A DNA stretch of 54,564 nucleotides, from NCBI GenBank assembly GCA_026418055.1, contig JAOACB010000003.1, positions 2,789 to 57,352 on the forward strand, read 5' to 3'. The position numbers were made by a program, and so were the translations under genes. Below are positions 1 through 54,564 of this stretch, one piece after another (position 1 is the stretch's first letter; each line of letters opens with the position of its first letter). The stretch comes from Fimbriimonadales bacterium (GTDB taxonomy: Bacteria; Armatimonadota; Fimbriimonadia; Fimbriimonadales; Fimbriimonadaceae). The notes below the pieces were generated by a model. The model was not told the DNA's origin and searched no databases. It saw only the letters and a program-made list of their open reading frames with translations.

Positions 1-2037
1 TTGGCGCAGCTGCACATGGACGACGACACGCTCGTGGCCGCCCTGTTGCACGGCACCGTCGAAGACAGCCCGGGCAACGTCAACAAGGTGACTCCGCGCG
101 ACGTCGAGCGCGAGTTCGGCGCGACGGTACGAATGCTGGTGGAGGGCGTCACCAAGCTTGGGAAGGACTACCTCGCCGGCATGACGCCGACCCGGAGGCG
201 ACAGGCGGCCGTAACCCGCAGCGGCGAGAGCCTCCGCAAGATGCTCCTGGCGATGGCCCAGGACTTCCGGGTCATGGTGATCAAGCTCGCGGATCGCCTC
301 CACAACATGCAGACCTTGGAGGGAATCAAGAAGGCGGAACGGCGCACTCGCATCGCCTCGGAAACGCTGGAGATCTATGCGCCCCTCGCTGCGCGCCTGG
401 GAATCTGGCAGATCAAATGGCAGCTCGAAGATCTCGCCTTCAAGTACCTGCACCCGGAGGAGTTCCGCGAGATCACCGAGCTGGTCGCCAAGAGCCGGTC
501 CCAACGGGAGAGGGAGGTCAACGACGCCATCGTGCTGCTCAAGGAGGAGCTGACCAAGGCAGGGCTGAGGGACATCGAGGTCACCGGACGCCCGAAGCAC
601 CTGTACAGCATCTTCAACAAGATGGTGAAGCAGGGCTTGCGGTTCGAGGAGATCTACGACCTGTTGGCGATCCGCGTGATCGTGCAGAACAAGGACGACT
701 GCTATCGCAGCCTCGGAGTGGTGCACGCCCTCTGGAAGCCGGTTCAGGGGTTCTTTTACGACTACATCTCCAAGCCCAAGCCCAACGGCTACCAGAGCCT
801 GCACACGAAGGTCGTGGGACCGAACGGCGATCCTCTGGAGGTGCAGATCCGCACTCGGGAGATGCACGAAATCGCGGAGTTCGGCGTGGCCGCGCACTGG
901 GCTTACAAGGAGGGCCACTTCTCGCCAGAGGAGACCGCGAGACTGGGCAAGCTCCGCGAGCAACTCGTCGACTGGTCGATGGAGAACAGGGGAGGCACCG
1001 ACTTCATGCGTTCCCTCTCCACGGACCTTTTCTCCGAACAGGTGTTCGTCTTCACGCCCAACGGAGACGTCATCGACCTCCCGAAAGACTCCACCCCGGT
1101 GGACGTCGCGTTTCGGGTGCACACCGAGATCGGACTGACGACCGTTGGCGCCAGAGTCAACGGGATCTTGGTTCCGCTGAACACCAAGTTGCAGAACGGC
1201 GACGTCGTCGAGATCATCACGAGGTCCAACGCTCAGCCGAGCTTGGACTGGATCGAGTTCGTTCGCTCGGCTCACGCCCGCAGCAAGCTCCGCAGCTACT
1301 TCCGCAAGCTCAACAAAGCCCAGGACGCGGCCAGAGGCAGGGAGTTGCTGGAGAGGGAACTCCGCAGCATGGGCTTGGAGGCTCGCGAGTATCTGGGAGA
1401 GGAGAAGCTCGAGGCGCTCGCCGGACAGTACGAGGGATGCGAGAACGCCACGGACCTGCTCGCCAAGATCGGAGCCGGGTTGCTCTCGGTGCACAGCGCC
1501 GTGAACCGCCTGCGGGGAGCCTTGGCGGAACCGGCGAAGGTGGATCAGATCCAGACCTCCCGCACGAAGGAGGGCAAGCTCGTGCTCGCCACGGGGGGCG
1601 TGGACCACGTGATGCTCCGCAGGGGCCGATGCTGCGACCCGATTCCGGGCGACGACGTCGTGGGCTACATCAGCCGCGGGCGCGGCATCGTGATCCATCG
1701 GTGCAGCTGTCCGAACGCGCAACACTTCCAAGAAGCCGAGCCGGACCGGTTGATGCCGCTCGAATGGCCGGTGACCGGGGACCACTTCGGCGTGATGCTC
1801 CGGATCGTCGCCGTGAACCGTCCAGGGTTGCTGATGGACATCAGCACGATCTTCGGTGAGTCGAAGACCAACGTTTCCGGCGCGAGGGTTCGAACGCGGT
1901 CGAACAACACGGCGGAGCTCGAGATCACGATCGACGTCACCGGCACGGAGCATCTCACGACGATGATCACGCGCGTCAGCCAGTGTTCGGACGTCATCAG
2001 CGTTCTACGGGCGATGGGGAGGACCTCCGAAAAGTGA
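1..2037 (+). CDS. rel: Rel/SpoT-family (p)ppGpp synthetase/hydrolase, 5' truncated
   Basis: Makes, and classically also degrades, the stringent-response alarmone (p)ppGpp. The window cuts off the N-terminus, including the first HD-domain metal ligands; 678 residues remain. Visible order: rest of the HD hydrolase domain (to about 120), synthetase domain (about 185-310, with GRPKHLYSIF, DLLAIRVIV, NGYQSLHT and EVQIRT), TGS domain (about 345-410), helical region, Cys-rich zinc-finger segment (RCCDP...HRCSC, about 540-570) and C-terminal ACT domain (about 595-670). Two odd points: the hydrolase HD motif reads H17-G18, although E21-D22 and the downstream ADRLHN are kept; and the RXKD/EXDD loop reads F251-F-Y-D254. 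Synthetase residues otherwise look intact, so a synthetase-biased enzyme is my inference. The stop overlaps the dtd start (GTGA). Confidence 0.95.
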   Translation: MAQLHMDDDTLVAALLHGTVEDSPGNVNKVTPRDVEREFGATVRMLVEGVTKLGKDYLAGMTPTRRRQAAVTRSGESLRKMLLAMAQDFRVMVIKLADRLHNMQTLEGIKKAERRTRIASETLEIYAPLAARLGIWQIKWQLEDLAFKYLHPEEFREITELVAKSRSQREREVNDAIVLLKEELTKAGLRDIEVTGRPKHLYSIFNKMVKQGLRFEEIYDLLAIRVIVQNKDDCYRSLGVVHALWKPVQGFFYDYISKPKPNGYQSLHTKVVGPNGDPLEVQIRTREMHEIAEFGVAAHWAYKEGHFSPEETARLGKLREQLVDWSMENRGGTDFMRSLSTDLFSEQVFVFTPNGDVIDLPKDSTPVDVAFRVHTEIGLTTVGARVNGILVPLNTKLQNGDVVEIITRSNAQPSLDWIEFVRSAHARSKLRSYFRKLNKAQDAARGRELLERELRSMGLEAREYLGEEKLEALAGQYEGCENATDLLAKIGAGLLSVHSAVNRLRGALAEPAKVDQIQTSRTKEGKLVLATGGVDHVMLRRGRCCDPIPGDDVVGYISRGRGIVIHRCSCPNAQHFQEAEPDRLMPLEWPVTGDHFGVMLRIVAVNRPGLLMDISTIFGESKTNVSGARVRTRSNNTAELEITIDVTGTEHLTTMITRVSQCSDVISVLRAMGRTSEK

Positions 2038-2549
2038 GGGCCGTGGTGCAGCGCGTCGACCGGGCCGAGGTGTGGGTCGATGGCAAGGTGGTTGGCAGGT
2101 GCGGCAAGGGCTTGCTCGCTCTGGTGGCGGCTCACCGGGACGACGGCCCGAACGAGGCGGCCAAGATGGCCGATCGCCTGTGGGGGTTGCGCATCTTCAA
2201 CGACGAGGACGGTCGGATCAACGTCGCTCTGAAGGACCTCCCGGACTCCGGCGAGGCCAAGGTCCTGGCTGTGTCGAACTTCACCGTGTACGGGGACACC
2301 GCGCGGAATCGGAGACCCAGCTTCTCCGAATCCGCCCCCTTCGAGCGAGGCAGGGAGCTCTTCGACCGGATGGTCGAGGAGCTTCGGAGGCTCGGATGCC
2401 GGGTGGAGACGGGGGTGTTCGGAGCCCACATGGAGGTGCAAGCGGCCTGCAACGGCCCTGTCACCGTGATCGTGGACGTTCCGCCAACGGCCGGCGCGAG
2501 AGGCGCCTCCGAAACGGGGGCTGGGAACCGGCGTCAAACCGATGGATGA
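2034..2549 (+). CDS. dtd: D-aminoacyl-tRNA deacylase
   Basis: Hydrolyses D-amino acids (and glycine from tRNA-Ala) wrongly attached to tRNA. Start chosen at the GTG whose GTGA overlaps the rel stop, because the protein then begins VRAVVQRVDRAEVWVDGKVVG as the family does. The active-site strand reads SNFTVYGDT where most members have SQFTLYAD, so the usual Gln of the SQxxT motif is Asn. The Gly-cis-Pro motif (NGPVT) is present near residue 140. At 171 residues it is longer than the usual 145-150, with a Gly/Arg-rich tail. The rel-dtd order is common in bacteria. The end overlaps the region upstream of the sigma factor gene. Confidence 0.93.
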   Translation: MRAVVQRVDRAEVWVDGKVVGRCGKGLLALVAAHRDDGPNEAAKMADRLWGLRIFNDEDGRINVALKDLPDSGEAKVLAVSNFTVYGDTARNRRPSFSESAPFERGRELFDRMVEELRRLGCRVETGVFGAHMEVQAACNGPVTVIVDVPPTAGARGASETGAGNRRQTDG

Positions 2550-2571
2550 TCGCGAAGCCAAGGAGGACAAG

Positions 2572-3186
2572 GTGAACGCGGCCAGCCTGGTCGGGAACGT
2601 GGCCCATTCCGGATCGATGGATTCCGACGAGGCGTTGGTGCGTCAGGCCCGCGAAGGCGATTTCGGTGCGTTCGAACGCCTTTTCGAGAGACACCGCGTG
2701 ATGGTCTACCGAATCGCCTACCGCATGACGGGCAGGAAGGACGACGCGGAGGATCTGACGCAGGACGCCTTCCTCAAGGCCTACCAGAATCTGCACCGGT
2801 ATAGGGACGAGGCCCGCTTCACCACTTGGCTCGTGCGGATCGTCACCAACTTGGCCACCGACCGGGCCCGCATGGCCAACCGCAGGCATTCTCTCGAGCA
2901 GCAGGAAGCCACGGGTGCGCTGGATTGGATGACCGTGGGAAACGCCCAGGAGGATCCAGCCGAGAATTTGGAGAGGGAGCGCGTGGGCAGGTTGATCCGG
3001 ATCGCGTTGGCCGAGCTGCCGCCGCACCATCGCACGATGATCGTTCTGCGGGACCTCGAGGAGAAGGACTATCAGGAGATCTCGCAGATCGTGGGAACCA
3101 CGGTCGGCGGCGTCAAGCTGCGGGTACTCCGAGCGAGGCGGGCTCTCCGGGACAAGGTCGCCGAGCTGATGAAGAGGACGCCATGA
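2572..3186 (+). CDS. ECF-type RNA polymerase sigma factor (RpoE-like)
   Basis: Alternative sigma factor of about 204 residues. Region 2 runs from about residue 17 (DEALVRQAREGDFGAFERLF) through the DAEDLTQDAFLKAYQ core-binding segment and FTTWLVRIVTNLATDRAR; region 4 (about 140-195) ends with a helix-turn-helix of the type YQEISQIVGTTVGGVKLRV. I chose the GTG at 2572 because a strong AAGGAGG lies at 2560-2566, five bases upstream. An in-frame ATG at 2542 and an ATG at 2617 (MDSDEALV) are alternatives. The stop shares ATGA with the next gene, a single-pass membrane protein, a typical sigma/anti-sigma arrangement. The promoter class recognised cannot be told from this window. Confidence 0.93.
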   Translation: MNAASLVGNVAHSGSMDSDEALVRQAREGDFGAFERLFERHRVMVYRIAYRMTGRKDDAEDLTQDAFLKAYQNLHRYRDEARFTTWLVRIVTNLATDRARMANRRHSLEQQEATGALDWMTVGNAQEDPAENLERERVGRLIRIALAELPPHHRTMIVLRDLEEKDYQEISQIVGTTVGGVKLRVLRARRALRDKVAELMKRTP

Positions 3187-3854
3187 TCGGACGATGGTTG
3201 CGTGAGCGGCGGGAGGAGCCCGCATGGGGCTCCGATGAGATCGGCAGGGTCGTGAAAATGGGCCTCGATTCCTTGAGGGCCGAAAGCCTGAGCCCGCAGA
3301 CCGGAATCGAGCATCTCAGGCGGCGCATCCTCGCCGAAAGCCTTCGCGGCGCCCCACGAACCCCCTGGGCTTGGAGCGTTCCCGCGGCGGCTTCGCTGTT
3401 CCTGCTGGCCTATTGGCTCGCTGGCAGCGTTCGATCCTCGCAGCCCGTGCCCGTCCTGGAACGTCCGGTCGCCTCGGCTCCGAACGAGCCGCTCGGCATC
3501 GCTGGACCCGAAGAGGTCCCGAGGTTCCCGGAGAGCGCGACGCATGTGCGGCCAGACCGGGCTGTGCAGTTCGCCGCGGTGGCCCGAGCCGATCGTGAGG
3601 AACGCCGGGGGCCGACCAACTTGGTCTCGGTCGAAGAGTCGGCTCTGGTCCGTTCCGACGCCGCCGCCTTGGCCGCGCAGGCAGCGCAGGAGGGCCCTGC
3701 GCTCATCCAGGAGGAGCAGGCCGCCCTCTCCGCGCAGACCGAAGACGGGGACGAGGAGCAGATCGTGCTGATCAACAACACCGAGGACACGGAGACCGGC
3801 GCGGCGGCCGCCGTCGAGTTGGAGACCTCAGCGAATGTTCTGGTGGGCGGATAA
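3183..3854 (+). CDS. Single-pass membrane protein, candidate anti-sigma factor
   Basis: 223 residues, with the start codon overlapping the sigma-factor stop (ATGA). Residues 1-60 are charged and predicted cytoplasmic, about 62-82 form one hydrophobic helix (WAWSVPAAASLFLLAYWLAG), and the remaining 140 residues are Ala/Glu-rich, low in hydrophobics and probably outside the membrane. I see no zinc-binding anti-sigma (ZAS) HxxxCxxC motif, so assignment as the anti-sigma factor rests on position and topology only. The 3' end overlaps the start of the HtrA-like gene by 20 bp. Sigma, membrane regulator and HtrA-like protein together resemble RpoE-RseA-DegS or AlgU-MucA-MucD modules (established knowledge), but homology is not shown. 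Confidence 0.75.
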   Translation: MIGRWLRERREEPAWGSDEIGRVVKMGLDSLRAESLSPQTGIEHLRRRILAESLRGAPRTPWAWSVPAAASLFLLAYWLAGSVRSSQPVPVLERPVASAPNEPLGIAGPEEVPRFPESATHVRPDRAVQFAAVARADREERRGPTNLVSVEESALVRSDAAALAAQAAQEGPALIQEEQAALSAQTEDGDEEQIVLINNTEDTETGAAAAVELETSANVLVGG

Positions 3855-4818
3855 ACTGACCTTGGCGGCAATTCTGCTCGCTCCGGTCGGCCAGGACGCG
3901 ACCTTGGAGCGGGTTTACCGCGACGTCCAGCCCTCGGTGGCCTACGTCTTGGAGAACGATCGCCGCGTCGGGGTGTTGGCCCTGATCGACGAGCAAGGAA
4001 CCTTCGTGGGGCATTCGCGCCTAGCCGGGGGTCTGGAGATCGAGGCCATTCTCGCGGATGGCCGAAGGTTGAGGCTGCGCTTCAAGGCGGACGACGGCGT
4101 GACTGGGTTGGCGGCTTGGGTGTCTTCGCGAGGACCGATCCCTGGCATGCGGCCGATGGCGCTCGCGCGCCAGAATCTCGCCCCAGGGGCCATTCTCGTC
4201 GGTCTGGTACCGTCCGGGCCGTTCCGCGCGCAACTGGCGTCTGCCGATCGCGTCGGCGTCGTCGGCGCTGGCCGACAGGTGGTCGAACTCTCGGAGATTT
4301 GGTTCGAGCCGCCCTCTACCGAGCCGATAGCAGGGGCATTGCTCATCACTACGGGCGGCCAGCTGTTCGGCATCCTGGGAGCAACGCTCTCCCCGCAATC
4401 GCAGGGAAGCTCCCTCGGAGCCATTGCAAGAGGAATAGGACCCAAGTCCGATCCCCCCGCCCGTTTGGGCCCCACCAAGCTGTTGGTGGCGTTCGCCGTG
4501 GGCAGAGAGCCGCTTCGAACGGCCGTCGACGGACTTGCGTCGCCCTTGGGTCGGGTGGAACGGCCCGCCTTGGGGGTGCTCTGCAGGGACGAACCATCGG
4601 GGGGAGCCTTGGTGGAAGGCGTCAGACCAGGCTCGGCGGCGGAGCAGGCTGGGCTGAAGCCGGGAGACGTGATCCTGCAGATCGGCGATCTGCCGGTGAG
4701 AAACCAAATCGGATTCGCTCGCGCGATCTCCTCGCTCCGAGTCGGAGACCGCGTCAAGATCAGGATCCGCCGAGGATCCGTGGTCACCGACCTGTGGGCG
4801 ACCTTGGAGCGGAACTAG
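3835..4818 (+). CDS. HtrA-like PDZ protein lacking the serine-protease triad
   Basis: 327 residues with a short hydrophobic N-terminus (about 7-18), so probably exported or anchored. Residues 25-200 follow the HtrA/DegS fold pattern, but all three catalytic positions look lost. The usual TNAHVV reads GHSRLA (59-64), the usual DLAVLK reads GLAAWV (91-96), and the usual GNSGGP reads EPIAGA (163-168) ahead of a preserved GGQLFGI strand. A convincing PDZ domain covers about 244-325 (LGVLC, GALVEGVRPGSAAEQAGLKPGDVILQIGD). It therefore looks like a peptide-binding pseudoprotease, possibly the stress sensor of the upstream sigma/membrane pair (inference). It overlaps the preceding gene by 20 bp and converges on recJ with a 4-bp stop-codon overlap. 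Confidence 0.82.
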   Translation: MFWWADKLTLAAILLAPVGQDATLERVYRDVQPSVAYVLENDRRVGVLALIDEQGTFVGHSRLAGGLEIEAILADGRRLRLRFKADDGVTGLAAWVSSRGPIPGMRPMALARQNLAPGAILVGLVPSGPFRAQLASADRVGVVGAGRQVVELSEIWFEPPSTEPIAGALLITTGGQLFGILGATLSPQSQGSSLGAIARGIGPKSDPPARLGPTKLLVAFAVGREPLRTAVDGLASPLGRVERPALGVLCRDEPSGGALVEGVRPGSAAEQAGLKPGDVILQIGDLPVRNQIGFARAISSLRVGDRVKIRIRRGSVVTDLWATLERN

Positions 4819-6530
4819 TCCGAGGGCTTGGTGTCGACCACCTTGAGGTTTAGGCTCGTCCTGCCGTTAAACCGGTTCACCTCCGGCAGGAAAACAACGT
4901 CGTAGGGCTCGTCCAGCGAGGCTTGGCGCCAGGCTTCCGCATCGTTGAAGCTCACCGCCCGCACCACCCTTCCATCCTCGGCGATCAGATCTAGAACAAC
5001 CGCGTTCGGGGACCGCGTGGCGGTCACCCGGGAGACACCGACCCTGCGGGCGACGAACGTCGGCCGGCTGTTGCCGACTCCCGTAGGCTCGAGCTGCTCG
5101 AGGGCCTCCGCCGCCTCAAGGTCGACATCCCGCAGCGAGACCTCGGCTACGGCCTCCACGGTCGGCACCAGGTCGTCCGCCGACAGGATTTGCGAGGCGT
5201 AAGCCAGCAACGCCTCTTTGGCCTGCTGCAACATCGAGGGATCCACGCTGAACCCTGCCGCCAGGGCGTGGCCGCCACCCCGAAGCAACGGCTCGTGGGC
5301 TCGAATCGCCTCCGCGAGGTGGAAACCGGGAACCGACCGGGCGGAGAACTTGAACCTGCCGTCGCCGTCCAGCGTCCCGACGCACGCCGGCCTCCAGTAT
5401 CGCTCCCGCAGTTTGCCGGCGATCAGGCCGATCACGCCTCCGTTCCAAGCTGGATCCTCCAGCATCAGCAGGGGGAGATCCTCCCACCTCTGCGCTTCGA
5501 TCCTGGCCACCGCCTCCTCGACGGCCCGATTCTGCAACCGCTGCCTCTCGGCGTTCAACCGGTCGACCTCCTCGGCGAGCGCCCGCGCCTGATCCATGGC
5601 TTCGCTCTGCAACAGCCGCAGCGCCAGAATCGCGTCGTCGATGCGCCCGGCCGCGTTGATGCGCGGCCCCAGCCGGTAGCCCACGTCGTGGCTCGTGAGA
5701 GGCCTTTTGTCCAGCAGACCGCATTTCTCCAAGAGCGCCCTCAAGCCGACCCAGGGCGTTCGCTCCAAGCGCTGCAAACCGTGCTTGGCCAGGATGCGGT
5801 TCTCGCCAACGAGCGGCATCACGTCCGCCACGGTGGCGAGCGCTGCGAGGTCCAGATACCGCCTCCGGAACTTGTCGATCGGCCATCCGATCTCGCGGGT
5901 GATCCCCTCGCAGAACCGGAAGGCCACGCCGCATCCGCACAGGTCCGCGAAAGGGTACCGAGAGTCGCCGCGGTGAGGGTTGATCACAGCGTCGGCCTCG
6001 GGAAAAGCCTCCGGCACATGGTGGTGATCCGTGACCACCACAGCCATGCCGGCCTCCTTGGCCGCCCTCACCTGCTCGTGCGCCGAGATGCCGCAATCTC
6101 CCGTGACGAACAGCTTGGCGCCTCTGTCGACGGCTTCGGCGATGATGCTCAGGTGGATGCCATACCCCTCCCGCTCGCGATGGGGAACGTGGACGTGGAC
6201 GTCGCACCCGATCTTCTTGAGAAAATGCCCTAGGAGGGTTGCAGTGCAGACACCGTCCACGTCGTAGTCGCCGTGCACGAAGATTCTGTCCCCACGCTCC
6301 CGCGCAGCCAGAATCAGCGACAGACCCCGGTGGAAGTCGGGGAGCAGCGCGGGATCGCCCAAGTCGTCCAGGGAAGGGTTGAGAAACCTGGCCGCCTCAC
6401 AGGGCTCGGAATAGCCCCGAGCGACCAGCACCACGGCCAACAGCCGGTGGATGCCGAGAGCATCGGCCAGCAGGCGCTCCGCCGCCGGGTCGCGAGGGCC
6501 CACGATCCACCGGCTGCGAGCAGGAGCCAT
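4815..6530 (-). CDS. recJ: Single-stranded-DNA-specific exonuclease RecJ
   Basis: 5'-3' ssDNA exonuclease used in recombinational and mismatch repair. 571 residues, full length for the family. DHH-family motifs are intact: GDYDVDG at 87-93, GDCGIS near 144, DHHH at 168-171 and NPHR near 184; the DHHA1 region carries the GGHALAAGF motif near residue 415, followed by the C-terminal OB-like domain. It lies 7 bp downstream of nusG and is presumably the last gene of a secE-nusG-recJ transcript. That is unusual, since nusG is normally followed by rplK/rplA. Its stop codon overlaps that of the HtrA-like gene coming from the other side. Confidence 0.96.
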   Translation of the reverse strand: MAPARSRWIVGPRDPAAERLLADALGIHRLLAVVLVARGYSEPCEAARFLNPSLDDLGDPALLPDFHRGLSLILAARERGDRIFVHGDYDVDGVCTATLLGHFLKKIGCDVHVHVPHREREGYGIHLSIIAEAVDRGAKLFVTGDCGISAHEQVRAAKEAGMAVVVTDHHHVPEAFPEADAVINPHRGDSRYPFADLCGCGVAFRFCEGITREIGWPIDKFRRRYLDLAALATVADVMPLVGENRILAKHGLQRLERTPWVGLRALLEKCGLLDKRPLTSHDVGYRLGPRINAAGRIDDAILALRLLQSEAMDQARALAEEVDRLNAERQRLQNRAVEEAVARIEAQRWEDLPLLMLEDPAWNGGVIGLIAGKLRERYWRPACVGTLDGDGRFKFSARSVPGFHLAEAIRAHEPLLRGGGHALAAGFSVDPSMLQQAKEALLAYASQILSADDLVPTVEAVAEVSLRDVDLEAAEALEQLEPTGVGNSRPTFVARRVGVSRVTATRSPNAVVLDLIAEDGRVVRAVSFNDAEAWRQASLDEPYDVVFLPEVNRFNGRTSLNLKVVDTKPSD

Positions 6531-6537
6531 CCCGGTC

Positions 6538-7071
6538 TCAGAGCTTCTCGACCTGGCTGAAGTCGACTTCGACGGGCGTCTCGCGCCCGAAGAGCGAGAT
6601 CAGCACCTTGAGCTTCTCGCGATCGGCGTTGACCTCCTCGATCTTGCCCGTGAGGTCTCCGAAGGGCCCCTCCACGACCCGGATCGTGTCCCCCTTGGCG
6701 AAAGCGACCTTGGGCGCCTCCTGGCTCTCCTGGAGGTTCTTGAGGATGCGCTGGACCTCGTACTCCTCCAGCGGCACCGGCTTGTTGCCGCTCTGGACGA
6801 AGCCCGTCACACCGCTCGTGGACTTGACGAGCTTGTACGTCTCGTCGGTCAGGTCCATATTGATGAGGATGTAGCCGGGGAAGACCTTGCGAGGCACCAC
6901 GACCCGCTTTCCCGCGCGGGTCGTCAGCTCCTGCTCCACCGGAATCAGGATCTCCTTGATGCCATCCTCGGTGTCCCAATAGCCCTCCACCTGGGCGCGG
7001 CGGGTGAGGACGTCCTTGACCTTGTTCTCGTGGCCGGCGATGGTGTGCACGGCGTACCAAGCTCTCGCCAT
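6538..7071 (-). CDS. nusG: Transcription termination/antitermination protein NusG
   Basis: Binds RNA polymerase as a processivity and pausing factor and can couple it to Rho or the ribosome. 177 residues: NGN domain at 1-115 (WYAVHTIAGHENKVK, FPGYILINMDL, the GVTGFV segment) and a C-terminal KOW domain (about 123-175: KGDTIRVVEGPFGDLTGKIEEV, then LFGRETPVEVDFSQVEKL). The start is ATG at 7071, one base after the secE stop, as in most bacteria. The usual ribosomal protein genes L11/L1 do not follow; recJ does. Confidence 0.97.
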   Translation of the reverse strand: MARAWYAVHTIAGHENKVKDVLTRRAQVEGYWDTEDGIKEILIPVEQELTTRAGKRVVVPRKVFPGYILINMDLTDETYKLVKSTSGVTGFVQSGNKPVPLEEYEVQRILKNLQESQEAPKVAFAKGDTIRVVEGPFGDLTGKIEEVNADREKLKVLISLFGRETPVEVDFSQVEKL

Positions 7072-7072
7072 T

Positions 7073-7312
7073 TCAGAATCCCTTCGTAAGCGCGTTGACG
7101 ACGAAGTCCCAGAGGTAGTTCAGCACCGTCAGGATCAGCACCACGATCCCGCAGACGGCAAGCACCACGCCGGTCAGACGGTTCGTCTCGGGCCGACTGG
7201 GCCAGTTCACCTTCTTCATCTCGCGGGAGACATCGTGGAAAAACCCTTTGAGGCCGCGCCTCATTTTGGGGAGCGGCACGTTGGAAGTTCTGGGTTGCGG
7301 CGTCTGCGACAT
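7073..7312 (-). CDS. secE: Protein translocase subunit SecE
   Basis: Essential small subunit of the SecYEG channel in the inner membrane. 79 residues: an amphipathic cytoplasmic segment with the family signature FFHDVSREMKKVNWPSRPE (about 24-42) followed by one transmembrane helix (about 46-68). It is of the short, single-TM type found outside Enterobacteria. A GAAGGA-like ribosome binding site precedes the start. It is directly followed by nusG. The usual upstream neighbours rpmG and tRNA-Trp are absent; an alcohol dehydrogenase gene lies 61 bp upstream on the same strand. Confidence 0.95.
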   Translation of the reverse strand: MSQTPQPRTSNVPLPKMRRGLKGFFHDVSREMKKVNWPSRPETNRLTGVVLAVCGIVVLILTVLNYLWDFVVNALTKGF

Positions 7313-7373
7313 AAAGTCCTTCGTGTTCGGAGTGCCCTGGGGGATGAACGAACTATACCCAACAACCGATCGT

Positions 7374-8462
7374 TCAGCCTAGTTCCAACCCCGTTGCGCC
7401 CTCCAGCACAACCTTGACCGCGCCGGAGCGGTCCTTGTTTTCGGCCACTTGGAAAGCCTCGACGGCCTGAACGAGAGGGAAACGGTGCGTGATCATCGGC
7501 TTGGGATCGACGGTGCCTTCGGAGAGCATCCGCACGGCCCATTCGTAGTCCTCCCACCCAAAGTTGCAGGAGCTGGTGAGGGTCCTTTCCCCGGCCAGCC
7601 ACTGGGTGGGCCAGGTTTGGGGCTCGTCGCGCACCGTCAGCGTGACCATCGTGCCGCCGCGCTCCAGCAGCGGCAGGTACACGCCGATCGGCGCTCCCAC
7701 CGTGTCGAGGATCGCATCGAACCTGCGTCCGTCGTTGGCCGCCAAGGCGCGGAAGGAGAGCTCGGCATCCGAGCCGATCACCGTCTCGTCCGCTCCCATC
7801 GCAATGGCGACCCGCAGGGCGGCATCCTGAAGATCGACCACCGTCACGCGGGATGCACCGAATCCGCGAGCCACGGGGACCGCTAGAGCACCCACCGGTC
7901 CCGCCCCGACGACGAGCAGCGAGAACCCTGGCCGGCGGATGGCACGGCGGACGGCGTGCACCGCCACGCCGAGCGGATCAAGAACGGAAGCCGCGAGGTT
8001 GTCCACGCTCTCCGGCAACTCCTGCAACCACGACGCGAGGATCGGCACGTACTCCGCCATTCCGCCGTAACAGTAGGGGCTGTCCGTCCAGCCGGCTCCA
8101 TGGCCGAGGTGCTGCGTGTTCGGGCACAGCTGCTCTCGTCCAGTCCGGCAGAACTCGCACGTCCCGCAGGTGCCGAAGGCGACCAAGGCCACTCGCTTGC
8201 CGACCCACTTCGGATCCACGTCGTCGGCCACGCGCTCCACGACGCCGGAAGCCTCGTGGCCAAGAATGATGTTGCTCGGGTTGGGGCGCTTTTCCCCTAG
8301 GGTCTGCTTGGCCCACGGGTTGTCCCCGCGCAGGTAACGCACGTCGCTGCCACAGATCCCGCAGTGCGTCATCCTCACGACGGCGTGCCCCGGCGGGCAG
8401 GAGGGTTGCGGAACGTCCAGCAACGCCAAGTCTCCCGGACCGCGCAACACCACGGCTTTCAT
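7374..8462 (-). CDS. Zinc-dependent medium-chain alcohol/polyol dehydrogenase
   Basis: MDR-superfamily NAD(P)-dependent dehydrogenase, 362 residues. The catalytic-zinc region reads HCGICGSD (33-40) with GHEASGVVE following near 69. The structural zinc site has four cysteines in CGTCEFCRTGREQLC. The Rossmann motif is VVGAGPVGALAVP (about 185). The closest recognisable groups are threonine, sorbitol or glucose dehydrogenase-like MDRs; the substrate cannot be fixed from sequence. It sits between the beta-CASP protein and secE on the minus strand, with no obvious functional link to either. Confidence 0.88.
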   Translation of the reverse strand: MKAVVLRGPGDLALLDVPQPSCPPGHAVVRMTHCGICGSDVRYLRGDNPWAKQTLGEKRPNPSNIILGHEASGVVERVADDVDPKWVGKRVALVAFGTCGTCEFCRTGREQLCPNTQHLGHGAGWTDSPYCYGGMAEYVPILASWLQELPESVDNLAASVLDPLGVAVHAVRRAIRRPGFSLLVVGAGPVGALAVPVARGFGASRVTVVDLQDAALRVAIAMGADETVIGSDAELSFRALAANDGRRFDAILDTVGAPIGVYLPLLERGGTMVTLTVRDEPQTWPTQWLAGERTLTSSCNFGWEDYEWAVRMLSEGTVDPKPMITHRFPLVQAVEAFQVAENKDRSGAVKVVLEGATGLELG

Positions 8463-8498
8463 GCCGCTACCCTTACCCCAAAAGCCCGCAGCGTCGGT

Positions 8499-9893
8499 TC
8501 ACCCCAGCGCGAAGGTTTCGGCATGTTCCGGGATGTGGACCCTCCAGCCCAGATCCGATTCAATCCGGCTCTGTAGAGCCTGCTGAGCCTGCAGCTCGCC
8601 GTGCACCAGGAAGGTGGTCTTGGGAGGCTCCTTGAAGTTTCCGAGCCATTCGAGGATCTCCGCCTGATCGGCATGCGCCGACAGGGAGCTCAATTGCTCG
8701 ATCTGAGCCCGCACGGCAACAGGGCGCTTGTGGATCAGCACTTCCGGGGCGCCCTCAAGAATCTCCCGACCGAGCGTGCCCTCGGCTTGGTATCCCGTGA
8801 ACAGCACGATCGTCGAGGGATCGGGCAGCCTGTTCAGAAGGTGGTGGGTGATGCGTCCGCCGTTGCACATCCCTGAGCCTGAAATGACCACCATGGGTCC
8901 ATCCATGGAATTGATGGCCTTGCTCTGGTTCACGTCGCGCACGAACTCCAGGCGGTCCGGGCGCAACGGATTCTCCTGTTCGGCGAGCTGCAGGCGCATC
9001 TCGTCGTCCTGGTCGTCAGGGCTCTCCAGGTAGAGCAGCGTGGTGCTGGTGGCCATCGGACTGTCGACATACACCGGGATCCGCCCGACCCGACCCTGCT
9101 CCTGCAGGCTGCGGATGTGGAACAGGACCTCCTGGGTCCGTCCCACGGCGAAGCTGGGAACAAGGATGCAGCGACCGTTTTGCAGCGCGTCGTTCAGGAG
9201 CCTCTCCAGAACGTCCTGCGGATCCTCCGGCGGGTGGTTCCTGTCGCCGTAGGTGCTTTCGAGGACTAGGTACTCGGCCCAATCCACAACTTCGGGATCG
9301 ATGAGGATGGGCCGATTCCTTCGGCCCAGGTCTCCGCTCAAGAGGATCCTCTGTCCGTCGGCGAAGTAGAGCTCGATGAAGGCAGAACCGAGGATGTGGC
9401 CCGCGGGCAGAAACCGAAAGGTGGTGCCCCCTGGCAGGTCGACGAACTCGCGATAGCGGCATGGACGGAGGTGCTTGAGAGCGGCGAACGCCTGCCGCTC
9501 GGTGTAGAGGGGAAGTGCCGTCCCGTGCCTGCTGAGTCCCTTCCGGTTGTAGTACCGGGCCTCTTCCTCCTGGAGCCGACCGGAGTCGGGAAGGCTGATC
9601 CGGGCCACCGCGGCGGTGCCTCGCGTGCAGAAGACGGGACCCCGATAGCCCTCGTCCACCAAGCGCGGCAGCCATCCGCAGTGGTCCAGGTGGGCGTGGG
9701 TCAGCAAAACCGCATCCAAGGACCCGGGATCGATCGGAAACGGCAACCAGTTGAGGTCCCGGAGTTCGCGGGCTCCTTGGAACATCCCGCAGTCGATCAG
9801 CAGATTCCGTCCCGAAACCTGGAGGAGATGGCGGGATCCCGTGACGGTCTGCGCGGCCCCGAGAAAGGTGATCCTTCGATCTGGCGATGGCAC
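8499..9893 (-). CDS. Beta-CASP metallo-beta-lactamase-fold ribonuclease-like protein
   Basis: 464 residues. The zinc-binding motif TH-A-HLDHCG lies at 65-73, GHILGSAFIE supplies the next metal histidine and LLSGDLG the aspartate. The beta-CASP insert carries LESTYGDRNH, VPSFAVGRTQE, SGSGMCNGGRITHHL and the terminal LSAHAD and VHGE motifs. This is the CPSF73/YSH1-type architecture used by RNA-processing nucleases, though without KH domains, so it probably acts on RNA in the cytoplasm. The exact substrate is unknown. It starts 9 bp after the stop of a small membrane protein gene and precedes the dehydrogenase by about 36 bp. Confidence 0.9.
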   Translation of the reverse strand: MPSPDRRITFLGAAQTVTGSRHLLQVSGRNLLIDCGMFQGARELRDLNWLPFPIDPGSLDAVLLTHAHLDHCGWLPRLVDEGYRGPVFCTRGTAAVARISLPDSGRLQEEEARYYNRKGLSRHGTALPLYTERQAFAALKHLRPCRYREFVDLPGGTTFRFLPAGHILGSAFIELYFADGQRILLSGDLGRRNRPILIDPEVVDWAEYLVLESTYGDRNHPPEDPQDVLERLLNDALQNGRCILVPSFAVGRTQEVLFHIRSLQEQGRVGRIPVYVDSPMATSTTLLYLESPDDQDDEMRLQLAEQENPLRPDRLEFVRDVNQSKAINSMDGPMVVISGSGMCNGGRITHHLLNRLPDPSTIVLFTGYQAEGTLGREILEGAPEVLIHKRPVAVRAQIEQLSSLSAHADQAEILEWLGNFKEPPKTTFLVHGELQAQQALQSRIESDLGWRVHIPEHAETFALG

Positions 9894-9902
9894 GAAGGCA
9901 GG

Positions 9903-10358
9903 TTACCAGTAAGGCGGAAACCGGATGCCATCGCGGTTCTGGCGGTCGCTGGTGATGGCCTTCGAGTGGTCCAGGACCCAATCGTTCCCGTCCTTCTTCG
10001 CGTACACCCACGCGCTGGGCCTGTCCTCGCCACCCCAATCGCTGGGCTCTCTGCCGACGACGAGCAGGGTGGCCTCGTTGCCTTGGAACAGCACGACCTT
10101 GTGATAGGCCGGCTCTCCGCCGAGTCCGGCCTCGTAGTAGCCCTCCTCGGCAACGCTCTCCAGCGCCTTGCCCCAAACGGCCGTTTGCACCTCGCAGAAG
10201 ACGAAGGGCGCGGCCCCGAGCAAGAACAGCGAAAGGCCAAAGGTCATGCCCGGCCGCGCCTCGTCCTTCCGGCGCATCGGCGTGAGCAGCAGCGCGAGCA
10301 ACGTTACGACGATGGCGACGGCCAATGCGGCGAGGGCATAGGCGATCATGCTGAACAT
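9903..10358 (-). CDS. Small membrane protein of unknown function
   Basis: 151 residues, not recognised. A first hydrophobic helix (about 4-27) is followed by a short basic stretch (MRRKDEARPG) and a second helix (about 38-57). The remaining 95 residues are soluble with several Trp/Tyr and acidic residues, ending in FPPYW. A two-TM protein with an exposed C-terminal domain is the natural reading. It is divergent from the CDF transporter gene and probably heads the minus-strand run towards the beta-CASP protein. Confidence 0.7.
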   Translation of the reverse strand: MFSMIAYALAALAVAIVVTLLALLLTPMRRKDEARPGMTFGLSLFLLGAAPFVFCEVQTAVWGKALESVAEEGYYEAGLGGEPAYHKVVLFQGNEATLLVVGREPSDWGGEDRPSAWVYAKKDGNDWVLDHSKAITSDRQNRDGIRFPPYW

Positions 10359-10410
10359 CCGACGTTCTCCTTTTGCCTTCTCAGCGAGGTCTCAAGGGAG
10401 TGATTCCATA

Positions 10411-11310
10411 ATGTCGGGCATGGCTACGGCCCGCGCAGCAGCCTGGCTGTCCCTCTTGGCCACGACGTTGGTTGTAGCGATCAAGCTGTGGGCGGCGTGG
10501 GCCAGCCACAGCGTCAGCGTTCTCTCGGAGGCGCTGCAGTCCCTAGTGGACGTGGGCGTGTCTGCGCTCGCGGTATTCACCCTGCGGCTCGCCAGCCGCC
10601 CGCCGGACGAGGACCATCCGTTCGGGCACGGCAAAGCCGAGATGCTTGCGGGCGCCTTCCAGATGCTCGTCGTTGCCGCATCCTGTCTCTACATCCTCGG
10701 GCAGGCTTTCCTGCGATTCCGTTCGCCGGAGGCCATCCGCTGGGATTTCGGGGCGATCGCGATGGGATACGCCTTGGTGTCGAACACGCTGATGGCTCGG
10801 TTCCTTCGCGATGTGGGAAGGAGAACCGGCTCCACGGTTCTGGTGAGCGAGGCGATCCATCTGAAGGGAGACAGTTTGGCGTCGGCCGGAGTGCTCGCGG
10901 GCATGATCGCCGTCGGCGCGACCGGGTGGGTCCTCCTTGATCCACTTCTCGCGATTCTCTTCGCGGTTCTGGCTCTGTTTTCCGCCGTGCGGCAGCTGCG
11001 AGCCGTCGTGCACCCGCTGATGGATGGCGCCCTGCCCGAGGAGCAGGTCGCCAAGGTGCGGGCAGTCTTAGACCTCCATCCGGATGTGCGCGGCTACCAT
11101 CGGTTGCGGACGCGCGACGTCGGCACCGACCGCAGGGTCGAGCTGCACGTAACCCTAGACGACAACCTGACGTTCGTGGAGGCGCACAACATCGCGGAGC
11201 GCATCGAGGAAGAGGTCAGCGAGGCTCTCGGAGGGGCTAAGGTGGAGATCCACTACGAGCCGCACGAGGCGGAAACCGAGCACCAGCGCCGAAGCCACCG
11301 ATCGCCGTAG
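10411..11310 (+). CDS. Cation diffusion facilitator (CDF) family transporter
   Basis: Proton-coupled exporter of divalent metals (Zn/Co/Mn/Fe type). 299 residues from the ATG at 10411, chosen because AAGGGAG lies at 10394-10400 and the upstream reading frame overlaps the divergent gene. The N-terminal half holds about six TM helices. The TM2 metal site has the form SEALQSLVDVG, near residue 33, where canonical CDFs have HxxxD or DxxxD, so the first ligand may be altered. HPFGHGKAE follows, and TM5 has HLKGDSLAS. The cytoplasmic domain (about 205-290) includes VRGYHRLRTRDVG and VELHVTLD. Metal specificity is not determined. Confidence 0.9.
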   Translation: MSGMATARAAAWLSLLATTLVVAIKLWAAWASHSVSVLSEALQSLVDVGVSALAVFTLRLASRPPDEDHPFGHGKAEMLAGAFQMLVVAASCLYILGQAFLRFRSPEAIRWDFGAIAMGYALVSNTLMARFLRDVGRRTGSTVLVSEAIHLKGDSLASAGVLAGMIAVGATGWVLLDPLLAILFAVLALFSAVRQLRAVVHPLMDGALPEEQVAKVRAVLDLHPDVRGYHRLRTRDVGTDRRVELHVTLDDNLTFVEAHNIAERIEEEVSEALGGAKVEIHYEPHEAETEHQRRSHRSP

Positions 11311-11383
11311 ATTTGCGCAGAAATGCCGGTTTCCAACGTTCAAGTTCGCCCTTCGGCTTGCCGATGCTTAGGATCGAAGGCCG

Positions 11384-11698
11384 ATGGGCAACTGGTTCAG
11401 CATCCGCCAATCCGATCCTCAAGCTCCGGTTCGAACGCTCGCTGCGGAGCACCTGAAGCGCTGTCCCCTGTGCGGCGCGCTCAACGCGATTCCCAACGGC
11501 GAGTGCTTCGTGTGCCGGTGGCACGGCGCGTTCGATCACGACGCCGAGAGGATCGAGCGGAGCCTGAACGAGCTTGTGGAGCGGTGCCCCGAACTCGCGA
11601 GCGCGATGTCCCGCGCGCGGGTGAGCACGGTCGCAAGGCCGAGCCTGTTGCAACGCCTGCGGCGTTGGCTCGGACGCCGGATCGATCTCGCAGCCTGA
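11384..11698 (+). CDS. Small zinc-ribbon protein of unknown function
   Basis: 104 residues. Two CxxC knuckles, C27-P-L-C30 and C41-F-V-C44, with a nearby histidine (H47), predict one structural zinc site. The rest is Arg/Glu-rich and helical, ending in a basic amphipathic stretch (LLQRLRRWLGRRI). I do not recognise the family. It lies directly before dnaB, from which it is separated by a 23-bp near-palindrome. Codon use looks like its neighbours, and the CxxC pairs make chance unlikely. Confidence 0.65.
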   Translation: MGNWFSIRQSDPQAPVRTLAAEHLKRCPLCGALNAIPNGECFVCRWHGAFDHDAERIERSLNELVERCPELASAMSRARVSTVARPSLLQRLRRWLGRRIDLAA

Positions 11699-11705
11699 GG
11701 ACCCC

Positions 11706-11728
11706 GGATCATCCATAATGGGTGATCC
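11706..11728. promoter_or_regulatory. Near-perfect 23-bp palindrome ahead of dnaB
   Basis: Two 11-bp arms, GGATCATCCAT and ATGGGTGATCC, flank a single central A and match at 10 of 11 positions. With a one-base centre it resembles a dimer-binding operator more than an RNA hairpin, and no T-run follows it. It ends 8 bp before the preferred dnaB start, so it could act as an operator or influence translation of dnaB. Function is inference. Confidence 0.4.
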
Positions 11729-11736
11729 GGAGGGTC

Positions 11737-13098
11737 ATGGAGCAGTCCTTCGACGAGCTGATTCCCCTGCGCAGCCTGGAGGCCGAGATGGGCGTCCTCG
11801 GTTCCATGCTGCTGTCCAGCCGGGCTGCCGAAGAGGTCTCCGGGCTGATTGCCGACGAGGACTTCTACCAACCGGCCCACCAGGAGATCTATCGCTCGAT
11901 CGTCCAGCTCCTGCGGTCCGGCAAGCCCGTGGATCTTCTGACCCTCCGCGCCGAGCTTGAGGCACGCAACACGCTGCAGCAGGTGGGAGGCGTCGACTAT
12001 CTGGTGCAAGTGATGGAGTCGGTTCCGAGCGCGGCCAACGCGGTGCCTTACGCTCGGATCGTGCTCGAGAAGTCCACCCTCCGCAAGCTCGAGAGCGCGG
12101 GGCGGGCCATCGCCGGCCTGGCCCGGTCGCCGTCGATCCCCGATGTCGACGGCAAGGTCGACGAGGCTGAGCGCCTCGTTTTCGAGGTTGGCTCCAAACG
12201 TCTTGGCAAGGATTTTCAGGCGGTCGGCGATCTGGCGACCGAGTTTTTCCGAGACGTCGACCAGATCCTGGAGAGCGGCGAGCCGATGCTCGGCGTCCCG
12301 TCGGGCTTTTACAGCCTCGACGACATGACGACGGGCTTCTACCCGGGCGACCTGGTGATCGTTGCCGCTCGGCCTTCCATGGGAAAAACCGCTCTCGTCC
12401 TGAACTTCGCCCTCAATGTGGCGCGGAAGCGCAGGGGACCCGTCGCCATCTTCAGTTTGGAGATGAGCGGGGCGCAGCTCGTTCGGAGGCTGGTGTCCAT
12501 GATCAGCGGAGTGCAGGGCGAGAAACTCAAGAGCTCGGATCTGTCGGATGCCGACTACAACAAGATCGTCGACGCGTGCGAGGAGCTCACGACCCTGCCG
12601 ATCTTCATCGACGACTCGTCGGAAGTCAATGGGCTTGAGATCAAGGGCAAGTGCAGGCGCTTGCAACAGCAGCATGGAGCACTGACCATGATCGTCGTGG
12701 ACTACCTCCAGCTCATGCGAGCCACTCGGCGCACGGAGAACCGGGTGCAGGAGGTTGGGGAGATCGCCCGGTCGCTGAAGGCCGTGGCGAAGGACCTCAA
12801 CGTGCCGGTGGTGGCTCTCAGTCAGCTCAGCCGCAGCGTCGAAACGCGCGAAGGCAAGCGCCCGCAGCTCAGCGACCTGCGCGAGAGCGGATCCATCGAG
12901 GCCGAGGCCGATTTGGTGATGTTCATCTACCGCGAGGCGTATTACGCCCGCCCCGAGGAGCGCGCGAGGGAGCTGGAGGACGTGAACACGGCCCACGAGG
13001 CCGAAATCATCATCGCGAAGCATCGGAACGGGCCGACGGGAGTGGTGAAGATCGGCTTCCAGCCGGCGTTCGCGCGCTTCGTCAACCTCAAGCTATGA
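11737..13098 (+). CDS. dnaB: Replicative DNA helicase DnaB
   Basis: Hexameric 5'-3' helicase of the replication fork, about 453 residues. The N-terminal domain (RSLEAEMGVLGSMLLS, then the FYQPAHQEIYRSI segment) is followed by a linker and a RecA-like ATPase: Walker A ARPSMGKTAL near residue 211, Walker B MIVVDYLQLM near 320, and the LSQLSRSVE and SGSIEAEADLVMFIYR motifs. No intein is present. The preferred start is ATG 11737; GTG 11722 in frame lies within the palindrome. The stop overlaps the purD start (ATGA), so the two are probably translationally coupled. Confidence 0.96.
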   Translation: MEQSFDELIPLRSLEAEMGVLGSMLLSSRAAEEVSGLIADEDFYQPAHQEIYRSIVQLLRSGKPVDLLTLRAELEARNTLQQVGGVDYLVQVMESVPSAANAVPYARIVLEKSTLRKLESAGRAIAGLARSPSIPDVDGKVDEAERLVFEVGSKRLGKDFQAVGDLATEFFRDVDQILESGEPMLGVPSGFYSLDDMTTGFYPGDLVIVAARPSMGKTALVLNFALNVARKRRGPVAIFSLEMSGAQLVRRLVSMISGVQGEKLKSSDLSDADYNKIVDACEELTTLPIFIDDSSEVNGLEIKGKCRRLQQQHGALTMIVVDYLQLMRATRRTENRVQEVGEIARSLKAVAKDLNVPVVALSQLSRSVETREGKRPQLSDLRESGSIEAEADLVMFIYREAYYARPEERARELEDVNTAHEAEIIIAKHRNGPTGVVKIGFQPAFARFVNLKL

Positions 13099-14354
13099 AC
13101 AAGGTACTCATCATCGGCTCCGGAGGACGCGAGCACGCCCTGGCTTGGAAACTCGCGAGGGAGTGCGAGGTGCATGCGCTACCCGGCAATCCGGGCATCG
13201 AAGAGATCGGCCAGTGCCACCCCGGAGACGTCGCGGACCTCGCCGAGGTCGCCCGTCTCGCCCGGAACATCGCTGCCGACTTGGTGCTGGTTGGCCCAGA
13301 GAACCCTCTTCTGGAAGGTTTGGCGGACGTTCTCCGGTCGGAGGGGCTCGTCTGCTTCGGGCCCGGCAAGAGGGAGGCCCTGCTGGAGGGAAGCAAGGCG
13401 TTCGCCAAGGAGCTGATGGTTGAAGCCGGCGTTCCGACGGCTTGGGGCCGCGTTTGCCGCTCTTTCTCGGAGGGCGAGGAGGCGGTGCAGACCCTCCACC
13501 AGATGGGGAAGCGGCCGGTGGTCAAGGCCAGCGGAGCCGCATTGGGGAAGGGCGTCACCGTCTGCAACGATCTCCGCGAAGCTCTGCTGGCACTGGAGCG
13601 CACGATGGTGGAGCTCGAGTTCGGCGAGGCAGGGCGCACCGTCGTCGTGGAGGAACGCCTCGAAGGCCGCGAGTTCAGCCTGCTCACGGTCTGCTCTGGA
13701 GAAGCCTACTGGAGCTTGCCCGTGGCTCAGGATTACAAACGCGCCGAGGACGGCGACCGAGGACCGAACACCGGCGGCATGGGTTCCGTGAGCCCAACGC
13801 CCTGGGTCACGGAGGATCTGGTGCGCGAAGCCGAGGAGAAGATCGTCGCGCCGATTCTCCGGGCGCTGAGCCAGCGCGGGCTCGACTACCGTGGCGTGCT
13901 CTTCAGCGGCTTGATGGTGCAGGACGGCGAGGTTTTCTGCCTCGAGTACAACGTGCGGTTCGGCGACCCGGAAACGCAGAGCGTCGTGGCGAGGCTCGGG
14001 GACGGCTTCTACGAACTCCTGTTGGAGACCGGTCGAGGCGGCCGGCCGCAGCCGATCGGCGAGCGTCCCGAGGCGGCGGTGACGGTGGTGCTGACCAGCG
14101 GCGGTTACCCGGGAGCCTACGCCAAAGGACTGCCCATCGTGGTGCCGTCCGAGGTTCCATCCGACACGATCCTGTTCCACGCCGGTACGGCGCGGCGCGA
14201 CGGCGACCTGGTGACGGCCGGGGGTAGGGTGTTCGGAGCCACAGGGCTCGGACCCACGGTCCAGGAAGCCAGGCGCCGGGCCTACAAGTTGGCCGATCTC
14301 GTACAGTTCGACGGCAAGCGCTTCAGGAGCGACATCGGAGCCTATGAAGATTGA
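13095..14354 (+). CDS. purD: Phosphoribosylamine-glycine ligase (GARS)
   Basis: Second step of de novo purine synthesis: ATP-dependent joining of glycine to phosphoribosylamine. 419 residues with family features in order: MNKVLIIGSGGREHALAWK at the N-terminus, VGPENPLLEG, the ATP-grasp domain (VVKASGAALGKGVTV; VVVEERLEGREFS), the RGPNTGGMGS signature near residue 228, NVRFGDPETQ near 290, and the C-terminal FHAGT and GGRVFG. It overlaps dnaB (ATGA) and rdgB (11 bp). A dnaB-purD-rdgB string joins replication with nucleotide supply and pool cleaning. Confidence 0.97.
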   Translation: MNKVLIIGSGGREHALAWKLARECEVHALPGNPGIEEIGQCHPGDVADLAEVARLARNIAADLVLVGPENPLLEGLADVLRSEGLVCFGPGKREALLEGSKAFAKELMVEAGVPTAWGRVCRSFSEGEEAVQTLHQMGKRPVVKASGAALGKGVTVCNDLREALLALERTMVELEFGEAGRTVVVEERLEGREFSLLTVCSGEAYWSLPVAQDYKRAEDGDRGPNTGGMGSVSPTPWVTEDLVREAEEKIVAPILRALSQRGLDYRGVLFSGLMVQDGEVFCLEYNVRFGDPETQSVVARLGDGFYELLLETGRGGRPQPIGERPEAAVTVVLTSGGYPGAYAKGLPIVVPSEVPSDTILFHAGTARRDGDLVTAGGRVFGATGLGPTVQEARRRAYKLADLVQFDGKRFRSDIGAYED

Positions 14355-14958
14355 ACGACTCGTGATCGCGACCCACAACCTCAAAAAGGGCGGCGAGATG
14401 CGCACGATCCTGAGTCGCTCGTTCCCGGGCCTCGAAGTGCTCACCCTGGAGGATTTCCCCGGCGCACCGGAGCCCGAAGAGACGGGCTCGACGTACCGGG
14501 AGAACGCGATTCTGAAGGCACGATCGGCGTGCGACCACACCGGCGAGTGGTCCGTGGCCGACGACGCCGGACTGGAGATCGACGCCCTGAACGGCGCGCC
14601 AGGCCTGTACTCCAAGCGCTTCGCAGGCGAGGAGACCCCGTTTCCGGAGAAGATGCGGAGAATCCTCGAGCAACTGTGCGACGTGCCCGAAGAGCGGCGG
14701 ACCGCTCGCTTTCGAGTGTGGGTGGCCCTGGCGGGACCGGACGGAACGCTGGAGGCGGTCGAAGGGGTTCGAGAGGGCAGGATCGCCTGCGAACCCGCCG
14801 GCGAGGGAGGATTCGGCTACGATCCCATCTTCTTTCTGCCCGACCTAGGGTGCACGATGGCGCAGCTGACCGCGGATCAGAAGCACGCGACGAGCCATCG
14901 GGGCATGGCCCTCGCTAAACTGGCGGACCTCATCCGAAGGTTGCAAAAGAGGGGGTGA
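14344..14958 (+). CDS. rdgB: dITP/XTP pyrophosphatase (RdgB/HAM1 family)
   Basis: Removes deaminated purine nucleotides (ITP, dITP, XTP) to keep them out of DNA and RNA. 204 residues. Motifs: IATHNLKKGGEM at 8-19, the ETGSTYRENAILKA substrate loop near 47, DDAGLEIDALNGAPGLYSKRF near 73, GEGGFGYDPIF near 155 and the terminal SHRGMAL. It overlaps the end of purD by 11 bp. Three bases separate its stop from the GTG start of the following metalloprotease. Confidence 0.96.
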   Translation: MKIERLVIATHNLKKGGEMRTILSRSFPGLEVLTLEDFPGAPEPEETGSTYRENAILKARSACDHTGEWSVADDAGLEIDALNGAPGLYSKRFAGEETPFPEKMRRILEQLCDVPEERRTARFRVWVALAGPDGTLEAVEGVREGRIACEPAGEGGFGYDPIFFLPDLGCTMAQLTADQKHATSHRGMALAKLADLIRRLQKRG

Positions 14959-14961
14959 GGC

Positions 14962-16509
14962 GTGGTCTGGTGGCCCATCTGTCTGTGGGCGGATTCGCCG
15001 ACGCCCCCCATCGATCTGCTCGATCGCTGGGGAGAGTCGGTGTTGGAGCGGGGAATCCTGTTGGTGGATTGGGACGGACCGATCGCCAACCCTGCTGTCC
15101 GCGTCACCGTGGCCGCAGGCCCCCGGTTGTATCTCCCCGCCCGCGTCACGATTCAGTCGCAGAACCCCTCGGTGGAATTCGAGCTGTTCTCCACCATCGA
15201 CGAGACCGGCGCCTCGAAGATCGTGCATCTCACCGCAGAGCAGCCTCGGCAGAGCTTCCGGCTGCGGCTGGCTCCGTTCGGATCGGGCGTTGAAGGCAAC
15301 CTCGAGCTGCTCGTGGAGAGCGCCAACGAGCACCGCACGCGGATCCTCGTGCCCTACCGAGCGCAGACTGTTCCCGAACCTCCCGGCCGGTCCGCAATGC
15401 CAGCATTGAACGTCCTCTACGATTTCCGACACGATCCGACCGGCTTCTTCCAGGAACCCTCGCGCAGGCGGCTCGCGGAACAAGCCGTTCGCTCGTGGAC
15501 CCATTACCTTGCCGATCCCGGATTCGACGCTGTGCCTCCACAAGCGCAAGGATCGTGGGTCTGGGAGGCCGACAGCCTCATGGAGGGAAGGGAGGTCGCG
15601 CTGGACTCCTGGTACCGAGGGTTCCACCTGAGTCTGCAGGGGGTGACGAGCCCTCTGTTGCGCAGCGGTGGCGCGGCGTCACCCTTCGAAGCGTTGCAGA
15701 CGATCGGGGGCAAGCCTGTGGGTTTGAAGCGATCGGGAAGCGTCGCTATGGAGACGACGGGGAATTACAATCGCCTTGGCTGGCTGTTCCTGGATTGGGA
15801 CGAGAGGCACTGGTTGGCTTCCTGCCAGGCGGACGTGCCTCATGACTTCTACTCGATCTGCAGGCACGAGACGGGGCATGCGTTGGGATTCCACAGGGTG
15901 CATCCCGCCTTTGACCGCCTCGTGAGAAACGGCCGCTTCCACGGTGCCCTCGTGCGACGGTATCTGGGCAGGCATCCCGCGGTGGATGCCGCCGAGCACT
16001 TTGTGGACGCTGTGGACCCAGCGAGCGGCTCCGGCGGTTTCGGAAACGAGTACGGAGGCGCGTTCCCAAGGAAGCGGTGGTACGTCACGAAGCTCGATCT
16101 TCTGGCGATGGCCGACGTCGGTTACGCGCTGCAGGACCGGGATTGCTTTTGGGAGTTGCAGGCGGCGCAGCCGCGGGCCGGGGAGACAAGGGCGCGGGCC
16201 TTCGGTGGCGTGCCGCCGTACAGATTCTTTCCAGACGGAACCTGGCCGAAGGGCTGGAGCCTGGACGCCTCGAGCGGTTCGTTGAAGCGCGGCTCCGGAA
16301 TGCCGTCGCGAGCAACGTTGCGGTTCCGGGTGGAGGATCAGCTCGGGGCCAAGGCCTTTGGCGCGCTCAGCGTCGGCTCTGGGACGCCTCAGAGGACTTC
16401 GGCGCCTGCTCGAAAACGAACTCGCAGCCAGAGGTCATCCGCTTGGGCGCGTACGACGGATCCACGCGTTTGCGCGGCGTACGGGCCAGCTCCGCGAGCA
16501 ACTGAGTGA
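14962..16509 (+). CDS. Zinc metalloprotease-like protein with C-terminal Ig-like domain
   Basis: 515 residues from a GTG start preceded by a G-rich ribosome binding site. Only a weak hydrophobic N-terminus (VWWPICLWA) is seen, but the domain types suggest export. Residues 1-135 look beta-rich. The zincin motif is H302-E-T-G-H306-A-L-G-F-H311; the third His is at +9, not the +10 of classical metzincins. Residues about 415-473 resemble a putative-Ig (He_PIG) repeat (GGVPPYRF, GWSLDASSGSL, RFRVEDQLG). The last 40 residues are Arg/Ser/Pro-rich and lie entirely antisense to the end of the thioredoxin-like gene, so the ancestral stop was probably near 16380. Specific peptidase family not recognised. 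Confidence 0.72.
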   Translation: MVWWPICLWADSPTPPIDLLDRWGESVLERGILLVDWDGPIANPAVRVTVAAGPRLYLPARVTIQSQNPSVEFELFSTIDETGASKIVHLTAEQPRQSFRLRLAPFGSGVEGNLELLVESANEHRTRILVPYRAQTVPEPPGRSAMPALNVLYDFRHDPTGFFQEPSRRRLAEQAVRSWTHYLADPGFDAVPPQAQGSWVWEADSLMEGREVALDSWYRGFHLSLQGVTSPLLRSGGAASPFEALQTIGGKPVGLKRSGSVAMETTGNYNRLGWLFLDWDERHWLASCQADVPHDFYSICRHETGHALGFHRVHPAFDRLVRNGRFHGALVRRYLGRHPAVDAAEHFVDAVDPASGSGGFGNEYGGAFPRKRWYVTKLDLLAMADVGYALQDRDCFWELQAAQPRAGETRARAFGGVPPYRFFPDGTWPKGWSLDASSGSLKRGSGMPSRATLRFRVEDQLGAKAFGALSVGSGTPQRTSAPARKRTRSQRSSAWARTTDPRVCAAYGPAPRATE

Positions 16510-17062
16510 CCTCGAGCAGCATGTCGCCGGAGTACCCCGGGTACATGCGGTAGATCCGGCCATCATGGATGACCGCCGCGTAGACCGAGCGTGGAACGCC
16601 GTACGCACGGATGGTTTCGCCGGTTGGATCCGCCAAAACGAGGTGCTCCGTGTCGTTGGCGTTGGCCCAATCTTTGGCGTCCTGCAGGGAGCCGTGCAAC
16701 ACCCCCACCACGCTCGCCTTACCGCGATACGCCAGTTCGATCCTGCCGAACATCGGCTCTGCCTCGATGCTGCACGGACAGTCTTTGTTGATGAAGTAGA
16801 GGAGAACAGGTTGCCGCAGCGACCCCAGGCTGTGGCGGCGACCATCGGTGCCCTCGAGGTCGAAGTCGGCGGCAGGCTTGGTCTCCAACCGCTTCGCGAG
16901 GTTCCGCTCCTTGGGACCCACAGGGTGGCGCGATGGCAACTCCCAGGGAATCGGCCGATCCCGCCTAGCGATCAGATACCCCAGGGTGATCCAGCCGATC
17001 ACGATCGGAGCGAAGAAGGCGATCACACCCAGAATCACGAGGCGCCGCGTTCGTGCGTTCAT
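16367..17062 (-). CDS. Membrane-anchored thioredoxin-fold (AhpC/TSA-like) protein
   Basis: 231 residues. One N-terminal TM helix (about 7-30) anchors a domain facing outwards. The domain starts FDLEGTDGRRHSLGSL (about 67) and has the redox-site region LLYFINKDCPCSIEAEPMF, i.e. a Cys-Pro-Cys motif near 94-96 at the position of the TlpA/peroxiredoxin active site. The cis-Pro region is YGVPRSVYAAVI. A role in thiol redox chemistry or peroxide removal outside the cytoplasm is inferred. Its start overlaps the leuS stop (ATGA), so it is probably co-transcribed with leuS. Its last 143 bp overlap the oppositely directed metalloprotease gene. Confidence 0.82.
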   Translation of the reverse strand: MNARTRRLVILGVIAFFAPIVIGWITLGYLIARRDRPIPWELPSRHPVGPKERNLAKRLETKPAADFDLEGTDGRRHSLGSLRQPVLLYFINKDCPCSIEAEPMFGRIELAYRGKASVVGVLHGSLQDAKDWANANDTEHLVLADPTGETIRAYGVPRSVYAAVIHDGRIYRMYPGYSGDMLLEVTQLLAELARTPRKRVDPSYAPKRMTSGCEFVFEQAPKSSEASQSRR

Positions 17063-19710
17063 GTGGCCACAATGTTCACGAGCTTCCGAGGAACGTATAC
17101 GATCTTCCGGACGGTCTTGCCGGCAAGGTGCGTTTGGACCTTCAACGAGGCTTGGGCCAGTCGTTCCACCTCAGCCTGCGGCGCCTCCGCCTCGACCTCC
17201 ACGGTGTCCCGGAGCTTCCCGTTCACCTGCACCGCGATGGTGAGGCGGTCTTCGCGGCACAGCTCCTCGCTGTACCGGGGCCAGTCCATCTGGTAGGTGA
17301 ACCCTCCGCCTCCGAGCATCTCCCAGATCTCGTCCGCTGTGTGGGGCGCAGCGGGGGACAGCACGAGGATCAGCGACTGCAGGGCCTCGCAAGCCGCCGC
17401 CTTGTCCGACTCCGATGGGGCCGACCCCACCTCGCGCAGGAACTCGTTGAAGGCATTCACGAAGGTCATGAGCGCCGCGATGTAGGTGTTGAACGCAAAC
17501 CGCTCGATGTCTTCTGTGGCCTTGCGGATCGTCTGGTGGGTCTTCCTCCGAAGGTTCCTGGCGGCGACGCTCAGTTCGCCACCCAGGCCATCCTCCCAGT
17601 CGAATCTCCACCACGGCGCGACCTCGCTGGCAAGGCGGAACACTCTCGAAAGGAACCGGGCGGCCCCCTGCAGGCCCTCATCCGTCCACTGGATCGCTTG
17701 ATCGAAGGGAGCCACGAACAGCTCGTAAACGCGCAGCGCGTCCGCGCCGTGCCTCTCGACGGCCTCGTCCGGGGTCACCACGTTGCCCTTCGACTTGCTC
17801 ATCTTCTCCCAGCGGTAAAAGACCTGGTCTGCGGGCAAGCGCGCGGCTTCCTCGAAGGTGATTTGGATGCCCGGCTGGCCCACCTCCAAGCGCTCGTTCG
17901 GCCTCGGATGGCGGAAAGGCGTTTGGGCCAGCACCATGCCTTGGTTCTGCAACCGCTGGAACGGCTCCTTCACCGGCACCAAACCCTCGTCGTACAGGAA
18001 CTTGGTCCAAAACCGCGCGTACAGGAGGTGCATCACGGCATGCTCCGCACCCCCGACGTAGCAGTCGACCGGCATCCAATAGCGAACGGCCTCAGGGGAC
18101 CACGGTTGCCTTGCGTTTTGGGGGTCGCAGAACCTCAGGAAGTACCAAGACGAGCAGGCGAAGCCGCCCATCGTGTCGGTCTCGCGCCTTGCCAGCCGAC
18201 CCTCGGAGTCGGTGCAGTTCACGAACTCCTCGATGTGAGCCAGCGGGCTGGTCCCGTCTCCGCTCGGCTCATAGTGCTCCACGTCGGGCAGCAGCACGGG
18301 CAACTGGTCGTCGGGCACGGCCTCCATGTTGCCCTCGGAGTCGTGGACGATCGGAATGGGACAACCCCAGTAACGCTGGCGACTGATGAGCCAGTCCCGC
18401 AACCGGTATTGCACCTTGCGCTCGCCGATGCCCAGAGCCTCGATCCATTCCCCGAGCGCCTTCTGGCCTTCGGCGACGCTCATCCCGGTGTACTCGCCGG
18501 AATCAACCATGACGCCGTCCTTGTCCACCCACGGCAGGTCGACCTCCGAGCCGTCCTTGGGTGCGATCACCCGTCGGATCGGGATCCCGAACTTCCGCGC
18601 GAACTCGAAGTCCCGCTCGTCGTGGGCCGGAACCGCCATGATGGCACCGGTGCCGTAGCCGTACAGCACGTAGTCGGCGATCCAGAGCGGCACCGGTTGG
18701 CCGGTGGCAGGATTGATCGCGTGGAGCCCGGTGAACACCCCGGTCTTCTCGTGGGTGGTCGCCAGACGATCCTGGTCGCTGAGCCGCTTGACCTCGGCGC
18801 GGTAGCTCTCGATCGCTTCGCGCCGATCCGGCGGCACGATCTTCAGGATCTCGTCCACCAGCGGGTGCTCCGGGGCGAGCACGGCGAACGTCATCCCAAA
18901 GATCGTGTCGATGCGCGTGGTGAAGACGCGGAAGGTCCATGGACGGCTTTCCGAGAGCAGCTCCAGCCCGTTCTCGGATGATTCGGAGCCGGAAGGCACC
19001 TCGATCCTCATCTCGAACTCGACGCCCTCGCTGCGGCCGATCCAGTTCCTCTGCATCTGCTTGATGCCTTCCGGCCAGTCCAGCTCCTCCAAGTCGTCCA
19101 GAAGCCGCTGGGCGTACGCCGTGATCTTGAAGAACCACTGCGGGATGAACCGCTTCTCGACGACGGACTCGCACCGCCAGCAGAGCCCTCCCGCGACCTC
19201 CTCGTCCGCCAGAACCGTCTTGCACTGAGGGCACCAGTTCACGGCGGCCTCCTTGCGGTAGGCGAGGCCCTTCTCGAACAGGCGCTTGAAGATCCACTGG
19301 GTCCACTTGTAGTACTCCGGGTCGCTGCTGGCGAAGCTCCGAGACCAGTCGTAGCTGATGCCGATCAGCTCCATCTGGCGCCTGTAGTTCTCCGCGTACC
19401 TCCGGACCATGGGCGCCGGGTGGACCTTGTTCTTGATCGCCTCGTTTTCGGCGGGCAGCCCGAACGCGTCGAATCCCATCGGGTGCAGGACGTTGAAGCC
19501 CTGCATGTACTTCATCCGGCAGATGACGTCGGTGGGGATGTAGTTCCGACAGTGGCCGACGCTCAAACCCGCACCGGACGGGTAAGGGAAGAAGTCCAGC
19601 CCATAGAACTTGGGACGGTCCGGATCCTGCCGGGTGGCAAACAGATCCGCGGCCTTCCATCGCTCGCGCCACTTCGCCTCGAAGGAACTCGGTTCGTAAC
19701 GATCGGGCAT
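17059..19710 (-). CDS. leuS: Leucine-tRNA ligase
   Basis: Charges tRNA-Leu. 883 residues. The start at 19710 (MPDRYEPSSFEAKW) matches the family N-terminus; the frame stays open upstream but loses similarity there. The HIGH-type motif reads GLSVGH (48-53) after YPSGA. Zinc-type cysteines occur in NWCPQCKTVLA and GLCWRCE (about 180-200). The CP1 editing domain follows (FTTRIDTIFGMTF, then HDERDFEFA). KMSKSKGNV is near residue 635, with an anticodon-binding helical domain after it. It lies 34 bp after the alkyltransferase-like gene and ends in an ATGA overlap with the thioredoxin-fold gene. Confidence 0.97.
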   Translation of the reverse strand: MPDRYEPSSFEAKWRERWKAADLFATRQDPDRPKFYGLDFFPYPSGAGLSVGHCRNYIPTDVICRMKYMQGFNVLHPMGFDAFGLPAENEAIKNKVHPAPMVRRYAENYRRQMELIGISYDWSRSFASSDPEYYKWTQWIFKRLFEKGLAYRKEAAVNWCPQCKTVLADEEVAGGLCWRCESVVEKRFIPQWFFKITAYAQRLLDDLEELDWPEGIKQMQRNWIGRSEGVEFEMRIEVPSGSESSENGLELLSESRPWTFRVFTTRIDTIFGMTFAVLAPEHPLVDEILKIVPPDRREAIESYRAEVKRLSDQDRLATTHEKTGVFTGLHAINPATGQPVPLWIADYVLYGYGTGAIMAVPAHDERDFEFARKFGIPIRRVIAPKDGSEVDLPWVDKDGVMVDSGEYTGMSVAEGQKALGEWIEALGIGERKVQYRLRDWLISRQRYWGCPIPIVHDSEGNMEAVPDDQLPVLLPDVEHYEPSGDGTSPLAHIEEFVNCTDSEGRLARRETDTMGGFACSSWYFLRFCDPQNARQPWSPEAVRYWMPVDCYVGGAEHAVMHLLYARFWTKFLYDEGLVPVKEPFQRLQNQGMVLAQTPFRHPRPNERLEVGQPGIQITFEEAARLPADQVFYRWEKMSKSKGNVVTPDEAVERHGADALRVYELFVAPFDQAIQWTDEGLQGAARFLSRVFRLASEVAPWWRFDWEDGLGGELSVAARNLRRKTHQTIRKATEDIERFAFNTYIAALMTFVNAFNEFLREVGSAPSESDKAAACEALQSLILVLSPAAPHTADEIWEMLGGGGFTYQMDWPRYSEELCREDRLTIAVQVNGKLRDTVEVEAEAPQAEVERLAQASLKVQTHLAGKTVRKIVYVPRKLVNIVAT

Positions 19711-19744
19711 CGCTTTGAATGTACCCGAGGCCCCGCTGGCGAAC

Positions 19745-20044
19745 TCAGAAGGCGTGCTGGGCCGCCTCCATGTCCACCCTGTCTCCCTCGAATGGCACGC
19801 CCTCCGCCTCGAGGAGGCTGCGCTGGACTGCGGCGAGGCGCGGATCACGCCTTCCGACCACCAATCGACCGTCCCTTGCGACCACTCGCCACCAAGGCAC
19901 GTCCGCCGGCGCGAGGGCCATCCATTTGCCGACGATCAGACCCGATACAGGAGGGATCAGTTCTCGGCCGCAATCGCCGTAACTGGCCACGCGCCCGGTC
20001 GGGATCGACCGCACCACCTGCCAGAGCTCGTCCCTGCGGCTCAT
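19745..20044 (-). CDS. Alkyltransferase-like (ATL) DNA-binding protein
   Basis: 99 residues, consisting only of the winged-helix DNA-binding domain of O6-alkylguanine-DNA methyltransferases. IPTGRVASYGDCGREL at the N-terminus and the active-site loop VPWWRVVARDGRLV near 58-71 identify it. The alkyl-acceptor cysteine of PCHRV is Trp, as in ATL proteins, which bind alkylated guanine and hand it to nucleotide-excision repair (established for ATL1/eATL). Here the following His is also Trp, giving PWWRV. The start overlaps the stop of the upstream amidohydrolase gene (ATGA). Not a methyltransferase by sequence. Confidence 0.87.
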   Translation of the reverse strand: MSRRDELWQVVRSIPTGRVASYGDCGRELIPPVSGLIVGKWMALAPADVPWWRVVARDGRLVVGRRDPRLAAVQRSLLEAEGVPFEGDRVDMEAAQHAF

Positions 20045-21210
20045 GCCGGTCCAGAGATCCAGAACACGGCCTCGGGGCGGCCGAGCTGCACGAGGTCTTC
20101 CGTCTCCCGCGCGTCGGGGAGGTTCAAACCGATCAAGGGAACGCTCGAACCCGGCTGGATCCGCCAGTCGGGCCCTCCGACCGACCGAGCTCCTTCGGTT
20201 GTGGCCATCGTCCACACGTCCTCGGCGGTGAGAGGCTCTCCCAGCTCGCGCGACAGCTCAAGCGCAAGGCGCATCTCCTCGAACATATCCGGAACACCGG
20301 CGCTGGCCGCGGAGTCCGTTCCCATCCCAACCGCCACTCCGGCCTCCCGCAACCGCCGGATCGGCGCGGCCGGACAACCCAACGCACGATTGGAGCGGGG
20401 ACAGTGGGCGACGGCGGCGCCTCCCCGCGCGATGGTGGCGACGTCCTCGTCATCCAGATCGCAGCAGTGCACCCATTGCGCGCCGGGACGGCACAGTCCC
20501 AGTCGCGCCAAGTACTGGGTAGCCGATTGGGCCTCGGGGCGAGCGTGCCCCAGCCCTTGGTGCAGTTCGGCCATCGGACCGACGCCCTCGGCCAGCCATC
20601 GCCTCTCGTGCACGGACTCTGCAACATGGATACTCACCGGACGACCGCTCTCGCCGAACCACTGCAGGGTCGAGGGGTCCACGGTGTAGGGGGAATGAGG
20701 ACTCGGGAAAACCGGGATACCCTCGGCGGCGGCCGCATGAGAGCGAGCTATGCCCGCCACCCGGTCGCGCAACGGTTCCGGCGACTCCCATTCGCGCAGG
20801 GTGATGGTTTCCTGAAAAACGATCCCGCTCAAACCCGCCGCTCGCATCGCGCGCACCGAGACCGGCAGGTCGGAGTGCTCCACGAGCCAGGCCACGCCGC
20901 TGGCTCTGTTCTCTCGGGCCGCCAACGCCGCCCCCTGCAACGACTCCTCCTCCGTCAGCCTCCGCTTCTGTGGCAGCAGGCGCTGGATCCATTCCCAGAA
21001 GTCTCCTCCCTCAACCCGACCCAGGAGCGTCCGGTACTCGAGGTGGGAGTGCGCGTTGACGAAGGCGGGAGAAACGACGAAGGGCTCGGGCACGCCGGTG
21101 TGCGGGCGAAGCTCCGCGATGGTCCGGCCTTCGAGCAAAAGCTCGACGCCAAGCTCGAGCCTGCCTTCCAGAACAACCCCGATTGGCCGAATCAGAGATC
21201 GGTCGCCCAA
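20041..21210 (-). CDS. Amidohydrolase-family deaminase/hydrolase (SsnA/TrzN-like)
   Basis: Metal-dependent hydrolase, about 389 residues. Features: NAHSHLEY (first metal HxH), VFPSPHSPYTVDPS, SIHVAES with an HE following, CPRSNRALG and VGMGTDSAAS (metal Asp). These match the cytosine deaminase/chlorohydrolase branch that includes aminofutalosine and guanine-type deaminases; the substrate is not assignable. The start is uncertain. The open frame runs back to 21537, but sequence upstream of about 21210 is in shadow of the prepilin gene, and TTG 21210 is the first plausible codon, overlapping the prepilin end by 19 bp. The stop overlaps the ATL start. Confidence 0.82.
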   Translation of the reverse strand: MGDRSLIRPIGVVLEGRLELGVELLLEGRTIAELRPHTGVPEPFVVSPAFVNAHSHLEYRTLLGRVEGGDFWEWIQRLLPQKRRLTEEESLQGAALAARENRASGVAWLVEHSDLPVSVRAMRAAGLSGIVFQETITLREWESPEPLRDRVAGIARSHAAAAEGIPVFPSPHSPYTVDPSTLQWFGESGRPVSIHVAESVHERRWLAEGVGPMAELHQGLGHARPEAQSATQYLARLGLCRPGAQWVHCCDLDDEDVATIARGGAAVAHCPRSNRALGCPAAPIRRLREAGVAVGMGTDSAASAGVPDMFEEMRLALELSRELGEPLTAEDVWTMATTEGARSVGGPDWRIQPGSSVPLIGLNLPDARETEDLVQLGRPEAVFWISGPA

Positions 21211-21863
21211 GCTCGCTGAACCTCGCTGAAGCTGCGCGATTTGGCGTGGAAGTCGCCGAACAGCACGTTGTAGCGATAGCCCTTCGTCTTGGCGAGGTAG
21301 CTTTCGAAGGAGTCCTCCTCGGTCAGGCGCCCCGAGGAGCCGTGCCAGTGCCCCGCGGCGTCGAACAGCACGTTGACGTCGGCCGGGAGCTGGAAGTCGG
21401 TCTGCGAGAAGAACCGAAACGCGATCTCCGTGCGGAAGAAGTAGCTCGACCCGTAGGTCGCGTGCATCGACGGAGCGCTCTCGAACCGTAGGGGGAAGTT
21501 GTTGTCCAGCACCGAGGTTCCGTCGTCGGAGGGACACCGGAAGATGTCGCGGCTCTTCGTGTAAGGCCCGAGCGCTTCATGGAGCAGCGGCAGATAGGGT
21601 ATTCGGGCTTGGAAGTCCGGGAACTCCGACCAGATCTCGGGGCGGTACTTATCGGAAGCGTCCACCGCCTGCGGAAACCGATCGTCGTAGTCCGCCATGT
21701 ACAACCCGATCGCCGATCCGAGCTGCTTCAGATTCGATAGGCAGGCCGCCTGTTTGGCCCTGGCTTTGGCGCGCGAGAACACTGGGAACAAGAGCCCAGC
21801 AAGGATCGCGAGGATCGCGACCACAACAAGGACCTCAATGAGGGTGAACGCCCGGTTCCTCAC
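21192..21863 (-). CDS. Type IV pilin-like (prepilin) protein
   Basis: About 223 residues from GTG 21863. The N-terminus is VRNRAFTLIEVLVVVAILAIL, a class III signal cut before Phe by prepilin peptidase, followed by the hydrophobic helix and GLLFPVFSRAKARAKQAACLSNLKQ, the arrangement common in Armatimonadota/Planctomycetes pseudopilins. The globular part contains FRCPSDDGTS and ends with NVLFGDFHAKSRSFSE, resembling the H-x9-DG-type C-terminus of DUF1559-like prepilins. Pilin-type or secretion-pseudopilin roles are possible. No assembly ATPase or peptidase gene is in the window. It faces away from the NlpC/P60 gene across 153 bp. Confidence 0.88.
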   Translation of the reverse strand: MRNRAFTLIEVLVVVAILAILAGLLFPVFSRAKARAKQAACLSNLKQLGSAIGLYMADYDDRFPQAVDASDKYRPEIWSEFPDFQARIPYLPLLHEALGPYTKSRDIFRCPSDDGTSVLDNNFPLRFESAPSMHATYGSSYFFRTEIAFRFFSQTDFQLPADVNVLFDAAGHWHGSSGRLTEEDSFESYLAKTKGYRYNVLFGDFHAKSRSFSEVQRAWATDL

Positions 21864-21921
21864 GAGCAACTTTACGGCTCGGAGGCCGCGGGCGTTCCGG
21901 ACCACGCGGGAGGATTCCGCC

Positions 21922-21950
21922 TTGCCACCCGCAGAAGGAGCGGGTATAGT
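21922..21950 (+). promoter_or_regulatory. Sigma-70-type promoter for the NlpC/P60 gene
   Basis: TTGCCA (21922-21927) and TATAGT (21945-21950) are separated by exactly 17 bp, each differing from consensus at one or two positions. The implied start near 21957 gives a leader of about 60 nt before the TTG start at 22017, with AGGAGGG at 22002-22008. Confidence 0.6.
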
Positions 21951-22016
21951 GCTTCCACCTGTCAGTGTCGCCGTCGCACGGTGCGGCCAGCCGACCCAAC
22001 GAGGAGGGAGAGGGTC

Positions 22017-23240
22017 TTGGAGAGACTGAAGTTTGCGCTGGGCCTGTTTGCTTCGATGACAGGCCTGGCCCACGGGCAGAGCGACAAGACGTACATCGTT
22101 CGGGAAGGGGACACGCTCTCCGGAATCGCGGAAAGGTTTGGAGTTTCCGCAGCCCAAATCCAGCAGGTCAATCGGCTCAGCAACCCGCACAGCCTGAAGC
22201 CGGGTCAGACGCTGAGGTTGCCCAGCGAGAAATTGGCGCGCCAATTGCCGACTCTGCTGCAGAAGATCCGTCAAGCGGCGAAGCCCTTGAAAACCGCCGG
22301 TTCGGTCGCCGCCTCGCCCCCCTTACGGCCGTTGCAGGCCCAGACGCGTGGCTCGTCGCAGGCCAAGACCTACACGGTTCGGCCGGGCGACAACGATTGG
22401 ATCATCGCGGCACGGGTTGGAACCACCCCGAAGCGATTGAGGGAGGCCAATCCGGGCGTCGTCTGGACCAGGCTGCAGATTGGAAGCCGCTTGGCTCTTC
22501 CGGCAGACGCCTCGATGCCGAGGCAAGAAGCCGTGGCCAGCATTCGCTCGCGGTACGCCAAGGTGGCGAGGGACTCCGTGGTGGTCCGCAGCGGCCCGAG
22601 CTCCGATTCCAGAAAGGTCGTCGTCGTGCCGAGCGGCACCTTGGTTAAGGTGCTCGATCGGTCGGGCGGCTGGTACAAGCTTCGCTTTCCGTTGGGGACC
22701 GTCGGTTGGGTTCGCGGAGACTTGCTCAAGCCCGCCAGCCGGCCGCCCGTCCAAGTTGCCTCCCGCCGAATCAGGCGCCTCTCGGACGAGCCGGGGCGAC
22801 TTCGGCGCGAGCCACCGAGGAGGACTGCGGCCAGCGGGGTCGTGGTCGGGAAACTGCCCGAGGGCGACGGTTCGGTTCTCAGCACTGCGTTCGCGATGCG
22901 CGGCACCCGCTACCGCTACGGCGCGAGCTCCCGATCTGCCGTGGATTGCTCCGGCTTCACGAGGCTCGTGTTTCAGCGGCACGGGGTGTCGTTGCCCCAC
23001 AGCAGCCGCGCCCAGGCGAACGTCGGCGTGAGCGTGCCCAAGTCGCAGCTGCAGAAGGGAGACCTGGTGTTCTTCAAGACCAACCGGGGAACGCGCATCA
23101 ACCACGTGGGCATCTACATTGGCAACGGCCAGTTCATCCATGCGAGCAGCGGCGGCGGCAGGGTGCAGGTGAACTCTCTCAACGAGGGCTATTACGCCAA
23201 GCGGTACGCCGGAGCCCGGCGGGTGAAGAGCTCCAAGTGA
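22017..23240 (+). CDS. LysM-SH3-NlpC/P60 peptidoglycan endopeptidase
   Basis: Secreted cell-wall hydrolase, 407 residues from TTG 22017, chosen for the AGGAGGG eight bases upstream and because the protein then starts with a signal peptide (LKFALGLFASMTGLAHGQ). Domain order: LysM 1 (about 24-70), LysM 2 (about 115-162), bacterial SH3 (about 185-240), basic linker, NlpC/P60 (about 290-400). The catalytic Cys is C311 in VDCSGFTRL, with His363 in NHVGIYIG and a third polar His375 in FIHASS. The family cleaves D-Glu-mDAP stem-peptide bonds. Two LysM domains tether it to peptidoglycan. It is transcribed from the promoter at 21922-21950 and precedes tRNA-Glu. Confidence 0.94.
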   Translation: MERLKFALGLFASMTGLAHGQSDKTYIVREGDTLSGIAERFGVSAAQIQQVNRLSNPHSLKPGQTLRLPSEKLARQLPTLLQKIRQAAKPLKTAGSVAASPPLRPLQAQTRGSSQAKTYTVRPGDNDWIIAARVGTTPKRLREANPGVVWTRLQIGSRLALPADASMPRQEAVASIRSRYAKVARDSVVVRSGPSSDSRKVVVVPSGTLVKVLDRSGGWYKLRFPLGTVGWVRGDLLKPASRPPVQVASRRIRRLSDEPGRLRREPPRRTAASGVVVGKLPEGDGSVLSTAFAMRGTRYRYGASSRSAVDCSGFTRLVFQRHGVSLPHSSRAQANVGVSVPKSQLQKGDLVFFKTNRGTRINHVGIYIGNGQFIHASSGGGRVQVNSLNEGYYAKRYAGARRVKSSK

Positions 23241-23265
23241 GCGTAGAGTAGGCCGTGGGGCCACC

Positions 23266-23295
23266 TTGAGGCAAGGGCCCGCCGTGTGCCATCAT
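23266..23295 (+). promoter_or_regulatory. Possible promoter of tRNA-Glu
   Basis: TTGAGG (23266-23271) and CATCAT (23290-23295) are spaced 18 bp apart, placing initiation a few bases before the mature tRNA 5' end at 23307. Both boxes are imperfect, so read-through from the NlpC/P60 gene is an alternative. Confidence 0.35.
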
Positions 23296-23306
23296 GGAGA
23301 TCGCGT

Positions 23307-23382
23307 GGCCCGGTCGTCTAGTGGTTAGGATGCCGCCCTTTCAAGGCGGAGGTCGCGGGTTCAAGTCCCGTCCGGGCTACCA
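23307..23382 (+). tRNA. tRNA-Glu (anticodon TTC)
   Basis: 76 nt forming a full cloverleaf. The acceptor stem GGCCCGG pairs with CCGGGCT (one G-U at the first pair), with discriminator A and an encoded CCA end at 23380-23382. The anticodon stem CCGCC/GGCGG encloses loop CTTTCAA, giving anticodon TTC for glutamate codons GAA/GAG. The T arm has GGTTCAAGTCC. The last six bases overlap the stop codon of the NIF3-family gene on the other strand. Confidence 0.97.
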
Positions 23383-24486
23383 TCGGACGACCGGCCTTCC
23401 CGCTTCGCCTTCTTCAGGCTCGAAGAACAACCACTCAACTTCCGGAAACTCCGCCCCAAGGAACTCGCGCAGCCGCATCGTTCCCGGATTCTCCGTGGCG
23501 TAGTGCCCTGCCGCAATCATGGCGAGGCCGGCTTCCGAAGCGGCCAGGGCATGGTGCTGACGGACTTCGCCCGTGACGAGCACCTGCGCCCCCGCGGTCA
23601 GCGCGTCCCTCCAAAGGTCGTCGCCCGCGCCTCCCACCACCGCGATCCTGCGCACCGTTGCGTCAGGCTTGCCCCACAGCCAGCAACGCGTCTGCAGACG
23701 CTCGTCGACGAATCTGGCGAAATCTCCGAGCGCCGAAGGCTCCCGGAGAGCGCCGATCCTGCCGATCGGCCATGGGGCACGGTCCTCCAGCGGGAGGATG
23801 TCGAAGGCCGGCTCCTCGTACGGATGATGGGCTCGGAGCGCCTCCAGCGCCGCGGCGACTCGGGCGCGCGGCACAAGCATCTCCACCCTGTCCTCCTCGA
23901 CGCACTCGACGGCGTTCGGTTGCCCGATGGCTGGGTTGGAGCCCTCCAACGGTCGGAAGGTGCCTGTCCCACGCGAGTAGAACGCGCACCTGCGGTACAG
24001 TCCGATCTCCCCGCAACCGGCCTCGGACAGCGCATCGATGACGCGGTCTGTGGACTCGCGGGGCACGAACACGACGAGCTTCGCCTCGCGAGCTGGGCCG
24101 GACGGGCCGAACGGGCGCACGTCCTGCAGGCCCAGGATCTCGGCGAGAACGTCGTTCACACCGCCATGGGCGGCGTCCCAATTGGTGTGGGCCGAGATCA
24201 GAGCGATGGAGCGCTCAGCAAGAAACAAGGCGAGGCGCCCCTCCTCGCTCTCGTCGGTGAGCCGCGCCAGCTGGCGGAAGAACAGCGGGTGGTGGGTGAC
24301 GAGCAGCTCCGCAGAGAGCTCTGCGGCCTTGGATGCCGCGCCCATGGATCGGTCGAGCGAGACCAGCGCTCTTGTGACCGTTTGGGATCGTCGACCAACC
24401 TGCAATCCGACCGGATCATCCTGGTAGGCGGACCGCCAAGGGGCCTTGCGGTCGATCCGATCCAACACTTCGCCCACCGTCGCCAT
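23377..24486 (-). CDS. NIF3/YqfO-family dinuclear metal-centre protein
   Basis: 369 residues. N- and C-terminal NIF3 halves flank an inserted CutA/PII-like domain (about 130-225), the longer YqfO-type build. Metal-site motifs: LVTHHPLFF near 63, SAHTNWDAA near 98, and the C-terminal VTGEVRQHHAL and AAGHYATE. Members are annotated GTP cyclohydrolase 1 type 2, but the true role in bacteria is unsettled (established caution). The stop codon TAG lies inside the 3' end of the convergent tRNA-Glu gene, an unusually tight arrangement that constrains both. Confidence 0.92.
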   Translation of the reverse strand: MATVGEVLDRIDRKAPWRSAYQDDPVGLQVGRRSQTVTRALVSLDRSMGAASKAAELSAELLVTHHPLFFRQLARLTDESEEGRLALFLAERSIALISAHTNWDAAHGGVNDVLAEILGLQDVRPFGPSGPAREAKLVVFVPRESTDRVIDALSEAGCGEIGLYRRCAFYSRGTGTFRPLEGSNPAIGQPNAVECVEEDRVEMLVPRARVAAALEALRAHHPYEEPAFDILPLEDRAPWPIGRIGALREPSALGDFARFVDERLQTRCWLWGKPDATVRRIAVVGGAGDDLWRDALTAGAQVLVTGEVRQHHALAASEAGLAMIAAGHYATENPGTMRLREFLGAEFPEVEWLFFEPEEGEAGRPVVRW

Positions 24487-24545
24487 GGGCGGAATTCTGG
24501 CTCAAGAGTCGCGGAACGTTGGAGGGCCGCCGGGCAGGCGGGGGA

Positions 24546-24770
24546 TCAATCCCCCGCCTGTTCAAGCTCGCGCGCTGCTCCGTTCGGGCCGACGAAGAAG
24601 GATGATGGCTTTCTCAGATGGCCCACTTGCAGGCAATAGTCCGCAAGCTTTCGAAGTGCGCGCTCCGAGGTGGTATTCAGCCTCTGTGGACTGGTCAGAC
24701 ACAGTTCCAAGAGCTGGAACGCCTCCTCTTCGGTGAGCTCTAGCCCGGCTGGGTCCTTACCCGCCGACAT
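24546..24770 (-). CDS. Small acidic protein of unknown function
   Basis: 74 residues, not recognised. Supported by an AGGAGGG ribosome binding site four bases before ATG 24770 and by a perfect TATAAT at -10 distance further upstream. The protein reads as helical (LTEEEAFQLLELCLTS, then SERALRKLADYCLQ) with a looser C-terminus containing SSFFVGPNG. No signal peptide or TM segment. It lies 59 bp upstream of the NIF3-like gene, on the same strand. Confidence 0.65.
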   Translation of the reverse strand: MSAGKDPAGLELTEEEAFQLLELCLTSPQRLNTTSERALRKLADYCLQVGHLRKPSSFFVGPNGAARELEQAGD

Positions 24771-24797
24771 AGATCCCTCCTGGAGAAGCGACTCCTC

Positions 24798-24803
24798 ATT
24801 ATA
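24798..24803 (-). promoter_or_regulatory. TATAAT -10 element for the small acidic protein gene
   Basis: On the minus strand the hexamer is a perfect TATAAT, with initiation expected near 24791. That leaves a leader of about 20 nt with AGGAGGG before ATG 24770. A good -35 at 17 bp is not seen. Confidence 0.45.
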
Positions 24804-24911
24804 GACGTTGTTCCACACTGGGACGTTCCGCACCCGCTCTACTTGTTCGGCAGAACCGGTGAGCTGGGACAGGGCGACGACCGAAAACAGGTATGCGGGT
24901 ATTCTGCGCTG

Positions 24912-25901
24912 ATGCCTCAGGGCGAGTATCTCCAGTACGGCGGACAGGCGATCGTGGAGGGTGTCATGATGCGCTCTCCGCGGTACTACGCCGTCGCCGT
25001 CCGGGCGCCGAACGGTCGCATCGTCACCCAAACCGAAGCGATCGAGGCCACCTGGGTGGGTCGCCAGAGATGGCTGAAGTGGCCCTTCGTGCGCGGCACG
25101 CTGGCTTTGCTCGATGCGATGACCCTCGGTGCGAAGGCCATGCGGTTCGCCGCGAACGTTCAGCTGGCGGACGAGTACCAGCCGGCGGACTCGCCGAACC
25201 GAGCCAGAGGCAAGCCCACCCCCGATTCGGTCCGCAACCTGCAGGTCGGGGGAGCGCTGATCGTGGGCTTGGCCATCGGCATCCTGCTGTTCGTGTTCCT
25301 TCCCAACCTTCTGGCCGAACAGCTCCGTCGGTTCGACTTCAGCGGGACCCAGATCAACCTCACCACCGAGATTCTGAAGATCGTGTTTTTCCTGGCCTAC
25401 GTGCTCCTGATCGGCCGGATGCCCGAGATTCGGCGCATCTTCCGGTATCACGGAGCCGAGCACAAAGCCATCAACGCCCTCGAGCACGGCCAAGAGCTCT
25501 CGGTGGAGACTTGCAAGGCCAACAGCCGCTTCCATCCGCGTTGCGGCACGAGCTTTGCCATCGTCGTGTTGCTCGTCAGCCTGCTGCTGTTTCCATTGGT
25601 GCCGCGCTACCCGTTGGGCGACCACCATCCGATGATCGTGAACGTCGCGATCCGGTTCGTGCTGGAATTGCTCATTCTGCCCCTGGTCGCAGGCGTCAGC
25701 TACGAGGCGATCCGCCTGGCGGGGAAGTTCCGGTTCCATGGGCTCGTGGAAACCCTCTTCCAGCCGGGTCTGTGGACGCAGAGACTCACCACGGATGAGC
25801 CTGACGACGACATGGTGGAGGTCGCCGTAACGGCGCTCCGGGCCGTGATCGACGCCGAGAGCAGCACGAAGTCGGTCGATGTGCTAACTGCCAGCGCCTG
25901 A
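24912..25901 (+). CDS. DUF1385 (YqhQ-like) membrane protein
   Basis: 329 residues from ATG 24912. The family hallmarks are the N-terminal YGGQAIVEGVMMRSPRYYAVAVR and the central YHGAEHKAINALEHG followed by HPRCGTSF. Four or so TM helices are visible (about 112-135, 155-172, 213-235 and 252-270). YqhQ-type proteins often lie near peptide chain release factor genes (prfA) and rpmE; function is not established. Here prfA is not adjacent. The 3' end overlaps the convergent DUF5658-like gene by 18 bp. Confidence 0.9.
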   Translation: MPQGEYLQYGGQAIVEGVMMRSPRYYAVAVRAPNGRIVTQTEAIEATWVGRQRWLKWPFVRGTLALLDAMTLGAKAMRFAANVQLADEYQPADSPNRARGKPTPDSVRNLQVGGALIVGLAIGILLFVFLPNLLAEQLRRFDFSGTQINLTTEILKIVFFLAYVLLIGRMPEIRRIFRYHGAEHKAINALEHGQELSVETCKANSRFHPRCGTSFAIVVLLVSLLLFPLVPRYPLGDHHPMIVNVAIRFVLELLILPLVAGVSYEAIRLAGKFRFHGLVETLFQPGLWTQRLTTDEPDDDMVEVAVTALRAVIDAESSTKSVDVLTASA

Positions 25902-26210
25902 GAAGAAGGTGGCGCCGAGCATCCAGGTCAGCCAAACGACCAGGTACACCGCCGATCCCCCCAGACAAGCGGAATCGATGAACCGCCCATACGTCGGGTG
26001 GAACCTCCGCATGACCACCCAAGCCGCCAGCAACGTGGCTCCCTTAACGGTTGCGAACAAGAGTTCGCTGCGCTCGATCAGCGGGCGCATCAGTGGGTTC
26101 ATCTCGACGATGAGGCCACGCTCGTGGAGCCAAGCCGTGGACACCAGATCCAGCAAGCCGATCGCCAACAGCAAGGCCAGACCCCGCGAAGGGAACAGGC
26201 GATGAAGCAT
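25884..26210 (-). CDS. DUF5658-like small membrane protein
   Basis: 108 residues from ATG 26210. Three hydrophobic helices: LALLLAIGLLDLVSTAWL (about 10-27), LFATVKGATLLAAWVVM (about 47-64), and a C-terminal one ending WLTWMLGATFFSG. The LLDLVSTAWLHERGLIVEMNPLM stretch between helices 1 and 2 matches the DUF5658 pattern (LD...T...L..G..E.NPLM), a small family of unknown role. Its first 167 bp overlap, in another frame, the 3' end of the carboxypeptidase ORF. Confidence 0.72.
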   Translation of the reverse strand: MLHRLFPSRGLALLLAIGLLDLVSTAWLHERGLIVEMNPLMRPLIERSELLFATVKGATLLAAWVVMRRFHPTYGRFIDSACLGGSAVYLVVWLTWMLGATFFSGAGS

Positions 26211-27513
26211 CGCCGCGACCGGGTTCAAGTGTCGTGCCAAACTCGGTAGCCCTCGACAGTTCTTCCACAAACCGGTCGATGGCCTGACGAGCCTCCGAGG
26301 CCGGTCTCTTGAAATGGTTGCACACCACCGCCATGATGAGCAACCTGCCGTCCGGCCGCCGCAGGTATCCGGATAGAGAAGCCACCGCGTCGATGTAGCC
26401 GGTCTTGCCGCGGAAGTCCAACCCGCGCAAACGATTGGCAAGGGTGCCCTCGCCGCCCGCCTGCGCCTGAGCTTGAAGCCAAACCTCCCCCCACGGTTGC
26501 CCGAGAGCCCACTGGAGAAGGCGGGTGAGGGAGCGTGCGGTGACCAAGTCGTGGCGACTGAGTCCGCTGCCGTCCCACGGTCGGAGGTCGTCGGCATCGA
26601 CGCCTGCAACCTGCGTCGCGAACCGAACGAGCCGATCGGTCGCTTGAGGGTATGGGTCCTCGGGATTCAGCGGACCCTCGGTGCGAGCCGCAGCCAGAAG
26701 AAGATGCTCCGCGATGTTGTTGTCGCTGGGCTGGAGGCACATCGCCGCGATTCGGCTCAGCGGCGGGCTTTCCAGCACCAAGTCCGGCTCGCGGTCAGGC
26801 AGGGCTTGGGGTGGGGCCGCCTCGGTTCCCCCAAGCGCCCTGCAGGCGGCCTCCGAGGGATCGGGAGAAGCCAAAGCGATGACGCGCTGAGGCTCCTTCG
26901 GCAACGAGCCTCTCACCGTGACGCTTCTGCCGACCCTGTCGTACGACACGCGGAGGGGCTTTTCGTCCGGCACGTGTCGCAACCGCACGCCGCCGTGATC
27001 GTGCCTCAGCCAGATCCTCCTTGCGTCCGCCCAAACTTCGAACCCTCCGCGGTCGACCGACCAAGCCTCGACCTGGGCCGCGTACCGCGCGGTGAGGTAG
27101 CCGTGGTTCCACCCTTGAGGCACCCCCGGCCAGTAGGCTTGCAGCGGGCGCACGCGGGTGTGGCGCCTGACGCCGAGCTTCCTGCCAGCGTCGCGCAACA
27201 CCTCGGAGGTCAACGTGGGGTCTCCCACAGCGTCCACCCAGACCTCGTCTCCCACCCGGAACAGGCGCGTTCGAAAGCGGTGCTCCGGCCCGAGTCGGTG
27301 CAAAGCGTAGGCCACAGTGAAGAGCTTCATGTTGCTCGCGGGCATCACGCGGGTGGCGTCCTCGTTCTGCAGCAGCACCCTCCCATCCTCCCCCAGCACG
27401 CTCACGGCAACGATCGAGCCCTTGAGAGACGGATGCTGCAGCAACTCCGCCATGGGCTGAACAGCCTGAATCGGAGCTGAACCTGCAAGAAGCAGCGCCA
27501 ATCCGGACAGCAT
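26044..27513 (-). CDS. dacB: D-alanyl-D-alanine carboxypeptidase, PBP4 (DacB) type
   Basis: Peptidase S13, periplasmic; trims or cuts cross-links in peptidoglycan. 489 residues with a signal peptide (LSGLALLLAGSAPIQA). All three penicillin-binding motifs are present: S60-N-M-K63, S263-D-N265 and K370-T-G372. The AGG...GDPTLTSEVLRD region matches the S13 insert. Similarity ends around residue 425 (VEELSRATEFG). The last 60 residues are low-complexity and coincide with the DUF5658 gene in a shifted frame, so the native stop may have been lost. AGGAGG for this gene lies inside the end of the preceding gene, 4 bp upstream, suggesting coupling. Confidence 0.92.
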   Translation of the reverse strand: MLSGLALLLAGSAPIQAVQPMAELLQHPSLKGSIVAVSVLGEDGRVLLQNEDATRVMPASNMKLFTVAYALHRLGPEHRFRTRLFRVGDEVWVDAVGDPTLTSEVLRDAGRKLGVRRHTRVRPLQAYWPGVPQGWNHGYLTARYAAQVEAWSVDRGGFEVWADARRIWLRHDHGGVRLRHVPDEKPLRVSYDRVGRSVTVRGSLPKEPQRVIALASPDPSEAACRALGGTEAAPPQALPDREPDLVLESPPLSRIAAMCLQPSDNNIAEHLLLAAARTEGPLNPEDPYPQATDRLVRFATQVAGVDADDLRPWDGSGLSRHDLVTARSLTRLLQWALGQPWGEVWLQAQAQAGGEGTLANRLRGLDFRGKTGYIDAVASLSGYLRRPDGRLLIMAVVCNHFKRPASEARQAIDRFVEELSRATEFGTTLEPGRGDASSPVPFAGSGLAVGDRLAGSGVHGLAPRAWPHRRDEPTDAPADRAQRTLVRNR

Positions 27514-27517
27514 GCCG

Positions 27518-28516
27518 TTAGACCTCCTCCTCAGGGAACACTGGGTCCGGGCCGTGGTCGCGGCCTGCCTCTAGGTCGTCCGCCATCGCGGACGCGTACT
27601 TGCGGAGGATCGGCTCGGGATCGGAGACGCTCGCCTCCCGCAGCCTCTTCACGATTTCGCCAAGCGCGGGAGGGTGCCACTCCACCACGTGGAACACTCC
27701 ATGCATGGCGGCCCGCCGCCCGTACTTGCTGGGCGCGTGGAAGCATTCAAGGAGCACCTCCTTACCGATCTGGCCTGGGAGGTGTCCGCCGATCACCACG
27801 CCCGCCTTGTAGATCGTGCGGGCATAGTCGTCGGTCGCGCTCCAGAGAAGGTCCCTCATGGCGTGGATGGCTTCTCGCTGGTCCTGTTCGTTGGGAAGGA
27901 TCAGCGCGATGTCCTCCATCATGTCGAGCACGCACCATTGCGCCGAGCGGCGATGGGGATGCCGGTCGTCCCTTAGAACGTGGATCAAAGCGGGGCCAAA
28001 GATGCCTAGGCTCGAGTGCTTTTCGATCTCGAGCTTGGCCTCGAAGGCGACGTCTCGGTCTGGGCAGTACAGCAGGCGAACGAGGTCCTGAGGCGCCAGG
28101 TCGGAGATGCGCCCAACGAACCGACCGGGAAATCCCAAGGTCTTGCCGATGGCGAGCTGACGCCGGAACAGAGGCTCGCCTGCCTTCTGCAGGCGCCGGA
28201 GCATCTCTTCGAGCGTCTCTCCCATCGCCTCGTGCCAACACTTCTCGCACCGACCGAAGATGCCGTGCTGCGTGCGGGCCACCCGTACGGGGAACCTCTC
28301 CCCATAGGCCTCGTATTCAGCTCGCTCGGTCCAAGCTTTGGCCGGGATGTGGTACTGATGGCTGATCGCCCTGGGAGGCCAAGAGAAGGGCACACGGTGC
28401 TTCGGCTTGACAGCCTTGGTGGAACCTTTGTTCTCGGCCACGGCTTGTTCGATGAACTCCCGAAGCTCGGCAAGGATATCCTCGGCGGTCGGCAGATTCT
28501 CCGTCGGATGCGCCAT
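27518..28516 (-). CDS. Conserved-looking HEAT-repeat-like protein of unknown function
   Basis: 332 residues, not assigned to a named family. No signal peptide or TM segment. The N-terminus is acidic/helical; one CxxC (GRCEKCW, near 90) sits before a long helical region with repeat-like segments (DVAFEAKLEIEKHS, FGPALIHVLRDDRHPHRRSA, IGKEVLLECFHAP, ALGEIVKRLREA) suggesting a HEAT-type solenoid. It lies 5 bp from the dacB start, so the two are probably co-expressed. A scaffold or PBS-lyase-like adaptor is possible; this is inference. Confidence 0.7.
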   Translation of the reverse strand: MAHPTENLPTAEDILAELREFIEQAVAENKGSTKAVKPKHRVPFSWPPRAISHQYHIPAKAWTERAEYEAYGERFPVRVARTQHGIFGRCEKCWHEAMGETLEEMLRRLQKAGEPLFRRQLAIGKTLGFPGRFVGRISDLAPQDLVRLLYCPDRDVAFEAKLEIEKHSSLGIFGPALIHVLRDDRHPHRRSAQWCVLDMMEDIALILPNEQDQREAIHAMRDLLWSATDDYARTIYKAGVVIGGHLPGQIGKEVLLECFHAPSKYGRRAAMHGVFHVVEWHPPALGEIVKRLREASVSDPEPILRKYASAMADDLEAGRDHGPDPVFPEEEV

Positions 28517-28576
28517 TGCGATGGAAGGCTACCAGCTTGCCGCCGCAAGCGGGCGGCCCCGATCCGAAAAGCCAAC

Positions 28577-28594
28577 GGGGGCCCGAAGGCCCCC
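28577..28594 (-). terminator. Rho-independent terminator after the PEP-CTERM gene
   Basis: Read on the minus strand, a perfect 7-bp stem GGGGGCC/GGCCCCC closes a TTCG tetraloop and is followed by GTTGGCTTTT. It lies 34 bp after the stop of the PEP-CTERM gene and before the HEAT-like gene. Confidence 0.7.
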
Positions 28595-28627
28595 CTTGTG
28601 GACACGACGGCGCCGAAACGAGCGCGG

Positions 28628-29257
28628 TCAGATTCGACGCCTCATCCTACGCGCCATGAGACCCACGACGAACGGCACCGCGGCCACAGGCCCCGGCACA
28701 ACGGGAACGTCGCTTCGCTCGAACCGAAGGTTGTCGATGTAGATGTTGTTCAACCCCGCGTACCCGAAGCTTCCGAGCAACACGGAACGAATGGGCGTAA
28801 CGGAGGTCACGCTGAGGGTAACCACGTCGCCCAGGTCAAGGCTCTTCCACGAGCTGTAGCTCGCGCCGGCGCTGCCGAGCATCGTTCCCGTCCCATCCAC
28901 ATCCGAAAAGGCCCAAAGGAACAACTCGTCATCGTCCTGACCGTAATCCCCGAACTCCACCGACACCCAGTTGAGACCATGGCTGAAGTTCACCGTGGTG
29001 GGACTCGTCGAGCTGAAGATGCCCCCCGTCCATAGGGACGCACTGCCCCAGGAAGCAGGCCCGAAGTACAGCGACAGATCCTGCACGTGGAGAAGATCGG
29101 GTGCGGCGTTCGAGAAAACCGCCGTGACGCCTCCGTCCACGATCGCCAAGGTTGAATGGAGACCGTGGCTCACCCCTTCGAAGTCGATGACGGCGGACGA
29201 GACAACGGGCGTGAACAGGCCCAGCCATGCCACGAGGGCGCGATACCGAAGATCCAT
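28628..29257 (-). CDS. Secreted protein with PEP-CTERM-type sorting tail
   Basis: 209 residues. Signal peptide (RALVAWLGLFTPVVSSA), a beta-rich extracellular domain (IDFEGV at the start, NIYIDNLRFERSDV near the end), and a C-terminal tail VPVVPGPVAAVPFVVGLMARRMRRR. That tail has the Pro-rich motif, hydrophobic helix and Arg cluster of exosortase substrates. Domain pattern (DFEGV..., IDNLRF) is common among PEP-CTERM proteins thought to reach the outer surface. No exosortase gene is present here. It stands alone, with a terminator downstream. Confidence 0.82.
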   Translation of the reverse strand: MDLRYRALVAWLGLFTPVVSSAVIDFEGVSHGLHSTLAIVDGGVTAVFSNAAPDLLHVQDLSLYFGPASWGSASLWTGGIFSSTSPTTVNFSHGLNWVSVEFGDYGQDDDELFLWAFSDVDGTGTMLGSAGASYSSWKSLDLGDVVTLSVTSVTPIRSVLLGSFGYAGLNNIYIDNLRFERSDVPVVPGPVAAVPFVVGLMARRMRRRI

Positions 29258-29353
29258 GTTTTCACTCCTTTGCAGTTCACAGGCAAAGCGAACAACACGC
29301 GCATTATCCTGCGAATCAACTGCAACCGAATCGGGATCGAGGCAACTCGGGAA

Positions 29354-30553
29354 TTAAGACCCAGCGCTCCTTCGGGAACGACCGCCGTACAGGCGGGACG
29401 CCTCGAGCTCAGGCTGAAACTCCTCCGCCTCGGCATCCAGCCGCTCGACGATCTGCGTCAAAGGCGTGTCCCTCTCGAGCTCGCGGTGCAGCCAGCCGTT
29501 TCCCGCCAGGATCTCGATGGGGAGCTTCTCGTACTCGTACTCGTACGGCGGAGGACTCCACGCGAACTCGCCGGGCGCTTGGCGAAGCGCGGTTCTCAGG
29601 ATTGCAAGGCCCGCGTGCATCGCATGAAAGCGTTCCCGATCCGTGACATGCAGGAAGGCGCCGCCGCACGGCTTAGCCGCATGCTTCTGGAAGGTCGGCT
29701 CGAACACAACCGGTCGGAACCACGCGCCGGGCACGCGAAGGCGGTTCAGCTCCTCGCAGAACCTCCAAGGGTCTAGCCAAGGCGCTCCGAAGATCTCGAA
29801 GGGGCGGGTGGTCCCTCGACCCTCGCTCAGGTTCGTGGCTTCCAAGAGACAGGCGCCCGGATAGACGAGGGCGGTGTCGACCGTCGGCATGTTCGGCGAG
29901 GGAAGCGCCCAAGGGGCGCCGGTCGCCGAGAAGGGCAAGCCATGGACGTACCCCTCCATCCTCACCGCCTCCAGCTGAACGGCACGATAGTGCCTGCGCT
30001 GGAACAGAACCGCCAGTTCCGCCATAGTGAGGCCATGCCGGGCTGGCAGAGGGTGAAGCCCGACGAAGCTCGCGTACTCCGGATCGAGGACGCCGCCCTC
30101 GACGCTCGGGCCGATCGGGTTCGGCCGATCCAGCACCGCCACCTTCAGGCCGATCGGTTCGCAAGCCTCCAGGCACAGCGCCATGGTCCACATGAACGTG
30201 TAGTAGCGCGTCCCAACATCCTGGAGGTCGATCACGAGGATGTCCAAGCCCTCCAGCATCTCGGCGGTTGGTTTGCGATGCTCTCCGTAGAGGCTGTGGA
30301 AAGGCAATCCGGTGCGCGCATCTCGGTAGCCCTGCCACTCGATCATGTTGTCCTGGGTGTGGCCCCAAATCCCGTGCTGAGGCCCGAAGGCGGCGACCAC
30401 CTGCACGCCCGCCCGAAGCATCTCGTCGAGGATGTGGATGAAGCGGCTGGACACCGAAGCCTGGTTGCAGACGACGCCGACCCGAAGACCCTGCAAGGAC
30501 GAGAATCCGTCAAGCACCCACCGGTCGAGACCCGTGCGAACGGCTGCTGCCAT
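29354..30553 (-). CDS. namZ: Exo-beta-N-acetylmuramidase NamZ (DUF1343)
   Basis: Family characterised in Bacillus as releasing terminal MurNAc from peptidoglycan fragments. 399 residues. Signatures: FGPQHGIWGHTQDNM near 60, GLPFHSLYGEHRKP near 82, DLQDVGTRYYTF near 112, DRPNPIG near 145, MPTVDTALVYPGACLLEATNLSEGRGTTRPFE near 222, and a C-terminal GRSR tail. ATG 30568 would overlap dapA by 7 bp; ATG 30553 leaves a small gap with GGTGAG upstream, so I prefer it. No clear signal peptide, suggesting action in the cytoplasm or a missed export signal. It follows dapA, a lysine/DAP gene feeding the cell wall. Confidence 0.9.
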   Translation of the reverse strand: MAAAVRTGLDRWVLDGFSSLQGLRVGVVCNQASVSSRFIHILDEMLRAGVQVVAAFGPQHGIWGHTQDNMIEWQGYRDARTGLPFHSLYGEHRKPTAEMLEGLDILVIDLQDVGTRYYTFMWTMALCLEACEPIGLKVAVLDRPNPIGPSVEGGVLDPEYASFVGLHPLPARHGLTMAELAVLFQRRHYRAVQLEAVRMEGYVHGLPFSATGAPWALPSPNMPTVDTALVYPGACLLEATNLSEGRGTTRPFEIFGAPWLDPWRFCEELNRLRVPGAWFRPVVFEPTFQKHAAKPCGGAFLHVTDRERFHAMHAGLAILRTALRQAPGEFAWSPPPYEYEYEKLPIEILAGNGWLHRELERDTPLTQIVERLDAEAEEFQPELEASRLYGGRSRRSAGS

Positions 30554-30561
30554 GTTGCCGC

Positions 30562-31461
30562 TCACCATCCAAGGTCGGCCAGCGCCCTGTCGACGACCGC
30601 CTTCTCCTGCTCCGTTAGCGGCACCAAGGGCAACCGGACGTTCTCGCAGGCAAATCCGAGGCGAGAGAGGGCGTACTTGACGGGGACCGGGCTCGGCGCG
30701 TGGAACAGCGCCTTCACCACAGGCATCGTCTCGTGGTGCAACCTCCGCGCTGCGGCAGGATCGTTGTCGAAGAAGGACTGGATCATCGCGCGGATGCTAC
30801 GTCCGGCGACGTGACCGGCGACGCTCACCACTCCGTGACCCCCGAGGCTCAGGACCGGCAGCGTCAGACCGTCATCCCCGGAGTAGACGCGGAAGCCCGG
30901 CGGAACCGAACCGCAGACATCGGAGATCTGGGGCAGATTGCCGCTCGCCTCCTTGACCGCAACGATGTTGCACACCTCTGCCAGCCGCAGAAGCGTCGGC
31001 GTCTCCAGGTTGATGGAGGTCCTTCCCTGGATGTTGTACAGCATCACCGGCAGCGCGGTGGCGTCGGCAACAGCCCGAAAATGCGCCTCCAAGCCGCGCT
31101 GCCCCGGCTTGTTGTAGTAAGGGTTCACCACCATGATCCCGTGGGCGCCGGCTCTCTCGGCCTCCCGAGCGAGCTGGACCGACTCCGCCGTGTCGTACGT
31201 TCCGGCTCCGAACACGACAGCACAACGGTCGCCGACCTCCTCGAGGACGGCTCCGAGGAGGTCGAGCTTCTCACGGTGGGTCAGGGTGGGGGACTCTCCC
31301 GTCGTGCCGCTGACCACCAGACCGTCGTTGGCCTGCTCATCGATCAGAAAGCGAGCGATGCGCCGTGCTTCGGAAAGGTCGACCGAGCCGTCCGCCGAGA
31401 AGGGAGTCACCATCGCCGTGAGAAGACGACCCCAGTCTTTGGGTCCCGCGAAGGCTGCCAT
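30562..31461 (-). CDS. dapA: 4-Hydroxy-tetrahydrodipicolinate synthase
   Basis: First committed step to diaminopimelate and lysine: condenses aspartate semialdehyde with pyruvate. 299 residues, TIM barrel. Visible: LTAMVTPFSADGSVD, SGTTGESPTLTHREK (substrate Thr-Thr pair), NPYYNKPGQRGLEAHF with the catalytic Tyr, LYNIQGRTSINLE, and the Schiff-base lysine in IVAVKEASGNLPQ near 170. Family members normally have YNVPxRT; here IQG replaces VPx. Immediately upstream of namZ on the same strand, so DAP supply and wall turnover may be co-expressed. Confidence 0.96.
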   Translation of the reverse strand: MAAFAGPKDWGRLLTAMVTPFSADGSVDLSEARRIARFLIDEQANDGLVVSGTTGESPTLTHREKLDLLGAVLEEVGDRCAVVFGAGTYDTAESVQLAREAERAGAHGIMVVNPYYNKPGQRGLEAHFRAVADATALPVMLYNIQGRTSINLETPTLLRLAEVCNIVAVKEASGNLPQISDVCGSVPPGFRVYSGDDGLTLPVLSLGGHGVVSVAGHVAGRSIRAMIQSFFDNDPAAARRLHHETMPVVKALFHAPSPVPVKYALSRLGFACENVRLPLVPLTEQEKAVVDRALADLGW

Positions 31462-31509
31462 GGACGGGCATTTTACCGAAGGCGACTCCGCGATGCCGGA
31501 ACAGGCAGA

Positions 31510-31533
31510 GGGCGCCTCGACGCTGAGGCGCCC
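31510..31533 (-). terminator. Strong GC hairpin between the DMT exporter and dapA
   Basis: A perfect 9-bp stem (GGGCGCCTC/GAGGCGCCC) with a 6-base loop, extended by a further AGGCAG/CTGCCT pairing outside. It lies 15-40 bp after the exporter stop. No T-run follows on the minus strand, so intrinsic termination is likely weak; it may instead stabilise the mRNA end. Confidence 0.45.
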
Positions 31534-31548
31534 CGCGATGAGCCTGCC

Positions 31549-32505
31549 TTAGGAGGCACGTGCGAAAACCGGTTCGGTGGTGGAGGTCTCCGGCCCCCCG
31601 ACCGTCTCGCTCGCCGGCCGCCGTTCCGGCCGGTGGAGCAGGACCACGCTCGCGACGATCATGACGGAGGCGACGAGCGTGATCCAAGTGACCGGTTCCG
31701 CGTTCAACGCCGCTCCGAGGGCCAGGGCGACCAAGGGATTCACGAAGGCGTAGGTCGCCACCAGCGAGGCGGAGTAGCGCATGAGGAGCCAAAGGTACGC
31801 GGTCAGGCCGGCAATCGAGGCGAACAGGGCGAGGTACAGCAACGCTAGGACGGATTCCAAGGTGACGGCCTCTGGCCTCAGGGTCGCCGGCTCACCCAGC
31901 GCCACGGCGGCGGCCATGCAGAGCATTCCCCCTGCCACCATCGCCACCGCAGACGCCATGAAGGGCGAACGAGCCGTCTCCAGGCGCACGCCCACGGCGG
32001 ACCCTAGCGACCAGCTCATCGCGGTGAGGAGAACCATTGCGGCGGCTGTTGTCCCCAGCCACCCGTCGGGACCCTGCGCCAAGTCTCCGCTCAGAGCCAG
32101 GATTCCTGCCACTCCCAGCAGGAGGCCGAAACCCACCCGGGGCGTCGGTCTGGGGCTGTGGCCGAACCACCAAAGGAAGAGAACCAGCCACAGCGGCTCC
32201 GTGGCGATCAAAAGGGCGGCGGTGCCGGTGGGAAGGTGCTGCACCGCCCAAGTCACTCCCGCGTTGCCGCCGAACACCAGCAAAGCCCCCTGTAGGAACC
32301 CGGACCACCATTGGCGCGCGGTCGGAGCCGGAAGCCTGGCAAACCGGCATCCTACGTACAGCAGAGCCCCGGCCAGAAGGAAGCGGAACCCCAGCAGCAA
32401 CATCGGTGGCAGCGCTCGGACGGCGCGCTCCGTGGCCAAGTAGGTGGACCCCCAAAAGAAGTACACCGAGAAGAAGGCCGCTGCTGCGATCACTCGCTCT
32501 CTCAC
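31549..32505 (-). CDS. EamA/DMT-family exporter
   Basis: 318 residues, ten predicted TM helices in two EamA repeats; the first starts AAFFSVYFFWGSTYLATERAV (family signature FFWGS...), the second at about residue 150. Related to YedA/RhaT-type metabolite exporters. Its start overlaps the stop of the Lrp/AsnC-type regulator gene (ATGA), and Lrp-like regulators often control amino-acid exporters, so an amino-acid or related metabolite is the likely cargo (inference). The C-terminal 25 residues are a polar tail. Confidence 0.9.
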   Translation of the reverse strand: MRERVIAAAAFFSVYFFWGSTYLATERAVRALPPMLLLGFRFLLAGALLYVGCRFARLPAPTARQWWSGFLQGALLVFGGNAGVTWAVQHLPTGTAALLIATEPLWLVLFLWWFGHSPRPTPRVGFGLLLGVAGILALSGDLAQGPDGWLGTTAAAMVLLTAMSWSLGSAVGVRLETARSPFMASAVAMVAGGMLCMAAAVALGEPATLRPEAVTLESVLALLYLALFASIAGLTAYLWLLMRYSASLVATYAFVNPLVALALGAALNAEPVTWITLVASVMIVASVVLLHRPERRPASETVGGPETSTTEPVFARAS

Positions 32506-32969
32506 GGCTTGCCCTCCTCCGGCACGGGCAACGCCGAGGTCTCCTTGACCGTCGTCAGGACAATCGTCGACATGGTGGAGGTGATCCCTGGGATCGACCC
32601 GACCTTGTCGCGCAAGAACACACCCAGCTCGTTGGCATCGCGGGTCCGGACCTTGACGAGGTAGCCGTCCTCGCCCGCGACGTAGTGGACCTCCAAGACC
32701 TCGGGAAAAGCGGCCAGAGCCTCGCCGACGCCCATCGAATGCACGGGCTCGTCCGCACGAACGCGGATGAACGCGAGCAGGCCAAGCCCCAGGCGCTCCG
32801 GGTTCATCTTCGCCTCGTAGCCGGTGATGATCCCTTTCGCTTCCAGCTTGCGCAGGCGCTCCAGCACCGCGGAAGGGGCCATGCCGATCTGTCTCGCGAC
32901 CTCCGCGTTGGAGATGCGCCCCTCGTCCCGAATGATCTTCAGAATTTTCGCATCGATGGCGTCGATCAT
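32502..32969 (-). CDS. Lrp/AsnC-family transcriptional regulator
   Basis: 155 residues. N-terminal winged helix (DAIDAKILKIIRDEGRISNAEVARQIGMAPSAVLERLRKLEAKGII, residues 3-48) and C-terminal RAM effector-binding domain (about 65-145: VHYVAGEDGYLVKVRTRDANEL, STMSTIVL). Such proteins sense amino acids as octamers. It forms an ATGA-coupled pair with the EamA exporter; autoregulation and control of the exporter are likely but inferred. Transcribed from the sigma-70-like promoter at 32993-33022. Confidence 0.94.
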   Translation of the reverse strand: MIDAIDAKILKIIRDEGRISNAEVARQIGMAPSAVLERLRKLEAKGIITGYEAKMNPERLGLGLLAFIRVRADEPVHSMGVGEALAAFPEVLEVHYVAGEDGYLVKVRTRDANELGVFLRDKVGSIPGITSTMSTIVLTTVKETSALPVPEEGKP

Positions 32970-32992
32970 TGCCTAAAGGCCTCTTCTTATAG

Positions 32993-33022
32993 ATTATGTG
33001 ACGGAGCGCGCGGTTTCTGCAA
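32993..33022 (-). promoter_or_regulatory. Promoter of the Lrp-exporter pair
   Basis: On the minus strand TTGCAG (33017-33022) and CATAAT (32993-32998) are 18 bp apart, with the start expected near 32986. The leader is about 17 nt and carries AAGAGG ahead of ATG 32969. Confidence 0.55.
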
Positions 33023-33090
33023 CGCCTTTCCGACGGGAATGCCCAGCGAGTCGGAGGAAGAATCAGTCAAGATCCATCGCGGAGTCAGCG

Positions 33091-33249
33091 ATGTCGAAGA
33101 GCCGTTGGTTGATTTCCTTAGGTTTTGTAGGCGCTTTTGGGGTCGAACCGCTCGCACCGGCAACGGCGATCCCGCCGACGCCGTGCGTCACGGATCCCAA
33201 GACGGGAGCCCCCAGGAGTCTGCGGACGCTGGAGGGCCGCAATGGCTGA
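33091..33249 (+). CDS. Possible small secreted peptide
   Basis: 52 residues from ATG 33091, with GGAG six bases upstream. A basic start (MSKSR), a hydrophobic core (WLISLGFVGAFG) and an APATA end look like a signal peptide, leaving a mature part of about 26 residues with one Cys and a Pro-rich start. Its stop overlaps the start of the 5'-nucleotidase (8 bp), which would couple them. Too short to be sure; chance ORF is the alternative. Confidence 0.35.
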   Translation: MSKSRWLISLGFVGAFGVEPLAPATAIPPTPCVTDPKTGAPRSLRTLEGRNG

Positions 33250-34756
33250 GAAGCTGCATCGCCTCGCGCTGGCCTTCCTGGCCACCTTTGTTCTCATCGG
33301 CACTGCCCAGGCCGAGAGCGTTCGCCTCACCATCCTGCACACGAACGACACGCACGGGCATCTCCTGCCGTTCAGCTATCCCGAAACCGTGGAGCCGCGC
33401 TCCGATGTCGCCAGTTTGAGCGCCCGCCAGAACATCGGGGGAATGGCGCGGATCTCCACGCTGGCGAACCAGATCAAGCAGTCGGTTCGGGAGTCGGGCG
33501 GTACCGCCTGGCTCGTCGACGTAGGCGACTTCTGCGACGGCACGCCGTTCTCCACCGAGTATAAGGGCAGCGCCGACAACGCGGCGATGAATGCCGCCGG
33601 CTACGACTTCGGGACGTTCGGCAACCACGAGTTCAACAACACCCTCGAACAAGTGCAGCGCCTCATCGCCGGCTCGAAGCGCGCGCTCGTCGCCTGCAAC
33701 GCCCGCCTCAAGGACAGCGGCAAGCCCTTGCTCGAGCCCTTCCGCATCGTGCGTGTGGGAGGCGCCAGGGTGGCTGTAACAGGTGTCATCACCACGAGTT
33801 CGGGGACCTACCCCGCGGCGCGCGAGGGCGTGGAGTTCGAAGACGAGGTCCAAGCGGTGCGGCGCACGGTTGGCGAGCTCCGTGGCAAGGCAGACGTGGT
33901 CGTGCTGCTGTCGCACGCGGGCTACGAGGTCGACCTGCGCATCGCGAGGCAGGTCCCCGGAGTGGATGTCATCGTCGGCGGTCACTCGCACACCCGGCTG
34001 CCCTACGGCTTCGTGCAGTTCTTCGGCGAGGACCTCTTCCAGGATCGCGTCAACGGCACGATCATCGTCCAGGCCTTCCAATGGGGTGGGGAGCTCGGTC
34101 GGCTCGACCTGCTGCTGTCGAAGACGCGTCGGGGATGGGCCGTGTCCCGCCATCGCGCGCGGTTGCTCGCAATCGACGCGTCGATCCCCGAAGACCCCGA
34201 GGTCAAGTCTGTGGTGGAGCGGTTCTGGCGACCCATCGCGGCCAAGTACGGAGAGGTGGTCGGACAGGCGCTTGCGGACATCGCCCCCCGCTACGACGAC
34301 CTCGCCGAGTACAACCTGGTCGCCGACGCAGTGCGGGAAACGCTCGGAGTTCAGTTCGATCTTGAGAACATTTCGGGCGTCCGCGCGCCGCTGATCAAGG
34401 GTCCGATCACCATGGGAGACCTCGTGGCCGTGGACCCCTTCAACAACACCGTGGTGAAAACAAGGTTGACGGGAGCCCAGCTCAAGGCTGTGCTGCTGAG
34501 GCACCGACCTGCAGTATCGGGCATCCGCTACCGCATCGAGCGCGGTCGGCTCGTGGAAGCTTCCGTGGCTGGGGAACCGATCCGGGACGACCAGGTTTAC
34601 GAGGGAGCCGCGAACTCCTACTTTGCAAACTACGCCCTGCGGGAATACGGCTACGAGGACACCGGCCGGGGAAGGCTGGCGGTTCTGGTGGAGTACATCC
34701 GCAAGAAGCAGAACCTCCTTCCGAGCTACGACGGCCGGAGGGTGATCATCAACTGA
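33242..34756 (+). CDS. 5'-nucleotidase/2',3'-cyclic phosphodiesterase (UshA-like)
   Basis: Secreted metallophosphoesterase that strips phosphate from nucleotides. 504 residues from ATG 33242, which has GGAGGG five bases upstream and gives a clean signal peptide (RLALAFLATFVLIGTAQA). The N-terminal calcineurin-like domain carries LTILHTNDTHGHL, DVGDFCDGTPFS, TFGNHEFNN, LSHAGYEVD and VGGHSHTRL. The C-terminal substrate domain (about 320-495) includes NLVADAVRE, ISGVRAPL and DLVAVDPFNN. No sortase or PEP-CTERM tail. Likely phosphate or nucleoside scavenging. Converges on the transhydrogenase genes with a 16-bp gap. Confidence 0.94.
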   Translation: MAEKLHRLALAFLATFVLIGTAQAESVRLTILHTNDTHGHLLPFSYPETVEPRSDVASLSARQNIGGMARISTLANQIKQSVRESGGTAWLVDVGDFCDGTPFSTEYKGSADNAAMNAAGYDFGTFGNHEFNNTLEQVQRLIAGSKRALVACNARLKDSGKPLLEPFRIVRVGGARVAVTGVITTSSGTYPAAREGVEFEDEVQAVRRTVGELRGKADVVVLLSHAGYEVDLRIARQVPGVDVIVGGHSHTRLPYGFVQFFGEDLFQDRVNGTIIVQAFQWGGELGRLDLLLSKTRRGWAVSRHRARLLAIDASIPEDPEVKSVVERFWRPIAAKYGEVVGQALADIAPRYDDLAEYNLVADAVRETLGVQFDLENISGVRAPLIKGPITMGDLVAVDPFNNTVVKTRLTGAQLKAVLLRHRPAVSGIRYRIERGRLVEASVAGEPIRDDQVYEGAANSYFANYALREYGYEDTGRGRLAVLVEYIRKKQNLLPSYDGRRVIIN

Positions 34757-34772
34757 GCGCCGACGTCCCGGG

Positions 34773-36248
34773 TCACCACTCGCCGGTCGCTAGGAAGCGA
34801 TCGATGGCCCGGGCCGCCTTCCGCCCCTCCCCCATCGCGAGGATCACGGTTGCGGCGCCGAGCACAACGTCGCCGCCGGCGAAAACTCCGCGCTTGCTCG
34901 TCTTGCCGGTCGCCGGGTCCACCACGATCCTGCCCCGAGAGTCGGTTTTCAGGTCCGGGGTTGTGGACGTGGCGAGAGGGTTAGGCCCGTTGCCGATCGC
35001 CACGATCACCAGCTCCGCCGGAAGATCGAACTCCGAACCGGGAACCGCAACGGGCCTCCTTCGACCGCTGGCATCGGGCTCGCCGAGCTCCATGCGCACG
35101 CAACGGAGCGCACGCACGCGACCAGTCTCGTCGCCGAGAATGGCGACCGGGTTGGCCAGCAACAGGAACTGAACCCCCTCTTCCTCGGCGTGATGGATCT
35201 CCTCAGCTCGGGCTGGCATCTCGGTGCGCGAGCGCCTGTAGACCAGGGTCACTTCCTGGGCACCAAGCCTCAAGGCGGTGCGAGCAGCGTCCATGGCGAC
35301 GTTCCCGCCTCCCACCACCGCCACCCTCCCGGCTCGAACGATGGGGGTGTCCACCTTCGGGAACTCGTAGGCTCTCATCAGGTTCGCCCTCGTCAGGTAC
35401 TCGTTGGCCGAATAGACCCCGATGAGCTCCTCTCCAGGAACTCCCAGAAAGAGGGGAAGTCCTGCTCCCGTGCCGAGGAACACCGCATCGAAGCCCTCCT
35501 CCTCGAGAAGTTCGTCGATGGTGACCGTCTGTCCCACAACGACGTTGGCCTCGAAGCGAACCCCGAGCTCGACCAGCCTGCCCACCTCGTCGTCGACGAT
35601 CTCTTTGGGCAGTCGGAACTCGGGAATGCCATACACAAGAACGCCCCCGAACTTGTGGAACGCCTCGAAGACGGTCACCTCATGGCCCATCCGCACCAGG
35701 TCTCCCGCGGCTGAGAGTCCGGCCGGACCAGAGCCCACGATCGCCACCCTCTTGCCTGTGGGTGAGGGCTTGGTCTCTGGGGTAGGCCGCTCTCGGCCGC
35801 GCTCCCAGTCCGCCACGAACCGCTCGAGACGACCAATCGACACTGCCTGCTCCGGATCCTTGCGAGCCTTGGCGAGGGTGCAGTGCAGTTGGCACTGCTC
35901 CTCCTGCGGACAAACCCTGCCCGTCACCGCCGGAAGGCAGTTGCACTCCCGGATCTTGGCGATCGCCCCCTCGAAGTCTCCCTGCCGGATGAGCCGTATG
36001 AACGCGGGAATATCGACGCCGACAGGGCACCCCTGCACGCAGGGCTTGCTCTTGCACTCCAGGCAGCGGCAAGCCTCGATCACGGCGTGCAGCTCGTCGA
36101 ATCCGAGCGGCACCTCGCTCTGGTCTCTGCGGCGTTCTTCCGCCGGCCGTTCCGGCATCGGTTGGCGGGGGATGGCCATCCGCTCCTTCGGCGTCAGTTC
36201 GTCCGCGCGCCGCAGGAGCTCTTCAGGCCGCTCACTGTTCTCGGGCAC
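34773..36248 (-). CDS. nfnB: NfnB/GltD-like subunit of NADH-dependent ferredoxin:NADP+ oxidoreductase
   Basis: 491 residues from GTG 36248. N-terminal domain with the two [4Fe-4S] cysteine clusters of GltD-type proteins (CRCLECKSKPCVQGCPVGVDIP, then CPQEEQCQLHC, about 60-125). It continues with an FAD-binding site VAIVGSGPAGLSAAGDL near 170 and an NADP(H) site VAVVGGGNVAMDAART near 310. Its partner is the flavin/2Fe-2S subunit directly upstream, with 17 bp overlap, the NfnAB arrangement. The pair links NADH, NADPH and ferredoxin, in some organisms by electron bifurcation. GltD of glutamate synthase is the alternative, but no large GltB subunit is nearby. Confidence 0.88.
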   Translation of the reverse strand: MPENSERPEELLRRADELTPKERMAIPRQPMPERPAEERRRDQSEVPLGFDELHAVIEACRCLECKSKPCVQGCPVGVDIPAFIRLIRQGDFEGAIAKIRECNCLPAVTGRVCPQEEQCQLHCTLAKARKDPEQAVSIGRLERFVADWERGRERPTPETKPSPTGKRVAIVGSGPAGLSAAGDLVRMGHEVTVFEAFHKFGGVLVYGIPEFRLPKEIVDDEVGRLVELGVRFEANVVVGQTVTIDELLEEEGFDAVFLGTGAGLPLFLGVPGEELIGVYSANEYLTRANLMRAYEFPKVDTPIVRAGRVAVVGGGNVAMDAARTALRLGAQEVTLVYRRSRTEMPARAEEIHHAEEEGVQFLLLANPVAILGDETGRVRALRCVRMELGEPDASGRRRPVAVPGSEFDLPAELVIVAIGNGPNPLATSTTPDLKTDSRGRIVVDPATGKTSKRGVFAGGDVVLGAATVILAMGEGRKAARAIDRFLATGEW

Positions 36249-37110
36249 GTCGCGCCTCCTCCGCCAGCCGACAACCCTCCTCGCCGAACCGATGCGCGGC
36301 AGCCGCCTGCAGACTGACCGCCTCGTATTCGCGATAGGCGCTCAAGCGGGCCATCATGTTGTCGAAGTCGACTTGGTGCCCGTCGAACTCGGGTCCATCC
36401 ACGCACACGAAGCGGTTCTGACCGCCGACGAGACCCCGGCACCCGCCGCACATCCCCGTGCCGTCCACCATGATGGGATTCAGCGACACGAGGGTCGGTA
36501 TTCCCAACGGTCTCGTGAGCTCCGCCACGGCCTTCATCATGATCGGCGGCCCGATGGCCACGACCTGACCAACCTTCTCCTCCATCAGAAGGTCCGATAG
36601 AGCCTCCGTCACGCGACCAGGCCGCCCATAGCTTCCGTCGTCTGTGGTCACGATGAACCGGTCGGAAACGGAGCGCAGACGGTCCTCCCAAACGACCAAC
36701 GAGGCGGAGCGCGCGCCGAGCACGCCGAGAACTCGGTTGCCGGCCTCCTTCAGCGCTTGGGCGATCGGGAACAGAGGAGCTACCCCGATGCCGCCAGCCA
36801 CAGCGGCCACGGTGCCGACGTTCTCGATGTGCGTCGGTCGGCCGAGCGGGCCGGCGACGTCGGCGATGGCTTCTCCCACATCCAGCTCGGCGAGCAGGCC
36901 GGTGGTCTTGCCCACCACCTGCACCACCAGCGTAATGGTTCCCACCGAGGCATCCGCGTCGGCGATGGTCAGAGGAATCCGCTCGCCCCCGTCCCGCACG
37001 CGCACGATCACGAACTGGCCCGGCTTCCGCCTTCGCGCGATGCGGGGAGCCTCGACCTCCAGCTGAACGATGTTGTCGGCCAGCTGCCTGCGATTCCGGA
37101 CGGCGTTCAC
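36232..37110 (-). CDS. nfnA: NfnA-like (PyrK/FNR-type) flavin and 2Fe-2S subunit
   Basis: 292 residues from GTG 37110, preferred because the protein then begins at the family start (NAVRNRRQLADNIVQLEVEAPRI); ATG 37200 would add 30 residues without obvious family character. FAD domain: KPGQFVIVRV and ERIPLTIAD (about 28-55). NAD-binding region: AGGIGVAPLFPIAQAL near 107. The C-terminal cluster-binding loop has the cysteines MCGGCRG and RFVCVDGPEFDGH near 220-245, the [2Fe-2S] site. With the downstream GltD-like subunit this makes an Nfn-type complex; sulfide dehydrogenase (SudAB) is a close relative and cannot be excluded. Confidence 0.86.
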   Translation of the reverse strand: MNAVRNRRQLADNIVQLEVEAPRIARRRKPGQFVIVRVRDGGERIPLTIADADASVGTITLVVQVVGKTTGLLAELDVGEAIADVAGPLGRPTHIENVGTVAAVAGGIGVAPLFPIAQALKEAGNRVLGVLGARSASLVVWEDRLRSVSDRFIVTTDDGSYGRPGRVTEALSDLLMEEKVGQVVAIGPPIMMKAVAELTRPLGIPTLVSLNPIMVDGTGMCGGCRGLVGGQNRFVCVDGPEFDGHQVDFDNMMARLSAYREYEAVSLQAAAAHRFGEEGCRLAEEARRAREQ

Positions 37111-37270
37111 CTTCTGCCTTGTACCTCTTGCGGCCGATCCTCCGCCTTGGGATCCGAGGGACTGTGAATCGTTTTCTCGAAGTCTCCGCTCTGGAACCAT
37201 AGACCGCTTACCGGATGGGATAAGTTTGGAGCGTTCGAAAAAAGGAAACCCCGAGGGAGATTTCAGAGCG

Positions 37271-38731
37271 ATGAGACACTCTAGATGGATCGCCGCTGGG
37301 CTCTATGCGCTCGTGCTCGCATCGGGCATGGGGTGCGGCTCGAACGTGGCAAGCGTTCGCCAGACCGAAGACGGAGGGGCGACCAAGAGCGTCGCCACCA
37401 TGACCATCAACGAGCAACTGGTGCCCGAGTGGCTCGAGGCAACGGGCAGCGTTCGTTCGAAGTACGAAGCCACCTTGGCCAGCAAAGTCATGGCGCGGGT
37501 CGTCGAGGTCACAGTCCGGGAGGGCGACCGAGTCCGCAAGGGCCAAGTGTTGGTGAGGCTGGAGGAGTCCGACCTCGCTGCGGCAGAGGAGTTGGCCAAG
37601 GCAGGGCTGCAAGCGGCGATGGTCCAATACGGCAACAGCCGCACTGTCGCCGCCATGGAGCGGTCGATGAGCGAGGCGAGGTTGGCTCAGGCGCTTTCCG
37701 CCCTGCAGCAGGCTGAGGCAGGGCTCATGGTCGCCAAGGCGAGGCTGGACCTGGCCAAGGCGGGTCCGCGGCGGCAAGAGCGCATGCAGGCGGAGTTGGC
37801 CGTCCGGCAGGCGGAGACCCAGTACGAGCTAGCCCAAACCGAGTTCCGAAGGATCGAGACGCTGCACAAGGAGGGGGCCGTCGCCCAGCGCCAGTTCGAC
37901 GCCGCGAAGACCCAGCTCGACGTCGCGCGCGCTCAGCTCGGCACGGCTCGCGAGGCGCTGAGCATCGCGCAGGAGGGAACCCGCGTGGAGGATCTGCGAG
38001 CGGCGGAACAAGCCTACCGACAGGCAGAGGCTACGGTGGCCGCGGCCAGGGCGGCAGTCCTCCAAGCCCGGGCGGGCCTCCTGCAGGCCAAGGTGCGCGA
38101 GGAGGAGATTCGGGCGGCGCACGCTCAGGTCGGCCAATCGGCCGCAAGCGTCCGTTTGGCGCGAACGAACCGGAGCTACACCAAGATCGTGGCTCCCTTC
38201 GACGGTGTGGTGACGACGCGGTTCGTCGATCCGGGCTCGATGGCGGCGACGGGTGCTCCGCTGTTGACCGTGGTGGGAGGTCCAACCCGCTTGGAGGCTG
38301 TGGTTCCCGAGGCGAACATCGCCCGAATCCGGCTCGGAATGCCGGTCAGCGTGGACCTGGATGCGCTCCTCAAGTCGATCGACGGAAGAGTCGCGGAGAT
38401 TCGGCCCTACGGCGATGCCACCACCCACACCTTCCTCGTGAGGGTGGAGCTCCCCGAGGGTACTGCGGCCAAGCCGGGGATGTACGGCCGGGCGAGGTTC
38501 GAGATCGGCGTGCGCAAGCAGATCCTCGTGCCCAAGACGGCGGTGTGGACGAAGGACGGCATGCACTGCGTGTACGCCGTCACGGAAGGGCGAGCCGTGA
38601 TGCGCATCGTGATGCCCGGCGAGGAGTACGGACCCAACCTCAGGGTTCTCAGCGGCCTGGAGCCGGGGGATGTGATCGTCGCCAACCACGCGGACGTCGA
38701 CCGCGAGGGCCAGCGGGTGGCCGCGAGGTGA
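37271..38731 (+). CDS. RND efflux periplasmic adaptor (membrane fusion protein)
   Basis: HlyD/AcrA-type adaptor, 486 residues from ATG 37271 (GAGGGAG upstream). The N-terminus is hydrophobic and ends ASGMGCGS, a possible but imperfect lipobox. A biotinyl-lipoyl half ([26 protein letters not shown], about 70-95) is split by a very long Ala/Gln/Arg-rich coiled-coil hairpin (about 100-300). The second lipoyl half and beta-barrel follow ([26 protein letters not shown] near 312), then a membrane-proximal domain. The inner-membrane RND pump gene begins 4 bp later. Confidence 0.93.
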
Positions 38732-38735
38732 TCCC

Positions 38736-41700
38736 ATGAAGATCGGCATGGCCGGAAAGCTTGCGGCTGCCTTTGTCAATTCGAAGCTCACGCCGCTGCT
38801 GATCGTCTTCTCCATCCTTCTCGGCGCGTTCGCCACCATCAAGACCCCGAGGGAGGAGGAGCCGCAGATCATCGTTCCGATGGCGGACGTCTTGGTCAGC
38901 ATGCCGGGGGCGTCTGCCAAGGAAGTGGAGCGGCGGGTCAGCTCGCCCATGGAGAAGCTCGTCTGGGAAATCCCCGGAGTGGAGTACGTCTACACCACGT
39001 CGAGCCCGGGGGCTTCGATGATGGTCGTTCGCTTCTTCGTGGGCCAGAACGAGGAGGATGCGTTCGTTCGGCTGCGGGAAAAGCTCCAGTCGCACTACGA
39101 CATCATCCCGCCAGGCGCATCCCTGCCGATCCTGAAGCCCCGATCGATCGACGACGTGCCCATTCTGGCGCTGACGCTTCACAGCAAGACCGCCACCTCG
39201 AGCCAGCTCCGTCAGATCGCGTCCCGAGTCGAGGACTACATCAAGCAGGTCAACGACGTCTCCGAGACCACCATCATCGGCGGTCGCAGGCGTCAGCTCC
39301 GTGTGCTCATCGACCGCAACAAGCTCGCCGGATTCGGCCTGTCGTTCGATCGCGTGGCCATGGAGCTCCAGGCCGCCAACGAGAGCTCCGACGCTGGCAA
39401 GTTCAACGATCGGGACAGAGAGATTTTGGTCAAGACGGGAGGGTTCTTCAAGAACCGCGACGACGTTCTGGCCACGGTCGTCGGAGTGAGCCAAGGTCGC
39501 CCCGTGTACCTCAAGGACGTGGCGACGGTCGTCGATGGCCCGGAGGAACCGACGAACTACGTGTTCTTCGGGCATGGGCCTGCAGGCCGAGGGCAGCCCG
39601 GGCAGACGGAGCCCGCCGTCACGATCTCGATCGCCAAGCGGAAAGGGAAGAACGCGATCGACGTCGCGAACGCCGTGTTGGCGAAGGTCGACGCCCTCAA
39701 AGGCAACATCATCCCGTCCGACGTCCAGGTGTCGATCACCCGCAACTACGGGGAAACGGCCAGCGAGAAGGCTGGCGAGCTGCTGTATCACATGATGATC
39801 GCGGTGGTGTCGGTCACGTTGCTGATCGCCATCGCGCTGGGACGCAGGGAGTCGCTGGTCGTGCTGGTGGCGATCCCGGTCACGCTGGCGCTCACCCTGC
39901 TCGTCTTCTACCTCTACGGCTACACGCTCAACCGCATCACGCTGTTCGCGCTGATTTTCTCCATCGGCATCCTCGTCGACGACGCGATCGTGGTGGTGGA
40001 GAACATCGTGCGCCATTACCGGCTGCCCGGTGCGAAGGGTGAGTCACCGATCAAGACGGCGATCGCCGCGGTGGACGAGGTGGGCAATCCAACCATCTTG
40101 GCCACCTTCACGGTGATCGCGGCGATCCTTCCCATGGCCTTCGTGGGAGGCCTGATGGGCCCCTACATGAGGCCGATCCCCGTTGGGGCTTCGGCGGCGA
40201 TGATCTTCTCGCTGCTCATCGCGTTCATCGTCACTCCTTGGGCGGCGGTCCGCATCCTCAAGCACGACTCGGGGCACCATGCGGAGCACCACGACGACTG
40301 GATGACGCGCCTGTACAAGAGGGCGATGGACCCTCTCTTGCACAGGCCCTCGGTTCGCTGGGCCTTCCTCTTCGGCGTGGTGCTGCTGCTCCTGGGTTCG
40401 GTGGCGCTGCTGCTCCTGAAGGTCGTCACCGTGAAGATGCTCCCGTTCGACAACAAGAACGAGTTCCAGATCATCGTGGACATGCCGAACGGCACCACGC
40501 TGGAGCGCACGGCGGCCGCCACGAAGGCCTTGGCGGACTACGTTGCCACCATCCCTGAAGTGGAGGACTACCAGCTGTACGTTGGAACGGCGAGCCCGTT
40601 CAACTTCAACGGCTTGGTGCGCCACTACTTCATGCGCTCGCAAAGCTACCAAGCAGACATCCAAGTGAATCTGGTCGGGAAGGGTGAACGCAAGGCCCAG
40701 AGCCACGACATCGTCAAGCGCATCCGTCCGGAGATCGCGCGCATCGCCAAGGAATGGGGCATCCGCGCCAAGGTCGCCGAGGTGCCGCCGGGTCCGCCCG
40801 TTCTGCAGACGCTTGTGGCTGAGGTGTACGGCCCAACGCTGGAGCAGCGGCTCGAGACCGCGCGCAAGGTGAAGGAGATCTTCGAATCCACCGAGGGCGT
40901 AACCGATGTCGACTGGTACGTGGACGACCCGCAACCGACGTATCGGTTCGTGATCGACCGCGAGAAGGCTGCTCTGGCCGGCGTGGACGTAGCTTCGATC
41001 AACCGGGCGGTCCGCGCGGCCCTCGGGGGGTTGCAACTGGGCCTGCTCCACGACGAGGGCAGCTACGAGGACGTGCCTGTGATCATCCGCCTTCCGCGAG
41101 AGTCCCGGTCGGCGCTGAGCGAGCTGGACCAGGTGACGATCGCATCGAGAACGGGCAGGGCGGTTCCCTTGAGGGAGCTGGCTCGTGCCGTGGAGGTTCC
41201 GGGCGAAACGGCCATCTATCACAAGAACCTGCAACCCGTGGTGTACGTCACGGGGGACGTCGTGGGTCGGCAGGAGAGCCCGGTGTACGCGATCCTCGCG
41301 ATGAACAGGAAGCTGGATCAGCTCAGGTTTGGAGAGGACGGCGTGAAGCTCAACATCCTGAGCACGCGCCAGCCCTTCACCACCGAGACTCCCCAGATGA
41401 AATGGGATGGCGAGTGGCACATCACCTACGAGGTGTTCCGGGACCTGGGCATCGCCTTCGCCGTGGTGCTCATCCTGATCTACATCCTGGTGGTCGCGTG
41501 GTTCCAAGACTTCCGCACGCCGCTCGTGATCATGGCGCCGATCCCCCTGACCCTTGTCGGCATCCTGCCCGCGCACGCCATGATGGGGGCGTTCTTCACG
41601 GCCACGTCGATGATCGGTTTCATCGCGGGAGCCGGCATCATCGTGCGGAACTCCATCATCTTGGTGGACTTCATCGAGCTGCGGCGGAGGGAGGGTATGC

Positions 41701-41939
41701 CGCTCGACCAGGCCGTGATCGACGCGGGCGCCACCCGCTTCCGACCGATGCTGCTCACGGCCGCGGCGGTGATCGTGGGATCGTTCGTCATTCTGTTCGA
41801 TCCGATCTTCCAGGGCCTGGCCATCTCGCTGATGGCCGGAGAGATCGCCTCGACGCTGCTCTCGCGCGTCGCCGTTCCGGTGCTCTACTACATGATGCGC
41901 CTGAGGGACGAGCGAAGGGCCGCCCGCGCCACGGCGTAG
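38736..41939 (+). CDS. RND multidrug/solute efflux transporter (AcrB/HAE1-like)
   Basis: Proton-driven inner-membrane pump, 1067 residues, about 12 TM helices with two large periplasmic loops. The TM4 proton-relay pair is present as D415-D416 in [15 protein letters not shown]. It starts with a typical N-terminal helix and TPREEEPQI, which resembles the RND branch of Gram-negative efflux pumps. Partner of the adaptor upstream. No outer-membrane channel (TolC-like) gene is in the window, so one must be encoded elsewhere or this pump uses a shared channel. Terminated by the hairpin at 41962. Confidence 0.95.
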
Positions 41940-41961
41940 CCCGAAGCGCGCCGTCCTGAGA

Positions 41962-41997
41962 GGCGGACCGGGTCCAGGACCGGTCCGCCTTCCTTTG
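41962..41997 (+). terminator. Rho-independent terminator of the RND operon
   Basis: A perfect 10-bp stem GGCGGACCGG/CCGGTCCGCC with an 8-base loop, followed by TTCCTTT. It begins 23 bp after the RND stop and separates it from the convergent symporter gene, ending at 42003. Confidence 0.8.
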
Positions 41998-42002
41998 CGC
42001 CT

Positions 42003-43736
42003 TCAGTCGCGCAGGTCGAGCGGACGGTCGTCGCCGGCCTCGGCTTGCCGGAGGCGGCGCTCGGCCTCCTGCAGCACGGGCTGGGGAGTGCGGAAGAAGA
42101 CCCCGATGGCGAACACCACCACAGCGCCGACGAGCGCAAACCAAGTGAACGACACTTTGGGAAGCCAGTCCGGTCGCACGAAAGTCCCGCTGAGACCGAA
42201 CCAGGGCGCCACCGTGTTCGCCACCATGATGTGCATCTCCCCGAGCACGATGGTGGCCACTAGGCCGCAGGTGACGGCGAGCGTGTTGCCCCGGTCGGAG
42301 CCGCGGCTCTTGGTGAGCATCCCCAGCAGGAACACCCCGAGCATCGGACCGAGGATGAAACCCGCGATCCCCAGCACCACAGGGATGATCCTCACTTCGG
42401 GGTGCTTCACCTTCGCATAGGCGAACACTCCCGCCACGAGGATCATCAGGATGGCGAACACCACAGTGAAGAACCTCGCCGCGGCGACATGGTGATCGTC
42501 CGACTTGTTGCGCGCCCTCCGCAGGTACCAGTCGTTCGTGGCGCTGGTGGCCAGGGCGTTGAGCGCCGAGGAGAGCGAGCCCATGGCGGTCGCGAAGACT
42601 CCCGCGAGCACGAAGCCGCGCACGCCGACGGGCATCACGTTCAGGATGTACGACCCGAACACGTCCGCGGTGGCCGCCGGCTTGTACGTCGGATCCTTCT
42701 GATAGTAAGCGAACAGGAGGATTCCGATGAACGTGAAGGCCGCCGCGATCGGCAGGTCCATGAAGGCGGCGGTCATCAGGCTTCGCCGCGCCTTCCGTTG
42801 CGTCTCCGCGGTGAGCAGTCGCTGGACCATGTCTTGGTCGGTGCCAAAGGCGGCCATGTTGCCGACCGTCGCTCCGATCAGGGCAGAGAACAGGGTGTAG
42901 TCGCTCCAAAGGATGAGCTTCACGTACTCCCAGGCGTTCATGGCGGTCACCTGGTGCTCCCGCATGTACGCGGCGATGCGTTCCGGCTCGAAACCGCTCA
43001 CGAAGTACCCTTGCAGGGTCCGCATCTGCGGAACGGCATCGAGGAACGCGCCCCAGCCGCCGATGTGCCACAGCAGCGTGCCGACCGCAACCAGGGCGCT
43101 GGTGAACATGAGCGTCGCCTGGATGACGTCCGTCCAGATCACGGCCTTGATGCCGCCGATCGCGGTGTACACGCAGGTCGCCAGAGTCAAGGCCACGATG
43201 GCGACCAAGTAGGGCCACACCGAGGAGACGGCGCCCTGCGTGAAGTGCACGTCCCTGCCCTGCACGAAGAGCTGCCAGGCCAAAACCATGACCAACGAGG
43301 GCACGAACAGGCGCGTTCCGGAAGCCAGGGTCCGCATGATCAGGAACAGCGCGGAGACGTACCCGCGGGACACCGGTCCGAACCGCACCGCCAGGTAGTC
43401 GTACACGGTGTAGACCTTGTACTGGTAGTACGGCCTCAGGAAGATGTGCGCGACCAGGTAGCGGCCGATGATGACGCCGAACACCAGCTGCACGTAGGCC
43501 AGGCTTCGCTTCTCGTATCCCTCTCCCGGCGCTCCCAGAAAGGTGGCCGCGCTGGTCTCGGTCGCGATGATCGAAGCCATCACCGCCCACCACGCCACCT
43601 GACGCCCTCCTAACGCGAAGTCGCTGAGACTCCTCTCCCTGCGGCCCATGTAAAGGCCGATGGCGATGATGGCCACGAAGTAGGCGACGATGATGAACCC
43701 ATCGATGACCAGACCCACGGCAGGTTCATTCTGCAC
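42003..43736 (-). CDS. Sodium:solute symporter family (SSS) transporter
   Basis: 577 residues, 13-15 predicted TM helices. SSS features: the first helix [22 protein letters not shown], the [15 protein letters not shown] segment that follows, [16 protein letters not shown] near 195, and GTDQDMVQR near 313. The C-terminus is a charged tail. Substrate (sugar, amino acid, proline, other) cannot be inferred. It is unpaired with a catabolic gene and ends against the RND terminator. The start ATG 43736 leads into the region upstream of the second prepilin on the opposite strand. Confidence 0.92.
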
Positions 43737-43943
43737 CGCCGCACGTAGTTCCTGCGCGGCAAGACGGACAGCGGAGTCGCACGGTTCATTCCTCAGAAAC
43801 TATGATGATGCCGCAAGGTTGCGAGGAACCCCGCATGCGCTGGCTCCCGAGGCGCCATGACTGCCGATCTCGATTCGCTTGCAGCACCCTCGAACGGTTT
43901 GGAGCCAAGCGCTCGGATATCGCGGCCCAGGAAAGGATACTCC

Positions 43944-43972
43944 TTGCATCTATATTCTTGATGTGTTATATT
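43944..43972 (+). promoter_or_regulatory. Near-consensus sigma-70 promoter of the prepilin gene
   Basis: TTGCAT (43944-43949) and TATATT (43967-43972) are exactly 17 bp apart in a locally AT-rich stretch that stands out from its GC-rich surroundings. Transcription should start near 43979, giving a leader of about 39 nt with GAGGAGG at 44007-44013. The rest of the 281-bp gap (43737-43943) holds no ORF, repeat or RNA structure I can support. Confidence 0.75.
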
Positions 43973-44017
43973 GCAGGTGTCGGGGCAGCCAACCCGGCAC
44001 GCATTCGAGGAGGAACC

Positions 44018-44857
44018 ATGCGACGTTGCAACGTTGCCCGCGGCTTCACGCTCATCGAGCTGCTCGTCGTGATCGCCATCATCGCGATCCTCGCCGCCAT
44101 CCTGTTCCCGGTCTTCGCCCAAGCCAAGCAGGCGGCCAAGCGGGCCGGAACCCTGTCGAACATCAAGCAGAACGTGCTCGGCGTGATCATGTACGCCAAC
44201 GACAACGACGACGGCGTCGTACCGACGTGGCAGGACGGCGCCTGGGTGTACGGCGACGGCATCCGCGGCGCCTACGCGATCCAGAAGCTGTACCCCTACA
44301 CCAAGAGCATCGACCTGCCTTGGGACCTGTCCGAGCCGATCCCGAACTTCGTCGGCGGCCGACCGATGCCCGCCGACAGGTACTGGGGCGACTGGACGGC
44401 AGCCGGCACGCTCGGCTGGTCCAACGGCGGAATGATGCATTGCGCGCCGTGGCCTCGCCCGCCCCGAGTGATCAGCGCTCAAGAGTACGTCTCCGAGCTG
44501 ATGATCCTCGCATCCGCCAAAGGTCCGGACCCGATGGGCATGCCGTTCTTCACCGAGACGCAGCCCTCCTGCTACCAGAAGAGCGGGTCCCGCTGGGCCG
44601 ATCCCCAGGCTCCCGGACGCGCGGCGTTCGAATGGCACGGAGGAGGGTTGCCGAGCGGCTACATGGACGGCCACGCTGGCATCGCCAAGGGCATGATCTA
44701 CGTGGCGCCCAACAACGACTGCGACGCTCAGACCTATGAGTGGTGGAGGGACAAGTCGAGCAGGGGTGATTACACGCCGAACAACCCTTGGTCGCAGCAC
44801 TACCTCACTCCCAGGGTCCTGCACTATTGGGGCACTTGGTGGTCCGCGACGGAGTGA
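44018..44857 (+). CDS. Type IV pilin-like (prepilin) protein
   Basis: 279 residues from ATG 44018 ([16 protein letters not shown]), preceded by GAGGAGG. Prepilin peptidase site ARG|FTLIE, then [35 protein letters not shown], the form common in Armatimonadota. The globular part has [33 protein letters not shown] and a Trp-rich C-terminus (YWGTWWS). The DGH motif resembles the H-x9-DG-type end of DUF1559-like prepilins. The strong promoter and ribosome binding site imply abundant expression. A tiny single-TM protein gene follows at 44868. Confidence 0.92.
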
Positions 44858-44867
44858 GCGGGGAGTG

Positions 44868-45044
44868 ATGCAGAAGGAGATCAGTCCCAAGATGACGGCG
44901 GTGCTCATCGCCGTGGCGGTCCTGATCGCCGCCGCCGTGATCTACCAGCTCGTGTTCAAGCCTGCGCAGGCGCCGACGGTCAAGCCTCGGCCTTGGTCGC
45001 CGTCCTATGGCGGGGCACCGGCGGGCGCGCCTTCTGAACGGTAG
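44868..45044 (+). CDS. Tiny single-TM protein linked to the prepilin
   Basis: 58 residues from ATG 44868, with GGGGAG upstream. A short charged N-terminus (MQKEISPKM), one TM helix (about 10-29, TAVLIAVAVLIAAAVIYQLVF) and a Pro/Gly-rich tail (SPSYGGAPAGAPS) after it. It lies 10 bp after the prepilin stop and before a strong terminator, so it belongs to the same transcript. Family not recognised; assembly partner or accessory of the pilin is a guess. Confidence 0.6.
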   Translation: MQKEISPKMTAVLIAVAVLIAAAVIYQLVFKPAQAPTVKPRPWSPSYGGAPAGAPSER

Positions 45045-45061
45045 CTCGCCATAAGCCTCCA

Positions 45062-45099
45062 AAAGGGGGCGCCGATCCTTGCCGATCGGCGCCCCCTTT
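45062..45099 (+). terminator. Rho-independent terminator after the prepilin pair
   Basis: A perfect 13-bp stem (GGGGGCGCCGATC/GATCGGCGCCCCC, 45065-45096) with a 6-base loop, preceded by AAAA and followed by TTTCT. It ends the prepilin transcript before the secreted-protein gene. Confidence 0.85.
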
Positions 45100-45147
45100 C
45101 TACCAGACGGCTGGACGGGCCGCCTCTGCCACCGTAGACTTTTCGCG

Positions 45148-46416
45148 ATGATCGCTTCCGTTTGCGCCGCGATCGGGTTGCTCTCCGCCGCGCCTTGGCA
45201 ACAGAACTTCCACGCGGACGGCACCCCCAAGCCTCTGCGGGATCCCTTGGACACGACCGTGTGGCCGAACCGCATCAGCCGCGCCAACGCGGATGACTGG
45301 ATCCCCCGCAACCACGATCGGATCAGGCAGATGCGCCCGCGCCTGCTGCTGCTCAACTTCTCCAACCAAGTGGCCCCAGAGAAGCCGCTGCGGCTCTTCA
45401 CAGACCTTATGGCAGCCTTGAAAGAGAGCAGCCGGTATCACGGGTACAAAGATCCGAGCGCTCCGGCCTTCCTCGACTACCAGATTTGGCGGTACGTCGA
45501 CCTCCGCGACCCTGACCGCAACGCGGGCAACTCCCGGTGGGCGCCGGTGAAGCCCGGCGTGGAGGCTGGGATCAACTGCGACTACGGCGGGTTCTTCAGT
45601 GAGAAGTTCGCCGAGGCCATCGGCGTTCGGGACCCTCGGAACAAGAAGAGGTTTCTGCGGTTGGACGAGCTCGTCGACCAAGGCTATGTGCATGAAGTGT
45701 GGTTCACGGCCGCGCCGACCAACGACTTCCGGTGCCTCGAGTGCGTCGAGATGAAGAACGTCTACGACGACAAGTTCCGGAAGGTGCCCGGCAAGGTCGT
45801 GCAGGCGGGCAACGGCGGCGATCCCGACCAGAGGTGGACCGGACGGCCGGTGCGCATCAACTGTCTGAACGAGACGCGAGGCATCGGTTGCGGCATGGAG
45901 AATCTGGCCCACTCGTTCGAGGGGATGGCTCACAGCCGTGCGATCCCGTACTTCACGAAGTACTTCTACGAGTTCGCCATGTTCGACCTGGACAAGAGGT
46001 ACGGGTTGCCGTTCAACAGCTTCTATCCGCTCTGGGGGGAAGGCAAGGGCATCTCCTATCCCGATCCCAGCACGGCCGTCGTCACGGACGGCCAGCGCAC
46101 CTGGCGCCTCGAGAACTACGTCGCAGCCGGCGGGAACGTGCACTTTCCTCCCAACGCCCGCAGACACTACGACCAATCCAATCCCGAGCCAGTGCTGTCC
46201 ACCATCGAGGATTGGCGCTGCGGTTCGGGGCCGGGCGGCCGAGACCTCGCCAAGCCGTGGACCACCGAGGTCCTCGGCCCCTACGCCGAGTTGGCTCCGG
46301 ACTGCATGGGCCGGTGGCTGGTGTACTGGCGCCAGAACGTTCCCGGCTTTCGGAACAAGGCCAAGGACGATGCAGGCCGTCCCATGAAGAACTGGTGGGT
46401 CTTCCTGTTCTACTGA
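45148..46416 (+). CDS. Cysteine-bearing secreted protein of unknown family
   Basis: 422 residues from ATG 45148. A hydrophobic N-terminus (IASVCAAIGLLSAAP) predicts export. I do not recognise the family. Seven cysteines lie in the mature part: C144, C196 and C199 (CLEC), C239 and C248, C358, C386. Aromatic and Asn/Asp-rich segments (PYFTKYFYEFAMFD near 267; WRLENYVAAGGNVHFPP near 319) suggest a stable extracellular fold, perhaps carbohydrate-related or enzymatic. H255 and H262 in HSFEGMAHSR could bind metal. Codon use is like its neighbours. Not linked clearly to a neighbour. Confidence 0.7.
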   Translation: MIASVCAAIGLLSAAPWQQNFHADGTPKPLRDPLDTTVWPNRISRANADDWIPRNHDRIRQMRPRLLLLNFSNQVAPEKPLRLFTDLMAALKESSRYHGYKDPSAPAFLDYQIWRYVDLRDPDRNAGNSRWAPVKPGVEAGINCDYGGFFSEKFAEAIGVRDPRNKKRFLRLDELVDQGYVHEVWFTAAPTNDFRCLECVEMKNVYDDKFRKVPGKVVQAGNGGDPDQRWTGRPVRINCLNETRGIGCGMENLAHSFEGMAHSRAIPYFTKYFYEFAMFDLDKRYGLPFNSFYPLWGEGKGISYPDPSTAVVTDGQRTWRLENYVAAGGNVHFPPNARRHYDQSNPEPVLSTIEDWRCGSGPGGRDLAKPWTTEVLGPYAELAPDCMGRWLVYWRQNVPGFRNKAKDDAGRPMKNWWVFLFY

Positions 46417-46479
46417 GTCACCCCCAGCCAGTAGGCCCGCGTGGCAAAATACCACCGGCTTTCGTAAACCGTTGTTGCG

Positions 46480-47664
46480 ATGCAGGTTCCTCCTTTTGTT
46501 GCTCGCCGTAAGACGCGCGTCGTTCGCGTGGGGTCCGTGGCCATGGGTGGGTCCCTGCCGGTGTTGGTCCAGTCGATGGTGACGGAGGAAACCCGCAACG
46601 TGGAGGCTTGCGTCGAGCAGATCATCGCGCTCCATCGGGCTGGATGCGAATTGGTGCGGGTGACCACGCCGAACCTGAACGAGGCGCAGTGCCTCGAGGA
46701 GATCCGAGCCAAACTCCGGGAACGATACCAGGACGTCCCCCTCACGGCCGACGTGCATCACCAAGGGAGCGCCATCGCGATCGAAGCCGCCAAGCACGTC
46801 GACGAGGTTCGGCTCAATCCCGGGCTCTTCGTGTTCCGCAAGGAGGCCAAGGAGGAGTATTCCGACGAGGATCAGAAGGAGGAGCTGGCGGCGATCGAGG
46901 ACTCCCTCCTTCCGGTGATCGAGGCTCTGAAGCGCCACGACCGGGCGCTGCGGATCGGCGTCAACCATGGCTCCCTCTCGGCGAGAATCCTTGCGACGCA
47001 TGGCGACACACCCAACGGCATGGTGGAGAGCGCCCTGGAATACGTCCGCATCTGCGAGAGGCACGGATTCCGAAACATCAACCTTTCGGCGAAGGCGTCG
47101 CGCGTGCCGATCATGGTTGCCGCCAACCGGTTGCTGGTTCAGCGCATGGAAGAGGAGGGCATGGACTACCCCGTGCATCTGGGGGTGACGGAGGCGGGCG
47201 ACGGAGAGTACGCGCGCATCAAGTCCACCGCGGGCATCGCGACGCTGCTGATGGAGGGCATCGGCGACACCATCCGCGTTTCGCTGGCCGAAGATCCTCT
47301 CAACGAGATCCCCGTGTGCTACGACATCCTCCAGGCGCTCGGCTTGCGCAAGACCAAGGTGGAGTACATCGCATGCCCCTCCTGCGGCCGCACCAAGTTC
47401 GACCTGCCGACCGTCTTGCACGAGGTGCGCGAGGCCACGAAACACCTGGTTGGGCTCGACATCGCCGTGATGGGATGCATCGTCAACGGTCCGGGCGAAA
47501 TGGCGGATGCGGACTACGGCTACGTCGGTCGCTCCGGCGGGATGATCACGCTGTACCGCAAGAGGGAGATCGTGAAGAACAACATTCCGCAAGAGAGGGG
47601 TGTGGAGGAGCTGATCCAGCTGCTCAAAGCGGACGGGGTTTGGCGGGAGCCCGATCCAGCGTGA
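46480..47664 (+). CDS. ispG: 4-Hydroxy-3-methylbut-2-enyl diphosphate synthase (IspG/GcpE)
   Basis: Penultimate step of the non-mevalonate isoprenoid pathway; uses a [4Fe-4S] cluster and reduced ferredoxin/flavodoxin. 394 residues. TIM-barrel start ([18 protein letters not shown]), [15 protein letters not shown] near 88, [14 protein letters not shown] near 162, and the cluster domain with the cysteines CPSCGRT near 303 and GCIVNGPGE near 336, plus the conserved Glu following. Its stop overlaps the radC start (GTGA), so radC and the translin-like gene are likely on the same mRNA. The ferredoxin need fits an organism with Nfn. Confidence 0.97.
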
Positions 47665-48341
47665 ATTTCGGCCACACCAACGCTTTCCTCAGGGTGACCC
47701 AGTCGGGCGTGGCGGCCGCGGCGATCCACGACCTGCTTGCGCTGGGGCTTGCCCGCCGAGAGGAGGACCTCCAGCTCGCCGAGCAGGAAGCCCGCAACCT
47801 TGTAGGGGCCGGAACTTCCTGGGTGAGGGTCCGCGACCTCTCGCCCGCCGAGTTGAAGGGGCAGGGCATGAGCACCTTCGAGTCGTGGCGTTGCCTAGCG
47901 TGGATGGAGATCGGACGCAGGCTCGCGGAGGCCAACCGCGGCGTGTCCGCGAGCATCGACGGGCCCGAGGACGTCGCCGAGCTGTTCAAGCATCTGCGCA
48001 GCGAGAAGAAGGAGCACTTCGGCGTCGTTCTGCTGGACGCGAAGAACACGGTGCTGAGGACGACCATCGTGCACGTCGGCTCGCTGACCGCCTCGATCGT
48101 CAGTCCCAGGGAGGTGTTTCGCGAGGCGATCCGCGAAGGAGCCGCGAGCATCATCGCGGTGCACAACCACCCCAGCGGCGACCCTACGCCGAGCCGGGAA
48201 GACGTCAGTGTGACGCGGCAACTGGCGCAAGTCGGCCGGTTGCTCGACATCCCTTTGCTGGATCATGTGATCCTTGGCGACGGAGCGCTGCCGGAAAGAG
48301 AGTTCGTGAGCCTTCAGAGACAGGGGGTTATCGGTGCCTGA
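47661..48341 (+). CDS. radC: RadC-family JAMM/MPN+ domain protein
   Basis: 226 residues from GTG 47661. N-terminal helix-hairpin-helix-like part and C-terminal JAMM metalloprotease-like domain (about 110-215), with a metal motif [15 protein letters not shown] near 168 and an upstream Glu (REVFREAIR). Usually called a DNA repair protein, but RadC involvement in repair is disputed, and the biochemical activity is unknown. It overlaps ispG (GTGA) and the following translin-like gene (8 bp). Confidence 0.93.
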
Positions 48342-49005
48342 CACGACTTGGATGGATTCTTGGGAGTCCACCTCTCGCAGCCTCAAGGAGACGGCGGAGA
48401 GGATGCATCAGGCGCGCGAGACCGGTTTGGCCAAGTGCAGGACGCTGATCCAAACCTCCGCGAAGTGCATCCGGCACATCCACCGGCATCAGTTTGCGGA
48501 GGCGGCCTCGCTGTTGGCCGAGGCTCGGTCGATCGCCGACGAAGCCCGGCGCGCCCTCGAACCGTTCCCGAGCGTCCTTCATGCCGGATTCCTGCACGAC
48601 GCCGAGAAGGAGATGGTGGAGGCGGCCTGCGTGCTGGCGATGGTGCGGGGAGACCCTCTGCCGCCTCCCGACGAGCTCGGCGCGATGCCGATGAGCTATC
48701 TCAACGGCGTCGGCGAGGCAGCCAGCGAATGCCGACGCTTCGCCTTGGACGAGATGCGCAAGGGGCGGCTGGAGTCGGCCGAGCGCCTTCTCGACGCGAT
48801 GGAGGCGGTCTACGACGAGCTCATCACGTTCGACTATCCCGACTCGATGACCGGAGGGTTGCGGCGAACTTGCGACGCCCTTCGCGCCGTGGTGGAACGC
48901 ACCAGGGCGGACCTGACGGCCACCGCGACCCAGAGGGAGCTCATCGAGGAGCTCCGAGCGACAAGGGATCGCCTCGCCGATCAGGCTCCCGGCTTTCACT
49001 CGTAG
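48334..49005 (+). CDS. Translin-family nucleic-acid-binding protein
   Basis: 223 residues, all-helical. The signature of the translin/TRAX family appears at about 167-196 (FDYPDSMTGGLRRTCDALRAVVERTRADLT). The N-terminal core (GLAKCRTLIQTSAKCIRHIHR near 31) and the family segment QEYVEA, here E94-M-V-E97-A, also match. In eukaryotes translin binds RNA/DNA ends and with TRAX forms the C3PO ribonuclease, whose acidic residues occupy the ExxE position (established). Bacterial members are uncommon as far as I know. GTG start at 48334, overlapping radC by 8 bp; the end overlaps a convergent TPR gene by 10 bp. Confidence 0.85.
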   Translation: MPDTTWMDSWESTSRSLKETAERMHQARETGLAKCRTLIQTSAKCIRHIHRHQFAEAASLLAEARSIADEARRALEPFPSVLHAGFLHDAEKEMVEAACVLAMVRGDPLPPPDELGAMPMSYLNGVGEAASECRRFALDEMRKGRLESAERLLDAMEAVYDELITFDYPDSMTGGLRRTCDALRAVVERTRADLTATATQRELIEELRATRDRLADQAPGFHS

Positions 49006-49670
49006 GGAAGATCCACGGGCGGCTTGGGCCTGTCGGGACGGCTGGGCCTGGCGCGCTTCGCCTCGGCGTTCATGTCGTAGATGGCCGCCAACCAGAAAGC
49101 GAACACGCCAGCAAGCGGCAGTAAAACGAGAAGGTTCACTTCGGACCCCAGGCTGCCGAACAGGATCGCGACGAGGCCGGAGAGGCCTTTCGGGATCAAC
49201 AGGGCCCACGCCAGGCAAGCCACCCAGCCGGCGAGCATGGTGACGCCCTTGGTCGTTCGACCCGCTACCAGCTGGCCCAGTCCCGGAACCAGCATCGACA
49301 GGAGGGTCGCCGACTTGGCCGAGGCATAGTCCAGCCCGGCTTGGGATGTGGGCAAGCTCCAAACCCCCTCCGCGGCAGCTAGAACGGCCCGGGCGTACTG
49401 TCTCTCCACGTTCGGGTCGTCCGGCGCGAGCTCCTTCGCCCGCTGCAACAGATCCTTGGCCTCCTGAACCATCCGGTGGTCGAGCAGGCCCTCTCCGGAT
49501 GCGGCTAGCACCGAGGCGGAGGAGGGTGCGGTCTGCGCCGCCTTCCGGTACAGTTCCACAGCGGCTTGGCGCTGTCCCCGTTGCTGGGCCAACCGAGCCT
49601 GCCGCACGAGCCGTTCCGCTTCGTCGAGGGCCCTCAGATCAGATTCGGGTCTCGCTGGAGGGACTTCCAT
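48996..49670 (-). CDS. TPR membrane protein
   Basis: 224 residues from ATG 49670, preceded by GGAG. Residues about 12-100 are two or three TPR-like helical pairs (LVRQARLAQQRGQRQAAVELYRKAA and AKDLLQRAKELAPDDPNVERQYARAVL). From about 122 onward there are three TM helices, the first carrying the motif MLVPGLGQLVAGRTTKG common in small TM proteins of the DUF5683 type. The C-terminus is a basic/Pro-rich cytoplasmic tail (RPSRPDRPKPPVDLP). The start overlaps rsfS by 37 bp. Role unknown; a protein-protein scaffold at the membrane is inferred. Confidence 0.75.
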   Translation of the reverse strand: MEVPPARPESDLRALDEAERLVRQARLAQQRGQRQAAVELYRKAAQTAPSSASVLAASGEGLLDHRMVQEAKDLLQRAKELAPDDPNVERQYARAVLAAAEGVWSLPTSQAGLDYASAKSATLLSMLVPGLGQLVAGRTTKGVTMLAGWVACLAWALLIPKGLSGLVAILFGSLGSEVNLLVLLPLAGVFAFWLAAIYDMNAEAKRARPSRPDRPKPPVDLPYE

Positions 49671-49975
49671 AGCGTCTCCAAGTCGTAGAACTGCCTTTGC
49701 TCCTCCCGCATGATATGGAACACCACGTCGCCGAAATCCATGAGAACCCAGCCGGTGCCCTCCCCCTCGGTCCTTAGCGGCCGCACCGACTGCTCTCTGA
49801 GCTTCTCGTCCACTCGGTCGGCGATCGCCGCCACATGACGGTCGTTGTTGGCCGAACACACGATGAAGTAGTCGGCCATGGACGTTTTCGCCCGCACGTC
49901 GAGCGTCTCGATCCTCTCCGCCTTGGCATCCTCGGCGATGCGAATGATGGCCTCCACCTTTTCCTGGGCGTTCAT
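49634..49975 (-). CDS. rsfS: Ribosomal silencing factor RsfS
   Basis: Blocks joining of ribosomal subunits by binding L14 during starvation. 113 residues, the usual length. Signatures: KAERIETLDVRAKTSMADYFIVCSANNDRHVAAIADRV (about 18-55) and the C-terminal GWVLMDFGDVVFHIMREEQRQFYDLETLW. It follows nadD by 7 bp, the common order. The 3' end overlaps the start of the TPR gene. Confidence 0.96.
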   Translation of the reverse strand: MNAQEKVEAIIRIAEDAKAERIETLDVRAKTSMADYFIVCSANNDRHVAAIADRVDEKLREQSVRPLRTEGEGTGWVLMDFGDVVFHIMREEQRQFYDLETLWKSLQRDPNLI

Positions 49976-49982
49976 GCGTGCC

Positions 49983-50570
49983 TTACCGGTATAGACGGTT
50001 CTCTTGGATGTAGCGTTGAAGCTCCGGCGTCACCCATGGCAGAAGGGAGTGGCCCTTGGCGGCCCTCTCCCTCAACTCTGTGGAGGAGATCGCAACGGGC
50101 TTCATAGGCAGGAAGTCGACCTTCTCGGCGATCTCCTTGGGCAGGAGGGCAAGAAGCTCCTCCTGAGAATGGAAATCGCGGAGGGCCACGCCCAGCCGGG
50201 CGATCCGCACGATCTTCTCAGGGTTCTTCCACTGCCGAAGCGACTGCAGGGAGTCCGATCCCATCAGCAACCAATAGTCCGACGGTCTCGCGAAGGAAAG
50301 GTCGGTCAAAGTCTCGATCGTGTAGCTGACGCCACCCCGCTGAACCTCGATGTCGCAGACCGCGAACTGGGGGCGATCGGACAGCAGGAGCTCCAGCATC
50401 TCCAAGCGCTGCCTGGCCGGCGACTGCTGGCGGTGCCGCTTGAATGGGCTGCGGTTGGCAGGAACGAACAGCACCTCTTCCAAACCCAAGTGCTCCATCG
50501 CCGCCTCCGCCAACGAGACGTGGCCCATATGGGGTGGATCGAACGTTCCGCCAAGAATGCCTGTCTTCAT
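49983..50570 (-). CDS. nadD: Nicotinate-nucleotide adenylyltransferase
   Basis: Adenylates nicotinate mononucleotide in NAD synthesis. 195 residues from ATG 50570, where ATGA overlaps the obgE stop. The N-terminal GILGGTFDPPHMGHVSLAEAA holds the nucleotidyltransferase HxGH motif (HMGH). Also visible are VPANRSPFK near 37, YWLLMGSDSL near 96, and the C-terminal ISSTELRERAAKG motif (canonical IsSTxIR) followed by VPELQRYIQENRLY-like end. Confidence 0.96.
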   Translation of the reverse strand: MKTGILGGTFDPPHMGHVSLAEAAMEHLGLEEVLFVPANRSPFKRHRQQSPARQRLEMLELLLSDRPQFAVCDIEVQRGGVSYTIETLTDLSFARPSDYWLLMGSDSLQSLRQWKNPEKIVRIARLGVALRDFHSQEELLALLPKEIAEKVDFLPMKPVAISSTELRERAAKGHSLLPWVTPELQRYIQENRLYR

Positions 50571-51838
50571 GCTTCGTCCGAGAAGGCGAATTCCCACTCG
50601 CCGATCTGAACCGTGTCGCCCTCGCCGCACCCGAGCTCGCGCAACCGATCGATGACCCCCATGCGGACCAGTCTTCGGTGAAGGTGCCGCAAGCCGTCCC
50701 GGTTGTCCAGGTCGGTCATGGCCACCATCCGCTCCACAGAGTCCCCGCGCACAACGAACACGCCGTCCTCCGCCCCGAGCACCTCCCAGTCGGGTTGTTG
50801 CATCCGGGCTTGGCCGCTCTGGGCGAGCGGCGGAGCAGTCTCCTCCGACTCCTCCGCGAGGGCGTGCTCCGCCATGGCGTAGACGAGAGCGTCGATCCCT
50901 TGTCCGGTCACGGCGGAGATGCCGAACACCGCGTGACCCGTGGCGCGAAACCGATCGAGGAGGCGTTGCCATGCCTCCCGACGGCAGAGGTCCGCCTTGC
51001 TGACGGCGATCAATCGCGGACGGGCGTGCAACTCAGGGTCGTAGGCGTGGAGCTCCGTCTCGATCGCCTCGAAGTTGGCGACGGGATCGGAGCCATCCAG
51101 CGGGAGACACTCCACCACGTGAACCAAAGCCTTGCACCGCTCAGCGTGCTTGAGGAACCGCTGGCCGAGTCCCTTGCCTTGAGACGCTCCGGGAATCAGC
51201 CCGGGCAGATCCGCCACGACGAACGTTTGGTCCCCGGCACGAACGACGCCCAGGTTGGGAACGATCGTGGTGAAGGGGTAGTCGGCGATCTTCGGCTTGG
51301 CGGAGCTGATCGCAGAGATCAGCGTGCTCTTCCCGGCGTTGGGCAACCCGATCAGTCCGATGTCGGCGAGAAGCTTCAGCTCCAGCTTGGCCAGAACCGT
51401 CCTTCCGGGCTCGCCCTTCTCCGCGAAGTTCGGCACCTGCCGCACGCTGCTGACGTAGTGCAGGTTGCCGAACCCCCCACGCCCTCCCCTGCAAACCACG
51501 CAACGCTGGCCATGCGCCTTGAGGTCAGCCAGCACCTCTCCGGACAGGAGATCCGACACCACCGTTCCGACCGGAACCTTCAGGACCACGGGGCGACCGT
51601 TGCGTCCCTTCTTGTTGCCCTTGGCGTGCTCGCCGTCCTCCGCAGCGTACTTCGGCTGCAGCTGGAAGTCGTAGAGCGTTCGCTTTCCTCGGTCGGCGAT
51701 CAGGACCACGTCGCCCCCGCGGCCGCCATCCGCACCGTTGGGACCACCGCGCGGAACGTGCTTCTCCCTGTGGAAGCTGACCGCACCCGATCCGCCGCGT
51801 CCGCTGCGAAACTCGACCTCCGCCTCGTCGAGGAACAT
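50567..51838 (-). CDS. obgE: GTPase ObgE/CgtA
   Basis: Essential ribosome-associated GTPase, involved in 50S assembly and stress responses. 423 residues. Glycine-rich Obg domain (1-158: EFRSGRGGSGAVSFHREKHVPRGGPNGADGGRGG). G domain: GLPNAGKSTL near 165, DYPFTTIVPNLG near 186, DLPGLIPGAS near 212, SKADL near 280, then SAVTGQG. C-terminal OCT domain (about 345-423: DGVFVVRGDSVERMVAMTD, WEFAFSDE). Follows rimM with no gap (stop then ATG); overlap ATGA with nadD. Confidence 0.97.
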   Translation of the reverse strand: MFLDEAEVEFRSGRGGSGAVSFHREKHVPRGGPNGADGGRGGDVVLIADRGKRTLYDFQLQPKYAAEDGEHAKGNKKGRNGRPVVLKVPVGTVVSDLLSGEVLADLKAHGQRCVVCRGGRGGFGNLHYVSSVRQVPNFAEKGEPGRTVLAKLELKLLADIGLIGLPNAGKSTLISAISSAKPKIADYPFTTIVPNLGVVRAGDQTFVVADLPGLIPGASQGKGLGQRFLKHAERCKALVHVVECLPLDGSDPVANFEAIETELHAYDPELHARPRLIAVSKADLCRREAWQRLLDRFRATGHAVFGISAVTGQGIDALVYAMAEHALAEESEETAPPLAQSGQARMQQPDWEVLGAEDGVFVVRGDSVERMVAMTDLDNRDGLRHLHRRLVRMGVIDRLRELGCGEGDTVQIGEWEFAFSDEA

Positions 51839-52369
51839 CTACGCGCCGTCCTCGCCCATGCCTTCGATCAGCCGCAACACGATGCGCCGCTGGTGCAAGT
51901 CGACCGACACCACGAACTGCCGAACCAACGGAACAAGCAAGCTGCCGATCCGTAGCACGTCGTGGGCAGGGTAGGGAAGGATCTCCTCCACCGGCCCCAA
52001 GCTGCGGCCATCCTCCGTCACCGCGGCGAGACCGATCAGGTCGGAGGCCAGGAACTCTCCCTCCTCCAGCTGGGGACGTTCCGGCACCAGACCGTAGATC
52101 GTTTCGCCGCCGAGCTGCCGAACCTGCTCGGGGGTTTCGATTCCGGAGAACTTGACCAGGAGACGGCCGCCATGGAGTTGCACCTCCTCGATCTCGGTCT
52201 GGAGCTCGGCGATGCGGATGCGGGTGCCTTGGACGAAACGCTCCCCGAACTCCGTGAGGGGCGCGACGCGCGCCATGCCTCGAACGCCGAACGGCCCGGC
52301 GATCTTGCCGATCGGTAGAAAGGCGAAACCGGAGGAGGAACCTGGGCTGGACGCGCGGTCTCGCCTCAT
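51839..52369 (-). CDS. rimM: Ribosome maturation factor RimM
   Basis: Acts in 30S maturation, binding S19. 176 residues. The N-terminal RimM domain begins after a disordered 18-residue start (IGKIAGPFGVRGMARVAPLTEFGERF); the C-terminal PRC-barrel is near 95-170 (ASDLIGLAAVTEDGRSLGPVEEILPYPAHDVLRIG). In most bacteria trmD follows; here obgE begins at the next base. Follows khpA by 11 bp. Confidence 0.94.
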   Translation of the reverse strand: MRRDRASSPGSSSGFAFLPIGKIAGPFGVRGMARVAPLTEFGERFVQGTRIRIAELQTEIEEVQLHGGRLLVKFSGIETPEQVRQLGGETIYGLVPERPQLEEGEFLASDLIGLAAVTEDGRSLGPVEEILPYPAHDVLRIGSLLVPLVRQFVVSVDLHQRRIVLRLIEGMGEDGA

Positions 52370-52380
52370 CCGCGACGAAT

Positions 52381-52620
52381 TCAGGCCGCTTCGACCTTCA
52401 CGTAGGCGCGCTCGCGGTTCTTCGCCGCCACCGCGCTGACGAGGGCTCGGACGGCGGAGACGACGCGGCCGTTCTTGCCGATGAGACGGCCGACGTCGTC
52501 GGGGGCGACCCTGACGTGGAAGGTGCGAGTGTTGCCGGAGGCCTCCTCTTGGATCGTCAGCGCCTCCGGTTGATCGACGATCTGGCGAACCAGCAACTCG
52601 ACGAACGGTCTGTAGCTCAT
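52381..52620 (-). CDS. khpA: KH-domain RNA-binding protein KhpA
   Basis: 79 residues, a single KH domain with the GxxG RNA-binding loop IGKNGR near 48 (VGRLIGKNGRVVSAVRALV). Homologous to KhpA, which in Gram-positives works with KhpB on cell division and RNA. Start overlaps the rpsP stop (ATGA), the usual rpsP-khpA-rimM order. Confidence 0.94.
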   Translation of the reverse strand: MSYRPFVELLVRQIVDQPEALTIQEEASGNTRTFHVRVAPDDVGRLIGKNGRVVSAVRALVSAVAAKNRERAYVKVEAA

Positions 52621-52931
52621 GAGGTGATCGGGGCTCTCTTGTCGAGGTACCGGTACCGCTTCCGGGCTTCCGGTCGCTCTTGGAAGAACTGCTCCAGCAC
52701 TCCCTGCCTGTTCAGGATGTAGCCGACGGTCTCCGTGGGCTCCGCGCCGTTGCGCAACCAGTGCAACGCTCGCTCGGCGTTCACCTCGATCCTCTTCGGC
52801 TGGCTGACCGGGTCGTACAGCCCAAGCACTTCGATGAACCTTCCGTTCCGGCCCATCGAGCTCTCCGCGGCAACGATGCGATAGAACGGGCGACCCTTCG
52901 TTCCGATTCTCCTCAGTCTGATCTTAACCAC
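52617..52931 (-). CDS. rpsP: 30S ribosomal protein S16
   Basis: 104 residues beginning MVKIRLRRIGTKGRPFYRIV, then the ESSMGRNGRFIEVLGLYDP signature and the AERALHWLRNGAEPTETV segment. The C-terminus is somewhat longer and basic compared with short S16 forms. Follows ffh by 29 bp. Confidence 0.97.
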   Translation of the reverse strand: MVKIRLRRIGTKGRPFYRIVAAESSMGRNGRFIEVLGLYDPVSQPKRIEVNAERALHWLRNGAEPTETVGYILNRQGVLEQFFQERPEARKRYRYLDKRAPITS

Positions 52932-52960
52932 TTCTGCCTGTCACTCCTCCGCGCGGCCGT

Positions 52961-54295
52961 TCAGCGGCGTCGGCCTCGCTTGCCGAACCTCTTCTGAAGC
53001 TTGGCGAGCTGCTTCATCTGCCTGCGCATCTCGTACAGCTGCCGAACGAGGTTGTTGACCTCTTCGACGCTCGTACCCGAGCCGGATGCGACCCGCCTCC
53101 TGCGGGAGCCATTGATTATATCCGGATTCCTGCGCTCGTCGGGAGTCATGCTGAGGATGATGGCCTCGATCCTGCTCAGTTGCCGATCGTCCACCTTGTT
53201 CAGCTCCGCCTCCGGTATTTGGGCTCCCAGACCGGGGATCATCTTCAGGACGTTCTGGAGCGGTCCCATCTTGCGCACCATGCGGAACTGCTGCAGCATG
53301 TCGTTGAAATCGAAGCTCCCACCCTTGAGCTTCGACTCCAGGCTCTCGACATCCTCGGCCTCCATGGCCTTTTCGGCTCGCTCGATGATGCCAAGGATGT
53401 CGCCCATGCCCAGGATGCGCTGCGCCATGCGGTCGGGATGGAACGGCTCCAGCGCCGACGTCTGCTCTCCCACCCCAAGGAAGCGAACCGGAACCCCGGT
53501 GGCCTCGCGAACGCTCAGCACGGCGCCTCCCCGCGTGTCCCCGTCCAGTTTGGTGAAGATCGCCCCGGTGAGGGGGGCGCGCTCATGGAACGCCCTCGCG
53601 ACGTTCACAGCCTCCTGGCCTGTGGTGGCGTCCACCACGAGCAGGGTCTCCGAGGGTTTGACGGCCTGGACGATGCCCTCCAGCTGGCGCATCATCTCCT
53701 CATCGATCTGCAAGCGACCCGCTGTGTCCACGATCAGCATGTCGCGGAGCAGATGGCGGCAACGATCCAGGGCACCCTTGGCGATGGAGACCGGATCCTG
53801 GCCGGGCTCCCCCGTGTGGACGGGAACCCCGATCGATTCGCCCAACACCTGCAGCTGCTTGACGGCTGCGGCGCGTTGCACGTCGCATGCGGCCAGCATC
53901 GGCTTCTTGCCGTTGGCCTGAGCCCACTTTGCGAGCTTGGCGGCGGTGGTCGTCTTGCCCGAACCCTGAAGGCCGCACAGCACCACGACCGTGGGCGGGG
54001 AAGAGGACCATTGGAAGCGGGGAGGGGAGGCTCCGCCGAGCATCTCCTCGAGCTCGTCCCGCACGATCTTGATCACGGTTTGGTCGGCGGTGAGGCTGCC
54101 GAAGACGTCCTCTCCCACGGCTTTCTCCCTCACGCGGGCGATGAAGCGCTTGGTGACGTCGAAGTTCACGTCCGCCTCGAGGAGCGCAACGCGCACCTCT
54201 CGCAGCATCTCGGAGACGTCCGCCTCCGACAACCGACCCTTTCTGCGCAACCCGGCCATGATTCCGGCCAGCCTGCGGGTTAGCGTGTCGAACAT
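52961..54295 (-). CDS. ffh: Signal recognition particle protein Ffh (SRP54)
   Basis: Targets nascent membrane proteins to FtsY/SecYEG with the SRP RNA. 444 residues: N domain (1-85), G domain with VLCGLQGSGKTTTAAKLA near 108, DVQRAAAVKQL near 138, DTAGRLQIDEEMM near 190, TKLDGDTRGGAVLS near 244, and a Met-rich M domain (about 300-430: FNDMLQQFRMVRKMGPLQNVLKMIPG, GSGTSVEEVNNLVRQLYEMRRQMKQL). First gene of the ffh-rpsP-khpA-rimM-obgE cluster on the minus strand. Confidence 0.97.
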   Translation of the reverse strand: MFDTLTRRLAGIMAGLRRKGRLSEADVSEMLREVRVALLEADVNFDVTKRFIARVREKAVGEDVFGSLTADQTVIKIVRDELEEMLGGASPPRFQWSSSPPTVVVLCGLQGSGKTTTAAKLAKWAQANGKKPMLAACDVQRAAAVKQLQVLGESIGVPVHTGEPGQDPVSIAKGALDRCRHLLRDMLIVDTAGRLQIDEEMMRQLEGIVQAVKPSETLLVVDATTGQEAVNVARAFHERAPLTGAIFTKLDGDTRGGAVLSVREATGVPVRFLGVGEQTSALEPFHPDRMAQRILGMGDILGIIERAEKAMEAEDVESLESKLKGGSFDFNDMLQQFRMVRKMGPLQNVLKMIPGLGAQIPEAELNKVDDRQLSRIEAIILSMTPDERRNPDIINGSRRRRVASGSGTSVEEVNNLVRQLYEMRRQMKQLAKLQKRFGKRGRRR

Positions 54296-54392
54296 TCCAA
54301 GGGGCAGTGTACCGACACGCGGGTGGCGAGTTTCGGGCAGGTAAGCTCACGCACCACACCTTGGACCGGCGAGACCATCTGACGTTCCACCG

Positions 54393-54564
54393 ATGAGGCG
54401 CTTCCTGCCGACCCCAGCCGCGATCCTCAACCACCTCATCCGCGATCCCCGGCGCAGGTTTTACGCCTCCGAGATCCTCTCGAGCCTGCCAATCCTCGTT
54501 CCGTTCGCGGCGGCCGCGGTGATCGCGTTGGGATGTCTGCCGACGATTGCCATCTGGAGCTTGG
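54393..54564 (+). CDS. Start of a membrane-protein gene, cut by the window
   Basis: 57 codons from ATG 54393, open to the window end. The first part is basic (MRRFLPTPAAILNHLIRDPRRR), then a hydrophobic stretch (SSLPILVPFAAAAVIALGCLP) starts at about residue 31. Probably a membrane protein. Divergent from ffh. Too short to assign. Confidence 0.4.
   Translation, partial: MRRFLPTPAAILNHLIRDPRRRFYASEILSSLPILVPFAAAAVIALGCLPTIAIWSL

Follow-up and report, generated by a model that had tools for sequence, protein, structure and literature searches.

Three overlapping genes lie on the forward strand at positions 2572–4818 of the window (the whole 54,564-nt stretch of a Fimbriimonadales genome analyzed here), encoding an ECF sigma factor, a single-pass membrane protein and an exported protein with a trypsin fold and a PDZ domain. 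The sigma factor gene (204 aa; 2572..3186, + strand) starts with GTG and is preceded by AAGGAGG at 2560–2566; an in-frame ATG is present upstream of the annotated start, at 2542. It shares 4 bp (ATGA) with the gene of the membrane protein, a predicted anti-sigma factor without a zinc motif (223 aa; 3183..3854, + strand), which in turn overlaps by 20 bp the gene of an HtrA-like pseudoprotease with a C-terminal PDZ domain (327 aa; 3835..4818, + strand), hereafter pseudo-HtrA. Both the coordinates and the overlaps coincide with those of the first-pass annotation, as does the assignment of the first gene to ECF sigma factors: its product has regions 2 and 4 only (Pfam Sigma70_r2, 2.7e-21, and Sigma70_r4_2, 1e-12), matches the sigma70-ECF family TIGR02937 (5.1e-33), and forms one clade with the sigma factors of related cassettes (tree support 1.0).

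The same gene order, mostly with the same overlaps, recurs in relatives whose proteins are 30–40% identical, and hence the cassette is not a chance arrangement. The closest relatives of the window in public genomes come from one Armatimonadetes MAG and one Fimbriimonadaceae MAG. In most loci of the window's own family (family f1) the ATG of the pseudo-HtrA gene is located 20 bp before the anti-sigma stop (3835–3854 in the window), and in these loci the pseudo-HtrA signal peptide usually starts without a positive charge; apparently, the overlap with the anti-sigma gene fixes the first residues of this signal peptide.

A candidate ECF-type promoter was identified upstream of the operon (2511..2535, + strand), with the –35 box GAAAC at 2511–2515, a 16-bp spacer and the –10 box CGTC at 2532–2535. 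It matches the motif exactly and is placed as in the relatives, residing within the end of dtd, about 37 bp before the GTG start. Thus, as in ECF sigma factors generally, an AAC / CGT-type candidate promoter precedes the sigma factor's own gene. Sites of the form G[AT]AAC-N16-CGTC are found in 56 of the 65 loci with more than 250 bp of upstream sequence, mostly at a distance near-constant within a clade, and TAAC-N16-CGTC is observed in 31 of 77 upstream regions, compared to 0.1 expected from shuffles. The match in the window, taken alone, is not above chance, as 2.1 such sites are expected in 54 kb. As the motif precedes the operon both in the window and in the relatives, the operon is probably autoregulated by its own sigma factor, a feature missed at first reading. 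A search for further regulon members in the same genome with GWAAC-N16-CGTC yielded 21 sites, not above the 28 obtained with the reversed control, and hence we do not propose a wider regulon. GAAAC-N16-CGTC sites also occur shortly before two genes of exported proteins, of 476 aa (L242, G000:C57:72247) and 338 aa (L240, G000:C56:11431), the genome-wide number of such sites being not above chance.

The second protein has a single hydrophobic helix, at about residues 65–83 (3375..3431, + strand) by hydropathy and at 61–82 in the AF2 model, of which only the helices are usable (pLDDT 51). No Pfam domain is found in the protein of the window, and the zinc-binding pattern HxxxCxxC is absent from all members of family f1 (0/50). 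The pattern is present in the homologous N-terminal domain of the relatives, in 4 of 7 proteins of family f5, in all 7 of family f2, and also in families f3, f8 and f12; zf-HC2 matches are obtained for 6 of 31 anti-sigma members. Comparison of the alignments with hhalign relates family f1 to f5 with probability 99.1, and to the ZAS-bearing relatives, with 97.0. Judged by this homology, the membrane protein is an anti-sigma factor of ZAS descent, and the zinc motif has been lost within family f1, since the relatives retain it in the same domain. The first-pass description of a single-pass protein without a ZAS motif therefore stands, with the addition, missed there, that this absence is a later loss in f1. 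Binding of the neighboring sigma factor is predicted from membership in the anti-sigma family.

The third protein aligns with DegQ (residues 55–316, E 1.9e-12, phmmer), although among Pfam domains it matches PDZ families only and no trypsin family. In alignments with DegQ and ten active-type HtrAs of the same phylum, the position of the catalytic His is occupied by Arg62 (4018..4020, + strand), that of Asp, by Gly91 (4105..4107, + strand), and that of Ser, by Ala166 (4330..4332, + strand). The PDZ domain (4555..4794, + strand; PDZ_2, 2.5e-12) retains the motif PALGV of the carboxylate-binding loop (residues 244–248), with G247 invariant in the family alignment and the carboxylate-loop glycine kept in all clades. 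The AF2 model (pLDDT 72) matches HtrA structures over residues 21–327 (Foldseek, VIA-align 2; Z up to 25.4), the best match being M. tuberculosis HtrA Rv1223 (Z 25.4, 267 aligned residues, rmsd 3.3); the input alignment for AF2 included six HtrA-type sequences from other phyla, which favors the HtrA fold, whereas the phmmer match is independent of it. Confidence is low at residues 137–156 and 184–221, including loops that would shape any binding cleft. Hence, by alignment and model, the protein has the trypsin-fold and PDZ architecture of HtrA serine proteases and lacks their His-Asp-Ser triad, in line with the degenerate triad and the well-kept PDZ domain noted at first reading; the structure prediction proposed there as a check returned the HtrA fold. 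Its export is predicted, in the window's family from hydropathy alone. MucB_RseB domains give no Pfam match to the pseudo-HtrA at E up to 1. A Lachnospiraceae HtrA-like protein with a distant PDZ match (L046:3948-5303) also has no triad (TDSDKV, EVGLACL, TDGSGI).

The cassette is kept and co-inherited in about 105 Armatimonadota genomes, which bears out the co-conservation of the three genes that the first-pass annotation had proposed to look for. Almost every Fimbriimonadaceae genome has a relative of the third protein, mostly 30–40% identical, encoded downstream of the sigma factor gene. Of the 255 genomes of the phylum searched with a profile, 102 contain a match at E below 1e-50, with ordinary HtrAs scoring much lower; by families (tallied by hand from the search scores) these are 71 of 76 genomes in f1, 7 of 7 in f5, 14 of 15 in f2, 1 of 1 in f3, and 9 of 9 in f8, and three genomes of f12 have the same cassette at lower profile scores. 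Two reduced Fimbriimonadaceae genomes (G030 and G048; 1.5 Mb, 97% complete) yield no match to pseudo-HtrA and, when the cassette sigma factor is used as the query, no ECF match at E 1e-20. The pseudo-HtrAs form one clade (support 0.875), and their tree distances correlate with those of the cassette sigma factors (r = 0.76, with a maximum of 0.12 in permutations).

A complete triad is found in none of the 84 aligned pseudo-HtrAs, compared to all ten active HtrAs of the same phylum, and is also lacking in two further cassette members. The losses form a mosaic: proteins of f1 usually have none of the three residues, six of the seven f5 proteins keep the Asp, all nine f8 proteins keep the Ser with Asp replacing the His, and one protein (L182) has Glu, Asn and Ser at these positions. 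Despite the loss of the triad, the protease fold and the PDZ domain are conserved. Thus, as far as can be read from the genomes, in Fimbriimonadia-type bacteria this envelope-stress-type sigma factor and its membrane inhibitor are almost always encoded together with a dead exported HtrA-like protein, and as the protease site is dead in every relative examined, the third partner probably works by binding rather than cutting.

A candidate ligand is encoded in the cassette itself. After its membrane helix, the anti-sigma factor has a fast-evolving linker, followed by a conserved C-terminal stretch of about 32 residues, the predicted extracytoplasmic tail (residues 192–223, ending in NVLVGG-COOH; 3756..3851, + strand). 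Purifying selection on the tail is seen in comparison of loci L009 and L010, where at codons outside the gene overlap pN is 0.07 and pS is 0.44, compared to 0.59 and 0.60, respectively, in the linker; residues –32 to –8 are under selection at the protein level. The terminal residues differ between clades: [DN]VVxGG in f1 and f5, [IV]xSF in f2, mostly VE in f8, and AY in f12. Such a C-terminus, clade-specific and largely fixed, is what one would predict for a PDZ ligand that has a dedicated receptor. The overlap with the pseudo-HtrA gene accounts for the conservation of the D/N-V pair, which contains the ATG; as an explanation for the remaining tail it was rejected, since the terminal GG persists where the downstream start codon is at –8, –20, –23, –26 or –29, and selection is observed outside the overlap as well. 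PDZ domains prefer the last 3–4 residues of their targets (PMC8103513). The ligands of HtrA PDZ domains named in the surveyed literature end in Phe, and among PDZ ligands a C-terminal Gly-Gly is unusual. Direct contact of the anti-sigma tail with pseudo-HtrA is plausible, and we propose it chiefly because a free, conserved and clade-specific C-terminus is encoded beside a conserved PDZ domain.

Membrane anti-sigma factors with a periplasmic binding partner and an HtrA-type PDZ protein are known from the RpoE-RseA-RseB-DegS system of E. coli and the MucA-MucB-AlgW system of P. aeruginosa. There, the anti-sigma factor is cut by the active proteases DegS and AlgW, whereas RseB and MucB are non-catalytic binders with another fold; in the cassette, one dead HtrA occupies the place of RseB or DegS. 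RseB/MucB shields RseA/MucA from DegS/AlgW (PMC8545111). As the triad is missing, pseudo-HtrA is unlikely to cut the anti-sigma factor in the manner of DegS or AlgW.

What can be read directly from the sequences is the module with its co-inheritance, the loss of the triad, the conservation of the tail and the presence of the promoter motif. In the following model, to which we assign a probability of about one half, we infer the contact between the tail and pseudo-HtrA, the role of pseudo-HtrA as a guard, and the nature of the ligand and of the proteases. The cassette would be an autoregulated ECF module where pseudo-HtrA holds the anti-sigma tail in an RseB-like manner and gates cleavage by other proteases. 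The anti-sigma factor would keep the sigma factor at the membrane, and outside the membrane pseudo-HtrA would hold the C-terminal tail in the PDZ groove, in the former substrate cleft, or in both, so that other proteases could not start cutting, as with RseA held by RseB. Under envelope stress, competing ligands, probably exposed C-termini of proteins, would displace the tail, allowing for a site-1 cut by an active HtrA or another protease and then for a site-2 cut by an RseP-like protease, with the genes of both located elsewhere in the genome. The sigma factor thus freed would fire its own promoter, yielding more sigma factor, inhibitor and pseudo-HtrA. The specific variant, a latch in which the PDZ groove of the dead HtrA is occupied by the free C-terminus of the anti-sigma factor until stress-exposed protein C-termini compete it out, is put forward tentatively, at somewhat less than even odds; if true, an old stress protease would now serve an ECF switch as a receptor that acts by binding alone.

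Candidate proteases for such a model are encoded in trans. The same genome encodes several trypsin-domain proteins, including active-type HtrAs, and M50 (site-2-type) proteases. It also contains a second, canonical cassette (L110, G000:C22:1-6000), which shares with that of the window the clustering of an ECF sigma factor, a ZAS anti-sigma factor (zf-HC2, 6.3e-11) and an HtrA, and differs in having a weakly RseB-like protein (MucB_RseB match at 0.014, below the Pfam cut-off) and an active-type DegP-like protease with a complete triad (GNSGG). Presence of the canonical and the dead-HtrA systems in one genome makes the dead version stand out. Similar clusters of a sigma factor, a ZAS anti-sigma factor and an active HtrA are observed at loci L187, L191, L192, L194, L282, and L283.

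The active-type HtrAs in trans would also serve an adaptor, a dead HtrA that binds stress signals and presents the anti-sigma factor to an active protease or stimulates that protease, thereby activating the response rather than guarding the anti-sigma factor. A PDZ domain binding exposed C-termini would fit this role, and a precedent exists in magnetotactic bacteria, where the activity of the HtrA protease MamE is promoted by MamO, a pseudoprotease of the HtrA family that lacks a triad of its own (PMC4794232). Like pseudo-HtrA, MamO has lost catalysis and retained a function (PMC4794232); it differs in binding metal, in assisting MamE, and in not being linked to a sigma factor. No active HtrA is encoded in the cassette itself, and the anatomy of the cassette does not separate a guard from an adaptor; on balance we consider the adaptor role unlikely. 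Alternatively, an active protease might be what recognizes the tail.

Pseudo-HtrA could also be a regulated product and not a regulator, that is, a periplasmic holdase or quality-control factor within the sigma regulon that makes no contact with the anti-sigma factor. The operon has its own promoter motif, and HtrA genes can be located next to ECF genes even where no part in the switch is known for them, e.g., in rseA-htrA-tatB of M. tuberculosis (PMC10027907). The order sigE-rseA-htrA in that species is the same as here (ECF sigma factor, anti-sigma factor, HtrA), and its HtrA, Rv1223, the closest structural match above, is an essential serine protease, unlike the dead HtrA of the cassette; moreover, sigE and rseA are not co-transcribed, and RseA is controlled by phosphorylation and redox state (PMC10027907). 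A purely effector role leaves unexplained both the conserved anti-sigma C-terminus, which changes from clade to clade beside pseudo-HtrA, and the retention of the gene, with catalysis lost, in nearly every cassette, and we rank it as slightly less probable still than the adaptor.

Much less credible is proteolysis by a displaced triad in which, e.g., His60 would act together with Asp87. In its favor, Asp87 is invariant, and f1 proteins commonly have a His two positions before the lost one. Against it, conservation does not extend to His60, active HtrAs likewise have an Asp equivalent to Asp87 beside the catalytic Asp, and no conserved Ser, Thr or Cys is located near position 166; such a triad was rejected on these grounds. 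Nor was an intact triad restored by any other alignment; had one been, the first reading would have been refuted in its own terms. Origin as a degenerating, functionless duplicate of an active sigma – anti-sigma – HtrA cassette, in favor of which one could cite the canonical cassette with an active-type DegP in the same genome, is refuted by conservation: in about 105 genomes the reading frames are open, and both the fold and the new motifs are conserved.

We found neither a conserved pseudo-HtrA as a fixed partner of an ECF/anti-sigma pair, nor a study of sigma and anti-sigma factors in Armatimonadota (Armatimonadetes with ECF and anti-sigma), in a literature search that covered few subscription journals; the cassette, suspected from the outset to be an undescribed variant, looks undescribed in the searchable literature. 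In textbook accounts, PDZ-containing HtrA proteases act as the sensors that initiate cleavage of anti-sigma factors. If our reading is true, a class-wide, sigma-linked dead HtrA with its PDZ domain kept and a conserved anti-sigma tail beside it would separate sensing from cutting. Such a system would provide a natural experiment for studying the PDZ scaffold in isolation, and may offer a lead to the control of envelope stress in Armatimonadota.
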